Source of the DNA: Agelas oroides
Lineage: Eukaryota; Porifera; Demospongiae; Agelasida; Agelasidae
Assembly: GCA_949130485.1 (NCBI GenBank)
Contig: OX422183.1
Span: forward strand, 4,104,136 to 4,168,135
Direction of reading: 5' to 3'
DNA: 64,000 nt
Every line of letters starts with the position of its first letter. The stretch's first letter is position 1. Both the position numbers and the translations under genes were made by a program. Below are positions 1-64,000 of this stretch, piece by piece. Under the pieces are notes generated by a model, which worked only from the letters and a program-made list of their open reading frames with translations, had not been told where the DNA came from and did no database searches.

Positions 1-2115
1 TTAACAATGAATATGCGATAATAGGCAAAATGCGCTAAACAATGTGTGAGTACAGATATTAGAAATTAAGACCAGCTGCTAATCTGTGAGTACAGTAGAA
101 GGAAATATATATCAGAGGTCAGCCATTCGTAGAGATGAGCCTGAGTGAACCCTAACCTAGTTCCCAGATTGTACCTTAAGGGCACTATTGATTGCGGGTA
201 TTTAATTTAGCGATTTTAGTGAATAACCCATTTTTCGCTAAAAAGTGTACTCGCCGATATTAAATTCATTGCTACATTCATTCCAATAGCTAGATTAAAA
301 TTTCAAAATCACTAAAATGAATACCCGCTAAATCCGCTATTTTTCGAAACCGCTAAAATTTGTAACCATTAATAGCAACCCTAAGGTATCTCGCAGCCAC
401 CTGGGTGACCTGGGAGCAGGGCTAAGAGAACCTAGCAAGTTGAAGCTAGCTACAATGTTAGGCAATGATAATAATAATATCCATTGTTTCAAAGGCAATT
501 TTTTCTACCCAAACCATGCGTGCGTCAGCTATTTAAAGTTTATTATTATTAATTAGTAATCTTTGGAGTGACCTGGGAGCAAGGCTAAGAGCACCTAGCA
601 ATAATTTTGTGAAGATGTCTCCTATCGTAGTTAGCTACAATGTAACTGGATGATAGATGTGTTTGCAGCGACTTACCTCAGATTTCTGTAAGTACAGCGT
701 ATGTAAGCAAAAAGTCAGAAATATGAAAAATGGCTACATTGTCTCTGTGGTTGGCCTTCCTCTGTTGAGACTGCCTTTGGCTTCTGCTCGATATAAAGAA
801 ATACTCTCCTATTTATTTTATTATGTAGTTATGTACTACATGTATTAGCCTCATTCCCAGACTACTTCTTAATTTGGTATATAGCCTGGGAATCAAACTA
901 CTGTTGTTTCAGGTCACTCTTTGATTTTTGCATATAGCCTAGGAATGAAGCTAATGTATACATGTATACTATCATTAGCTATATACTGTGAGAGAAAGAA
1001 AGAGTCAAACTTAATACGTGTGCACAATCAAACCTTGAAGCTTTTGGCAAACTGGCATGCAGCATATACCGCAGATCGGGAAAACTTCGCTGTTAAAATA
1101 ATTTCGCGGTTGATACCAACCACAAAAATTTAACGCGCGAATAAAAACATTTACGTGGCGATGATCAACGATTTAAAAGCGTGCACGCACGTCCATACCT
1201 CCTGAGGTAAATGTCTGATCGACGACTACTCCTGACAGCCGCGTTGTATACAGCCAGTGATACCTTGCTCTGCCGATACCTGGTAGTAGACCATACGCTA
1301 GGATGCTCAAGGCGCTCGTCCATCTTGTAACCGCCTACCATTAAAAAAATTTCGCAGATCGAACGAACCACAAAAATTTTACACCATAAAAACTTTTTCG
1401 TAACATAAAAATTTCCTAATCTACGGTATATAGAAACAGCTGTTCTTAAAGACAGTTGGCTATGCACAACAGACCAGCTCTCAAAGTCAATACGTGGGAA
1501 AGTTTGTTTTGTAATGGATTTTGTGCACAAGCAGGATATGATAGCACACAATCCATATTGTTAGCACAAAGAAACACACGTGTTACATTCAAAGAGGAAA
1601 CATTACATGTAACAATGGTATTCCAGTGAGTGTATATGTAGCGTGGTAGTTTCCCAAACTCATAGTTATGCAGGTCTGTTGTGATAGAGCAAAAAGTTGT
1701 CCAGGCAGCAACTTTGTGTAAACGTGTTTGTGCATGCATACATACATGTTGTACATGCACGTGTGTGTGGTGTGTGTATACATGTGTGTGTGTGTGTGTG
1801 TGTGTATGCATACGTGCATGAGTGTGTGTGTTTGTGTGTGTATGCATATGTGCATGAGTGTGTGCATGCGTGTGTATGTGTGTGTGTGTCTGTGCAGAGG
1901 AGGGAGCTCTCAATTCCCACCTTCCCTCTCCCAAATGAAATTTGGCCTGTAATGTAGCTGTTATATAGGCAAAGTGTTAAATGCAGCAAAGGCAATCATT
2001 GAGCATAATACTATTCCCCCACGGCCTCCTTCCTGGTAATTAAAACTCCACACACAGCATAGGAAGGTACATACATGAACGTAGGTGAATAGCATGAAGC
2101 CGTATGACAGCTCAC
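1..2115. other. No gene seen; decayed inverted repeats and a (TG)n tract
   Basis: Contains a degenerate palindromic element (about 178-383), A/T-rich stretches with AAAATTTTACC-type repeats (1060-1440) and a (TG)n tract (1761-1890). The last TAF7 exon was sought here and not found. Confidence 0.5.
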
Positions 2116-2222
2116 CCTAAGCAGTGCGTTTGTCGTGTTTTGTATCTTCAGTTTTTGTTCTTCAATTTGCACCTCTAGGTCCTGTACCACGGCTCTTAGT
2201 GTCTCCACCTCCTCGCTGTTAG
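2116..2222 (-). CDS. TAF7: TAF7 exon 10 (coiled coil)
   Basis: Thirty-five codons including [20 protein letters not shown], a heptad-rich coiled coil like the C-terminal part of TAF7. The polypyrimidine tract of its acceptor is the (CCCT)n strand of the minisatellite at 2222-2440. Donor AGG|GTGAGC in phase 0 implies at least one more exon. Confidence 0.78.
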
Positions 2223-5200
2223 CTGGGAGGGAGGGAGGGAGGGAGGGAGGGAGGGAGGGAGGGAGGGAGGGAGGGAGGGAGGAAGGGAGGGAGGGAGGGA
2301 GGGAGGGAGGAGGGAGGGAGGAGAGGGAGGGAGGAAGGTAGGGAGGAGAGGGAGGGAGGAGAGGGAGGGAGGAGAGGGAGGGAGGAGAGGGAGGGAGGAG
2401 AGGGAGGGAGGGAGGGAGGTAAGGAGGGAAGAAGGGAGGGAGTAGCCTCGTTCCCAGGCCTACCCCGTTTTTTGTTCTTTGGTTTGCGTTCAATATAATA
2501 CACGGAGGCGGAAGAGCGCGAAAAACGGGGAAGGCCTGGGAACACTTGTCACGTGAATGACGTCTGGTGGACGCGAGGTGGACGTAGGGGGGGCGGTGCC
2601 CAACTACGAATAACGTACTAGACTTCATCATCGAGCGCTCCAACGATAGCCCGGACCCCAGACGTTCACAAGATCGACAGTACTTGACTTCAGCGGTAAG
2701 AAACTCGCTCTATGGTTTATTGCACACGAATTTGTAGTTGGGCACCGCCCCCCCCCTATGTCCACCTCGCGTCCACCAGACGTCATTCACGTGACAAGTG
2801 TTCCCAGGCCTTCCCCGTTTTTTCGCGCTCTTCCGCCTCCGTGTATTATATTGAACGCAAACCACCAAAGAACAAAAAACGGGGTAGGCCTGGGAACGAG
2901 GCTAGGGAGGGAGGGGAGGGAGGGGAAGTAATTCACGATTCTAAAACAATGTTCCATTGATCATGGCATCATGACATCATTGAGCCTGATATGAGGCTTA
3001 GATTCGTGGCAGTAACAGCTTGCTCCCTTCCCATGTGTGCATGAAACTATTGCAATGTGCTTGTACAAACCAATGAGGGTGGAACTGTGCACAGTCAACT
3101 TGTCAGATTGCTCTACACAAACAATGCACAATCATTTGCCCTCAATCTCTTCCTCCTAGCTACCTTCAAACTTGTTCTCTCTCTCTCTCTTCCTCCCTCC
3201 CTCCCTCCCCCCTCCCTCGCTCCCTCCCTTGGTCCCTCCCCCTCCCCCCCCTCTCTCTCTCCCCCCTCCCTCATTCCCTCCCTCCCTCCCTCCCTCCCTC
3301 CCTCCCTCCCTCTGTCTGAAATGTTTAGGTGCCCAGTCTATCGAGCTAAACCAACTTCTCTCGCTCACCACAAGTTGGGGGCAGGGCATAGCTCCAACTT
3401 CCGGTGAGCAAGAGGTTGTCTAGCTTGAAAGATTATGAGGTACCTCAAATGTCTTGATAACCCGAGGCGAGGTGAGCATTTGATAACGAACATAGTTATC
3501 ATAGCAGAGGTTTCAAGATAAAATTGTTTTTATAAACTTTGGTTTAATCAGCTGGGCGGGCGCTTGTTGTTAAATGGACCACAAAATGTTTGGTCTACGC
3601 TAAAAGCAAACACAATCAGCTGGGGAACAGGTGACTCGAGGGGAAATGAAGTGAAATAGTCAACAAGCTAGCTTCCCTGTTTCTTCCTCATCCGTCCCCC
3701 TCACTAGCTTCCTATCTCATTGTCCATCTGTCTATCCAGCCTTTTCCCCTCCCCTCCTTCCTTCCTTTTATTCTTCCGTTTGTCCATCCCTTCTTCCCTC
3801 CTCCTACCCCTCCCATTCTTCCTCCCACCTAGTTACTTTCACTCGAAAGTTTAGATCATCTGAGGTGTGGTAAGCATATTTGATAATGAACATAGTTAGT
3901 CTAGTAAAGGTGACAAAATCTTATGATCTTTGGTCTAATCAGCTGGGTGGGTTTAAATGGACCAGGAATGTTTGGTCTACGCTCAAAGCAAACACAATCA
4001 GCTGGGGAACAGGTGACACAAAGGCAAACAGTCATCAAGCTACTCCTCTAATGGTAGAGGTGGATATTGCCAGATTGAACAATGCTTAAAACATCAGTTG
4101 GTAGACATAATGATGTTATTGCCGAACACTTTAGTGTGAGGCTCAATCGTGCAGGCGTGGTGGGCGCTAGTGGGGTCTTTAGTCTGAGCTTGTGCTTGTA
4201 CATGTATGTCTGTCCGTAACAGGTTTACAATTGAAATATACAGGTTTACATAGAGTTTACGTGCCTTTCTGTCACGTGCCACTCATGGCGCCATCGCTCG
4301 CGGAGGACTCGGAGCTGACGGAGGATAGAAAGACGACGGCAGGCTAGAGAATGCGCTTTGCTGTTTCATCCAATCGACAACTTTCCATGTGCTCCGCATG
4401 AGGCACATGATGCGCATGCGTATACCTATAGCTAGTAAGGCATTAGAAATAGAGGAACATGAAAGCCAACAGGTAGTGGGAATTGAACCCAGGGCTCCTG
4501 GCTCAAGCCACCAGCACTCTACCACTGAGCTACAACCAGCAGATAGAGGAATGTGACGGCTGGCAGTTGTCCACTGGCCTCATTCCCAGGCCTTCCTACC
4601 TTTGATGGCTTGCAGTATGCAAAAACAGAAGGCCTAGCTAGCTGGTATCATTTATCACATGAGTGACGTCACTGTCTACCTACATACATGTAGGTGCATA
4701 CTGCAAGCGATCGCAAACTAGGGCTGGGAACCAGGCTAATTGTCCAGTTGTCATAGCTCAGTGGCAAAAGCATCTTTAATCACGACAATCTCTGAGTGGA
4801 CAAAACTTCCATCATACTCAGCAACATTTCAGTCCCAAGGGACTTGGTTTGGGGCGTAGATAGTCTATCAAGCTAGACCATCTCTTACCCTCCTGGAGGG
4901 TGAGAGATGGTCTAGCAGATGTTATTAGTATTCATAGTTCACAGCTTGTTTAATCTGCAGCCCTAAAACTGCACCAGTATTAGTCTTACATACTGAAGCC
5001 AAGGTGTTGCTACTGTCTCAAAATGGAACAGTAGGATCTGATTGGTCAGCATCTCATGCATACTAATAACATCTGCTAGACCCTCTCTCACTTTTCTGGA
5101 GGGTGAGAGAGGGTCTAGCTTGATAGACTAGGGCGTAGAGTGCTGGAGACAAACAGCACAATTATTCAAATAGTTGGGACAATCTATGATCGCACAAAAC

Positions 5201-7001
5201 TCATCTTATATAAGGTTTTTAACCCCAGGGACCGTTCTTAAGCACACAGCATCTTTAAACACTGAAATACAAAGATTGCTCCTGATGATTGTCATAATTG
5301 TTGGCTCAGTTGTTCAAGATTCTGACTACCATAAACTAAACATGCCACTCCAATTGTATACTAGAAAATGTAGAACATTGTGGGGGCGAGCCTGAGCAAG
5401 CTGATACAGGAACATAACAGTGTTATGTGTGTGACGTCAGGTAGACGCGAAGGGGGCGGTGCCCGATCGTTGTAACTCACAAACTTGGCATTGATCAGCC
5501 TTGAGTCTACCGAACAACGAGCTGTATTGACGCTGTCTTTCTAACGTTACAGTCTCAAGTTCTTGGACAAGATATTAAAGAAGGACCTTGAGATTCTTCG
5601 TCGGGCACCACCCCCCTCACGTCTACCCTCACGTCTACCTGACGTCACGCACGTGACTCTTTCTCCCAGGCCTTCCCCCTCCGTTCTTGCATACTGCAAG
5701 CGATCAAAAACTGGAGGCAGGAACAACCTGGGAACAAGGCTAATGATTGTCATAATTGCTGGCTCAGTTGTTCAAGATTCTGACTACCATAAACTAAACA
5801 TGCCACTCCAATTCTATATTAGCAGCCTGGGCTTTGAGTTTCACAGTTGTGCAAGTCATGTGATCACCTGCACACAAAGATGTCTGATTAGCAATTCTGA
5901 TGTAGTCACCCTGTGCAAGTCATGTGATCACCTGCATACGAAGAGTCTGATTGGCTATTGTGATGTAGTCACCCTGTGCAAGTCATGTGATCACCTGCAC
6001 ACAAAGAGTCTGATTGGCTATTCTGATGTAGTCACCCTGTGCAAGTCATGTGATCACCTGCATACAAAGAGTCTGATTGGCTATTGTGATGTAGTCACCC
6101 ACCTGGTACACTGTCGTCCACAGCTATAGAGGAGTTAGAAGAGGAGAATAAAGTGGGGGGGGGGGGCGGGGGAAAGAGAAGTAAAATATGTCACTGACCC
6201 TTCCAATTACTATCCTAAGTTCCTCCCCATTATTTTCCTACACCCCTCCCCATTATTTCTCGCTCTTATCTTTCTCATAGTCTCCCTTCACCCTCTCATG
6301 CAGAGCTGATCTGGTCTTATCTCTCTCCTCCCCTCTCCTAGCCTCATACCCAGGCCACATGGGAGGAGAAAGACAGCCTGGTATCGACTGCTTGCGCATG
6401 CACGGCCGTTTCCGCTATATTTCCGTAAAATTGTAACGTTTACGTAGATTGTCCACGTGCAATAATATACGGACAAGATATTCGAAGGTAGTATACGTAC
6501 AAAGCTGAAAAATGAGCTACAACAAAACAATGCACACTCATGCCGTTAAATTTTACGAACAATTTCCAAACGTAAACGGATTCCCAGGTTTTTCTGGGAA
6601 TGATCACAGCAGTCGATACCAGGCCATCTTTCTCCTCCCACGCGGCCTGGGTACGAGGCTACTCCTCTCCCTTCTCTCACCCCCCTCACTTATCTCCTCC
6701 CTCACACTTCCCTACCCTCACCACCTCACCTATTTCCTATTTCCTCCTTATCCTTTCTTTTCTCACTTCACCTCCTCCCCCCTCCCTTCTTCCCTCTCTC
6801 CCCACCCCCTTGCTCCCTCCCTTACCTATCTCTTCTTCCTCGCTCCCCTCATCACTGCTACTGCAGCTGGCTTCCTCTAACATCTGCAGCAGTGCTGATC
6901 TATCCTCCGAGTTACCAACAAACGAGTCATCAAGCAGGCCGGGTGTTTGGGATCTGGACGCAAGTGTGTCGGCCTCTGATATTACGCTGTGTGCACATGC
7001 G

Positions 7002-7054
<53 letters not shown>

Positions 7055-10000
7055 TGTGTGCGTGTATGTGTGTATGTGCATGTGAGTGCATGTTTGTGCG
7101 TGCACATGTGCATGTGTGCATGACATGTACATGTATGTTTATGCAAAAACAATCTAACCATCTAAACAAACTCTGGGAATTCCGAAGCGTACCACAAAGC
7201 TCTGGCGCCTCAATGTCAACTGACACATTGTGTTCGGTACTAATCAACACACTTGCCTGTCTAAACATGCCTACTCTCGTCTCATCTGGCGGTGGCACGT
7301 GTACGTATTGCTTCCAGTAGAAAGCGATCCGCACTACTGTTGGTTTTGAGTCTGGTCTAATACACGTCCTAACAGTGGAGTAGACAGAATATAGAAGATG
7401 TCTGGGCATATTGCTTTGGTGATAACTTCTGCTTGAAGAACACAAGCACACAAGCATCTAACAGGGTTTTCCACAGAATTTTAAAAGAGGGGGGGGGGGG
7501 GGGGGGGGGAAGGGAGAAGAAAACAGCAGGCTGGACTGTGCTTCTTTGAAGCACAAATCACATGCCCCGAGGAAATTTCCCATACTTTGAGGTTGATTTT
7601 GAAGTTACTTTGAATGTAAATTGTATGGTTCTGCGATACTTTGCTTGTATCACTGCTAAGATTATGGAGACACATGCAGACATGCCCAGGTGTGGCTATG
7701 CCACTATGTCGTAAATGCAAACTCTAATGTATACAGCTGGCAACAGCTGTGCGTAATGACCTGTTATTAGTGTATAATGTGCCATTGCTAGGTTGCCTCG
7801 TTGCTAGGTTGCCTCGTTGCTAGGTTGCCTCGTTGCCAGGCTTCTTCCATTTGTTTTGCACTGTTTGCTTTGCGTTCACAAACAACACTTGCTACAGTAG
7901 CGGTCAAAAAAGATTACCGTTTTGTTTTCGCACACCTCTGTGTATCATTATGAACATAAGCACAAGCGGGGAAAAAACAACAACCTGATGCGTAGTGGGA
8001 GGGAACTGGGCTATCTATGGAGGTGGATATACATGTAACATTCAGTTTTTACATACAATGTAATGTATCATGTCTGGGTCCATTCTGTAGGTCTAGACTT
8101 GTTGTCTGTTCCTTATAGCAACCAAACTTTGAATGTGAATTTAGAGGTGGGTGATCATGGGACGTGTCAGTTGGTTGCTAGACAACAAGTAATCCCAAGA
8201 CTGAACAGCATTTGTCCAAACCAGTTTGTTAGAGACAGCTGGTTTTACAATGCTGCACAATTGTTACAATTCCTAAATGAAGTGGCTTTGTGCCAGGCCC
8301 CCACCCTGCTTTCTGTTGCTTGTGGTATGATAAAGTTAAAAAAGGGCCCTGGTAAGTTTTCTTATGGGAGGATGATGTAATTGGAAAACGCCAAATATTT
8401 TCAGAACAGAAAGGCAACATTTCACACATTGTTTATCAAACTATGAGCTCAAGTTTACGTTTGGTGTGTCACCCCCCCCCCCCCTCCCCCCCCCCCACCT
8501 AGCTTGATGTTACCTTTGCTCTTCTTGTGGTACTGAACCTCTGTCCATGCACAATTACCTACACGTACCACACTACAAGCGACGGAAAGCGGGGTCGTAA
8601 CCTGGGATGAAGCTAGAGATGGAGTAGAGTGAGCATAAAGACCCTCAATCCTAAATCCCATGAGCAAGAACTGACGCAGCTCATAACAGCCTCAGTTCAC
8701 TCACACACACCATTTACTGAACAAGGATTACACATGTGCATCATGCCTCGCAACATTGCCTATAAGCATAATCGCCAATATACACCAAAACATATGCTAG
8801 AGCTAGTGCCTGGGAACGAGGCTAGTGTATATGGAACTGGTAGCCTTCATTCTCGGGCCTCTCCCACCCTTCAAAAGCTAAAGTAGGCCGAGGTGATAAT
8901 TGGGTGTAGCAACAGATTGCTAAGGGAACACAATCAAGACAATTGACTAAGCATTCTGTCAATAGCTATTTACAGCCTCAGGATATGAGCCCGTGTACAC
9001 TTACCTACCATACTACAAGCGATGGAAGTCCGGTGGAGCCCTGGGACAAAGCTACAGATGGAGTAAAGTACGCCTAAAGACCTTCAATCTTAAAACCTCA
9101 TAAGCAAGAACTGACACGCAACTCACAACAGCCATAGTTCACTCACACACACCATTTACTGAATAACAAAAATAGGCGGAGGAGATAATGAATTGCTAAG
9201 CAACAGACTACCAAGGCTCTTGTCAACTGAGCAGCTACCGTAAAATCGGGATAACAGGCACCCATAGAAAATAAGCACCCCATGAAATAGGCACCCATTC
9301 AGGCTGCTATTTTCGAAAATAGGCACCGGTGTTTAATATCCCGATTTTATGGTATTTGTTCAAAGAGTTGATAACTTTTTCTAGCCTCAGAAAATGACCC
9401 TGGGTGTGACTCTAAACTCGAAACGTTCTCTTATGCACTTCCATCCTTGGGCTTGTTTCAGATCAAGAGCGACCAATGAAACTGCAGAGTGGCATATTTG
9501 GTAACAAGAAACAGATCAAGAGCGACCAATGAAACTGCAGAGTGGCATATTTGGTAACAAGAAACAGATCAAGAGCGACCAATGAAACTGCAGAGTGGCA
9601 TATTTGGTAACAAGAAACAGATCAAGAGCGACCAATGAAACTGCAGAGTGGCATATTTGGTAACAAGAAACAGATCAAGAGCGACCAATGAAACTGCAGA
9701 GTGGCATATTTGGTAACAAGAAACAGATCAAGAGCGACCAATGAAACTGCAGAGTGGCATATTTGGTAACAAGAAACAGATCAAGAGCGACCAATGAAAC
9801 TGCAGAGTGGCATATTTGGTAACACGAAACAGATCAAGAGCGACCAATGAAACTGCAGAGTGGCATATGTGGTAACAAGAAACAGATCAAGAGCGACCAA
9901 TGAAACTGCAGAGTATGTGGTAACAAGAAACAGCACTTCAATCAAGCCACACAAAGTAATGTTATGTAAGTAAATGTTATATTAATTATATAATTATATG

Positions 10001-13000
10001 CAAACCAATAAGCAACCTTATCCGCACAATTACAAGGTTTCAGCACTTCTTCAAGCCCAAGGATTCGGGGGAACAAGGGTATGTAAACAAGCCTCGTGTC
10101 CTGTGTACTTCTGTAGTCTTGTACCCAGACCCCACCCACGAGGAGAGGATCTGGTGACATTTGGCTGATTCCTATAGTGCTGAGTCATCGTGTTGAAGTA
10201 GCCAAGGATTTCCGGTGTTACAACCACATATTGTGTTTTCTGCACGTGATTGGCAGTTGGAAAATTCTCTTTAGAAAGCCCGAGGGTCTCTCCTCTCGGG
10301 TAGGGACTGGACACTAGACTAAAAGATTTGGGCTTATGTCACGTCACCCATTTTCTCTGTGTGTCAGTTGAGCTACCAGTGCTGAGCCACCACCAGGTAA
10401 GCCTCGAACCCAGGCTTTTTGTTCCAGCTTTTGTCTCGCAGCTTTGGAGAAAAGGTGCGAGACAAAATCCGGAATGGAAAGCCTGGGTTTGAGGCTACCG
10501 GCAACCAACCAGCAGCTCTGTGATGTAGCCTTGTTCTCAGGCTATCGTGTGTGGGCTGGGAATGAGGTTATATTAGCCTCGTTCTCCTCCCCCTCCTCAG
10601 CGCCTGGGAACAAGGCTAGAGGTTATATGTGCTGTGCTATCTGTGAATTAATTGCAGCAATGTAGCAGCATTTTTTTGTTGCACTTTGAACCCAAAACCA
10701 CATGTGAGATACTCTGTATACATTGTATAGTTACATGTACACACTATTCGAATACCCACACTCACACGTTGTTAAGCGCATATATAAAGAGAAAATTATC
10801 TGCTACCAACTTGAGCTCGAAAAATAACTTGCTGACGTTTCGACTGAATGCTTGAGTCGTCATCAGGGCGAAAGTGGTAACAGATAACCTTCTCTTCATT
10901 TATGCAGAAGCCACTGAAAGTTAAGCACAATCATATGTTTTTACCCTCATAGCATAGACAGTAGAGTAGTACTCTAGCTACTGTCTATGTCCACAGGAAG
11001 AAACTGAACACCTAACCTGCAATACTGTATTTACTTGCACCCTGAACCCAAAACTTCATGTGCAAGAACTGACATGCAACCTATAGTATGGCTCAGTTAC
11101 ACACACAAAAGCCATTTGGGATCATTTGAGTAATTGAAGTAAGAGTCTTGGCAGCACTTCAGCGCTACAAGCCAACAAAGTGCGTGTTTTAAAAACGTTT
11201 ATTGGTTTCAGCTGTTTCGCATCACGGCGGTCTCTTGCTTTGATACAACCAGGAATGCAACAACAGTGTACACTTGAAGCCAACGAGACACGCATATCAC
11301 TGTCACACCCCATCGCTATGGCAACGTAAACAGCCAAAGTGTTCTCCAAGTACTGTAATACTAGCAACTGTGAAGTTGCAGAGTATCGAATTTGAGGTCT
11401 GACAAACATTCCTCGGTGTCAGTTTCAACAAAAACATACAAAGTAACCTCATTCGCTGGCCTTCACTGCCTCCAACTGCAAATATGATGAAAGCACATAC
11501 AGTGCAAAACCCTCGGCGTTTGATGCATGTTTTGGTTCATTGAGTAATAATAATGAAATGAAAATGTTCAACTTCAAAAATTTTGTGCTATAACTGGCAA
11601 TAACCCTGTCATTATGCTCTTATGTAATGTTATTATGCTGACATGGGAAAGCATAGCTATGCCAGTATAACGTCCCAAGGTGTATAGCGCGGTGTGAGTA
11701 TTACATAAATAAACATCCTACAAGTTATTTATAACTGCGTTAACTAGCTAGCTAGCTAGCTTAAAGCTAGAACCTGAGCAAATGTGCAAGCAGCAGGGAT
11801 GCAATATGCATAGGACGCGTGCGCGTGCATGTGCATAAACATGTATGTATCACGTGTGCCAGCATAGTGCCAGGTCAGCAGATACACGCCGATGAAAGCC
11901 AAGAAGCTTTCGAGGATAGTGGCTATTTTATAGTAAGATCAGTGACAAGTCAGCGGTGTTATAGGAGCTATCGCTATCCCTACACACTAGTCTGTCTCTC
12001 TTGTCCATCTAGAGCTCGTCATCATCGTCAAGAAGCCAGGAAGGCAGTGGTGGTCAGAAAATCACGCCAGAACTTTTGAACGAAGCGTTTTCAGCGAAAG
12101 CCACACGACAAAAATCTTGAAAACACCATAAACAACCCTATGACACCCCACTTGAGACGTATAAACGAGGTATGTAGCTGCTAGCGTGGTAACAGACAGA
12201 CAGACACACACACACACAAAACGACTACTGTAACCCTACGGCGCATGCGCACCGAGGGTTAAAAATACGAAAGGGATGGTATCTCATTAGGTAGACAGAC
12301 GCACACTGGGGATTGTGCCTGAAAATGAATCTTGAGGTCCTTTTTTGATGACTATACGTAGGTCAGAACACTCACAAGGTAGTGTCAAAACAGCTTCTTG
12401 TTTTGTACACTCGGGACTGATCAACACAAAGTTGGAATTAGGTGGGGCACTGCCCGCTACCCCCTGAATGTCAATCTTCGGTTTAGATATAACTGACGCT
12501 ACATGATACATGAGATCTAGTCTCAGTCCCAGACCAACCCTAGCGCAGATCAATTTCAGTACTGTTTTCCTGCGTGTTATACTGGAAGCAATATACACAC
12601 CGGATGAGGTCTGGGGACGAGGGGGAAGGCCTGGGAGATCCTGTCACATGTGGGGATGTCATGTAAGATCAAGTTGACAGAAGGTAGACACATGGGGGTG
12701 GTGCCTGATCAAACTCTGCATTAATCAGCCTCAAGTGTACTGAACACTGAGCTGTATATTGACACTGCCTTGCAAAGCATTCAGTATGACTATATAAGTA
12801 TCACCATAGTACAAAGCTATACGAGTGCACAGTACCATTTGCAGTTTCCTTGGAACAGGTGGCTAGTGCTAAAATCTATCACTATCACTATCACTCAATT
12901 GGCTGTCTAATTGCAGACCTCTCAGGATCGGCACCTTGAGTGAGACTTCATCTAATAATGCATCCAAGTGGATTTCGAAATCTCGTACGCCGGGACGCGC

Positions 13001-16000
13001 CGTGGCAGACCCCTTGAGTGAGCTTATACAAGCTGCTGAGATTTGAAAGCTAGTCTACTTGTAGACTTGTTGCGTGAGATTTGCTTGTGCATGCGTCCAT
13101 GTGAGAACGCTATGCTTCTATACAGACGGCAACAAATTTGTGATATTTTTTCCGGTATAGCTTGATACTATGGTGATACTGATTTTATCATACAAACCTT
13201 CGATTTCATTGCATGTTCAGACACAGCACACGTGACTTGTAGTACCTGTTATGGATTCTTGCGTGACTTGTAGTACTGATACGGATTCTCGTGTTACTTG
13301 CAGTAAAAAACACAGCCTTCTATAAACTGCATGCAGCTGCAAGGCTTCCCCATTGACTCCCATACATTCCCGTGAGTTAGACGTATGATAAAGGTACAGA
13401 GGGTTATGAGGGTTATTGGTTGTTTGGTAGTTCGTAGCTCAGTGGTTAGTGACTCAAACCATGGGTTAGAATCCTTGTGTAGCCTCATTCCCAGGCTCTC
13501 CCCTCTGTTTTTATTTTTCGTCGGGGTGAGGTGAGAGCCTGGGAACGAGGCTAATCCCTGTGTGTATAGTTTCTTCACTTTCCTCTACAACAAGTGAAAT
13601 AGTGCAGTAAGCCACACACCCCAAATTTTGAGAGGCACAAATAGCTCGCCTCCAAACATTTCTTATTAGATGAAACCCTATCAAGTAGCCTTAATTCAGG
13701 GTTTCCTCCAAGAGTACGAGTGCGCCCTCTGTAATCCTAGTCCCTTTGATGTTTACGCACAACAAACATCAAGTAGCAGCTGAATAGCAAATGGAAGGCT
13801 ACAGGTATTTATGTAAGTGTACACAATTGTTTGTTCTGAAAGGATGCACTTTAATGGCAGTCAGCTGTGACAAACAAGTGTGCACATCCGGTAAGTCGTG
13901 TCCAATTAGTTCATTAAACACAATTAACCAGTAATACCAGTTAGGCAACATGTTCCATTAAGTGGGTAATAAAGCTTGGCAACACTACTATGGTAATACA
14001 TTCCACTACACACTGCAACCTTTTGTTAGTCTCGTTCCTAGGCCTTCTCTCTGTCCAGTTTTTGATCGCTTGCAGTATGCAAAAACCGAGGTGGAAGGCC
14101 TGGTCTATTTTATCACATGAATGATGTCAGTGTCTACCTAGGTAGACAGAGAGGGGGAGGGGTCCCCGATCGAAAGAATGAGCTTGATGCCTTATTTTCT
14201 AGTTTCTGCTCCAAGCACTGGAGTTTCAAACATTTGTGAAGTGAAAAATGTACCACTCTTGGTTCAAAACAAAGAACACGTGCGCGAAATGAGTTCTTTC
14301 AATTGGGGACCCCTCCCTTTGTCTACTTAGGTAGACACTGACGCCATTCACGTGGTAAAATGGAGCAGGCCTTCCCCCTCCATTTTTGCATACTGCAAGC
14401 CATCAAAAACTGGACGGTGGGAAAGCCTGGAAACGAGGCTACGGTTTGCAGTATGGGTTTAAGACGCTATAGCGTGTCAAACTTGGTGATGCGCTCGAAA
14501 TACACGACAGAATAATATTCAATTTCTATCCGGGACTGCCATATATGTAGTCACTGCTAACATGGTTACTGGCTTTCTTTCAGGGAAGCCTTTGTGGGCA
14601 GTGGTAATACTGAGTAAATACGTAGTAGCCCATAGCATAATTAAGCTAGGCGACCGTCTGCTAAGTGCACACACAGTGGGCTATGATTACACTACCACAC
14701 AGACAAGGTCAGCCTGACTGGCCTTCTCACAAGACACTGTAGTATTGGGGGCCTCCTTGCCAGAATCTCACCCCCCCACCTAGAAACTTACAATTCATGA
14801 GTGCCTTACCAGTACTAGTAAATGTGATAACCAGTTCCATTCACAGATAATGACTTGTAAAAGGGTCTAAAGTTCTTCCCCCCCTTACAATTTGCACAAC
14901 AGCACAGGGGGCTGCCCTACCCCTGTTCCCAGGCCTCACACAGCAGTGCAAAATGTCACAGTGAATACTGTGAACACTGGGTCTGGGAACAAGACTAGTG
15001 ATCCCCCACCAACAAAGAAAAAAAGACTTACAGTCAAGTTTCGTTATACAATGATAGATCACGGTATAGTTGGCAAATTTTTTATATTTTTGCTTTCAAT
15101 TACACTCTACGATGTAGTTGGGAAATTTTTATTTTTGAAACATTTCAATCACACTACAGATCTAGAGTGGGATCGAAACGTTGCAAAAATTAAAATTTGC
15201 CAACTATACCATGATCTATTATTGTATATTGTAGCACACAGTAACATGACGCTCAAGGAGTAAGTCAAGTTTTGTCCCCTCTTGAAAATTTTTCTAGACA
15301 GTTCAAAGCAGCTGGAGCTTGGAATACTGGTTGAAATGTATCTTACGCAATGGGTGACTCTGCATAGCATCTAGGCCTGCCTTCTTTCAGGGAGCTATAG
15401 TCCACATTATTCAGTTAGTGCTTAGATGTTTCCAGAGGAAGAAGGACAAAGTTCAGGGTCATTGCTAATTGGGTGACTGACTGGACCAAGCCTTGAATCT
15501 TGATTATAAAAGTGGGTTCCCTCGTGATGAGTGCCAAGAACATTTGTCAGTTAAGAGACAAACATCCTTTAGTGGTGTTGACCAAACAATGTAACAACGG
15601 TTACCAAATATGTGTGACCTTTTCTTTTACAGTTTCACTGTTTTGTGGTATACTGTATGGTAATTTTCGCGAGGGATTTATTTTCGCATATTTCATGAGT
15701 CAAGAGCCATTTGCGAAAATTAAGACCGCAAAATTTTTGTTGTCCACGTGCAAAGTGAGTGAATCACATTTCAATCTGGCCTACTTCAGCCATCCTAACT
15801 CCAACAGAAGCCTGTTAGCGAGTGTGTCGCTCAAGCCATCTAGGGAACCGAAGTGCTACGTAAGCACAGATGCACGAACCAGATGGAGGTGCAAGAACGA
15901 GAGAGGATGCAATCGTTTCTACGAACATCCTGGGTATGAGGCTACTTTTCTTGCCACACAACTAGCCATCTCTCTCTGTAAACAATTCTAGACATTAGCT

Positions 16001-19000
16001 CAGCTTTTAGCTATACCGCTAGCTAACCTGCGCATCCAAGATTCACTGACCATGAAAATTAAAACTGCAAAAATTTTCTGAAACCCAAATTTTGGCCTGT
16101 TTCGTGTAAATTTATACCCGCAAAAATTATCAACCCTACGGTATATGAATATAGTTAGCCAAAGCCATACTAGGAGAAGGTAATTATCGTATTTACCTCA
16201 AGTTGAACAAATGAGTGTTATGTTACACGTATATTTGTTATTTGTGTGTAGTTTGACCTCAATGGAGGGTAGACGACTCTCATAACTTGTTGTGCCAGTT
16301 TCATAAACCAGTTTCAACTACCACCCAGTTCTCACTACACAAACTGACAATTTTACAAATTGTAGACAGTTTAATGACTCTAAGTGACCTTTACAATTGT
16401 ATTTTAGTGTGTGTACACTCACAAGTGGCTAATTGTGTTTCGTGTATTTCCTAGAATTATCAGCTGTCTCTGTTCTTGTATCAGTTTGTCCTGAAAAGCT
16501 AACTACACATCAAGATAGTGGTGCACTGGCAGTTTTAATTTCTGAGTGCCCAAAGCTTTGTATATCAACTATGGCTTTAAGATTTAGACTCCTCCAAAGA
16601 TTGTGTGAATGGGTGTATCCAGATGGCAAATCTCGAGACAAACTGGTCATGCCCATCCCATATACAATGTAGGCGTACATGATTGTCACATATGTCATCT
16701 ATTTCAGGTGCAGTTTCAGAAAAAGCACACATGCACACATGCGCACACACAACACACACGCACATACATACATATGCACACATGCACACATACACACACA
16801 TACATATGCACACACCCATGCACACACCCATGCACACACTTGCGTGCACACACACACATGCACACACACACACACACACACACACATGCATACACATGCA
16901 CACATACGCATGCACACACCCATGCACGCACGCACATGCGCGCACACACACACACGCACACACACACATGCACCCATGCACGCGCACATGCACTAAACAC
17001 ATCTTACGAACCTCATGCATGCATGCACTCACCTCTGAGTGTCGTCGTTCTGTTTCTCTTCATCTACGATGACCTTGAATGCTGGTGTGAGAGTCAAGGA
17101 GTTAGGAAGAGGAGAGGAGTATGCATTTATATAGCTATCTAGTTTTTGAATGAGAGGTGAGAGGAGAAGGGAGAGAGGATGAAGGGGGGAGAGTAAGAGG
17201 GAGGGAGGATGAAGGGAGGAAGGGAGGGAGAGGAGAAGAGAGAGGATGAGGGGAGGAAGATGGGAGAAAGGGAGGGAGAGGAGAAGAGAGGGAGGATGAG
17301 GGAGGAGAGTAAGAGGGAAGGAAGATGGGAGAAAGGGAGGGAGAGGAGAAGAGAGAGAGGATGAGGGGGGAGAGTAAGAGGGAAGGACGATGAAGGGAGG
17401 AAGAAGGGAGGAAGTGAGGGAGAGGAGGAGAGAGGGAGGAACATGGGAGGAAGTGAGGGAGAGGAGGAGAGAAGTAGGAGATATTTTAGCTTGGTACTAC
17501 AGAGATAATTGAATTGCACAAGCCTCCCACTTCATTGTGCGCTCTTCAAGGAATACCATATTATAGCAAGAAATCTTGGCTGGATGGCCGCAAATGGCTG
17601 CTTCTCAAACTCAACGCTGTTCTCAGGTGGTCTGTTGCAAGAACACTCTCTCACAAGTTTATTAGCTTTCTGGTAGAGCACCAGACAAGCCTCCAATTTC
17701 ATTGCGTGTTCCTCAACCATTAGACATAGCATACATGCATGATGTAGCCTCATTCGTAGGCCCTTGCGCAGCTTTCTGTCGCTTGCAGTACGGCTAATAA
17801 GCGGGAGAGGGCCGGGTACATTTTCTCATGTGAGTGACGTCACGGGTAGAAAGACAGTAGAAAAACTTTAATTGAACGTGGGCAAGCACGACTACATTGT
17901 TGCTGTGTGTCTTCACTGTCTTGGCTTGGTAAAACTCTCTGTCCTCCCAACTGTCTCGTGAAGAGCGATATAAAATCGCCTTCGTGCGCCGCATCTTTTG
18001 ACTCGGAATAGTCGCGCTCCGGTGCGTGCACAAGGGCAAAGTTGTTTGTGGTTTTACATGACGTTCACATTTGCATAATTTGCTCTACCTGTGACGTCAC
18101 TCATGTGAGAAAATGTACCAGCTAGGCCCTCTCCCGCTTAACCGTCCTGCAAGCAACGGGAAGCTTGGCAAGGGACTGGGACAACGCTATGCATGGTGTG
18201 CGTACTGATACAAATTTCTCACGTGTTTGCAGCACCGAAACAGATTCTAATGTGTCTTGTAGTACTATACAGATATTCTCGCGTGACTTGTAGTACAGGT
18301 GTTTATCAAGTGTGTGTACCTAAACATGCAAGGCTTCCCTATTAAACCCTATATATTTGCACAAGATATGTACGATAACGTTCCTAATCCTTATAACTTC
18401 AGGTCTCACGTTTCTCACACGACATGAATAGTCATAATTCAATTTCAGGATACAAACTCTGACCGCATTGCAATCTTCCCTGAGCAATCTTTTAACTTCC
18501 TTCTCAACTTCTGGGGAGTCCACAAACTACGACAGAAATAGAAGCCACACAAAAGATCAAAGGGACAGTTAGCCGTAGCCATGACGATACAATTAAATCT
18601 GAGTTAACACTGGGAGAGAGGGCAGCAAATTGGGCACAGAGCCAAAATACTCTTAAGAGTACTTACACAAATGGTCTAATTAAACAATAGTTCAAATACC
18701 AGTGGTTGAATCCCATGTGTCGGCATGCAGTGAGCTGTGTGGTTTTCGTAGACAGTGGTGTACTTATGTCCTTGAAATAACTGAAGAATTAGTCTTCACC
18801 AGTGGGATGGCTTCATGAAAGACTACACGTGTGGACTTCTCATACCAAACCACTGTTAGAAGCTCCACACATTCACTACAACTAGGGATACAGGGATTTT
18901 ATCATTCACTACAACTATATAACTCATTGTGGGGCGAGCCTTAGCAAACATCAACACATGACCAGTGTGATCTGATTGGTTGGTTGGTCAGTGTGTCACA

Positions 19001-22000
19001 TGACCATTGTGATCTGATTGGTTGGTTGGTCAGTGTGTCACATGACCAGTGTGATCTGATTGGGTGGTTGGTCAGTGTGTCACATGACCAGTGTGATCTG
19101 ATTGGTTGGTTGGTCAGTTTGTCATATGACCAGTGTGATCTGATTGGGTGGTTGGTCAGTGTGTCACATGACCAGTGTGATCTGATTGGTTGGTTTGATC
19201 AGTGTATCACATGACCACTGTGATCTGATTGGTTGGTTTGATCAGTGTATAACATAACTGTTGTGATCTGATTGGTTGGTTTGTCAGTGCAGCACATGAT
19301 CTAATCGATTGCCTATAGCTATACAAGAACCACATGACCAGCACAGCTTGACTGACGAGATGGTTAAAATACCAGTGCTTGAAACCCTCGCTATAAATTT
19401 TCAGATCGTGACGACATATACTGTAAATGATGAAGCCGTCCTATAATTATAAAAATAATATTTGATCCTTGAGGGTCAAGTTACGGCACTATATAGAGAT
19501 AATATAACCTGTTACCTAGGCAACATATAAGAATTTTCTCTTCTACAGTGATGTTGCCTAGGTAACAGGTTATATATTCCTCCCTGGGGTGTGGTCTTGC
19601 ACATTGGTGTCGGGCTATGCCCGACACAAATGTGTAAAACGACCACCCCCCAGGGAGGGATATAACTATTACTTGGATCTTAGTTGTGTATGCCTGATAA
19701 AGAGTTGCGAAAATTAAAAATTTTTCCATTTGCCGGCTAAAGCCAATTAAGGCCCAACATCTCAACAGTTCAGCAATAACTGCAACCATTTAGCTTCCAA
19801 GTCAAGTCCTAGTTTGAAGTCCCTCGGTGGAATGCTAAAACTTTCCCTTGTGATAGTCACTGTGAGTCAGTGAAGGATTGACATAGTTGCTGGACATTCC
19901 CAAGAGAACTTTGAACTAAAACCAAATAACCATTAAACATTATCTGTTCCCAATGGAAGATAACTGCACAAACAAAAGGGAATGAGAGAAGGGAGGAGAG
20001 GGAGGAAAAAGAGAGGGAGGAGATCAGGAGGAGAGAAAGGGGGGAAAAGAGAGAGGGAGGAGAGGGAGGAGAGGGAGGAGAGGGAGGAGAGGGAGGAGCA
20101 CTTTCTTCCTATGCCAGCACAAAAGACCCAGCTGGCAGTGGTTACAAAAGACCCCCCCACTCAGCCTTTCACCACCACTCAAAATACAACTCAATTAGTG
20201 AAAGGAAGACAATGTGGGGCGAGCCCAAGCAAAGCTTGCTCACTTAGGCAAAACCACAGACAAAGTGGGTTCCGCCAGGCAGTTACCAAAGCTGAAGTTT
20301 TAGAGTTCAGATCTTGTGTACTTAGGTAGACAATACATAATACCTATGCAGGCAGTTGCTAAGACAGAAGTGTTCATGGAAGATTTCCAAATCACAGCTT
20401 GTGTACTTAGGCAATGTGGGCAGACAATGTGTGTTTAGGCAGTTACCATGGTAGTGGTTGTACACGTGTGGGCAATAGCCAAAGGCAACATATGTAGACA
20501 TTGTTACAGTAGTGTCAATACAGCCAGCTGCAGTATTTGTCCTGCCTCCAAAAAGTTACTACGTGCACTGACAGTGAAATCCCTCTAAAACGGACACTAC
20601 TGGGAGTCAGTGTTTCGTAGTGAGGTGTCCCTAACCCAGGGACTTCTGGTACATTGCCAGTGGATGTGGTGTGCGTTATTAGGCACAACACAGCCATATT
20701 TTCAGAGCTTTCTCTTGCTGTACACACCGGCAGGGAAGACTAAGCAGAGGCTAGTACTATAAGTAACAGTGCTAATCGATCTAATGTCAAGTTGTTAACT
20801 CCAGCAGTGATGGCGGACAATCTTGTGGAAGAGGGTGATAAGCGTCTGTTACTTCAGGGTTAAGCTTACGATTAAGAGTATGAAAAGCGTCTGTTACATG
20901 AAGAGACAGGTGTCCACTATAGGGGCTTTCCAAAACCATGCCCCCTCCATTAAATTTTCTCCCAGCATCTTGATCTACCTACCATAGTTAGTACTCTATG
21001 ACTGCAGACTGGCTTGCAAATTTCAGCTTTATACCATGTTTCATTCGTTGGATATGCAGGCTTCAAGTTTGAAACTTTCCTGTATATCTAGATGGAGATT
21101 GGGGCCAGATTGGGTCCTAGCTATTAAAATGTATGGGTAAACTGAAATTTTGTGTGTGCGGATCTCAGAAACTAAACATGCTATCCAGCTCAAATTTTCA
21201 ACTTAGTCTCTTCCTAATGAGTACTAAGTTATATCTAAAATTCAGGACAATCAGAGGTACTCCCCAAAAGTGGGTGGGTTTTGGAAAGCCCCTATTCACG
21301 GGTTAGTATTGAAGTACATTATGGGAGGTGTCTGTTATACAGTAAACGTGAGAAGTGTCTGCTAAGTGGGGTTCCACTGTATGAGAGGAGGGAAGTGAGA
21401 ACCTGAGGGGGAGAGAAGTGGGGAAGATGGACAGGAAAAGGAAGGAGATGGGCATAGAGAGAGGGGAGGGAGAGAGAGAGTGAGGTGAAGGCGAAAGAGA
21501 GGGAGAAAAGAGAGAGGGGAGGGACATTGTCGTGTGGAGTGATACGGGGCAAGAGGTCTGGGTCATTGAGTTAACTGTGTGTTTTGAGACTGGATATGGA
21601 GCTGCACACAACTTAAAGACGAACCGGTATGCAGACCTCATGGAGTAAATTGATGGCAGTACACACAGTGGATCACTTTGGAGGTTGGAAACCGTGGATT
21701 CCTCTCCCTCCCCAGCTTCACACTGCTGAAACAACTACTCATTTGTACTAGAAAACAGTGGGAGGAGGTCCTAATAAACATTGCCAGAACAGTAATCAGT
21801 TGTTCACACTGAATATGGGTGGCCCGTAACTTTAAAGACCTTAACTCTCTCAACAGGATATCAACAATTTGTTTCTGTACTCTTGTTTGTCTATTAGTCT
21901 CTTTATATACCACCCTAGTTGAGCCAAGTGAGGACTCATTGTGAGCCATGTTATCGTCAGACATGTGAAATCACTCCCTATATCACCTGGCCCTCATACA

Positions 22001-25000
22001 TGTGTACATGTTGCACATACAATGAGATGTTTATATATATGGGAGGGAGGGAGGGAGGGAGGGAGGGAGGGAGGGAAGGAGGAAGGGAGGGAGGGAGGGA
22101 GGGAGGGAGGGAGGGAGGGAGGGAGGGAGGGAGGGAGGGAGGGAGGAAGGGAGGGAGGGAGGTAGGGAGGGAGGGAAGAAATGAGAGAGAGAGGTGAAGG
22201 TGAAAGAGGGGGGAAGGAAGGAGAGAAGTTAGGAGGGGGGAGAGAGACATCCTGGTCACCTTCTTTGTCGTTGTTTTCCGAAATCTTCTTTTCCTGACAT
22301 TCTTCATCGGAGGGGTGACTGCAGACATTGTGTACAAAGCATGCTAATTGGCCTCCCTTCAAGTAAATAAAGGAAGAAATTGTTATGCATAAATGCAGAA
22401 TCTAATAAAATAAGAGGCGAGAAGGAAACGAGGAAAGAAATTGTGTTGCAGGGATTAAAACCTGAGCTATCGCATTCAGCGGCGTAGCTACACCCTGTGT
22501 CCACATAAAATTCGCAGGTGCCCGGGTAAAAATAATGTAGAAAGCTAAGGTCAATAATCAGTTATTAGCATCTGCGATCGCAAGTTTCATGTGGACATGA
22601 AGCAAGCATGCAGGTAAGACTGTATTTGTGGCCGAAAATGGCCTCAGAAGCGATCCCAGAGTGTATAATTTAGAACTTTTTCATGGCGGGAGCATGCCCT
22701 AGGTCCCCTAGCACTGAGTGTGCCCATGCTGTGCTCACGTAACTTGCTCATCTTGGCTACACCACTGATCGTATTTTAGTGCAATAACAATCACACACTG
22801 GGATTTTTTTTTTTTTGCAAATGAAATAACATGCTACAATGTGGAACTGTCGCATGTGGCAAAACACTATGATACAGAAACTTAACAAAAAAAACAACAA
22901 CTTAATGTAAACATCTTCTGATTTACAGTATGTCGACTCTACCACAATTGATCGGGTGGCATTAAAATAATGGAGTCAGATTGATAAGGAGAAGGGGGAG
23001 CAATTAACACTGTCAAGCAGAGGATGATGAAGCAGGGGCTAGTGGCAGAAACAGCAAGCACATGTATGTAGATAAAGGGTGAGTTGGTCGAAGAAGACTG
23101 ACGTCTGCTGGAATAGCACACTTGAGGCAAAGGGCGTCCGAGTGGCTAGCAGAAGCCGGCTGAGAGTCTGTCACAGTTAGCAAGTATTAACTCGCTTCCT
23201 GGAAGGCTCTTGTGCGGTGTACCACCTACAAACCTAATTGCCTACGCGCCAGAACAGTTTACCCAACTACATGACCAGCACACACACAAACATGAGTGGT
23301 TGCCATGCCAACATACTATCATGCCAACGTACCGCCATGGTTCCAGTTGAACTTCTTTGCGACCTCCTTCCTCCTGGACAGAGGAAGTTCCTCAAGATTC
23401 TCTGTGGGTATCTCCAGGGGCGTCTGGGAGGGGGGGGGGGGGAGGTAACATACACTCTGTGATTATTACACTATATGCTTTAACGTCTGGGAGGGGGGGT
23501 AACATAAGCACTCGGTGATTATTATATTATGTGTGAGAAGTGGGTGTAAATGCAACTCAATTGAAACTGCAACCATGTACCAATTTTGCTACATACTGCT
23601 ATTTTACTATTGGGTAATACATGTGTGTATGTGTATACATGTTTCGACATACACATTGTCACGTAGGTGCTCAACTTGTGGTGAATGGTTGGAACAGTGA
23701 CAGAGATAGATGGCAAGTGCCTCAGTCAAATAATCGAGCAAAGCATTTACCAAAATGTGGTTATCCTGGTGGACTGATAACTCATTGCGTGCACACACCA
23801 AAATGAGTTTTTGTACGCAGAGGCATCGCAAAGATACATAGCCTGAATATTTGTGGCTAGAGGGGAAGTCGTAAGGAAGTCGTAACAATAATCAACACAG
23901 TAAGAATTAAAGTGCATCTTTGCAGCTCTCATCTCAATGATTAGTGCAACATCACTATGTGTGTTTAGCGTGTGGCAGTAGTACCTTGTGGGTGGACATT
24001 TACACTGTTTTACCTCTCCTGTATAAACCCAGGCCAAGGTCAATTGTATATACAAAAGTCTCCTTTGGGCCGGTTACAGTTGACATACAATAGGGTCTAG
24101 TCGTCTTAACGAAACGTTTGGAATTATTGCATCATCAGATTAATTATTGCATCATCGAATGAGCCTCTTCTTTGTAGTCCAAAATGATCCTCTTCTCCAT
24201 CTTTTTACCATGGGCCAACTGTAAATGTGTCCTCGGTGATATTCTTGTGGCATTATCTGTTTTCTCACATTTCATGCGACTCACCTGAGAGCACACCAGG
24301 ATCTGCGAGACGTCCCCCGTCTTGTATACCGTCTTTTTGTCCAATGTCTTGTGGCATTCTGTGAGGCAAGGGAGGTCAACAAGCTGTGTGTGTGTGTGTG
24401 TGTGTGTGTGAATGTGTGTGTGTGTGTGTGCGTATGTGTGCATGCGTGTGTTGTGTGTGAGTTGCATGTGTGTATTTTAACGGTATTTTGTCCAATTCAA
24501 CATATACTAGAAGCATTATAAGTACATGTATGTTAACTCTGATCACACGTACATGGCAGCGGTTTTCCACTTTTCATTGCTATCTTGAAGGTGATCACGT
24601 GAAAAAGCTCTATTAAATGAAGGGTAAAGTGCTATGCTACACTAACTGAAGGTGAAAGTGTTATGTACAAAACTTGGTCAAGTACGTGCCCAATCGTGCC
24701 TATACACTGAGGGGAGAAAAGTGCTATGTACCTTGGTGGCCTCGTTCCCAGGCCTCCCCCGGGGAAGGCTTGGGGACGAGGCTAGTACCTTGGCTCTACA
24801 CACACATGTACCTTTGCTGAGAGGACTTCACTGTCCCACTTCACATGAGCATGCCTCTTATCTCCTGTTGCCAAGGAAACACAAATTGTTGGTGTAAATA
24901 AACAAGCCTTGTTCTCAGGTTCTCAAAGTGATGAGAGAAAGCCAAGGTCATGTACTAGCCTCTTGGTGGGCAGGGACCACCGAGAGCCTGGTTACAAGGC

Positions 25001-25695
25001 TAGGTCATGTACCTACATGTACCTATGTAGATATTGATGTCATTTATATTAGAAATTTCTTCAGCCCCTCTCTATTTCCTCTACAGTAATCAATTTTAGC
25101 ACTCTGAAACAGCAATTTTTTGGCGCGTAAAGTAGTATATCAGTTTGCAACTATGCATACAATATGCTATGAATTTGTAAGGAACCCTGAGAAATCAGAC
25201 AAACGTCACCAGACCCTCTCCTCACTGGTGGAGTCAGTATGCAGTCACAGATTGTGTTTTCTGCAGTGTGATTGGCAGACGGAAAATTCTCCACAGAAAG
25301 CAATCAACATTTATGAAGCCTGAGAATTGAGCTAAAGCCACCAGGCCCTCTCTCTCAGGTGGGGTCTGGGCACGAGACTGTACCCCTTTATCCCAATTGT
25401 TGCACACCATGAGATGTGCTTTACACACACACACACACACACACACTTACGGAGGAATTCCACTTGCAGCCTGTTGCCCAATGCATCTGTCCTGATGGCC
25501 TCACGGACCCTATCTGCATGATCCTAATCGTGAAAAGCAAGTTTAACATGTTCAGAATACCTTACTTATCCAAACAGTATGCCTTATGCAGATGCTAAAC
25601 TGGAGTATGACTAAATCATCTGTTCTAGTACACTTGCTTACAGGTGGGAGGCGAAGAACAAATAGGCTCTCCGGTTCTAGCTCGTCCCCAGACAT
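2116..25695 (-). CDS. TAF7: TFIID subunit 7 (TAF7), 10 exons, 3' end missing
   Basis: TAF7 is a subunit of the general transcription factor TFIID, works in the nucleus at RNA polymerase II promoters, and in mammals binds TAF1. Exons in order: 25642-25695, 25451-25523, 24812-24864, 24285-24383, 23333-23399, 22260-22318, 18454-18526, 17033-17081, 6826-6986, 2116-2222. Every junction has AG/GT sites and matching phase, giving 795 nt = 265 codons. Diagnostic stretches shared with animal TAF7 are SLFVLRLPP near the N terminus, LVDLPC followed by [34 protein letters not shown], and [12 protein letters not shown]. An acidic Ser/Glu stretch and a coiled coil follow, as in the human protein. Human TAF7 is about 350 residues, so a C-terminal exon is missing; I found none in 1-2115. 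The ATG at 25695 fits the family length, but in-frame ATGs exist upstream (25764, 25758). The introns are long (up to 10 kb) and full of transposons and simple repeats. Confidence 0.93.
2222..2442. repeat. (GGGA)n minisatellite
   Basis: Nearly pure GGGA with GGAGA variants. Its C-rich strand is the polypyrimidine tract of TAF7 exon 10. Confidence 0.95.
2443..2904. mobile_element. TAGCCTCG-type MITE inserted in a GGGA array
   Basis: 462 bp with about 168-bp inverted arms (2443-2610, 2736-2904) starting TAGCCTCGTTCCCAGGCC. The 9-bp flanks GGGAGGGAG match, but lie in simple sequence. Confidence 0.85.
3180..3312. repeat. (CCCT)n low-complexity tract
   Basis: Pyrimidine-only tract, CTCTCT then CCCT units, ending near CTGTCTGAAATG. 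Confidence 0.93.
4465..4545 (-). repeat. tRNA-derived SINE head on the minus strand
   Basis: Reverse complement carries TAGCTCAGTGGTAGAGT and GGGTTCAATTCCC at tRNA spacing. The anticodon loop again lacks U33. Related degenerate heads near 4751, 13440 and 36525. Confidence 0.5.
4575..4738. mobile_element. TAGCCTC-type MITE
   Basis: Inverted ends TGGCCTCATTCCCAGGCC / GGGCTGGGAACCAGGCTA, with internal GCTTGCAGTATGC / GCATACTGCAAGC. Flanks share TTGTCCA. Confidence 0.7.
4861..5130. mobile_element. MITE with nested palindromic arms, exact 9-bp TSD
   Basis: Terminal inverted repeats of about 72 bp starting TAGTCTATCAAGCTAGACC. Each arm is itself a palindrome around ACCCTCC...GGAGGGT. Flanks are GGGCGTAGA on both sides (4852-4860, 5131-5139). 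Confidence 0.85.
5390..5743. mobile_element. TAGCCTC-type MITE, degraded left arm, between direct repeats
   Basis: The right arm (CCTGGGAACAAGGCTA) is intact and the inner arms around CGGTGCCCGATCG / CGGGCACCACC pair. An approximately 80-bp direct repeat flanks the element (5283-5366 and 5742-5822). Confidence 0.65.
5850..6101. repeat. Tandem repeat, 63-bp unit x 4
   Basis: Unit begins GTGCAAGTCATGTGATCACC. The length divisible by three creates a spurious open frame. Confidence 0.93.
6339..6661. mobile_element. TAGCCTCATACCCAGGCC MITE
   Basis: 323 bp, inverted arms of about 60 bp (GGCCTGGTATCGACTGC / CAGTCGATACCAGGCC). Flanks CCCCTCTCC / CTCCTCTCC. Same subfamily as the helicase-bearing element 37838-38488. 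Confidence 0.75.
6826..6986 (-). CDS. TAF7: TAF7 exon 9 (acidic Ser/Glu region)
   Basis: Fifty-three codons with [20 protein letters not shown], equivalent to the LREIFNDLSSSSEDED region of the family. The acceptor sits at the end of a (CA)n tract; the donor is GTAAGG. The preceding intron is about 10 kb. Confidence 0.8.
6999..7084. repeat. (TG)n microsatellite
   Basis: Adjacent to TAF7 exon 9; provides the (CA)n tract before its acceptor. Other (TG)n tracts: 1761-1890, 24386-24450, 25424-25446 (as CA). Confidence 0.94.
7785..7842. repeat. Short tandem repeat, 16-bp unit
   Basis: GTTGCCTCGTTGCTAG repeated about 3.5 times. Confidence 0.85.
8550..9170. repeat. Direct repeat pair (8550-8710 and 9000-9170)
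   Basis: Both copies share ACCACACTACAAGCGA-like, GATGGAGTAnAGT and AGCAAGAACTGAC...TTCACTCACACACACCATT. Confidence 0.75.
9236..9354. mobile_element. Short palindromic MITE (ACCGTAAAATCGGGAT ends)
   Basis: About 119 bp with ends TACCGTAAAATCGGGATA and TATCCCGATTTTATGGTA. Non-coding; superfamily not evident. Confidence 0.6.
9459..9932. repeat. Satellite, 53-bp unit x 9
   Basis: Unit begins CAGATCAAGAGCGACCAATG. Copies at 9459, 9512, 9565, 9618, 9671, 9724, 9777, 9830 and 9883 are nearly identical; the last is shortened. Such homogeneity implies recent expansion. Confidence 0.95.
10398..10497. mobile_element. TAGCCTCG-type mini-MITE
   Basis: Foldback of 100 bp: AAGCCTCGAACCCAGGCTTT / AAAGCCTGGGTTTGAGGCTA, with a second inner pair TTTTGTCTCGCA / TGCGAGACAAAA. 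Confidence 0.6.
10573..10618. mobile_element. 46-bp TAGCCTCG mini-MITE with exact 9-bp TSD
   Basis: Almost only the two termini. Flanked by GAGGTTATA on both sides (10564-10572, 10619-10627). Another degenerate copy precedes it at about 10525. Confidence 0.72.
10825..10892 (-). ncRNA. Hammerhead-like ribozyme motif
   Basis: The minus strand reads CTGATGACGACTC, a 9-nt loop region, then AGTCGAAACG: the CUGAUGA and GAAAC core elements flanking a stem II. Outer segments TTATCTGTTACCA and TGGTAGCAGATAA can pair. One extra C after CUGAUGA departs from the consensus. Confidence 0.4.
12518..12621. mobile_element. TAGTCTC-type MITE
   Basis: Ends TAGTCTCAGTCCCAGACC and GGTCTGGGGACGAG; short and non-coding. 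A fragment of the longer TAGCCTC subfamily (CCTGGGAGATCCTGTCACATG onward) follows to about 12790. Confidence 0.5.
13480..13553. mobile_element. 74-bp TAGCCTC mini-MITE with 9-bp TSD
   Basis: TAGCCTCATTCCCAGGCTCT / AGAGCCTGGGAACGAGGCTA. Flanks ATCCTTGTG and ATCCCTGTG (one mismatch). Confidence 0.75.
14027..14441. mobile_element. TAGTCTCG/TAGCCTCG MITE, 415 bp
   Basis: Long inverted arms including CGCTTGCAGTATGCAAAAA / TTTTTGCATACTGCAAG and GGGGTCCCCGATCG / GGGGACCCCTCCC. No clear target duplication. Confidence 0.68.
15053..15222. mobile_element. AT-rich palindromic MITE
   Basis: Inverted ends TAGATCACGGTATAGTTGGC / GCCAACTATACCATGATCTA around an A/T-rich core; no coding capacity. Confidence 0.6.
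16725..16996. repeat. (CA)n / ACACATGC microsatellite
   Basis: Interrupted (CA)n with CATGCACACA units; about 40 bp downstream of the TAF7 exon 8 donor on the minus strand. Confidence 0.93.
17033..17081 (-). CDS. TAF7: TAF7 exon 8
   Basis: Fifteen full codons, [15 protein letters not shown], aligning in register with the WEIIAEDET segment of animal TAF7. Acceptor ctctcacaccag, donor GAG|GTGAGT. Ends in phase 2. Confidence 0.78.
17157..17482. repeat. Purine-rich GGGA/GAGAGG tract
   Basis: About 320 bp of degenerate AGGGAGGGAGAGGAGAAGAG units, shortly upstream (minus strand) of the TAF7 exon 8 acceptor. Confidence 0.9.
17744..18189. mobile_element. TAGCCTC-type MITE, 446 bp, 9-bp TSD
   Basis: Inverted arms include GTACATTTTCTCATGTGAGT / ACTCATGTGAGAAAATGTAC. 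Flanks TGCATGATG and TGCATGGTG. Lies in TAF7 intron 7. Confidence 0.75.
18454..18526 (-). CDS. TAF7: TAF7 exon 7
   Basis: Encodes [18 protein letters not shown], the conserved [13 protein letters not shown] helix of TAF7. Acceptor tttctgtcgtag in phase 0, donor GTATCC in phase 1. Confidence 0.9.
18957..19300. repeat. Satellite, about 42-bp unit x 8
   Basis: Unit CATGACCAGTGTGATCTGAT plus TGGTTGGTTGGTCAGTGTGTCA; the last copies are diverged. Preceded by GTGGGGCGAGCCTTAGCAA. Confidence 0.93.
19500..19668. repeat. Two adjacent long hairpins
   Basis: ATAACCTGTTACCTAGGCAAC pairs with its complement across about 30 bp, followed by CCTCCCTGGGG...CCCCAGGGAGGG with inner GTGTCGGGC/GCCCGACAC. Probably a foldback element. 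Confidence 0.6.
20572..21379. mobile_element. CAGTGAAAYCCC element with nested MITE
   Basis: Ends CAGTGAAATCCCTCTAAAAC and (reverse) CAGTGGAACCCCACTTAGCA, like pogo/Tigger-type termini. Interrupted at 20920-21294 by a second element with ends TAGGGGCTTTCCAAAACC / GGTTTTGGAAAGCCCCTA. Confidence 0.5.
22041..22182. repeat. (GGGA)n minisatellite in TAF7 intron 6
   Basis: About 35 GGGA units with a few GGAA variants, starting after ATATATATGGGA. Confidence 0.95.
22260..22318 (-). CDS. TAF7: TAF7 exon 6
   Basis: Encodes [16 protein letters not shown], the highly conserved basic motif of TAF7 that follows NHG. Acceptor gtctgcag, donor GTGACC. A (GGGA)n array lies about 70 bp beyond the donor. Confidence 0.9.
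22477..22767. mobile_element. hAT-like MITE, 8-bp TSD
   Basis: Ends CAGCGGCGTAGCTACACC / TTGGCTACACCACTG. Flanks ATCGCATT (22469-22476) and ATCGTATT (22768-22775), the 8-bp size typical of hAT elements. Non-coding. Confidence 0.65.
23333..23399 (-). CDS. TAF7: TAF7 exon 5
   Basis: Basic linker ending KKFNWNHG, matching the family's KKFIWNHG. Acceptor cccacagag (phase 0), donor GTACGT, ends in phase 1. Another AG two bases upstream would be out of phase with exon 4. Confidence 0.86.
24285..24383 (-). CDS. TAF7: TAF7 exon 4
   Basis: Thirty-three codons from LVDLPCLTE through [12 protein letters not shown], the most conserved block of TAF7. The acceptor AG ends a (CA)n microsatellite; the donor CAG|GTGAGT is a perfect consensus. 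Confidence 0.92.
24737..24784. mobile_element. 48-bp TGGCCTCG mini-MITE, exact 9-bp TSD
   Basis: Almost perfect hairpin TGGCCTCGTTCCCAGGCCTC / GGCTTGGGGACGAGGCTA. Flanked by GTACCTTGG on both sides. Lies in TAF7 intron 3. Confidence 0.8.
24812..24864 (-). CDS. TAF7: TAF7 exon 3
   Basis: Short exon encoding [18 protein letters not shown], matching the DGRHGIVRVDRVPLASK stretch of the family. Acceptor ttccttggcaacag, donor GTACAT. Starts in phase 1 and ends in phase 0. Confidence 0.88.
25451..25523 (-). CDS. TAF7: TAF7 exon 2
   Basis: Starts [10 protein letters not shown], aligning with the family's EYASTVRRAV. The acceptor is ...cacgattag; an apparent AG ten bases further in would break both phase and homology. 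The donor GTAAGT runs straight into a (GT)n tract. Ends in phase 1. Confidence 0.87.
25642..25695 (-). CDS. TAF7: TAF7 exon 1 (start codon)
   Basis: Eighteen codons beginning ATG TCT GGG and ending LFVLRLPP, the conserved start of the TAF7 N-terminal domain. The donor GTAAGC follows in phase 0. Confidence 0.9.
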
Positions 25696-26159
25696 CGTTC
25701 CCTCTTCTCGAAATGGTTTGGCGCTATAAATAATGAACAAATCCGTAAACCTCCGCATACTCATTAGCGGGACGTAAATTAGTCATTTAGCGGTTAAAAA
25801 GTTTTTACGCCCACGGCATTGGGACGGCACACCTCCCAGCTCTGGGCAGTTCAAACCTGTTCACTTTGCTGTTAGTGTAGTAGTCTGGAGTAGAGGTCAG
25901 AGAAGTGTTCGCGACCCTGCGAGAACACAGATCGGAAAGCTGATCGGATCGCCCAAGATTGACAGCCAAGTGAAGTGAACTGCTTCACCAAGAGAGAAGG
26001 TGCGTGCGCCGTGGTGAACGGCGGAGTTAAGAAAAATAGTCGTTGCTATGTTGGACTCTGCAGTAGCGTAGCGTGGGGATTGTATAATAAATTTCAGCGT
26101 GGATGTAGCTTGGTAGCTAACTGCATGCGATTTGGTGCAAGTTGCAACGCGCAATAATG

Positions 26160-27990
26160 ATGCGTGTGGTATGCCAATCACCACACTGGCTATCAGCTGT
26201 TAGCTCGCCAATTTGTACCGCCATCTGTGCTGTTTAAAAATTTGAACTATGGGTGCTCGATACCCGCGATTTTTATAAAGGGAAGAAAGTGAATGCAGTT
26301 GTTGCAGTGCGTGCAGTGTTTCCCTGCTGTGTTTTCCGTAGAATCCTAATTTCGAAATAAGTGGTCTTTCCTGTTCTATACTTGTTTCTTTTGATTTCCC
26401 AGACAGGTAATTATGTAGGGTGTTGGATTACGGTATTAATTACTTTTCAATGTGCGCTATCCACACAAGATACTCGAGTAACGTATGTGACTTTTTTTGT
26501 GTTGCTATAGACAGTGTGAAATGCGTGGAGGTGGAAGGCAGTACTGATTGCTATCAGTAGAATTTGCTAATTCTAGCAATGCTTCTACAAGTAGCATTTC
26601 TTGTGCAGGATTAGCCTTACTGAAATTGAAAGTACACTTCATTTGTTGATGCAATCTTGTAGAATGATAGTTTTCCATGCGCTTCAGGATGGAGGCATGT
26701 GGAGAAGTGTGGCTAGCCTCATTCCCAGGCTAAGGAGAGCCTGGGAATGAGATTAAAAGGGTTATGTAAGATGCATGCACAGCGACAAATCTTCAGACCC
26801 GATACAGTACCGTTGCCAGGAAGTTCTGTTACGGGCATATTTTCGGAACTGAATCAGTACTGCAGTATCATCAGGACAGTATCAGATCAGTATGCACATA
26901 TCTGTATCAGACCTGTATGAATAGCATGTCTTAGGGCTGTTTTTGTAGAACTGATACGGAGCTGCAGAACTGATACAGATCCGATCTACAGTGAGACCAA
27001 AATATTCCCTTGCGTTTCTGGGTACAGATCTGGATCAGATTGATTTCAGTTCTGATTCATGACGTAAAATTTCGCTGTGTGCTGTGTCATAAGAGTGTAT
27101 CTAGTTGTTGGGTCTGTGGGCTCAGTAACATAGTGACTCTTGAGGCACCTTCCCCTCACCCCCTTTCGACACACTAAAGTATCTTGTTTGAGTAACAGAT
27201 TGCACTTTTATGTATTCATGCAGAAACTGAGGATGTAGCGGAGTTGTTGGACACTAATTGCATTAAATTTACTTAAATCTTGCGTTACCTAGGAAAGACA
27301 TAAGAATGTACTCATATCCCTCTTGTGTTGCCCAGCTAATGAGAACAAAGAGCCTAGAGGGTAGAGGTCAATCCACAAGACAACCCCAAAGGGAGGGATA
27401 TAGTTTTTATGTTGCTTGGCAACTGTAATTGAAGTCTGGCTCACATGCACAGCTGGTATGGACAGACAAGGGAGGTGGGACTAATAACAAACTGTTTGCG
27501 CTCTACTGATTGTGTAAGAATGTAATCAGTCTAATGTACTAATTGGGGTGGGGGAAGTTTTAGAGAAATACCCTTACATTGCATCATACTGGTAGTTATT
27601 ACAGCGCTTCTGGTTGCGGACATGTAGTGTGTATGTAGTGTGTGTGTGCGTGCATGTTCGCGCATAGTATGTAGTGTGTGTATGCATAATATGTGTGAAC
27701 TGAAACTATGACATCATTTTTGTGATTGTTAGTTTTACACTTGAATTTATAAACCTATATGACCCTTGTTATGCGTATATATATACCTTATTACTCGTGT
27801 AATAAAGTATTTATTATCCATTACCACAACAGCGTCGTGTCTCTTCTCACACAAAGTCCCGAGTAACTCGCCGTTCGAACAGACTGACAATAACTACCCG
27901 TGCAATAACTACCCATGCAATATCGTGTGATATTGCACGGCACGGGAATAGGAAAATACTGTTGTAGAAATATGAACTGGATAATAAATA
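26160..27990. other. No gene seen; degenerate CTGATACAG-rich stretch
   Basis: Between the TAF7 start and the first local duplication. 26790-27070 is dense in diverged GATACAG / CAGTATC motifs; 27300-27430 resembles the 19500 hairpin element. Confidence 0.4.
26714..26755. mobile_element. 42-bp TAGCCTC hairpin
   Basis: TAGCCTCATTCCCAGGCT / AGCCTGGGAATGAGATTA with a 6-bp loop: the bare termini of the same family. No target duplication visible. Confidence 0.5.
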
Positions 27991-27997
27991 TATATAC

Positions 27998-28124
27998 GGT
28001 CTAAAAGTGATCTCAAGGACTCCTTGCGCTTCTCGGCAGTGGTTAATATATATACGGTATTCCCACACAAGTCATGGTCTAAAAGTGATCTCAAGGACTC
28101 CTTGCGCTTCTCGGCAGTGGTTAA
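27998..28124. repeat. 49-bp direct repeat (27998-28046, 28076-28124)
   Basis: Perfect copies of GGTCTAAAAGTGATCTCAAG...GGCAGTGGTTAA, 78 bp apart. On the minus strand each encodes LTTAEKRKESLRSLLD. Confidence 0.9.
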
Positions 28125-28463
28125 ACTACAAAGAGCCTGACCACTTAGTTCCATCCCTAGCTTAAGTGGTTTCAAGCCTTCCTGTGTTTGGTTTCAATGT
28201 TGTCACATTGTGGCACGGCTTCTGTATATGCCAGTAACTGGTGATGTGTGCAGTGTGGACTGCCGTCAGTGGTTACTCTGGGTGGACAGCTATGGTTATT
28301 TCCTCCTTCATAAAACATTTGAGTTTTTTTGATGTTCTTTTTGTGTGTGTGTGTGTGTGGGGGGGGGGGGGGGGTAGGGAGGCTCATCAAAGATTTAGTG
28401 CACTAGAAAATGCCAAAGCTGTTCAAACAACAAACAAGCAAGAACTGTTAGTACCTCTATGGT

Positions 28464-28577
28464 TAGTCTCGTCCCCAGACTTCATCCGGCGCGTATATCT
28501 ACCAGACCCTTCCTTCCCCGTGCACGATACTGAAAGCGAGCTGCATGGGGTTGGTTTTGGGTCTGGGACCGAGACTA
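28464..28577. mobile_element. TAGTCTCG-type MITE, exact 9-bp TSD
   Basis: 114 bp; ends TAGTCTCGTCCCCAGAC / GTCTGGGACCGAGACTA. Flanks CTCTATGGT on both sides. Confidence 0.82.
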
Positions 28578-29649
28578 CTCTATGGTGTGCACAGCTGGTA
28601 TGGTTATGTCATTGCTACCTCACCTGTGCATCACTACTTAGCTTCCAACCATATGATAATGTCATTCACATAGTATTAATTGCTATTTGGTGCGTACCAC
28701 TAATTACTGGCTTCCAACCTCATGTGGCTTGAGTTGATACTGGGCTCATATTTGGCCTCTTGAGTTGATTCTCTGACAACCCAAGAGTTAAGTGGTTTCA
28801 AACCTTCTCTGTCCTAATGGTATCCATGATTTCACTCAAAGCCCTCTCGTGTTGGTACTTCAACCAGGATGTGGGTTATGATATGACTGGTAGAGTACCT
28901 TCAGTTACGCAACATCGTCCATCATGTGTCCAAAGAGACTAACAGTCTGGTATGCACAATTGAAATCAAAATCGATAGCAACAATGGTCTGATTGGCTAT
29001 CTGATTAGCTAGCTGACTAGGCTCGTTCCCTGGCCAGTTTTTGATTGCTCACAATATACAAACACTGGATGGTGGGAAGGCCTGGAAGCAGTGCTGCTAT
29101 ATGACTACTAGCACTGGCTACACAAGCCAGGTGTCTTTGGTTCGAAATCCAGATGACTACCAGCCTTTTCACCTTCCTCTATTTCGCCTCATAACATCTA
29201 AATCTCTTATTTCCAGTGCGAGGCAAGATGGTCTAAGTGTAGCTAGCTGACTATTTTATAGTCTCGGAGCCAGACCCTGGTTAGAGACTAACTGTTTTAC
29301 TATTTTATCATAGCTTGGTAATAGGCTTTTGTCCCACCCATTATTGAGACATATGGAGGGTCTAAGAGTTCTTCTCTCAGGTAATACTGTATATGTCAAT
29401 CTTTTTTGGCCCACACTACTCACAGCTTTGTAGCTTAATTAGTAGATCAGGAAAATTTAACACTTACGCAACATCGTCCATCATGTGTCCAAAGAGACCA
29501 ATAGTCTGGTATGCACAATTGAAATCAAAATCGATAGCAACAACGGTCTGATTGGCTATCTGATTAGCTAGCCAGTTTTTGATTGCTTGCAGTATATAAC
29601 ACTGAATGGTGGGAAGGCCTGGGAGCAGTGCTACTATCTGACTAGCTAG

Positions 29650-29727
29650 CACTGTCGTAGCTCAGTGGCAGAGCACTGGCTGCACAAGTCAGGAAGTGTC
29701 CTGGGTTCGATCCCCAGTGGGTACCCG
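29650..29727 (+). repeat. tRNA-derived SINE head (not a functional tRNA)
   Basis: A box TAGCTCAGTGGCAGAGC and B box GGGTTCGATCCCC with well-paired anticodon and T stems. The acceptor arms do not pair and position 33 is G rather than U. Confidence 0.5.
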
Positions 29728-29749
29728 ATGTCTTACCACCACTTCGCAG

Positions 29750-29921
29750 AGGGACCAACGGGAGTATGACAGGAGTTGGGATTCTGTGCAGTATTGGAGG
29801 AGGTCTGGTGGTGGGACTGGCCTACTTTGTAACTCTTGTCATCTTTCTGGACACAGAGAGATTTGCCTCTGTTACACTAACATCACTGCTGGCCTCCTGT
29901 ATTTCGCTTCATAACATCTAA
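29750..29921 (+). pseudogene. TMEM19: Orphan TMEM19-like (DUF92) exon
   Basis: After an acceptor-like accaccacttcgcag the frame reads GTNGSMTGVG and then GGGLVVGLAYFVTLVIF, about half identical to the GTNGGVTVVG...GGTFVGIAYFLTQLIF stretch of TMEM19, a multi-pass membrane protein of unknown function. The match fades after DTERF, and a stop follows at 29919. I found no other TMEM19 exon within several kilobases. The exon lies in only one copy of a local tandem duplication, so it may be a captured or stranded fragment. It could also be a real exon of a gene with very distant partners. Confidence 0.55.
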
Positions 29922-31030
29922 ATCTCTTATTTCCAGTGCGAGGCAAGATGATCTAAGTGTAGCTAGCCAACTGTTTTACTGTTTTATCTTGGTAATAGGC
30001 TTTTTTCCCTCATTATTGAGACACATGGAGGGCCTAAGAGTTCTTCTCTCAGGTAATCTTGTTTTGCCCATACTACTTACAGCTTTGTAGCTTAATTAAA
30101 CATCTGTAGATCAAGAGAGTTTAGCATCAGAAATATTTTGGCACTCAGACCAGTTCCACAACATGTAGATGTAGCTAATGTTTTGTGTTGACCACATCAA
30201 AGGACGAAGAAACAGATGATAAGGCTAGTTGTAGGTACAACAAGTTATCTAAGCTGTTTTAGCCCTGGCTCTGAGCCTCTTTGAGGATAGTGGTCCGAGT
30301 GCAGACGCTTGTTTTGACACAGAGCGACGCGCTACACCTCAGCCTGCTGCTTTCCCGATCCCTTTCAGTTGACGTACACGCATAACGCCTTCCACTTGTG
30401 TCTACACATTGTTTGTTAGTGACTTGACACTTGTGAAGTCCGTAGCTGTTGGCAAAATGTCTAGGCAAACTCGATCACTTGTACACACCTGTATGTACTG
30501 CCCGCATGTTGCGTGGGCATGTTGCCATCATTACGAAACCGAGTCCACCATTTCCATTCCATGATGTATATATTAATAGTACCAGGCCTTCCCCCGATTT
30601 TTCTCTGCGGGATAAAATCTGGGAGTGGCCTGGGAACGAGGCTATCACAGTGTGGAGATGAGTGGGGGAGAGCCTAGAAACGTGCCAAAATGAGCAAAAA
30701 TAAATACTAATGAGAAGTAATTACAGAAAATGCCCTTGGGTGTGGGGTGATGTGCCAGCTATTGATTTGGGAAGCCATCATTGTTAGTTGATAATAATAC
30801 CCTTGGGGTGAAATGTCAATCATATCAGGCTCTGGTTTGTTGTTATCTTATAGTGGTGACACATGACCTGTAGCTCAGCTGTACTGTCAACTAACTATAG
30901 CTTACAGTACACAATCAGCCCCCCCCACCCATGTTTGAATGGCAGCTTACAAACAAGCAACCTTCTTGGTATGAAGGGTACTACCTGAGATAGGCAGAGA
31001 TGTCCCAATCGATCATCAAAATTGATTAAG

Positions 31031-40114
<9,084 letters not shown>

Positions 40115-40964
40115 AGTTGAAAAGTGGTACGTGTAGTCCACATAGGGAAAATATATTTCAGTGTTCTTTGTGTGTTATGTGGCCCTCTTCTGCTAGGGTC
40201 GTACTTGTGAACAGAGTGGCATAATAATATCGTCTTCTGTCCTAGTCTTCAGAAATCATTGTCCCTCATATTATACATTTATACCCCAACCTCTGCTTTA
40301 TGTGAAGCTCTCTCTAAGAGACGGCCCTTGAAGTCACTCAGCTATATTCTCATAGCAGCTTTATCATCATTCAGTGCCATTCATGTGTACACAGACGCAC
40401 ACTCTCTTTCTGCCTTAATGATTTGTTGTACTCATTCACTTTCATTATACTATTGCCACCATTTTATTGTGTGCCCTCACCTTCCTACCCTTCTTTGTTG
40501 TATCATGCATTGACTACATCAATCATCTTCAGTACACATCTGGTTTTATACTGGTGGAATGTATCTATTGCTGCATTCATGCAGCATTTTATTGCATCAG
40601 AGAATTTAGTCCTCGTAAACAATTTCGTTTTTTGTTTGTGAAAGTTTCCACTTTGTTAATGGTCAAGTTGGTAATCTTGTTGCCTCCACTTGGCTTCTTG
40701 TTGCTTGCAGCAATTAATATTTTGAACCAAAACTGCTAAAAAGTGGAAATTTTCTTAGAAGAGTCTAAGTTTATATCAAGTAACTGGTATGCTCAAATTA
40801 TTCATAGTAGATGTTTGAAGGGTGTGGCAGTTTGCAAGAGTGGGAGTGTCAAGGTTATGTTGACTAGTGTGTTGAAAAAAGCTAGTGTGGTGATTTTTAT
40901 TTGCTGAAAACTCCCGAAACCAAGAGAGTAGATCGAGAGTAGCGATTGTCATTCTGATCAGTGA

Positions 40965-41020
40965 TCGATTGAAACGCCGAGACCTCTGACACTAGACGGT
41001 GTTCAGGACTGTTCAGTAAG
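40965..41020 (+). other. Putative 5' non-coding exon of ANK-A
   Basis: The segment ends in a strong donor (AAG|GTAAGG) that is conserved, with its flanks, upstream of ANK-B (57625-57688). The coding exon at 41829 has a clear acceptor (ctgtttacag) just before its ATG, so an untranslated first exon is likely. The transcription start cannot be seen. Confidence 0.45.
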
Positions 41021-41066
41021 GTAAGGCCACATAGCTCTTGTATCAGTGACGCACATGAACAGTTAG

Positions 41067-41334
41067 CAGGGTTTCATACAGGATTTTGAGGGGGATGGGA
41101 ACAGCTTCTTTGAAGCATGACTAGGGGGGGGGGGTCTGGGGGTATGCCCCTATTTTTGTCCTATGAGAATGATTTTTTTTTCCCGCTGACTTGTCTTTAG
41201 TTATCACAACCAACACTTTAAAACAAAGCTAATGGAAGTTAGTTTACCCTTCGGCAGGAAATGCAGAAGGGTCTGGGAAGGAAGGGGGTAGGTTAGAAGG
41301 GAATTTCCCCCATTCCTACCCTTATGAAACCCTG
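41067..41334. mobile_element. CAGGGTTTCATACAGG element, 5-bp TSD, upstream of ANK-A
   Basis: Ends CAGGGTTTCATACAGGAT / CTTATGAAACCCTG, flanks GTTAG on both sides. The same insertion is upstream of ANK-B (57741-58032), so it predates the gene duplication. Confidence 0.72.
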
Positions 41335-41342
41335 GTTAGGGC

Positions 41343-41674
41343 TAGTCTCGCAAGCTAGACCCATGCACTTCTGCAAAGAAGTGAAGGATCTGGTGAACTG
41401 CATATACAATCCATGTCCTGCCGCACTTGCCGCACTGTACAGTGTGGTCCAATCACGTTGCAGTATTTTGTCACATGATGCATTACATCACTGTTTGAGT
41501 AGCAATATTTAAACAGTCTTGAAGGGAGCATGCTTACTCCGCAACAGGTAATTCAAGAGTGCATTATCTCATTACGTCATTCAGCTAGTTGCATTCCAGT
41601 GGGACACAGCTTGTATACGCAGTTCACCAGACCCTGCTCTTCTTTTGCGGAAGTGGGTCTGAGTTGCGAGACTA
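41343..41674. mobile_element. TAGTCTCGCAA MITE with exact 9-bp TSD, absent from ANK-B
   Basis: 332 bp; ends TAGTCTCGCAA / TTGCGAGACTA. Flanks GGTTAGGGC on both sides. The corresponding ANK-B sequence (about 58031-58040) is an uninterrupted single GGTTACGGC, a natural empty site. Confidence 0.88.
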
Positions 41675-41841
41675 GGTTAGGGCTTGTGCATGCTATGAAG
41701 CTAGGTGTTCCTAATTTGCACTACACATTACTGTACTGGAAGATCTTACTTTTAAATGTATGTATCACTACTCCTTTTAGCAATAACAAATGACTTGTCT
41801 GATATGATTGTATGTGTTCTGTTTACAGCAACAAGCTGATC

Positions 41842-42238
41842 ATGGGGATTGATCTTGCCACATGGCGGGCTCGTATTGGGCTCAACTACTACCACATGTG
41901 TCGCCCTCTCCAGACCAGGTGGAGAAGCAGTGGTGGTTGGCTGTACCAGCCTGGGGTGGCCAGCTGGGGGGTGGGGGAGGTCATGAATGACACACCCCTG
42001 GTACTCAAGGGCTGCATGGCAGTTGTTGCTCTATCACTGATACTGCAGTATGTAGTCCACTCCTGGTCCAAGCTGAAGGGGAGGGGTGGCAAGGTGCGCT
42101 GCCACTGGCAGGGGTTCACTTCTCAAGTGAAGGTGACGGTGGATGGTGGGGGGACCCTGTTGCTCAGAGCCATTGTGGTGATGATACCTCTACTGCTGGT
42201 GATAGCAGGGGACGTGGAAACAAACCCAGGACCAGAAG
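41842..42238 (+). CDS. ANK-A exon 1: two-helix module ending in 2A motif
   Basis: 132 codons plus one base. The helix MIPLLLVIA runs directly into GDVETNPGP. Unspliced, the frame would add EGTNNHQ and stop, so intron retention would release the module alone. The donor GAAG|GTAC is phase 1, as in ANK-B. Confidence 0.85.
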
Positions 42239-45200
42239 GTACAAATAATCATCAATAAGCATGTTTGCTCAGCAGAATTGTTGAAGGAATATTATAAAGT
42301 GCGGTAACTTGACCCATAAGGATCATCTTAGTGCAAGATAAAATAATTGTGCCGCATGGGTCCAGCTAGTCTGTATACTGTATAGCAGTTGCAATGTATG
42401 ACCACGCCCCTACAATTTTATGCATGGAAATGGTTACCCTGCCAAGGAATTCAGCGTGCACTTGAACATTGAAACTATGGTAAAAGGCTACCACACTTAT
42501 GAAAATGTATGGGTCATTGTTGGCAAACAGCTGCCATGCCAAAGGGAGCGAGCTAATTCCAAGGATCCTGTCACAGTTTCAGTCACAAAAGCCGAGTTGA
42601 TCGTAGGTCATGTTCTAGGAAACAGTTTGCTCAATGCTTTGCTGAGTATAGGTGGATAAATTCTCTATTGAGTTACTGGATCCACGGCTTGACAGCAATG
42701 TGCTTGGCTTGCTTAACTCGCCATCAGCAAGAAATTTTCAGAGGAAGAAATTTACGTGAAATTGCAAAAATTTCTCCCTTGTGAAAATTTCTCACTATAC
42801 GGTTAGTAGTATGGCCCAATAACACACCAATGGGTGATGAACTTAAGTGGCTACTCAAACGGAGGTGAGTGTATTTTCAAGAGTTATGTTTAGTCTTGTG
42901 AAATTAGACTTTCACACGAAAAGTAGGAGATTAAAACTATTCCCATCATACAAGTATTCTAGTCCAAGCAACGCCTCTCTTGTCATACACCTACTTACTG
43001 CTGATGTTTAATCGTGAAAATTGCTACAATTTCTGCCTTGCACTATACAGTACTAGAATGGCCCCAAAACACACCAATGAGTGATGAACTTAAGTGGCTA
43101 CTCAAACGGAGTACTTTGCTATGAGTAGTCTCGCAAAACCAGACTTTCATGCGAAAAGTAGGGGATTAAAGCCTGAAATTATGCTCACCCCATTAGTATT
43201 CTAGTCCAAGCAACACCTCTCTTGTCATGCACCTACTTATATAATAGCAGCAAATGTTATCTGCATTCATTTGTTTGTTTCACCTCTTTGTGAAACTTCT
43301 GCTTCTGCAATATTTTGTTTCACATCACCACATGTACTACAGTGTACATCAGTGAACGTAATTTCGACCCTTTGCAATAACCTCATTCGAAAAGGGGGGG
43401 CAGGTTTTATTTTGAGGATTATGGTGTATTTTAGCCTTGTTTCCAGGCCCAAAGAGGAGGAGCCTTCATACCCAGGGTTTCATACAGAGGGGGGGAGGGG
43501 CCCTGGAATTCCCCCCCCCCCCCCCCCAGAAATCTTGAAATTGAGTATGGTTATTATTGTTGTGCTATCAATATTAGCTATTTAATTTACATGTTACTGG
43601 ACATAAGTATACGTCATCAAAATGTTTGGAAAGTTTGTCCCAGATTACGTCAGAAGCAATCTGAGAGGATCTGAATTCCTGGGGGGGGGGCATGCCCCCA
43701 GACCCCCCTAGTAGGCACACACGCTTACACGTGCGTGAGTGTGTTTTTGCACGCTACTATCATCCTGCTACCATCCTGTTTTCCCCCTCCCAACTCAAAA
43801 TCCTGTATGAAACCCTGATACCTGTAAATTGTGTTTACATGTGCAGTACCGACATTGAAAGCTGCCATCAATGCACTGCATTCCGTGAGTTACAAGTGGT
43901 ATAATATTGGAGTGCAATTGGAAGTTCCAACCTTTCAACTCAAAAACATTGACAAGAAGTCAAGTGACTTAATGGACCAGCTGCGTGATACCCTAGACTA
44001 CTGGATGAGCAAGGTACCTTCCCCCTCCTGGAGGCTTATTGTTGATGCACTGAAAGCTCCGAGTGTTGGTGAGAACCGGTTATCTAAGGCAATAGAAGAG
44101 GAATATTGTGATCCAAAGGAACAAAGTGGCTGCAATGAATCAAGAGCTTCAGTTCAAACCAAGCGTCACCAAGGTAATATACTACGTATGCTTTTGCCGT
44201 CTGGATTTCAAATCCGTGCTCTTTCTTTTGCAGAAGTTGGCAACAAGAAAACTTCAGAAGGAACATCCTTTGCTGCTGCACCAGGCACTATGCTCACAAC
44301 AGAAAGCTCTACCATGCCATTACAGCATACAAAGGAGGAACCAAATTGTCCTACCAAAGTGGAGGAGAGTGAAGGTATTGTGGTTTAACCTGTTATCAAG
44401 GGAAAGACTAAGTTTGAAACCCATGAATATGAGTTGTGTGCTACCAATATTTATAAAGTAGTATGCCAGTGAATATTTTTAGCTGTAACTTCTGCAGAAT
44501 TTCATGATTACACTCTCCTGAATCAGCATTGCATTCAGAAAAGGCAATCTCATAATTGTTCTACAGAAAGCCTTACCACCAGTTCAGCAAGGCACAGAAG
44601 CAGTACCAGCCCTCTTCCAAATGAGGCGTCTGTGAAGCCACCTTTTGGATGTGGGTGTGGCAAGTGCACATTCTTCAGCTTCATAGAGAGAGGCTGTCCA
44701 ATACCCATCCCCTCAGCAAGCTCCTTCCCCTACCTTGACCTCAGTGGACTCACTCATGAGCAGCAGCAGGAACTCAGAGGAAGGCTTTGGTCTGAGTCTC
44801 GAGAGATAATGATACGATTCCAAAAGCTAGTGTCAGCAACAATCAAATCATTGAAGAGGCGCTGTGTACCACTGGATGATCTTGTGTCACATATTATGAC
44901 TCTTGGAGCATTTGACCCTGTGTTCAAGGAGCCACAAGTGCCAGTGTTTTGTCATTGTTTGAAAGAATTGAAAACTGCAGGCACTATACCAAAAATTTTC
45001 CTAATTCTGAATGACTACTTTTCTTTTTTCAACTACCACATCATTGAGCACATAATTGAAGAACTTGGCACAGAGGAAGATAAAACTGAGCTACAGAGGT
45101 ATAAGAAATATTTTAATCAGTACGCAAAACGAAGGATCTTTGAATGCCTGCCAGAGTTCGGACCAGTCAGTGACGCTGACCATGCTGATATCTTTGTGAA

Positions 45201-48096
45201 ACTGGACTCACAGTATGACAACTACACCATTGTACAAATTGAGGGCTTCCGTCATAAACTCAGTGATATCCTACGTGTTTCACCGCAAGGTGTCCTGCGT
45301 CTCTGTCGAGTAGATAAAGGTTGTTTTCAATTGATGCTTCAAGTGCCAGCATTTGTACAACAGGAGATATTTCCACTGTCCAGAAAGCAGGAGAAGACTC
45401 TGGCAGCTGAGGGTGTTATCAGGCTCACATCTGGGAAATACCAGTTCCTAGTAAGGTTTGTGTGTGCTTCTAATAATTGTCCCTGCATCAGTAACATTTT
45501 TCTGCATGTAGATTGCATTTGGAATGAGGCATGGATGCTGTTGCCATATAATTATATGTTATGTGCTTTGCTCCTCACAGAAAGATGAGACATCACAAGC
45601 CGGAGTTGGTATGGCTCTATTATTAGCAAAACTATTCTCGTGTTCTGTCATTCTTTGGATTGACTGTGCTTTTCCATTTCACAGAAAAGAAACACCAGCG
45701 TGATCCTGATGATGATTCAGGTATGGGTCCCAGCATATTCACTGACACAAAGAGCACTACTTTTTCTGATGTAAGCTGCTACTGCTACCTCCCCCAATAC
45801 ATGCATGTATTGTAGTGTGGTCACTCTTGCATATACCTTCATTCTCCTCTGCAAGGATCGTCTGGACAAAGAACTGAAAGAATTGGACTATGAATTGAGA
45901 GTACAGGGTCTTATAGAAACAGCATCCTCAAAATTGTCTGGGAGTGTCTTAGAGCTCTACTCTGCACTAATAATGGGACAGTTAGAGCATGTCAGATTTC
46001 TTATTGAGAAGAAGCACTGCAACCCAATGCAGCAAGATCAGGATGGCGTTGCTCCCTTACATGTGGCAGCAGTCAAAGGGAATGTGCAGGTGTTCAAGTA
46101 TTTTATCACTGAGAGAAACTGCAACCCAGCATGTCCAGGCCCACTTGGCTTAACACCACTTCATTTCGCTAGTCAAGGAGGTCATCTGGATGTGGTCAAG
46201 TATCTGGTTCTTGAACAGCAGATCGATCCATTGTGTGAGGATCAGTATGGAAGTACTCCACTACATAGGGCTTGTGTAGGTGGTTGTCAGGCAGTTGTTG
46301 AGTTTCTTACTTCAGAACATGAAAAATATATTCCCATCACAGAGCTTGTGAGTGATCTCAAAAACAAATGGAACAGCACACCTCTTCACATTGCAGTAGT
46401 ACATGGTCATTTGGACATACTCACATTTTTTATCTCTGATCGCAACTGTGACCCAAACCTTCCAGGTCCATGGGGTGGAACACTTCTTCATCATGCTGCT
46501 GGGTTTGGTCATTTGCACATAGTTAAGTATTTAACTGATGAGCAAGGCTGCAATCCATCATGTTTGGATGAAAATAAGTACACTCCACTTCATTGTGCTA
46601 CCACAAAGGGGTACACAGACATTGTGAAGTTTCTTACTCTGGAGATGAAGCGCCGTCACTTGTGGAGGTATTCTCTGTATCAGCAAAGTTCTCTCCACAT
46701 AGCAGCATTAGGTGGTCATATAGACATAATTAAGTTTCTTACTTGTGAGATGCATTGCGACCCAACAAGTAGAAATGCTAACAATGACACTGCTCTACAT
46801 CTGGCAGTAGGTAAAGGGCATTTAGACATAGTGAAATTCTTCATCTCTAGTTTAAACCTTGATGTAAACGTTTCAGGTCATGATGGTGCAACTCCTCTTC
46901 ACTATGCTGCTTGGTTTGGTCACCTGCACATAGTCAAGTATTTAACTGATGAGCAAGAGTGCAATCCATCATGTCTGGATGACTTCAAATGCACTCCACT
47001 TCACTGGGCTGCCTTGAAGGGACACATTGATATTGTGAAGTTGCTGACTGTGGAGAAGCACTGTAACCCAATGTCAACAAATCTCCATGGCAATGCGGTT
47101 CTTCACATTGCAGTACAGTGTGGTCACTTAGACATAGTTAAATTTCTTATTGAGGAGCAGAAATGTCCCCCAGACATTCCAGGACTACTTAACCTGTCTC
47201 CATTCCAAATGGCTTTACGTATTAATCACCCTGACATTGCTCAGTATCTACAGGAGCACAGTGTAATACCTTACATATATACTGCTGTAGCTATGATGGA
47301 ACAGCTCAAGTATTTTACTTACAAACAAGGCAACAAGCAATTTCTGAATGAAATACGGAAGTGCATTCCACTTCACTATGCTGTCCTAGCGGGGCACATG
47401 AACAATGTAAGGTTCCTTACGGTGGAGAAGCACTATGATCCAATGTATAGAGATCCTCGGTATCAGAACACTTCTCTCCATGTTGCAGCTCTAGGTGGTC
47501 ATATTCACATAGTTAGGTTCCTCACTCTTGAGATGCACTGTGATCCAAAAAGTAGAAATGCTAAAAATGAAACTGCTCTACATCTAGCAGTAATGGAAGG
47601 ACATTTGGACATAATCCAGTTTTTCATCTCTGACCTAAACTGTGACCCTAATATTCTAGGTCAGGATGCTGCAACTCCTCTCCACTATGCGGCTGCATTT
47701 GGTCATCTGCTCATAGTCAAGTATTTGATCCACGAACAAGGCTGCAATCCATCATCTTGGGATGAACACAAGTGTACTCCACTTCACTGTGCTGCTATCA
47801 AGGGGCACATGGATATTGTGAAGTTTCTTACTATTGAAAAGCGCTGTGACCCAATGTCACAAGATAATTTTTGCAGGACTGTCCTTTATGTTGCAGCAGG
47901 GCATGGCCAATTAGAAGTAGTTAAATTTCTGATTGAGGAGCTGAAATGTCCTCCAGATATCCCAGGATTGTTGAACACAACCCCACTTCAAATCTCCATT
48001 TGTTTGAATCGCTCTGAGATTGCTCAGTATCTATGGAAGCATAGGCTAATACGAACTGCTATAGCAGCGATGAAACAGCTTGAACTCTTGGAATAG
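41842..48096 (+). CDS. ANK-A: 2A-like peptide + Death domain + CGCGKC domain + ankyrin array
   Basis: Coding exons 41842-42238, 43847-44173, 44234-44374, 44498-45450, 45581-45608, 45685-45770 and 45856-48096 join in perfect phase to 4173 nt (1390 residues plus stop). Exon 1: two hydrophobic helices (about residues 60-80 and 110-125), then GDVETNPGP, the 2A ribosome-skipping consensus, predicting separation between Gly130 and Pro131. Exon 2: a Death domain (WYNIGVQLEVP, then SWRLIVDALKAPSVGE). Exon 3: a Ser/Thr-rich linker. Exon 4: a conserved domain opening with CGCGKCTFFSFIERGCP that I cannot name. Exon 7: about 20 ankyrin repeats. Death plus ankyrin points to intracellular signalling or innate immunity; that is inference. 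Start chosen at MGIDLATW, just after the acceptor and conserved in ANK-B. Confidence 0.88.
42389..42659 (+). pseudogene. HIRAN-like pseudo-exon in ANK-A intron 1
   Basis: Acceptor tatagcag in the phase expected after exon 1, then VAMYDHAPT. After a frameshift the frame reads NIETMVKGYHTYENVW, VGKQLPCQRERANSKD, VTVSVTKAELIVGHV. The pattern vkGYHtYxxvW..vGexLpcxrExxNxxDxxxVxV....VGHV is that of HIRAN-like modules. The same frameshift is in ANK-B, so decay predates the duplication. Confidence 0.6.
43473..43817. mobile_element. CAGGGTTTCATACAGA element, 5-bp TSD, absent from ANK-B
   Basis: Ends CAGGGTTTCATACAGAGG / CCTGTATGAAACCCTG, flanks ATACC on both sides; lies in ANK-A intron 1 just before the Death exon. 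ANK-B lacks it at the matching position (about 59585). Confidence 0.82.
43847..44173 (+). CDS. ANK-A exon 2: Death domain
   Basis: Reads VPTLKAAINAL...WYNIGVQLEVP...LRDTLDYWMSK...SWRLIVDALKAPSVGENRLSKAIEEEYC. The spacing of the two Trp residues and the final IEEEYC match the six-helix Death fold used in homotypic signalling. The exon starts and ends in phase 1, so it can be shuffled as a unit. Confidence 0.88.
44498..45450 (+). CDS. ANK-A exon 4: linker plus CGCGKC domain
   Basis: About 50 variable residues, then PPFGCGCGKCTFFSFIERGC (four closely spaced Cys, possibly metal-binding). A long helical region follows with DLVSHIMTLGAFDPVFKEP, DYFSFFNYHIIEHIIEELGT and a C-terminal half with FRHKLSDILRV and LRLCRVDKGCFQLM. 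It is strongly conserved in ANK-B. I cannot assign it to a named family. Confidence 0.8.
45856..48096 (+). CDS. ANK-A exon 7: about 20 ankyrin repeats
   Basis: 746 residues. After a short acidic/Leu helix come repeats of about 34 residues with TPLHxAAxxGHxDIVKFL and an unusual conserved HCDP/NCNP tail. Two stretches (about residues 275-480 and 530-746 of the exon) are paralogous to each other, including the degenerate C-terminal cap. Confidence 0.9.
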   Translation, partial: DRLDKELKELDYELRVQGLIETASSKLSGSVLELYSALIMGQLEHVRFLIEKKHCNPMQQDQDGVAPLHVAAVKGNVQVFKYFITERNCNPACPGPLGLTPLHFASQGGHLDVVKYLVLEQQIDPLCEDQYGSTPLHRACVGGCQAVVEFLTSEHEKYIPITELVSDLKNKWNSTPLHIAVVHGHLDILTFFISDRNCDPNLPGPWGGTLLHHAAGFGHLHIVKYLTDEQGCNPSCLDENKYTPLHCATTKGYTDIVKFLTLEMKRRHLWRYSLYQQSSLHIAALGGHIDIIKFLTCEMHCDPTSRNANNDTALHLAVGKGHLDIVKFFISSLNLDVNVSGHDGATPLHYAAWFGHLHIVKYLTDEQECNPSCLDDFKCTPLHWAALKGHIDIVKLLTVEKHCNPMSTNLHGNAVLHIAVQCGHLDIVKFLIEEQKCPPDIPGLLNLSPFQMALRINHPDIAQYLQEHSVIPYIYTAVAMMEQLKYFTYKQGNKQFLNEIRKCIPLHYAVLAGHMNNVRFLTVEKHYDPMYRDPRYQNTSLHVAALGGHIHIVRFLTLEMHCDPKSRNAKNETALHLAVMEGHLDIIQFFISDLNCDPNILGQDAATPLHYAAAFGHLLIVKYLIHEQGCNPSSWDEHKCTPLHCAAIKGHMDIVKFLTIEKRCDPMSQDNFCRTVLYVAAGHGQLEVVKFLIEELKCPPDIPGLLNTTPLQISICLNRSEIAQYLWKHRLIRTAIAAMKQLELLE

Positions 48097-50453
48097 TCAG
48101 TCCATGTACATTAAGCCATATTTATGTTGTAATGTACAGTGACAAGTCCAGTGTTTAAAATTTACCAACAACTAATTATTGTTCTAGATCTGCTAAAATT
48201 TTGTGCACTGTGAAGGTCTAGTGTGTATAGCTTTTTTGCATGATAGTGTAACAATCAGTTTGGATGCTGAATGCTAAAGAATGTTTTCATTAGCTGAACC
48301 ATAGCTCATTATTACACAACAGTTGGTGTAGCGTTGTGCCCAAATCTCATGCAACTTTCACCAAGAAAAGGTACAGTGTACTAAGTTGAATTTCTTAGGC
48401 TTAATTCCAATGTGGTAAGGACCAACTAGATATTGCAAGATCATTAATTGTTATGTAGCTAGTACTTTCCTTACAACAGTAAAATTTTGCACATGTACCC
48501 AGGTATCGTAATGCTTTTTTAGTGGGTGTGTCACAAAAATTTTTGAGCATTTCTTGGTTACAAAAAGTCTCATGACCAGACCTAAGTGCATGTTAGCCCA
48601 AGAAATTCGATGTGATGCACCAGACTGCTTTCCTTGTGAGAGGATGAGGTCTCGGCCATCTGGCATTAAACTACAGGACAACTGTACTGTAGTGGGACAA
48701 GTAGCTACTTCAGTTGGATGAGTGTGTTCTACAAAGCCTTTGTCCTGAAGTAAAAGTGTAGACCATCTGTGTAGATTAAGCCATTGTTATAAAGCAAGTG
48801 ATGCTTACTTGAGGTTTTAGTTCTGTTGTGCTTTGCTCTCGTATAGTACAGTATGGGGAAAGGGCATGAATATTCTAGTGTCACTTTAACCCCATTGTAG
48901 TCTTTGCACATACATTGCATAGTGCTATACCCCCAGCATAAGACTAAAAGACCTATTATGCTGGTATTATGCTTGATGCGTTGACCGGCCTACTAGCTAT
49001 GCTCAATTCAAGTTATGCCTGAATGAAATTCTCATCCCTCACAGCTCACCTACATGTTTTTCTTAGTCTTCTTTCTGAGCTATTTTGGTATATTGAGCTG
49101 GTCGTCTTACCAGATTGCGATTGAGGTAGGACAGAGTTGGCTGACTGTATAAGTTTGTAGTGTTTGTGGGTTGGGTAGTGTTGAAGTAGGTGTATTGGTC
49201 AGATTAGGTTGATATGGCTCTGCTAATGTATGGAAGACAAGTGTGTGTGTGTCATTGTGTGTGTGACAGTTGGGGAAGTTGAATTTATCACTAGGTCCTG
49301 TCATGAATGATTCCACAAGACGAATGGCTGTCCTTTCAGGTGATGTAAAGGCAACATCATTGACACATACATTACTGAGCTCTCTGACACCCACGGGTTG
49401 GTTTGCAGTCAACCGGCAAGATAACAGTAACATGCTGAATTTGCTATAATTTGAGCTATGAATATAACTAATGCACACACATCAGAGGTGTAGACACAAG
49501 TTTAAATGTGTGGGGGGTTAATTAAACCAAAGTCAGGGTACACTCAGCCTTAACTAGCCTCCTATCTTAACTCAATAGCTGAGCTTTGTATCAATGCATT
49601 TGTAAATGAATATATATATCCATATATTCCATAAGTCCCAAAAACTTGGGTGGGGGCTGAAGCCAAATAAGTTTTATCACTGCACATCTCAGGGTTTCAT
49701 ACAGAGGGGAGGGGCACTGGGTTCCTCCCCCCCCCCCCCCACAGATATTATAGGCTTAATGTATTATAGCTAAATCCAATGATTCCTATCCTTAAAGAAT
49801 CTCATTAAAACCTACAGCAGGTGCACTGATGGACTGTAGTTCCTACTAGGTGCATGATTACTGTGAGTTTGGTTTGCTATGCTGTTAGTACTCACAGCAT
49901 TTGTAAAATACACTGTACAAGCAAAATGTAGCATTACTGTTGGTGTTTAGTGGGGTGTTTCAATCAATCAACATTGTTTGTGCAACTGTAAATGAAGTAA
50001 AATTAATGTGAAATGATTTCACGGAAACATTTGGACGTGAAACTTTCTCAAGTTTTGAGTTAAGGCTGAGTGTACCATTTTGTTGAAAGACAGAGATGTA
50101 AGTTATATAGCATACATGCACATCAAGTCAAGTTACAGGTACTTCTAAATGTTGAAGTGCCTTTTTGCATTAGTTTCCACTAAAAATGAAAATAGCACAA
50201 AATAGCACAAGTGAGTGAAAATATTTGTCTCAGCAAAACCTTGACTGCATGCCTGAACTTCAAATATAATCAGCAATTCCTCCTCAACACTGGTAATATA
50301 CATTTCTTATCATGGCGTACGGTAGTACGCCATATGTAGGGATGACCCCGAAAAAAAATGGCGGCCACAAAGTGCACAAATGACACGCTCGAAATGTCTG
50401 CGTAGGATTTAATAGCCAACGGGCTCCATGAGCCATATCAGGCATTATCGAGT
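48097..50453. other. Intergenic, repeats only
   Basis: 3' flank of ANK-A. Holds the second copy of the 34.6-kb dispersed repeat (48930-49330) and a CAGGGTTTCATACAGA half-element near 49691. No coding region supported. Confidence 0.45.
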
Positions 50454-51061
50454 CAGTGGCGGATTTAGGGGGGGTAAGGGGGGTGCAAATGCACCCCCCT
50501 TTGGCGGCTAGTAATGTATTTTGCGTACATAACTGCACGAGTCCATCAAATGATTATGCAGCAGTGGCATGCAGCAACAACAACCAGGCACAGCTACACA
50601 CTCACATATCAGTTCCTTACTGATCTCCAGACGTTTGACTAGGCCTAGAGTTGCTTCGAGATATTCAGTTCGGCCCGAGGGATCCGCCACGGCGCGCCTC
50701 AGCGTACGAGATTTCGAAATCCACTGGATTTGACATGGATTTCGGATTTCAGAGTGGATTTCTGGATTTCACAGTGGATTTCTGGATTTCAGTTTGGATT
50801 TCTGCCGACAGGTTTGTAGTTTTGGTTAACTAAATTTTAAAAAGGCCATACTGAAATGTATTTAGTTAAAGTTATAGTTAACTAAAACAACACCGTCGGA
50901 CAGTCTTTTGTGACGGACCCCTCGGTTCGGCCTTCCAGCTATATTTTATTTTTATTGTAAGAATGCGTTTACGTGACCGAAAGTGGGCGTGGCAACCCCA
51001 AAAATTTCCGGCGCGCGCCGGTGACTCAACCCCCCTTTCTAAATTTCTAGATCCGCCACTG
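50454..51061. mobile_element. CAGTGGCGGATTTAGG element, 5-bp TSD
   Basis: Ends CAGTGGCGGATTTAGGGGG / TCTAGATCCGCCACTG, flanks CGAGT on both sides. Interior shares TACGAGATTTCGAAATCCAC with an inverted copy near 12960-13020 and holds a short TGGATTTCTGGATTTC tandem run. Confidence 0.68.
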
Positions 51062-51452
51062 CGAGTGCTTCCATGGGCAACAGGACTGTTAACTTTGCTG
51101 GAAAGCATCGCTAAAGTACCAGACCGGCACGTCGCTAAAACGGGCAAATCGTCTATCTTCTGACTTCTTCTTCTTCTTTCTTTTCTTCACCGCGATAGCA
51201 CGACAACGGCTGAAGCTATGTACTCACCACTCATCGTTCTCAAAGAAAGAACTCGAACTAGTCGGCAATTCTCAGGTAATCCCACGCTTATGCTTGCTGC
51301 TATACGCCATTTTGTTAGAATATAATTCCGAGCGAAGCGAGGCTATACCCGGGTTCAATTGAGATTTTTCGTCGTCGTCGTCGTCTAGTCCGGCGAAGCC
51401 AGACCCGAGCGCGCAGCGCGGGGGTCTGGTCTAATGCCTATACCTGACCTGT

Positions 51453-53914
51453 CCCCACTGCAAATATATTGCAGCTCCAATCAGATCGCAGAACGTCACG
51501 GGAATGTAATAAGAAAAGTAGACTCCAGAGTATACTCCAGTCTTTTTCACTGTCACAAGTTGTACATACCCCTACCCACACAAACTCCAATGGCCACGCC
51601 TCTCTAATTGATTTGGCTCTTGTGTCAAACAAAACACAGCTTCTTGACTGCTCCGTAGTTCCACCTCTCGCAAATGCAGACCACAATGGCCTTGAACTCT
51701 TCCTTAAATGGAAGCACTGTGACAAACAAGTACGCATAACACCAAGAACAGTTTGGAGGTATAAGGATGCAGACTACAGAAAAGCATGTCAGATGATTGA
51801 TGAAACAGACTGGGATGGCCTCCTCCACAATGATGATATTGACTGCTCTGCCATCAACTGGCACAACAGGTTCATGGAAATCATGTCTACTTGCATTCCA
51901 CAACAATCACTGAAACGCAGGAGGAATGTGCCATGGCTTACAAAGAACATTATTCGACACATAAGAATGCGAAATGCTGCATTTCAAGCTGCTAGGGGAT
52001 CAGCTAAGCCTGCACAATACTCCAAATTCAGAAAACTGCGCAACAAGGTTTTGAAAATGATCCGAAATGCCAAGTCATCCTATTTCAAGAATCTAAATCC
52101 TAGAAACAAAAAACAATTTTGGAAAGCTGTTAAATACCTGAACAAACAACAGTCAACCATCCCAACGCTCCACTATCACGATACTGCTGCTGAATCTGAC
52201 TCTGAGAAAGCTAGTCTGCTCAATGAGTGTTTCTCTGCCTGTTTCAACAGAGACATTCCTCCTCTCTCACCTACAGATAATGACCATCACACTGTGCATT
52301 TCAGTCCATGCTCAGATGAGCTCCTTTGTACAGCTGATGAAGTTCTTTTTCTCATAATGTCCCTGGACCCATCAAAAGCTAATGGGCCTGATGGAATCTC
52401 AGCTCAAATGCTTAAAGGTACAGCACACAGCATTGCTCCATCTCTCACCAAACTTTTCAATATCTCCATTAGTCAAGGTCGCTTCCCTGAGTGCTGGAAA
52501 ACATCTTCTGTTGTTCCAATTCCTAAATCTACAAATCGCAGTGAAGCTACCGACTACAGACCCATTTCCTTACTCTCAGTAGTAAGCAAAATGTTGGAGC
52601 GACATTTTCACCAGTATGTCACCAAACATCTCAATGAACACCACCCACTATCCAACAAACAATGGGGCTTCCAGTCTGGCAAGTCAACAGTTACAGCTCT
52701 CCTCTCTGTCACTCATGATTGGTTTCAAACACTCGAGGCTGGACAAGAAGTGTGTTCCATCTTTTTTGACCTCAGAAAGGCCTTCGACTCTGTTCCTCAT
52801 AGACCACTGGTAGATAAATTAGCCAACCTTGGACTTGATGCTCATGCCCTTTCATGGATCACCAGCTATCTGACTAACCGGAAGCAACATGTGGTTGTGG
52901 GTGGAGAATCATCGCTGGACACACCTGTTCTCTCTGGTGTACCTCAAGGCTCTGTGCTGGGCCCACTGCTATTTCTTGTTTACATTGATGATGTTTCTGA
53001 TGTTCTCTTATCAGATGGAAGCACACTCAATCTTTATGCAGATGACATGCTGTTGTACAAACCTGTAAAATCGATTGAAGACATTCACCACCTGCAAATG
53101 GACATTGATTGTATCAGTGAGTGGGTAAGCTGCAATAAGCTAACACTTAATCCTACCAAGTGCAAGACCATGGTAATCTCACGAAAAAGGAACTCTGTCC
53201 AACCCTATGCACAGTTTGTTTTGAATGGCAGGCCACTTGAGCAGGTAGAGACTTTCAAGTACTTAGGAATCCTCCTCTCATCAGACCTCTCATGGTCTGC
53301 ACATATTGAGTCTATCTGCACCAAGGCAAGAAAACTGATTGGTCTGCTGTACAGGAGGTTCTATGGCAATATTGATGACCACAGCCTACTTGAACTGTAC
53401 AGTGTACTTGTACGTCCTCACCTTGAGTATGCTGCCCCTGTCTGGGATCCACACCTCACTAAAGACACTAACAAACTTGAAAGTGTCCAAAAGTTTGCAT
53501 TAAAAATGTGTTTGAAACAATGGGACCTAGGATACCACGACCTTCTTGACCTGTCTCAGTTCCCTACTCTTGAGAATCGTAGACTATACTTAAAGCTTTG
53601 TACTCTTTATAAAATTATACATGGTTACTTTTACTTTCCTCCTAATGTATTTGTACCTCAAGTAAGTAGACAAAGTTATTCCTTACCTTTAATACATCAA
53701 CCACATGCACATACCAATGCCTTCCAGTCGTCTTTTGTACCTAGCTCTGTTTCTGTTTGGAATCACTTACCCCATGAAGCACTTGCAGCACATTCCATTA
53801 ATTCATTTAAATCACTCGTTGCACCCTTGTTTTTGTATTCATAACTGGTTACACACTCGTATTAGCTTACCAGCTATTTGTGTATCCTTGCATTAATGCA
53901 AAAAGTTTTATAGA

Positions 53915-53941
<27 letters not shown>
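51453..53941 (+). mobile_element. 5'-truncated LINE (APE-type, CR1/Jockey-like) with poly(A) tail
   Basis: An open frame from 51469 to 53844 (791 codons) begins within the C-terminal part of an endonuclease (LIDLALVSNK, ANADHNGLEL). It continues through a full reverse transcriptase: DYRPISLLSVVSKMLE, FDLRKAFDSVPH, SGVPQGSVLGPLLFLVYID, and the catalytic YADDMLLY. The C-terminal region (VRPHLEYAAPVWDPH, LENRRLYLKL) is typical of CR1/Jockey-type elements. No stop interrupts it. The 5' end is lost near 51453 and a (A)28 tail lies at 53914-53941. It sits between the two ANK paralogues. No clear target duplication was seen. Confidence 0.88.
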
Positions 53942-53945
<4 letters not shown>

Positions 53946-54646
53946 ATCCGGTTGAAACGTCATAGCTTTGAATCAAAGCGCAAAGGCTGCTTACTAGCGA
54001 CTTTAGGCTACCATAGCTTGAAAGAAAAACAGCTAAAGTTAGCAAACTACCTTCCTGCAAGAGCGTGATGGCATCGCTGTTCTTCCGAAGGACTAAGGGA
54101 AGTGTCTCCGCTTGGCTCCTTCCCCTTCAGTTTGATAAGGTCAGCCCTGGGAGTTCACCGCCAGTATAGAGCGTTCTCAGCACGTGATCACAATTCCGTA
54201 TACTAGAAATGAACCGCCATTTTGGTGCATAACTTGTACAGTATGTTATTAGCAGTATATGCGATATCGATTAAAACACCCACAGGTAAGCGTTTATATA
54301 GGTGTTTTAACTTATGTAGCAATGGTATTTTGTCCGATTCAACACATATTAGAAGCATTATAAGTATATCACTCATTTCGTGAAGATCGCCATAGAAGCT
54401 CCTATCTCGAAATGGCGGCTGTTTTCTGATTTCCTTCGTAATCTCGAACGTAATGACGTCACGTGCAATCGCTCTATTGACTACTGACACGGCCAAGATA
54501 TCGTACTGCTTGTCAATAGCGTTTCAGACGCTGGCAGAAGGGCTGTACATCGATTCCCGCATTACAATGACATTCATAAGCTGATAATAACCACTTATTA
54601 CACATTCCAGGATGCACAGGTCAGGTATAGGCATTAGGGATCTTCT

Positions 54647-57608
54647 AAGTTCACATATATGCATAGCTCCATGAGGTTACGTCATAAAACATCACATGGG
54701 AGTTCCCCGTGCCCACCGAATAATCGCGATAACCCTCTTTCTACGTAATTTAACTTAACCAAAAATTGTTCTGAACTAGCATGCATTCATAGAGTATGCA
54801 GCATATCAAGGAAAAAGAGAACAAGTAAGGAAAATATCAGTAAGATAAAGTAGTCAGGATGAAGGTGTATATTCGTGGCAGCTGGGAGGGAGAAATGGAT
54901 TGTACAGCTCAGAGCTAGCGGCCTCCATAAGAGGCATGTTGGATCAACTGAGATGACGGTTTGAAGATACAGTCTGTTTTTGAGCCCTAAATTTGTGCTC
55001 TATTGGGCAGCAAAGGCTTGTAAAAGGTACTCCACACGAATTACTTTTTGGTCATTTGTGTGCATCATTCCGTAGCAAGCCCAGGCCAAAGTGAGCAGTG
55101 ACAGTGTGCATTTAATATCGGCATGTACTGCAAGCTAACTAACTCTGCTGCACTCAAACTCTTTGTAGAATGTGTACCTTCTCCTTTGACATATTCTACC
55201 GCTTACTAGTTGATATGCTGCATTCTCACTCAATGTATTGTCACTAGAGTGAAACCTGTCTATAGTGGTCGCTGCATGTTAAAGACAGCCAGCTCTGGTT
55301 TGTTACGGTAACTACTCCTGGTCCCAGTTGTACTAATTGTGCAAAATGACCAGTATAAAGCAACCACTTGCCTGAAACAGCAAATAAAAAATAAATGCTG
55401 GTCCCATGACGACCATTATATCAGTGTAGCATACACAAGTCTTGATTCACAAATTACATCAACTAAAATGTAAATTAGGAGAAGGAGGGTTGATGTTCTG
55501 AGAGAAATGGTATAGGGGATGGTTTGGCATGGTGAAGTCTGAGACTGTTTCAAATAGGTGAACGTAGCCTTGTGTTGAGAGAGCCTGGGTACAAGGCTAA
55601 GGAATATAAATATACGATCTATGCACCGTGAAGGACTGATCACTGAATAAATTTGCAGGGCCGTAGCCACCGGTCCGGTTAGTCCGGTTTCAACCGGACC
55701 ACTTTTTCCCTCACCCATGGCTTGCTTGGCGTCGCCAAATAGGCCAATGCTCGGAAAACGCCCATGTCATGGCACGCACACAGCGTGGTGACATGTTGCA
55801 ACATAATACGAGATGGCTGCGAACAGTGCGAAAGACCGAGTCTTCCAACAATTTTCCGTTCTTCCAACCGAACGATCTGCGAAGGGTGTGGCTTGTGAGA
55901 TTAGCGAACGATCGGAAAGTCGAAACCATGCAGTGCTATATGGCGCAACGGGCAGAAAGGGTAGATGTTCATGCATGTAAAACTCTGTCGTCTAGCCTCC
56001 GAGAAGCATCGTTTTGGCCCAAAAATGGTCTCAGAAGCAACCTCATAGCTTCTAAATTCCAAAAATTTTATGGGGGAGCATGCCCCCAGACCCCTCTAGC
56101 TGTTGCATGCTTACGCACGCACCACTAACCTGACCACTCCAAATTTGATGGCTACGGCCCTGATTTGCACGAGGATGCAAGATTCAATGAAGAGTTCAGC
56201 CAGACTTCTGATTTCTAATCATGCAATCACTACCACAACTTTTCTCAGCAGATAGAATTCATAAATACAGACTCAGACAATTTCATCAAGTGAATAAGTG
56301 ATGGAAGTATCTGTTAAGCCCCATCCAGAACAGCACAGATAGAGATCACGGGGCAGCAAATGGGTCATGGGATGCCTGACACTTAAAGTGAGAGTTGGAA
56401 CATACACCCAGGATGCTTGTCATCAAATATAGGATGTCTCCTTTTTCTCCAAGAGGGTTGCTAGAGGAAGATCTGTTGTGTGCAGTCTGTCCCCTCATGT
56501 TTCGAGAGGAGAGGGTTCTTTTGAGTTTTGGGGGGAAGCTGTTTGAAGCATTGTCTAGGGGCTCTGGGGGCATGCTCCTCAACCAAAATTTGGGTTTTAG
56601 GTGCTCTGAGATTGTTTGCGATGCAATCTGAGAGGTAAAACCTATAACTGTATTTTTAATTTTTTAGGTGGTCTTTAACAAAAGCCATTTCCTAGTACTC
56701 CTCCAGGGCTCAGAGGTGGGGGAGAAGCTTCCCCTAGTCTATTTCTTGGTGATCTGATATATAGTGGTATTAGAACTTGTGTGCATTTGTGTAGTCGCTT
56801 TGTTGGTGAAGAGAGGGGACTGCATACACAAGTTGAGCATAACCTCATTTCCAGGCCTTCCTTACTTAGCTTTCCATCACTTGCAGTGCTGACAGAAAGC
56901 TGGGCGGGAACTTGGCAACAAGGGTGATTTCAAACATACAAGTGCGATAAAGTAATGATTGGTATACTTGTGTGACACGGTCTTGGGCTTGTTGTATGAG
57001 GCTAGGCCTGGCTGGCTGTGTATGCAGTGACACAGACAGTATCATTGAGTGAGAATTTAGCATGTCAAGTGTAATAGAATCAAGTAAGCAACATAAGTAG
57101 TCAGTGGAGAAGGTAGAAATTTCATGGATAGTTTGAGTGCAAGCTCACAATGCATACAGCTAAGTGTACACAGCAGGTTTGCCATGGTACTAACAAATTA
57201 TGCACACAGACACTTGAAATCTTGATCAACTTGTGTGTGACAAGAAGTTATCATGTACATGCTTTCACTGCCCAAATTTAGGCCTCATGGACTGATTGTA
57301 CTCTCATATGACCAAGTGTGCTGTACTCAGCCTTATATTTGAGGCTAGCTCTGTCCTGTACAGTCGATTTTCCCCCCTCAACAACTGCCACGAATATCCC
57401 TTCATCCTGACTACTTCACCTTACTGGTATTATGCTTACTTGGTCTCTTTTACCTTGATGTGCTGCACACTCACGCATGCTAGTTCAGAACAATTTTTAG
57501 TTAAGTTAAATTACGTAGAAAGAGGGTTATCGCGATTATTCGGTGGGCATGCACGGGGAACTCCCATGTGATGTTTTATGACGTAACCTCATGGAGCTAT
57601 GTGAACTT
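54647..57608. mobile_element. 3-kb foldback element with arms of at least 290 bp
   Basis: Left arm from AAGTTCACATA; right arm ends GTGAACTT. The arms pair over CCATGAGGTTACGTCATAAA, TAATCGCGATAACCCTCTTT and CTGAACTAGCATGC, continuing through AAGTAGTCAGGATGAAGG to at least 54940 and probably about 55030. The interior has no convincing gene. The right end abuts the start of the ANK-B duplicated block. Confidence 0.72.
55656..56162. mobile_element. CAGGGCCGTAGCCA element, 5-bp TSD
   Basis: Ends CAGGGCCGTAGCCACC / TTGATGGCTACGGCCCTG, flanks ATTTG on both sides. Nested inside the foldback element 54647-57608. Confidence 0.66.
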
Positions 57609-57624
57609 CTGTTCAGTCGAGATT

Positions 57625-57688
57625 TACTGAATATCGATTGAAACGTCGAGACCTGTTACTAAGCGGGTGATAGGACTGTTCCAGTTAG
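57625..57688 (+). other. Putative 5' non-coding exon of ANK-B
   Basis: Homologous to 40965-41020 and ending in the same donor (TTAG|GTAAGG). The duplicated block begins here, next to the right end of the foldback element 54647-57608. Confidence 0.42.
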
Positions 57689-57740
57689 GTAAGGCCACGT
57701 AGCTCTTGTATCCGTGACGCACATGACAGCAAACAGTTAG

Positions 57741-58032
57741 TAGAGTTTCATACAGGATATTAACATGAGGGGGATGTGAACTGCTTCTTTGAAGCATGAC
57801 TAGTAGGAGGGGGGGGGGGGGGGCTGGGGGTATGCCCCTGTTTTTGTCCTCTGAGAATGAACCGCTGACTTGCTTTTAGTTATCACAACAATTAACCAGC
57901 ACTTTAAAACAAAGCTAATGGAAGTTAGTTTACCCTTCGGCAGGAAATGCAGAAGGGTCTGGGAAGGAAGGAGGTAGGTTAGGAGGTAGGTTAGGAGGGA
58001 AATTCTCCCTTTCCCACCCATATGAAACCCTG
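57741..58032. mobile_element. CAGGGTTTCATACAGG element upstream of ANK-B
   Basis: Orthologous insertion to 41067-41334, at the same position relative to the gene; terminal bases have drifted (TAGAGTTTCATACAGG). Confidence 0.65.
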
Positions 58033-58182
58033 GTTACGGCTTACGCACACTATGAAGTGTTCTTTTGCACTACACAATACTGTACTGAAAGATCTTACTT
58101 TTCACTACTCCTTTTAGCAATAACAAAGTGACTTGCTTTCATGAAGGCTGATATGTGTTCTGTTTTCAGCAACAAGCTGATC

Positions 58183-58585
58183 ATGGGTATTGATCTTGCC
58201 ACGTGGCGTGCTCGAATTGGGCTCAACTACTACCACATGTGTCGCCCCGTCCAGACCAGGTGGAGAAGCAGTGGTGGTCAGCTGTACCAGCCTGGGGTAG
58301 CCAGCTGGGGGGTGGGGGAGGTTATGAATGACACACCCCTGGTGCTCAAGGGCTGCATGGCAGTTGTTGCTCTATCACTGATACTGCAGTATGTAGTCCA
58401 TTCCTGGTCCAAGCTGAAGGGGAGGGGTGGGGGTGGCAAGGTGCACTGCCACTGGCAGGGGTTCACTTCTCAAGTGAAGGCGACTGTGGATGGTGGGGGG
58501 ACCCTGCTGCTCAGAGCTATTATGGTGATGATACCTCTACTGCTAGTGATAGCGGGTGACGTGGAAACAAACCCAGGGCCTGAAG
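58183..58585 (+). CDS. ANK-B exon 1: two-helix module ending in 2A motif
   Basis: 134 codons plus one base, two Gly longer than in ANK-A (KLKGRGGGGK). LLLVIAGDVETNPGP is identical in protein to ANK-A although five of the last 19 codons carry silent changes. Confidence 0.85.
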
Positions 58586-61500
58586 GTACAGATAATCATC
58601 AATAAGCATGTTTGCTCAGCAGAATTGTTGAATATTATGAAGTGTGGTAACTTGACCCATAAGAATCATCTTAGTGCATGATAATTGTGCCGTATGGCTC
58701 AAGCAAGTCTGTATAACAGTTGCAATGTATGACCACGCCCCTACAATTTTATTCATGGAAATGGTTACCCTGCCAAGGAATTCAGTGTGCACTTGAACAT
58801 TGAAACTATGATAAAAGGCTACCACACTTATGAAAATGTATGGGTCATTGTTGGCGAACAACTGCCATGCCAAAGGGAACGAGCTGATTCCAAGGATTCC
58901 GTCACAGTTTCAGTGACAAAAGCCGAGTTGATCATAAGTCATGTTCTAGGAAACAGTTTGCTCCATGTTTTTCATGACTAGGTGGGTCAATTCTCTGTCG
59001 AGTTACTGGATCCACGGCTTGACAGCAAGGCTTGCTCAACTCACCATCAGCAAGAAATTTTCAGAGGAAGAAATTTTTGCATGAAGAAATTTATATGAGC
59101 TGGTGTTTAATCGTGAAAATTGCTAAAAATTTCTCCCTGGTGAAAATTTCTCACTATACGGTACTAGAATGGCCTGATGACACACCAATGGGTGATGAAC
59201 TTAAGTGGCTACTCAAACAGAGGTGAGTGTATTTTCAAGAGTTATGATTGGCCTCATGAAACCAGACTTTCACGGGAAAAGTAGATCAAACTGCCCACCC
59301 CATAATTATACAAGTATTCTAGTCCAAGCAACGCCTCTCTTGTCATGCACCTACTTATACAGTAGCAGCAAATGCTGCCTGCATTCTTTTGTTTGTTTCA
59401 CCTCTTTCACACTTCTGCTTTTGCAATACTTTGTTTTACATCACCACATTTACTACAGAGTACATCAGTGAGCATAATTTCAACCTTTTGCTCATTCGGG
59501 GGGGGGGCGGATTGCTTTTGAGGATTGGCCTATTTTGAGGAATATGGTGTGTAAGTTAGCTGCCCAAAGAGGAGGAGCCTTGATTCCTGTTAATTGTGTT
59601 TACAGGTGCAGTACCAACATTGAAAGATGCCATCAATGCACTGTATTCAGTGTGCCCCAAATGGTATAATATTGGAGTGCAATTAGAAGTTCCAACCTTT
59701 CAACTTAAAAGCATTGAGAAGAAAACAAGTGACTCAATGGACCAGCTGCGTGATACCCTAGACTACTGGATGAGCAAGGTACCTTCCCCCTCCTGGAGGC
59801 ATATTGTTGATGCACTGAAAGCTCCGAGTGTTGGTGAGAACAGGTTAGCTAAGGCAATAGAAGAGGAATATTGTGATTCAAAGGAACAAAGCGGCTGCAA
59901 TGAGTCAAGAGCTTCAGTTCAAACCAAGCATCACCAAGGTAATGATACTATGTATGCTTTTGCCGTCTGGATTTCAAGTCTGTACTCTTTCTTTTGCAGA
60001 AGTTCCCAACCAAGGCAACATTAAAACTTCAGAAGGAACATCCTTTGCTGCTGCACCAGGCAACTTGCTCACAGTAGAAACCTCTACCATGCCAGTACAG
60101 CATACAAGGGAGGAGTCAGAATGTCCTACCAAAATGGAGAAGAGTGAAGGTATTGTGGTTTAACCCAATTTAGGCTGTTATCAAGGGAAAGACTTTAAGT
60201 TTGAAACACACGGATGAGTTGTGTGCTACCAATATTTATAAAGATATAAGTAGTATCACATTATTTTGCAGTACTTGTACCCTTTTAACTATAACGTCTG
60301 CAGAAGTTCATGATCAGACTGCTGCTAGCTCGAATGAAACACCACTGAAAGATCAGATGACACAGTCCCGTGCATGTTCTACAGAAAGCTCTACCACCAG
60401 TACAGCAAAGCAGAGAAGCAGTGCCAACCCCCCTCCAAGTGAGATGTCTCAGAGGCCACCATTTGGGTGTGGGTGTGGCAAGTGCACATTCTTCAGCTTC
60501 ATAGAGAGGGGCTGTCCAACACCCATCCCCTCAGCAAGCTCCTTCCCCTACCTTGACCTCAGTGGACTCATGCATGAGCAGCGACAGGAACTCAGGGGAA
60601 GGCTTTGGTCTGAGTCTCAAAAAATAATGATGCAATTCCAGGATCTAGTATCAGCAACAATCAAGTCATTCAAGAGGCGATGCATACCACTGGATGAGCT
60701 TGTTTCACACGTCATGACTCTTGGAGCATTTTACCCTGTGTTCAAGGAGCCCCAAGTGCCATTATTTCAATATTGTTTCCAAAAATTGGAAGCTGCAGAC
60801 ACAATCCCAAGGGTTTTCCTGGTCCTCAAAGACTACTTTTCTTTCTTCAACTACCACATCATTGAACACATCATCAAAGAACTTGGTACAGAAGAAGATA
60901 AAGCTGAGCTACAGAGGTACAAAGATGATTTTAACCAATATGCAAAGCGAAGGGTCTTCGAATGCCTGCCAGAATTCGGACCAATCAGCGATGATAACCA
61001 TGCTGATATTTTTGTTAAAGTAGACTCCCTGTATGAGAACTACACTGTTGTACAAATTGAGGGATTCCGTCATAAACTCAGTGAAATCCTACATCTTTCA
61101 TCCCAAGGCATTCTGCGTCTCTGTCGAGTAGACAAAGGATGTTTTCAGCTGATGTTCCAGGTACCCTCCTTTGTGCAAAAAGAGGTATTTCCACTTTCCA
61201 GAGAGCAAGAAAAAGCTCTGGAAGCCAAGGGTGTGATCAAATTTACATGTGGAGTGTACCAGTTCCTAGATGAAGAGTACACTGAGGAATCTCAGCTCAA
61301 TGTTGATGCTAGTGGTAAGTGAATGCATGTAATTATACCACCCTCAAAGCTCATCCATCTTCAGATTTCTTTGCATACCTCTCTTCCCTCACAGGTGAAG
61401 TGGAGGACATTGAACCCGTATGGAAGAAACCACAACTTAACAATGAGGCAGAACCTGATGGTGCGTGCTTGATATCTAACCTATCGTTTAAAACTACTAC

Positions 61501-64000
61501 CTTGATAGAATCATACCAAACTGTTCTGTGGCATATATAGTTATTCTTTTATACTAATAGTTGAAGATGTTGATGCCTATGAATCAATGAAAAGGGAAAC
61601 TCAAGGTGATATTGACGAAGACTCAGCCATTGGGTTCAGTGTAGTTACAGGTGGAAAGAGCACTACATTATCTGAGGCAAGTGTCTTCCAACCACACAGT
61701 ACAATTATGTGTATTTTTGGTAGCTACCCATCCTTTTTCTTTTGCACAATAGGATCCTCTCGACAAAGAGATAGAGGAACTGGACTATGAACTGAAAGTG
61801 CAGGGTCTTACAGAAAATACATTCTTCCACAAGTCTGGGAGTGGTTTAGAACTTCACCATGCAGTAGCAGTGGGAGACTTAGAGTATGTCAAGTTTCTTG
61901 TTGAGAAGAAGCACTGCAACCCAATGCAAAAAGATCAGGATGGCATTGCTGCTCTTCATGTGGCAGCAATTAAAGGAAACGTGAGGATGTTGAAATATTT
62001 CATAACAGAAAGAAACTGCAGTCCAGTATGTCCAGGCTCTCTCAGCTTAACACCCCTTCATTTAGCTAGTGGACAAGGTCATCTTGATATGGTCAAGTAT
62101 TTGGTTATCGAACAGCAGATGGACCCACTTTGTGAAGATGTGTACAGAAACACCCCATTGCATAGAGCTTGTGCTGGTGGCTTTCAGGAAGTTGTTGAGG
62201 TTCTTACTTCAGAACTTAAAAAGTACACCCCCATCACAGAAATTGTAAGTGACCTCAAGAATATATGGAACAGCACACCACTTCACAGTGCAGTAAGTAA
62301 CGGACATTTGGGCATAGTCCAATTCTTCATCTCTGATCAGAATTGTGACCCAAATATTCCAGGTCAGTATGGTAGAACTCCTCTTCACTGTGCTGCTGAG
62401 TTTGGTCACCTGGAATCTGTTAAGTATTTAGCTGATGAGCAAGGCTGCGATCTGTCATGTTTGGATGAACACAAATACACCCCACTTCACTGTGCTGCCA
62501 TGAAAGGACACACTGACATTGCCAAGTTCCTCACCATTGAGATGCACTGTGACCCAACATGTAGAAGTACTGACAATGTCACTGCTCTACATCTAGCTGT
62601 AGTACGTGGACATTTGGATATAGTCCGATTCTTCGTCTCTGATCAGGATTGTGACCCAAGTATTCCAGGTCAGTACGGTAGAACTCCTCTTCACTATGCT
62701 GCTGAGTTTGGTCATCTACACATAGTAATGTATTTAACGGAGGAGCAAGGCTGCAATCCTTTATGTCTAGCTGAACACAATGAAACTCCACTTCACTATG
62801 CTGCCTGGAAGGGACACATAGACATTGTGAAGTTCCTTACTGTAGAGAAAGACTGTGACCCAATGTGTAAAGATTTGAACTTGAACACTCCTCTACATGT
62901 TGCAGCAGCCAATGGTCATAATGACACAGTAAGGTTTCTCACTATTGAAATGCGCTGTAATCCAACAAGTAGAAATACTGAAGATATCACTGCTGTACAT
63001 CTGGCAATAGTACATGGAAATTTTGATATAGCTCAATTTTTAATCTCTAGTCAAAACTGTGACCCAAGTATTCCAGGTCAGTATGATAAAATGTTTCTTC
63101 ACTATGCTGCTGAGTTTGGTCATCTACACATAGTCAAGTATTTAGCTGATGAGGAGGGCTGCAATCCATCATGTTTGGATGATAACAAGTATACTCCACT
63201 TCACTACGCTGCAATGAAGGGGCACATTGACATTGTGAAATTTCTTACTGTGGAGAAACACTGTGATCCAATGTGCAGAGATATAGATCTGAACACTCCT
63301 CTTCACATTGCAGCAGAAAACAATCATAAGGACATAGTAGAGTTCCTCACTGTTGAGATGAACTGCGACCTAACAAGTAGAAATGTTTTCAGTGACACTG
63401 CTATCCATCTAGCTGTAGTGAATGGACATTTGGACATAGTCCAATTCTTCATCTCTGATCAGCACTGTGGTCCAAACATTGCAGGTAAACATGGTAAAAC
63501 ACCTCTTCACTATGCTGCTACATTTGGTCATTTGCACATAGTCAAGTATTTGACTGATTGGCAATGCTGCAATCTATCATGTCTAGCTGAATACAATGAA
63601 ACTCCACTTCACTATGCTGCCTGGAAAGGACATATGGACATTGTAAAGTTCCTTACTGTAGAGAAACATTGTGACCCAATGTGTAACGATTTGAGTCTAA
63701 ATACTCCTCTTCATGTTGCAGCAGCAAACAATCATAGAGGCGTAGTAGAGTTCCTTGCTGTTGAAATGCACTGTGATCCAACAAGTAGAAACTCTGGTAA
63801 TAACACTGCTCTACATATAGTAATAGTACATGGACATTTGGATATAGTCCGGTTCTTCATCTCCGATCACTACTGTGACCCAAGCCTTCCAGGTCAGAAT
63901 GGTAGAACTCCTCTTCACTATGCTGCTGAGTTTGGTCATCTGCACATAGTCAAGTATTTGATTGATGAGCAAGGCTGTGACCCATCATGTTTGGCTGAAC
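58183..64000 (+). CDS. ANK-B: paralogue of ANK-A, truncated by the window end
   Basis: Exons 58183-58585, 59612-59938, 60000-60149, 60304-61314, 61395-61460, 61561-61676 and 61753 to beyond 64000, all phase-compatible. Architecture as ANK-A: two-helix module and GDVETNPGP (separation predicted between Gly132 and Pro133), Death domain, CGCGKC domain, linker exons, ankyrin array. Differences: exon 4 continues past the point where ANK-A has a donor, the linker exons 5 and 6 differ in length and sequence, and exon 6 ends at a GC donor (GAG|GCAAGT). The ankyrin exon is open for at least 749 codons with no stop and has a regular four-repeat super-unit absent from ANK-A. Likely expressed together or divergently with ANK-A, but no promoter signal is visible. 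Confidence 0.86.
58720..58981 (+). pseudogene. HIRAN-like pseudo-exon in ANK-B intron 1
   Basis: Same fossil as in ANK-A: acceptor tataacag, VAMYDHAPT, a frameshift, then NIETMIKGYHTYENVW, VGEQLPCQRERADSKD and ending SHVLGNSLLHVFHD and a stop. Confidence 0.58.
59612..59938 (+). CDS. ANK-B exon 2: Death domain
   Basis: Same length (327 nt) and phases as ANK-A exon 2; WYNIGVQLEVPTFQL and SWRHIVDALKAPSVGENRL are kept. An upstream AG (gtttacag) would add two residues in frame, so an alternative acceptor is possible. Confidence 0.86.
60304..61314 (+). CDS. ANK-B exon 4: linker plus CGCGKC domain
   Basis: Homologous to ANK-A exon 4, but reads through the ANK-A donor site into DEEYTEESQLNVDASG before a GTAAGT donor. 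The CGCGKCTFFSFIERGC core is identical. Confidence 0.82.
61753..64000 (+). CDS. ANK-B exon 7: ankyrin array, open at window end
   Basis: Begins GAT CCT CTC GAC after acceptor ttgcacaatag. Repeats of 34 residues (102 nt). From 62691 the array has an exact 408-nt super-period (landmark TCACTATGCT at 62691, 63099, 63507, 63915), i.e. blocks of four repeats. Confidence 0.87.

Follow-up and report, generated by a model that had tools for sequence, protein, structure and literature searches.

A predicted StopGo/2A skip site ends the first exon of Death-domain/ankyrin genes in the sponge Agelas oroides

The window analysed here, a stretch of 64,000 nucleotides from Agelas oroides (GenBank assembly GCA_949130485.1, contig OX422183.1, positions 4,104,136 to 4,168,135 of the forward strand), contains two copies of an ankyrin-repeat gene, each with the octapeptide DVETNPGP encoded at the end of its first exon. 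The locus raises the question of whether this octapeptide acts as a StopGo/2A element, in which case one mRNA would give rise to two proteins, and of what these proteins would be. The original prediction, made from the sequence alone, placed a 2A motif at the end of exon 1 in both genes, directly after a hydrophobic stretch, and this is what was found: DVETNPGP is encoded at 42211-42234 and at 58558-58581, both on the forward strand and both behind LLLVIAG. The features of the window are as follows.

41842..42238, forward strand: exon 1 of copy 1, with the ATG, a 123-residue module and the 2A core; phase-1 end, donor GT at 42239
42001..42057, forward strand: hydrophobic segment 1, residues 54-72 (Kyte-Doolittle; helix 53-80 in a low-confidence model)
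42154..42210, forward strand: hydrophobic segment 2, residues 105-123, including LLLVIAG at 42190-42210 (Kyte-Doolittle; helix 102-127 in a low-confidence model)
42211..42234, forward strand: DVETNPGP, the StopGo/2A core (residues 124-131), with the skip predicted to fall after Gly (42229-42231) and before Pro (42232-42234)
43847..44173, forward strand: exon 2, Death domain, phase 1-1 (gene model; Pfam and profile matches)
44234..44374, forward strand: exon 3, linker, phase 1-1 (gene model)
44498..45450, forward strand: exon 4 (953 bases), with a CGCGKC region, a helical part and a TRADD-N-like alpha/beta part, 44722-45435 aligned (gene model, structure model, Pfam matches of relatives)
45581..45608, forward strand: exon 5, short linker (gene model; predicted splice sites)
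45685..45770, forward strand: exon 6, short linker (gene model; predicted splice sites)
45856..48096, forward strand: exon 7, ankyrin repeats and stop (gene model; strong Pfam ankyrin matches)
58183..58585, forward strand: exon 1 of copy 2 (sequence)
58558..58581, forward strand: StopGo/2A core DVETNPGP of copy 2 (sequence match; LLLVIAG precedes it, as in copy 1)
59612..59938, forward strand: Death exon of copy 2 (sequence match, in-frame join)
61798..64000, forward strand: ankyrin exon of copy 2, given from the first matched base, its frame still open where the window stops

Exon 1 of copy 1 comprises 132 codons and one further base, and its product starts with MGIDLATWRARIG and ends with LLLVIAG-DVETNPGP-E. 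In the two window copies the ATG is preceded by TTTACAG or TTTTCAG, which resemble a 3' splice site, and we infer that this ATG is the initiator of exon 1. The first residues, MGIDLAT (41842-41862), would fit the weak N-myristoylation consensus, and they are absent from the MPPNG module type. No Pfam domain was matched in the module, the predicted structure of which is of low confidence (mean pLDDT 51.7), and no RNA family was found in positions 41000-64000 of the window. As originally stated, the two copies differ at five of the last 19 codons of exon 1, all synonymously. Over the whole of exon 1 there are 17 synonymous and 5 nonsynonymous codon differences, and in the Death exon 9 and 12, respectively.

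The gene model of copy 1 encodes 1390 residues, ends at 48096 and has GT-AG borders at every intron. A phase-1 donor located 4 bases past the core joins exon 1 in frame to the Death exon at 43847 in a constructed join. The predicted in-phase join to a Death domain therefore stood as regards phase and frame, but the 'Death' exon of the window scores below the Pfam cut-off (PF00531; 17.0 versus 22.6 bits). Each of the 23 Death exons aligned, including that of the window, matches Pfam Death at E<=0.1 (best 4.7e-7), and the Death-exon profile matches 13 solved sequences, all of them death-domain proteins of the FADD or PIDD type. The TRADD-like_N domain (PF20694) was matched by exon 4 of five of ten members (best 5.4e-5), the window member not being one of the five, and there was no match in PDB. 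The model of exon 4 (mean pLDDT 70.9) ends in the order strand-helix-strand-strand-two short helices-strand, and this is compatible with the four-stranded, RRM-like TRADD-N fold described in PMC8195603. No NACHT, LRR, endonuclease or reverse transcriptase was found by Pfam in the gene model of copy 1. The second copy has the same order of module, 2A, Death, TRADD-N-like and ankyrin parts. A LINE-type reverse-transcriptase ORF of 791 aa (assigned by eye), without a 2A, lies between both Death genes on the forward strand (window 51469-53844).

An in-frame join could be constructed at all 25 loci for which both exons were available, 23 of these joins being of phase 1 with the donor 4 or 13 bases past the core. 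With the Death frame shifted, an acceptor fitted in 5 and 6 of the 25 loci, in a control that used one donor per locus versus several in the test. Where 2A and Death are separated by 70 nt or less, the two are in frame in 4 of 4 pairs, and in locus L029 both lie within a single open frame. The sequence P0002 was considered as evidence for a spliced transcript and set aside, as it looks, by eye, unspliced at intron 1.

At the level of the DNA pattern, D[VIM]ExNPGP has 285 matches in the whole genome (places listed for 251) and the reversed pattern has none. A protein search with the module gave at least 86 genome matches, at least 66 of them full length, these counts being lower bounds obtained by scoring the best 150 of 190 candidates. 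The core is kept by all 43 full-length modules on contig C1 and, over all contigs, by 64 of the 65 checked among the 66 full-length modules (63 by listed place and the 64th, L048, by reading). The single checked full-length copy with an altered core (L047, C3:504202-504603) ends in DVARNPGP, and its downstream TRADD-N-like exon is still an open frame. This C3-set module had been picked by similarity, and it is counted against the explanation preferred below. A frame shift inside the core was found in one module fragment. A natural DMETNPGP variant occurs in a full-length module at C1:4240748.

A second, divergent module type (MPPNGPEEWRARIGHW...), found on C7, C8 and other contigs, gave 39 matches, of which 34 are full length and 32 of these end in DVETNPGP. 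The two types are approximately 35% identical and have in common the W, R, R and G of WRARIG and the 2A end. The C3 cluster and one C10 copy represent the first type at 55-58% identity. When seven loci of the C3/C10 kind were inspected by eye, ankyrin repeats were seen downstream in all seven, a TRADD-N-like exon in six and a recognisable Death-like exon in five; three of those Death-like exons from the C3 set all match Pfam Death, two of them above the cut-off. As judged by hydropathy, two hydrophobic segments are present in each of three modules taken from the C1, C3 and C7/C8 sets, the second segment abutting the core in the C1 and C7/C8 modules and stopping three residues short of it in the C3 module. 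The original prediction described the motif and module as they are, but missed the TRADD-N-related exon, the family of 285 motifs and the second module type of the same plan. Another 2A context was seen at L001, L002 and L003 (C1, ~0.61-0.65 Mb), where a short VVVVLLLLLSG-DVETNPGP lies 0.6-1.5 kb upstream of Death exons; this context resembles the sea-urchin type more closely than does the WRARIG module.

The positions of the motifs relative to Death-like exons were compared for the best 150 of 727 candidate exons, which are those most similar to the window's, so that the Death counts are lower bounds. One hundred of the 150 are preceded by a same-strand 2A at a distance of 5 kb or less, and none has one downstream or antisense, where an even spread of motifs, which the figure assumes, would give ~0.3% for each. 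Outside C1, the proportion with a same-strand upstream 2A within 5 kb is 35 of 76 scored exons. Extending the distance to 10 kb gave 110 upstream on the same strand, 7 downstream and none antisense. Viewed from the motifs, 64 of 86 cores on C1 are followed on the same strand by a scored Death-like exon no more than 5 kb away, and none has one upstream or antisense; for all placed motifs, the downstream figure is 97 of 251. Counted against the preferred explanation are the 50 of 150 scored Death-like exons with no placed 2A within 5 kb, the 154 of 251 placed 2A motifs with no listed Death exon within that distance, and the fact that at least one placed 2A is borne by a LINE. The latter was seen at L042:1-1554 (forward strand), a truncated LINE in which, as read by eye, a PHD-like finger and an endonuclease-like region come after DIEKNPGP. 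For NACHT exons, 4 of 105 scored have a same-strand 2A within 5 kb upstream, with none downstream or antisense, which suggests that a few NLR genes of this genome carry a 2A as in sea urchin. The motifs concerned (C17:6868910, C2:935345, C3:15626547 and C11:980683) precede their same-strand NACHT exons by 2.4 to 4.0 kb.

The dN/dS analysis across exon 1 paralogues proposed with the original prediction gave an omega of ~0.45 for the whole module, with the fixed codons of the core changed only silently. It was performed with 26 of 30 modules fetched by similarity, three having been dropped as the same loci under other ids and one as identical; the 30 were the best matches to a query that included the core, and all 30 had the core. 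In the 26 modules of the C1 set, the seven fixed core codons showed no nonsynonymous and 18 synonymous changes, whereas the remainder of the module had 219 and 175 (Fisher p=7.6e-7). At the free x codon of the core, there were five nonsynonymous and no synonymous changes (residues T, L, R and M), and LLLVIAG showed 4 and 28, while the 20 alignment columns ahead of it are near neutral. This pattern is the one to be expected of a skip site rather than of an ordinary membrane helix. The fixed core codons of the C3 set showed no nonsynonymous and 12 synonymous changes, but its nine sequences had been preselected for an intact core, so that these counts depend on that choice; the seven codons just ahead of the core showed 9 and 1, which is counted against the preferred explanation. 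Gene conversion among close tandem paralogues could also inflate conservation.

The explanation that we prefer, with a probability of roughly 80%, is that exon 1 is a reusable 5' cassette, a small membrane-type module ending in a working StopGo/2A, through which one mRNA would be translated into a membrane peptide and, separately, a soluble Death/ankyrin protein. The original prediction of two separate products is supported, at the level of sequence, by codon selection with drift at x, by the L-rich context ending in AG and by the genome-wide linkage to Death exons. After splicing, ribosomes would translate the module first, with its conserved N-terminal stretch and two hydrophobic segments. 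The Gly-Pro bond would then not be formed at NPG|P and the module would be released, and the ribosomes would continue with a separate protein that starts with proline and includes the Death, TRADD-N-like and ankyrin-repeat parts. The first product would probably be held at a membrane and the second would be soluble, and the minor part left unskipped would be a Death protein anchored in the membrane. Such a fused form upon failed skipping is plausible by analogy with sea urchin (PMC4981915).

Both window copies carry an octapeptide of the form (D/G/C/N)(V/I)ExNPGP and a suitable upstream context (LLLVIAG, compared by eye with the published motif description), and in the 26 modules of the C1 set the core is constrained with x free. 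By core, context and selection, the 2A of exon 1 is a predicted StopGo element, and in its predicted working it resembles the 2A signal sequences of sea-urchin NLRs. As described by Li et al. 2026 (PMC12846837), StopGo motifs 2 and 6 have an L-rich stretch ending in (A/S/C)G ahead of p12=D, and an example of motif 6 is active in reticulocyte lysate. The Agelas exon shares with these viral motifs the canonical octapeptide and an L-rich stretch whose final AG precedes D, but belongs to a cellular multi-exon gene family, cellular use of StopGo being called rare in the same source, and has mostly T at p15, whereas motifs 2 and 6 go with S. The SpNLR2A proteins of sea urchin have N-terminal 2A-like signal sequences and a dual location, and a relative with T at x shows ~80% recoding (Roulston et al. 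2016, PMC4981915). Given this recoding and the agreement of the AG-ending L-rich context with motifs 2 and 6, mostly separate products are expected from the Agelas genes. Common to SpNLR2A and the Agelas genes are an N-terminal D(V/I)ExNPGP behind a hydrophobic stretch, membership of a large innate-immune gene family and T at x, as in SpNLR2A6 (-VET-NPG). However, the sea-urchin sequences comprise 26 residues ahead of NLR (NACHT) proteins, whereas the Agelas module has 123 conserved residues in an exon of its own and is followed by Death, TRADD-N-like and ankyrin parts with no NACHT or LRR (compared with PMC4981915). The Agelas cassette is therefore not a member of the SpNLR2A set, being neither short nor followed by NACHT. 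The predicted downstream plan is that of the TRADD-N proteins of Amphimedon, 357 in number, in most of which a Death-like unit precedes TRADD-N and ankyrin repeats are among the commonest C-termini (Kaur et al. 2021, PMC8195603). Counted against the preferred explanation are the low confidence of the module's structure model and the finding that some sequences inhibit 2A during translocation into the ER (PMC2978324).

An alternative, possible but considerably less probable, is a dual targeting like that in sea urchin, in which skipping would be deliberately incomplete, exon 1 would serve mainly as a signal or anchor, the balance of membrane-fused and cytosolic forms would be selected and the released module would have no job. 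This has a precedent in the 2A signal sequences of sea-urchin NLRs, with their ~80% recoding and dual location (PMC4981915), and the two hydrophobic segments of the Agelas module would suit it. However, the first 20 residues of the module, which are not hydrophobic, are constrained as strongly as the core (omega ~0.10), and across 12 aligned modules drawn from the two types, which are ~35% identical, W8, R9, R11 and G13 never vary. A mere signal sequence would not need such a constraint, which suggests instead that the module has a function of its own.

That NPGP is a fossil rather than a skip site, with the gene encoding an ordinary membrane-anchored Death/ankyrin receptor, is very unlikely. 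Membrane-bound sponge NLRs have been proposed (PMC12909245), but the seven fixed codons have changed only silently with drift confined to x, and near-misses with A, S or T in place of a proline number 1 (last proline) and 0 (first proline) genome-wide against 285 true motifs, although each near-miss pattern permits three times as many codons as the true motif; the fossil reading was rejected on this codon and near-miss evidence. The least probable reading, that exon 1 is left over from a retroelement or virus and does not belong to the Death gene, can draw on the known LINEs with 2A (cited in PMC12846837 and PMC4981915) and on the truncated LINE with 2A and PHD-like finger in this genome (L042), but was dismissed because the gene model has no reverse transcriptase, because no relative was found in collections of viral and prokaryotic contigs (which may lack near records), and because Death exons are linked to the motif on the same strand and can be joined to it in frame. 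As in APE-type LINEs with 2A (Odon et al. 2013), the 2A of exon 1 shares a polypeptide frame with other domains, but the gene has no endonuclease or reverse transcriptase and hence is not a LINE.

Relatives of the cassette were also sought in a public protein set, where the profile of the first module matched at least 908 proteins at E<=1 (8000 candidates scored) and that of the second type 129 proteins at E<=0.001. Among the matches listed, the core is kept in 119 of 120 relatives of the first type, two of which are the window's own, and in 117 of 120 of the second, the exceptions being a single DVKTNPGP and three frames that are truncated or shifted. These lists do not give the number of species, and many of the listed relatives are probably from the same species as the window. 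The sequence P0001, which came from another search, was rejected as an independent species because its module is identical to that of L029 of this genome.

Among the papers listed in literature searches, none is on 2A in sponge genes, a result that does not take in the survey of cellular 2As by Rao et al. 2025 (Cell Rep. 44, 115822) or the work of Odon et al. 2013. The terms '2A-like', 'skipping' and 'NPGP' are absent from the main text of PMC8195603, and '2A-like' in PMC5890393 was discarded as prior art, being merely part of a protein name.

If skipping is real, the 285 motifs, the occurrence of 97 of the 251 with known places no more than 5 kb ahead of a Death-like exon and the exact purifying selection in the tested family would make it a regular route to animal proteins of the innate-immune type. 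Relative to the 2A of sea-urchin NLRs, what differs here is a conserved module of its own ahead of the 2A, and the many natural 2A variants in this genome offer material with which to probe the purpose of skipping. Tentatively, StopGo may be the standard architecture of the Death-domain immune repertoire of this animal: a phase-1 cassette would be shuffled before Death/TRADD-N/ankyrin genes and a few NACHT genes, providing a conserved membrane peptide with a function of its own in a fixed ratio to each soluble sensor. As the state of the translation machinery affects skipping, such a pair of module and sensor could report interference with translation by parasites.
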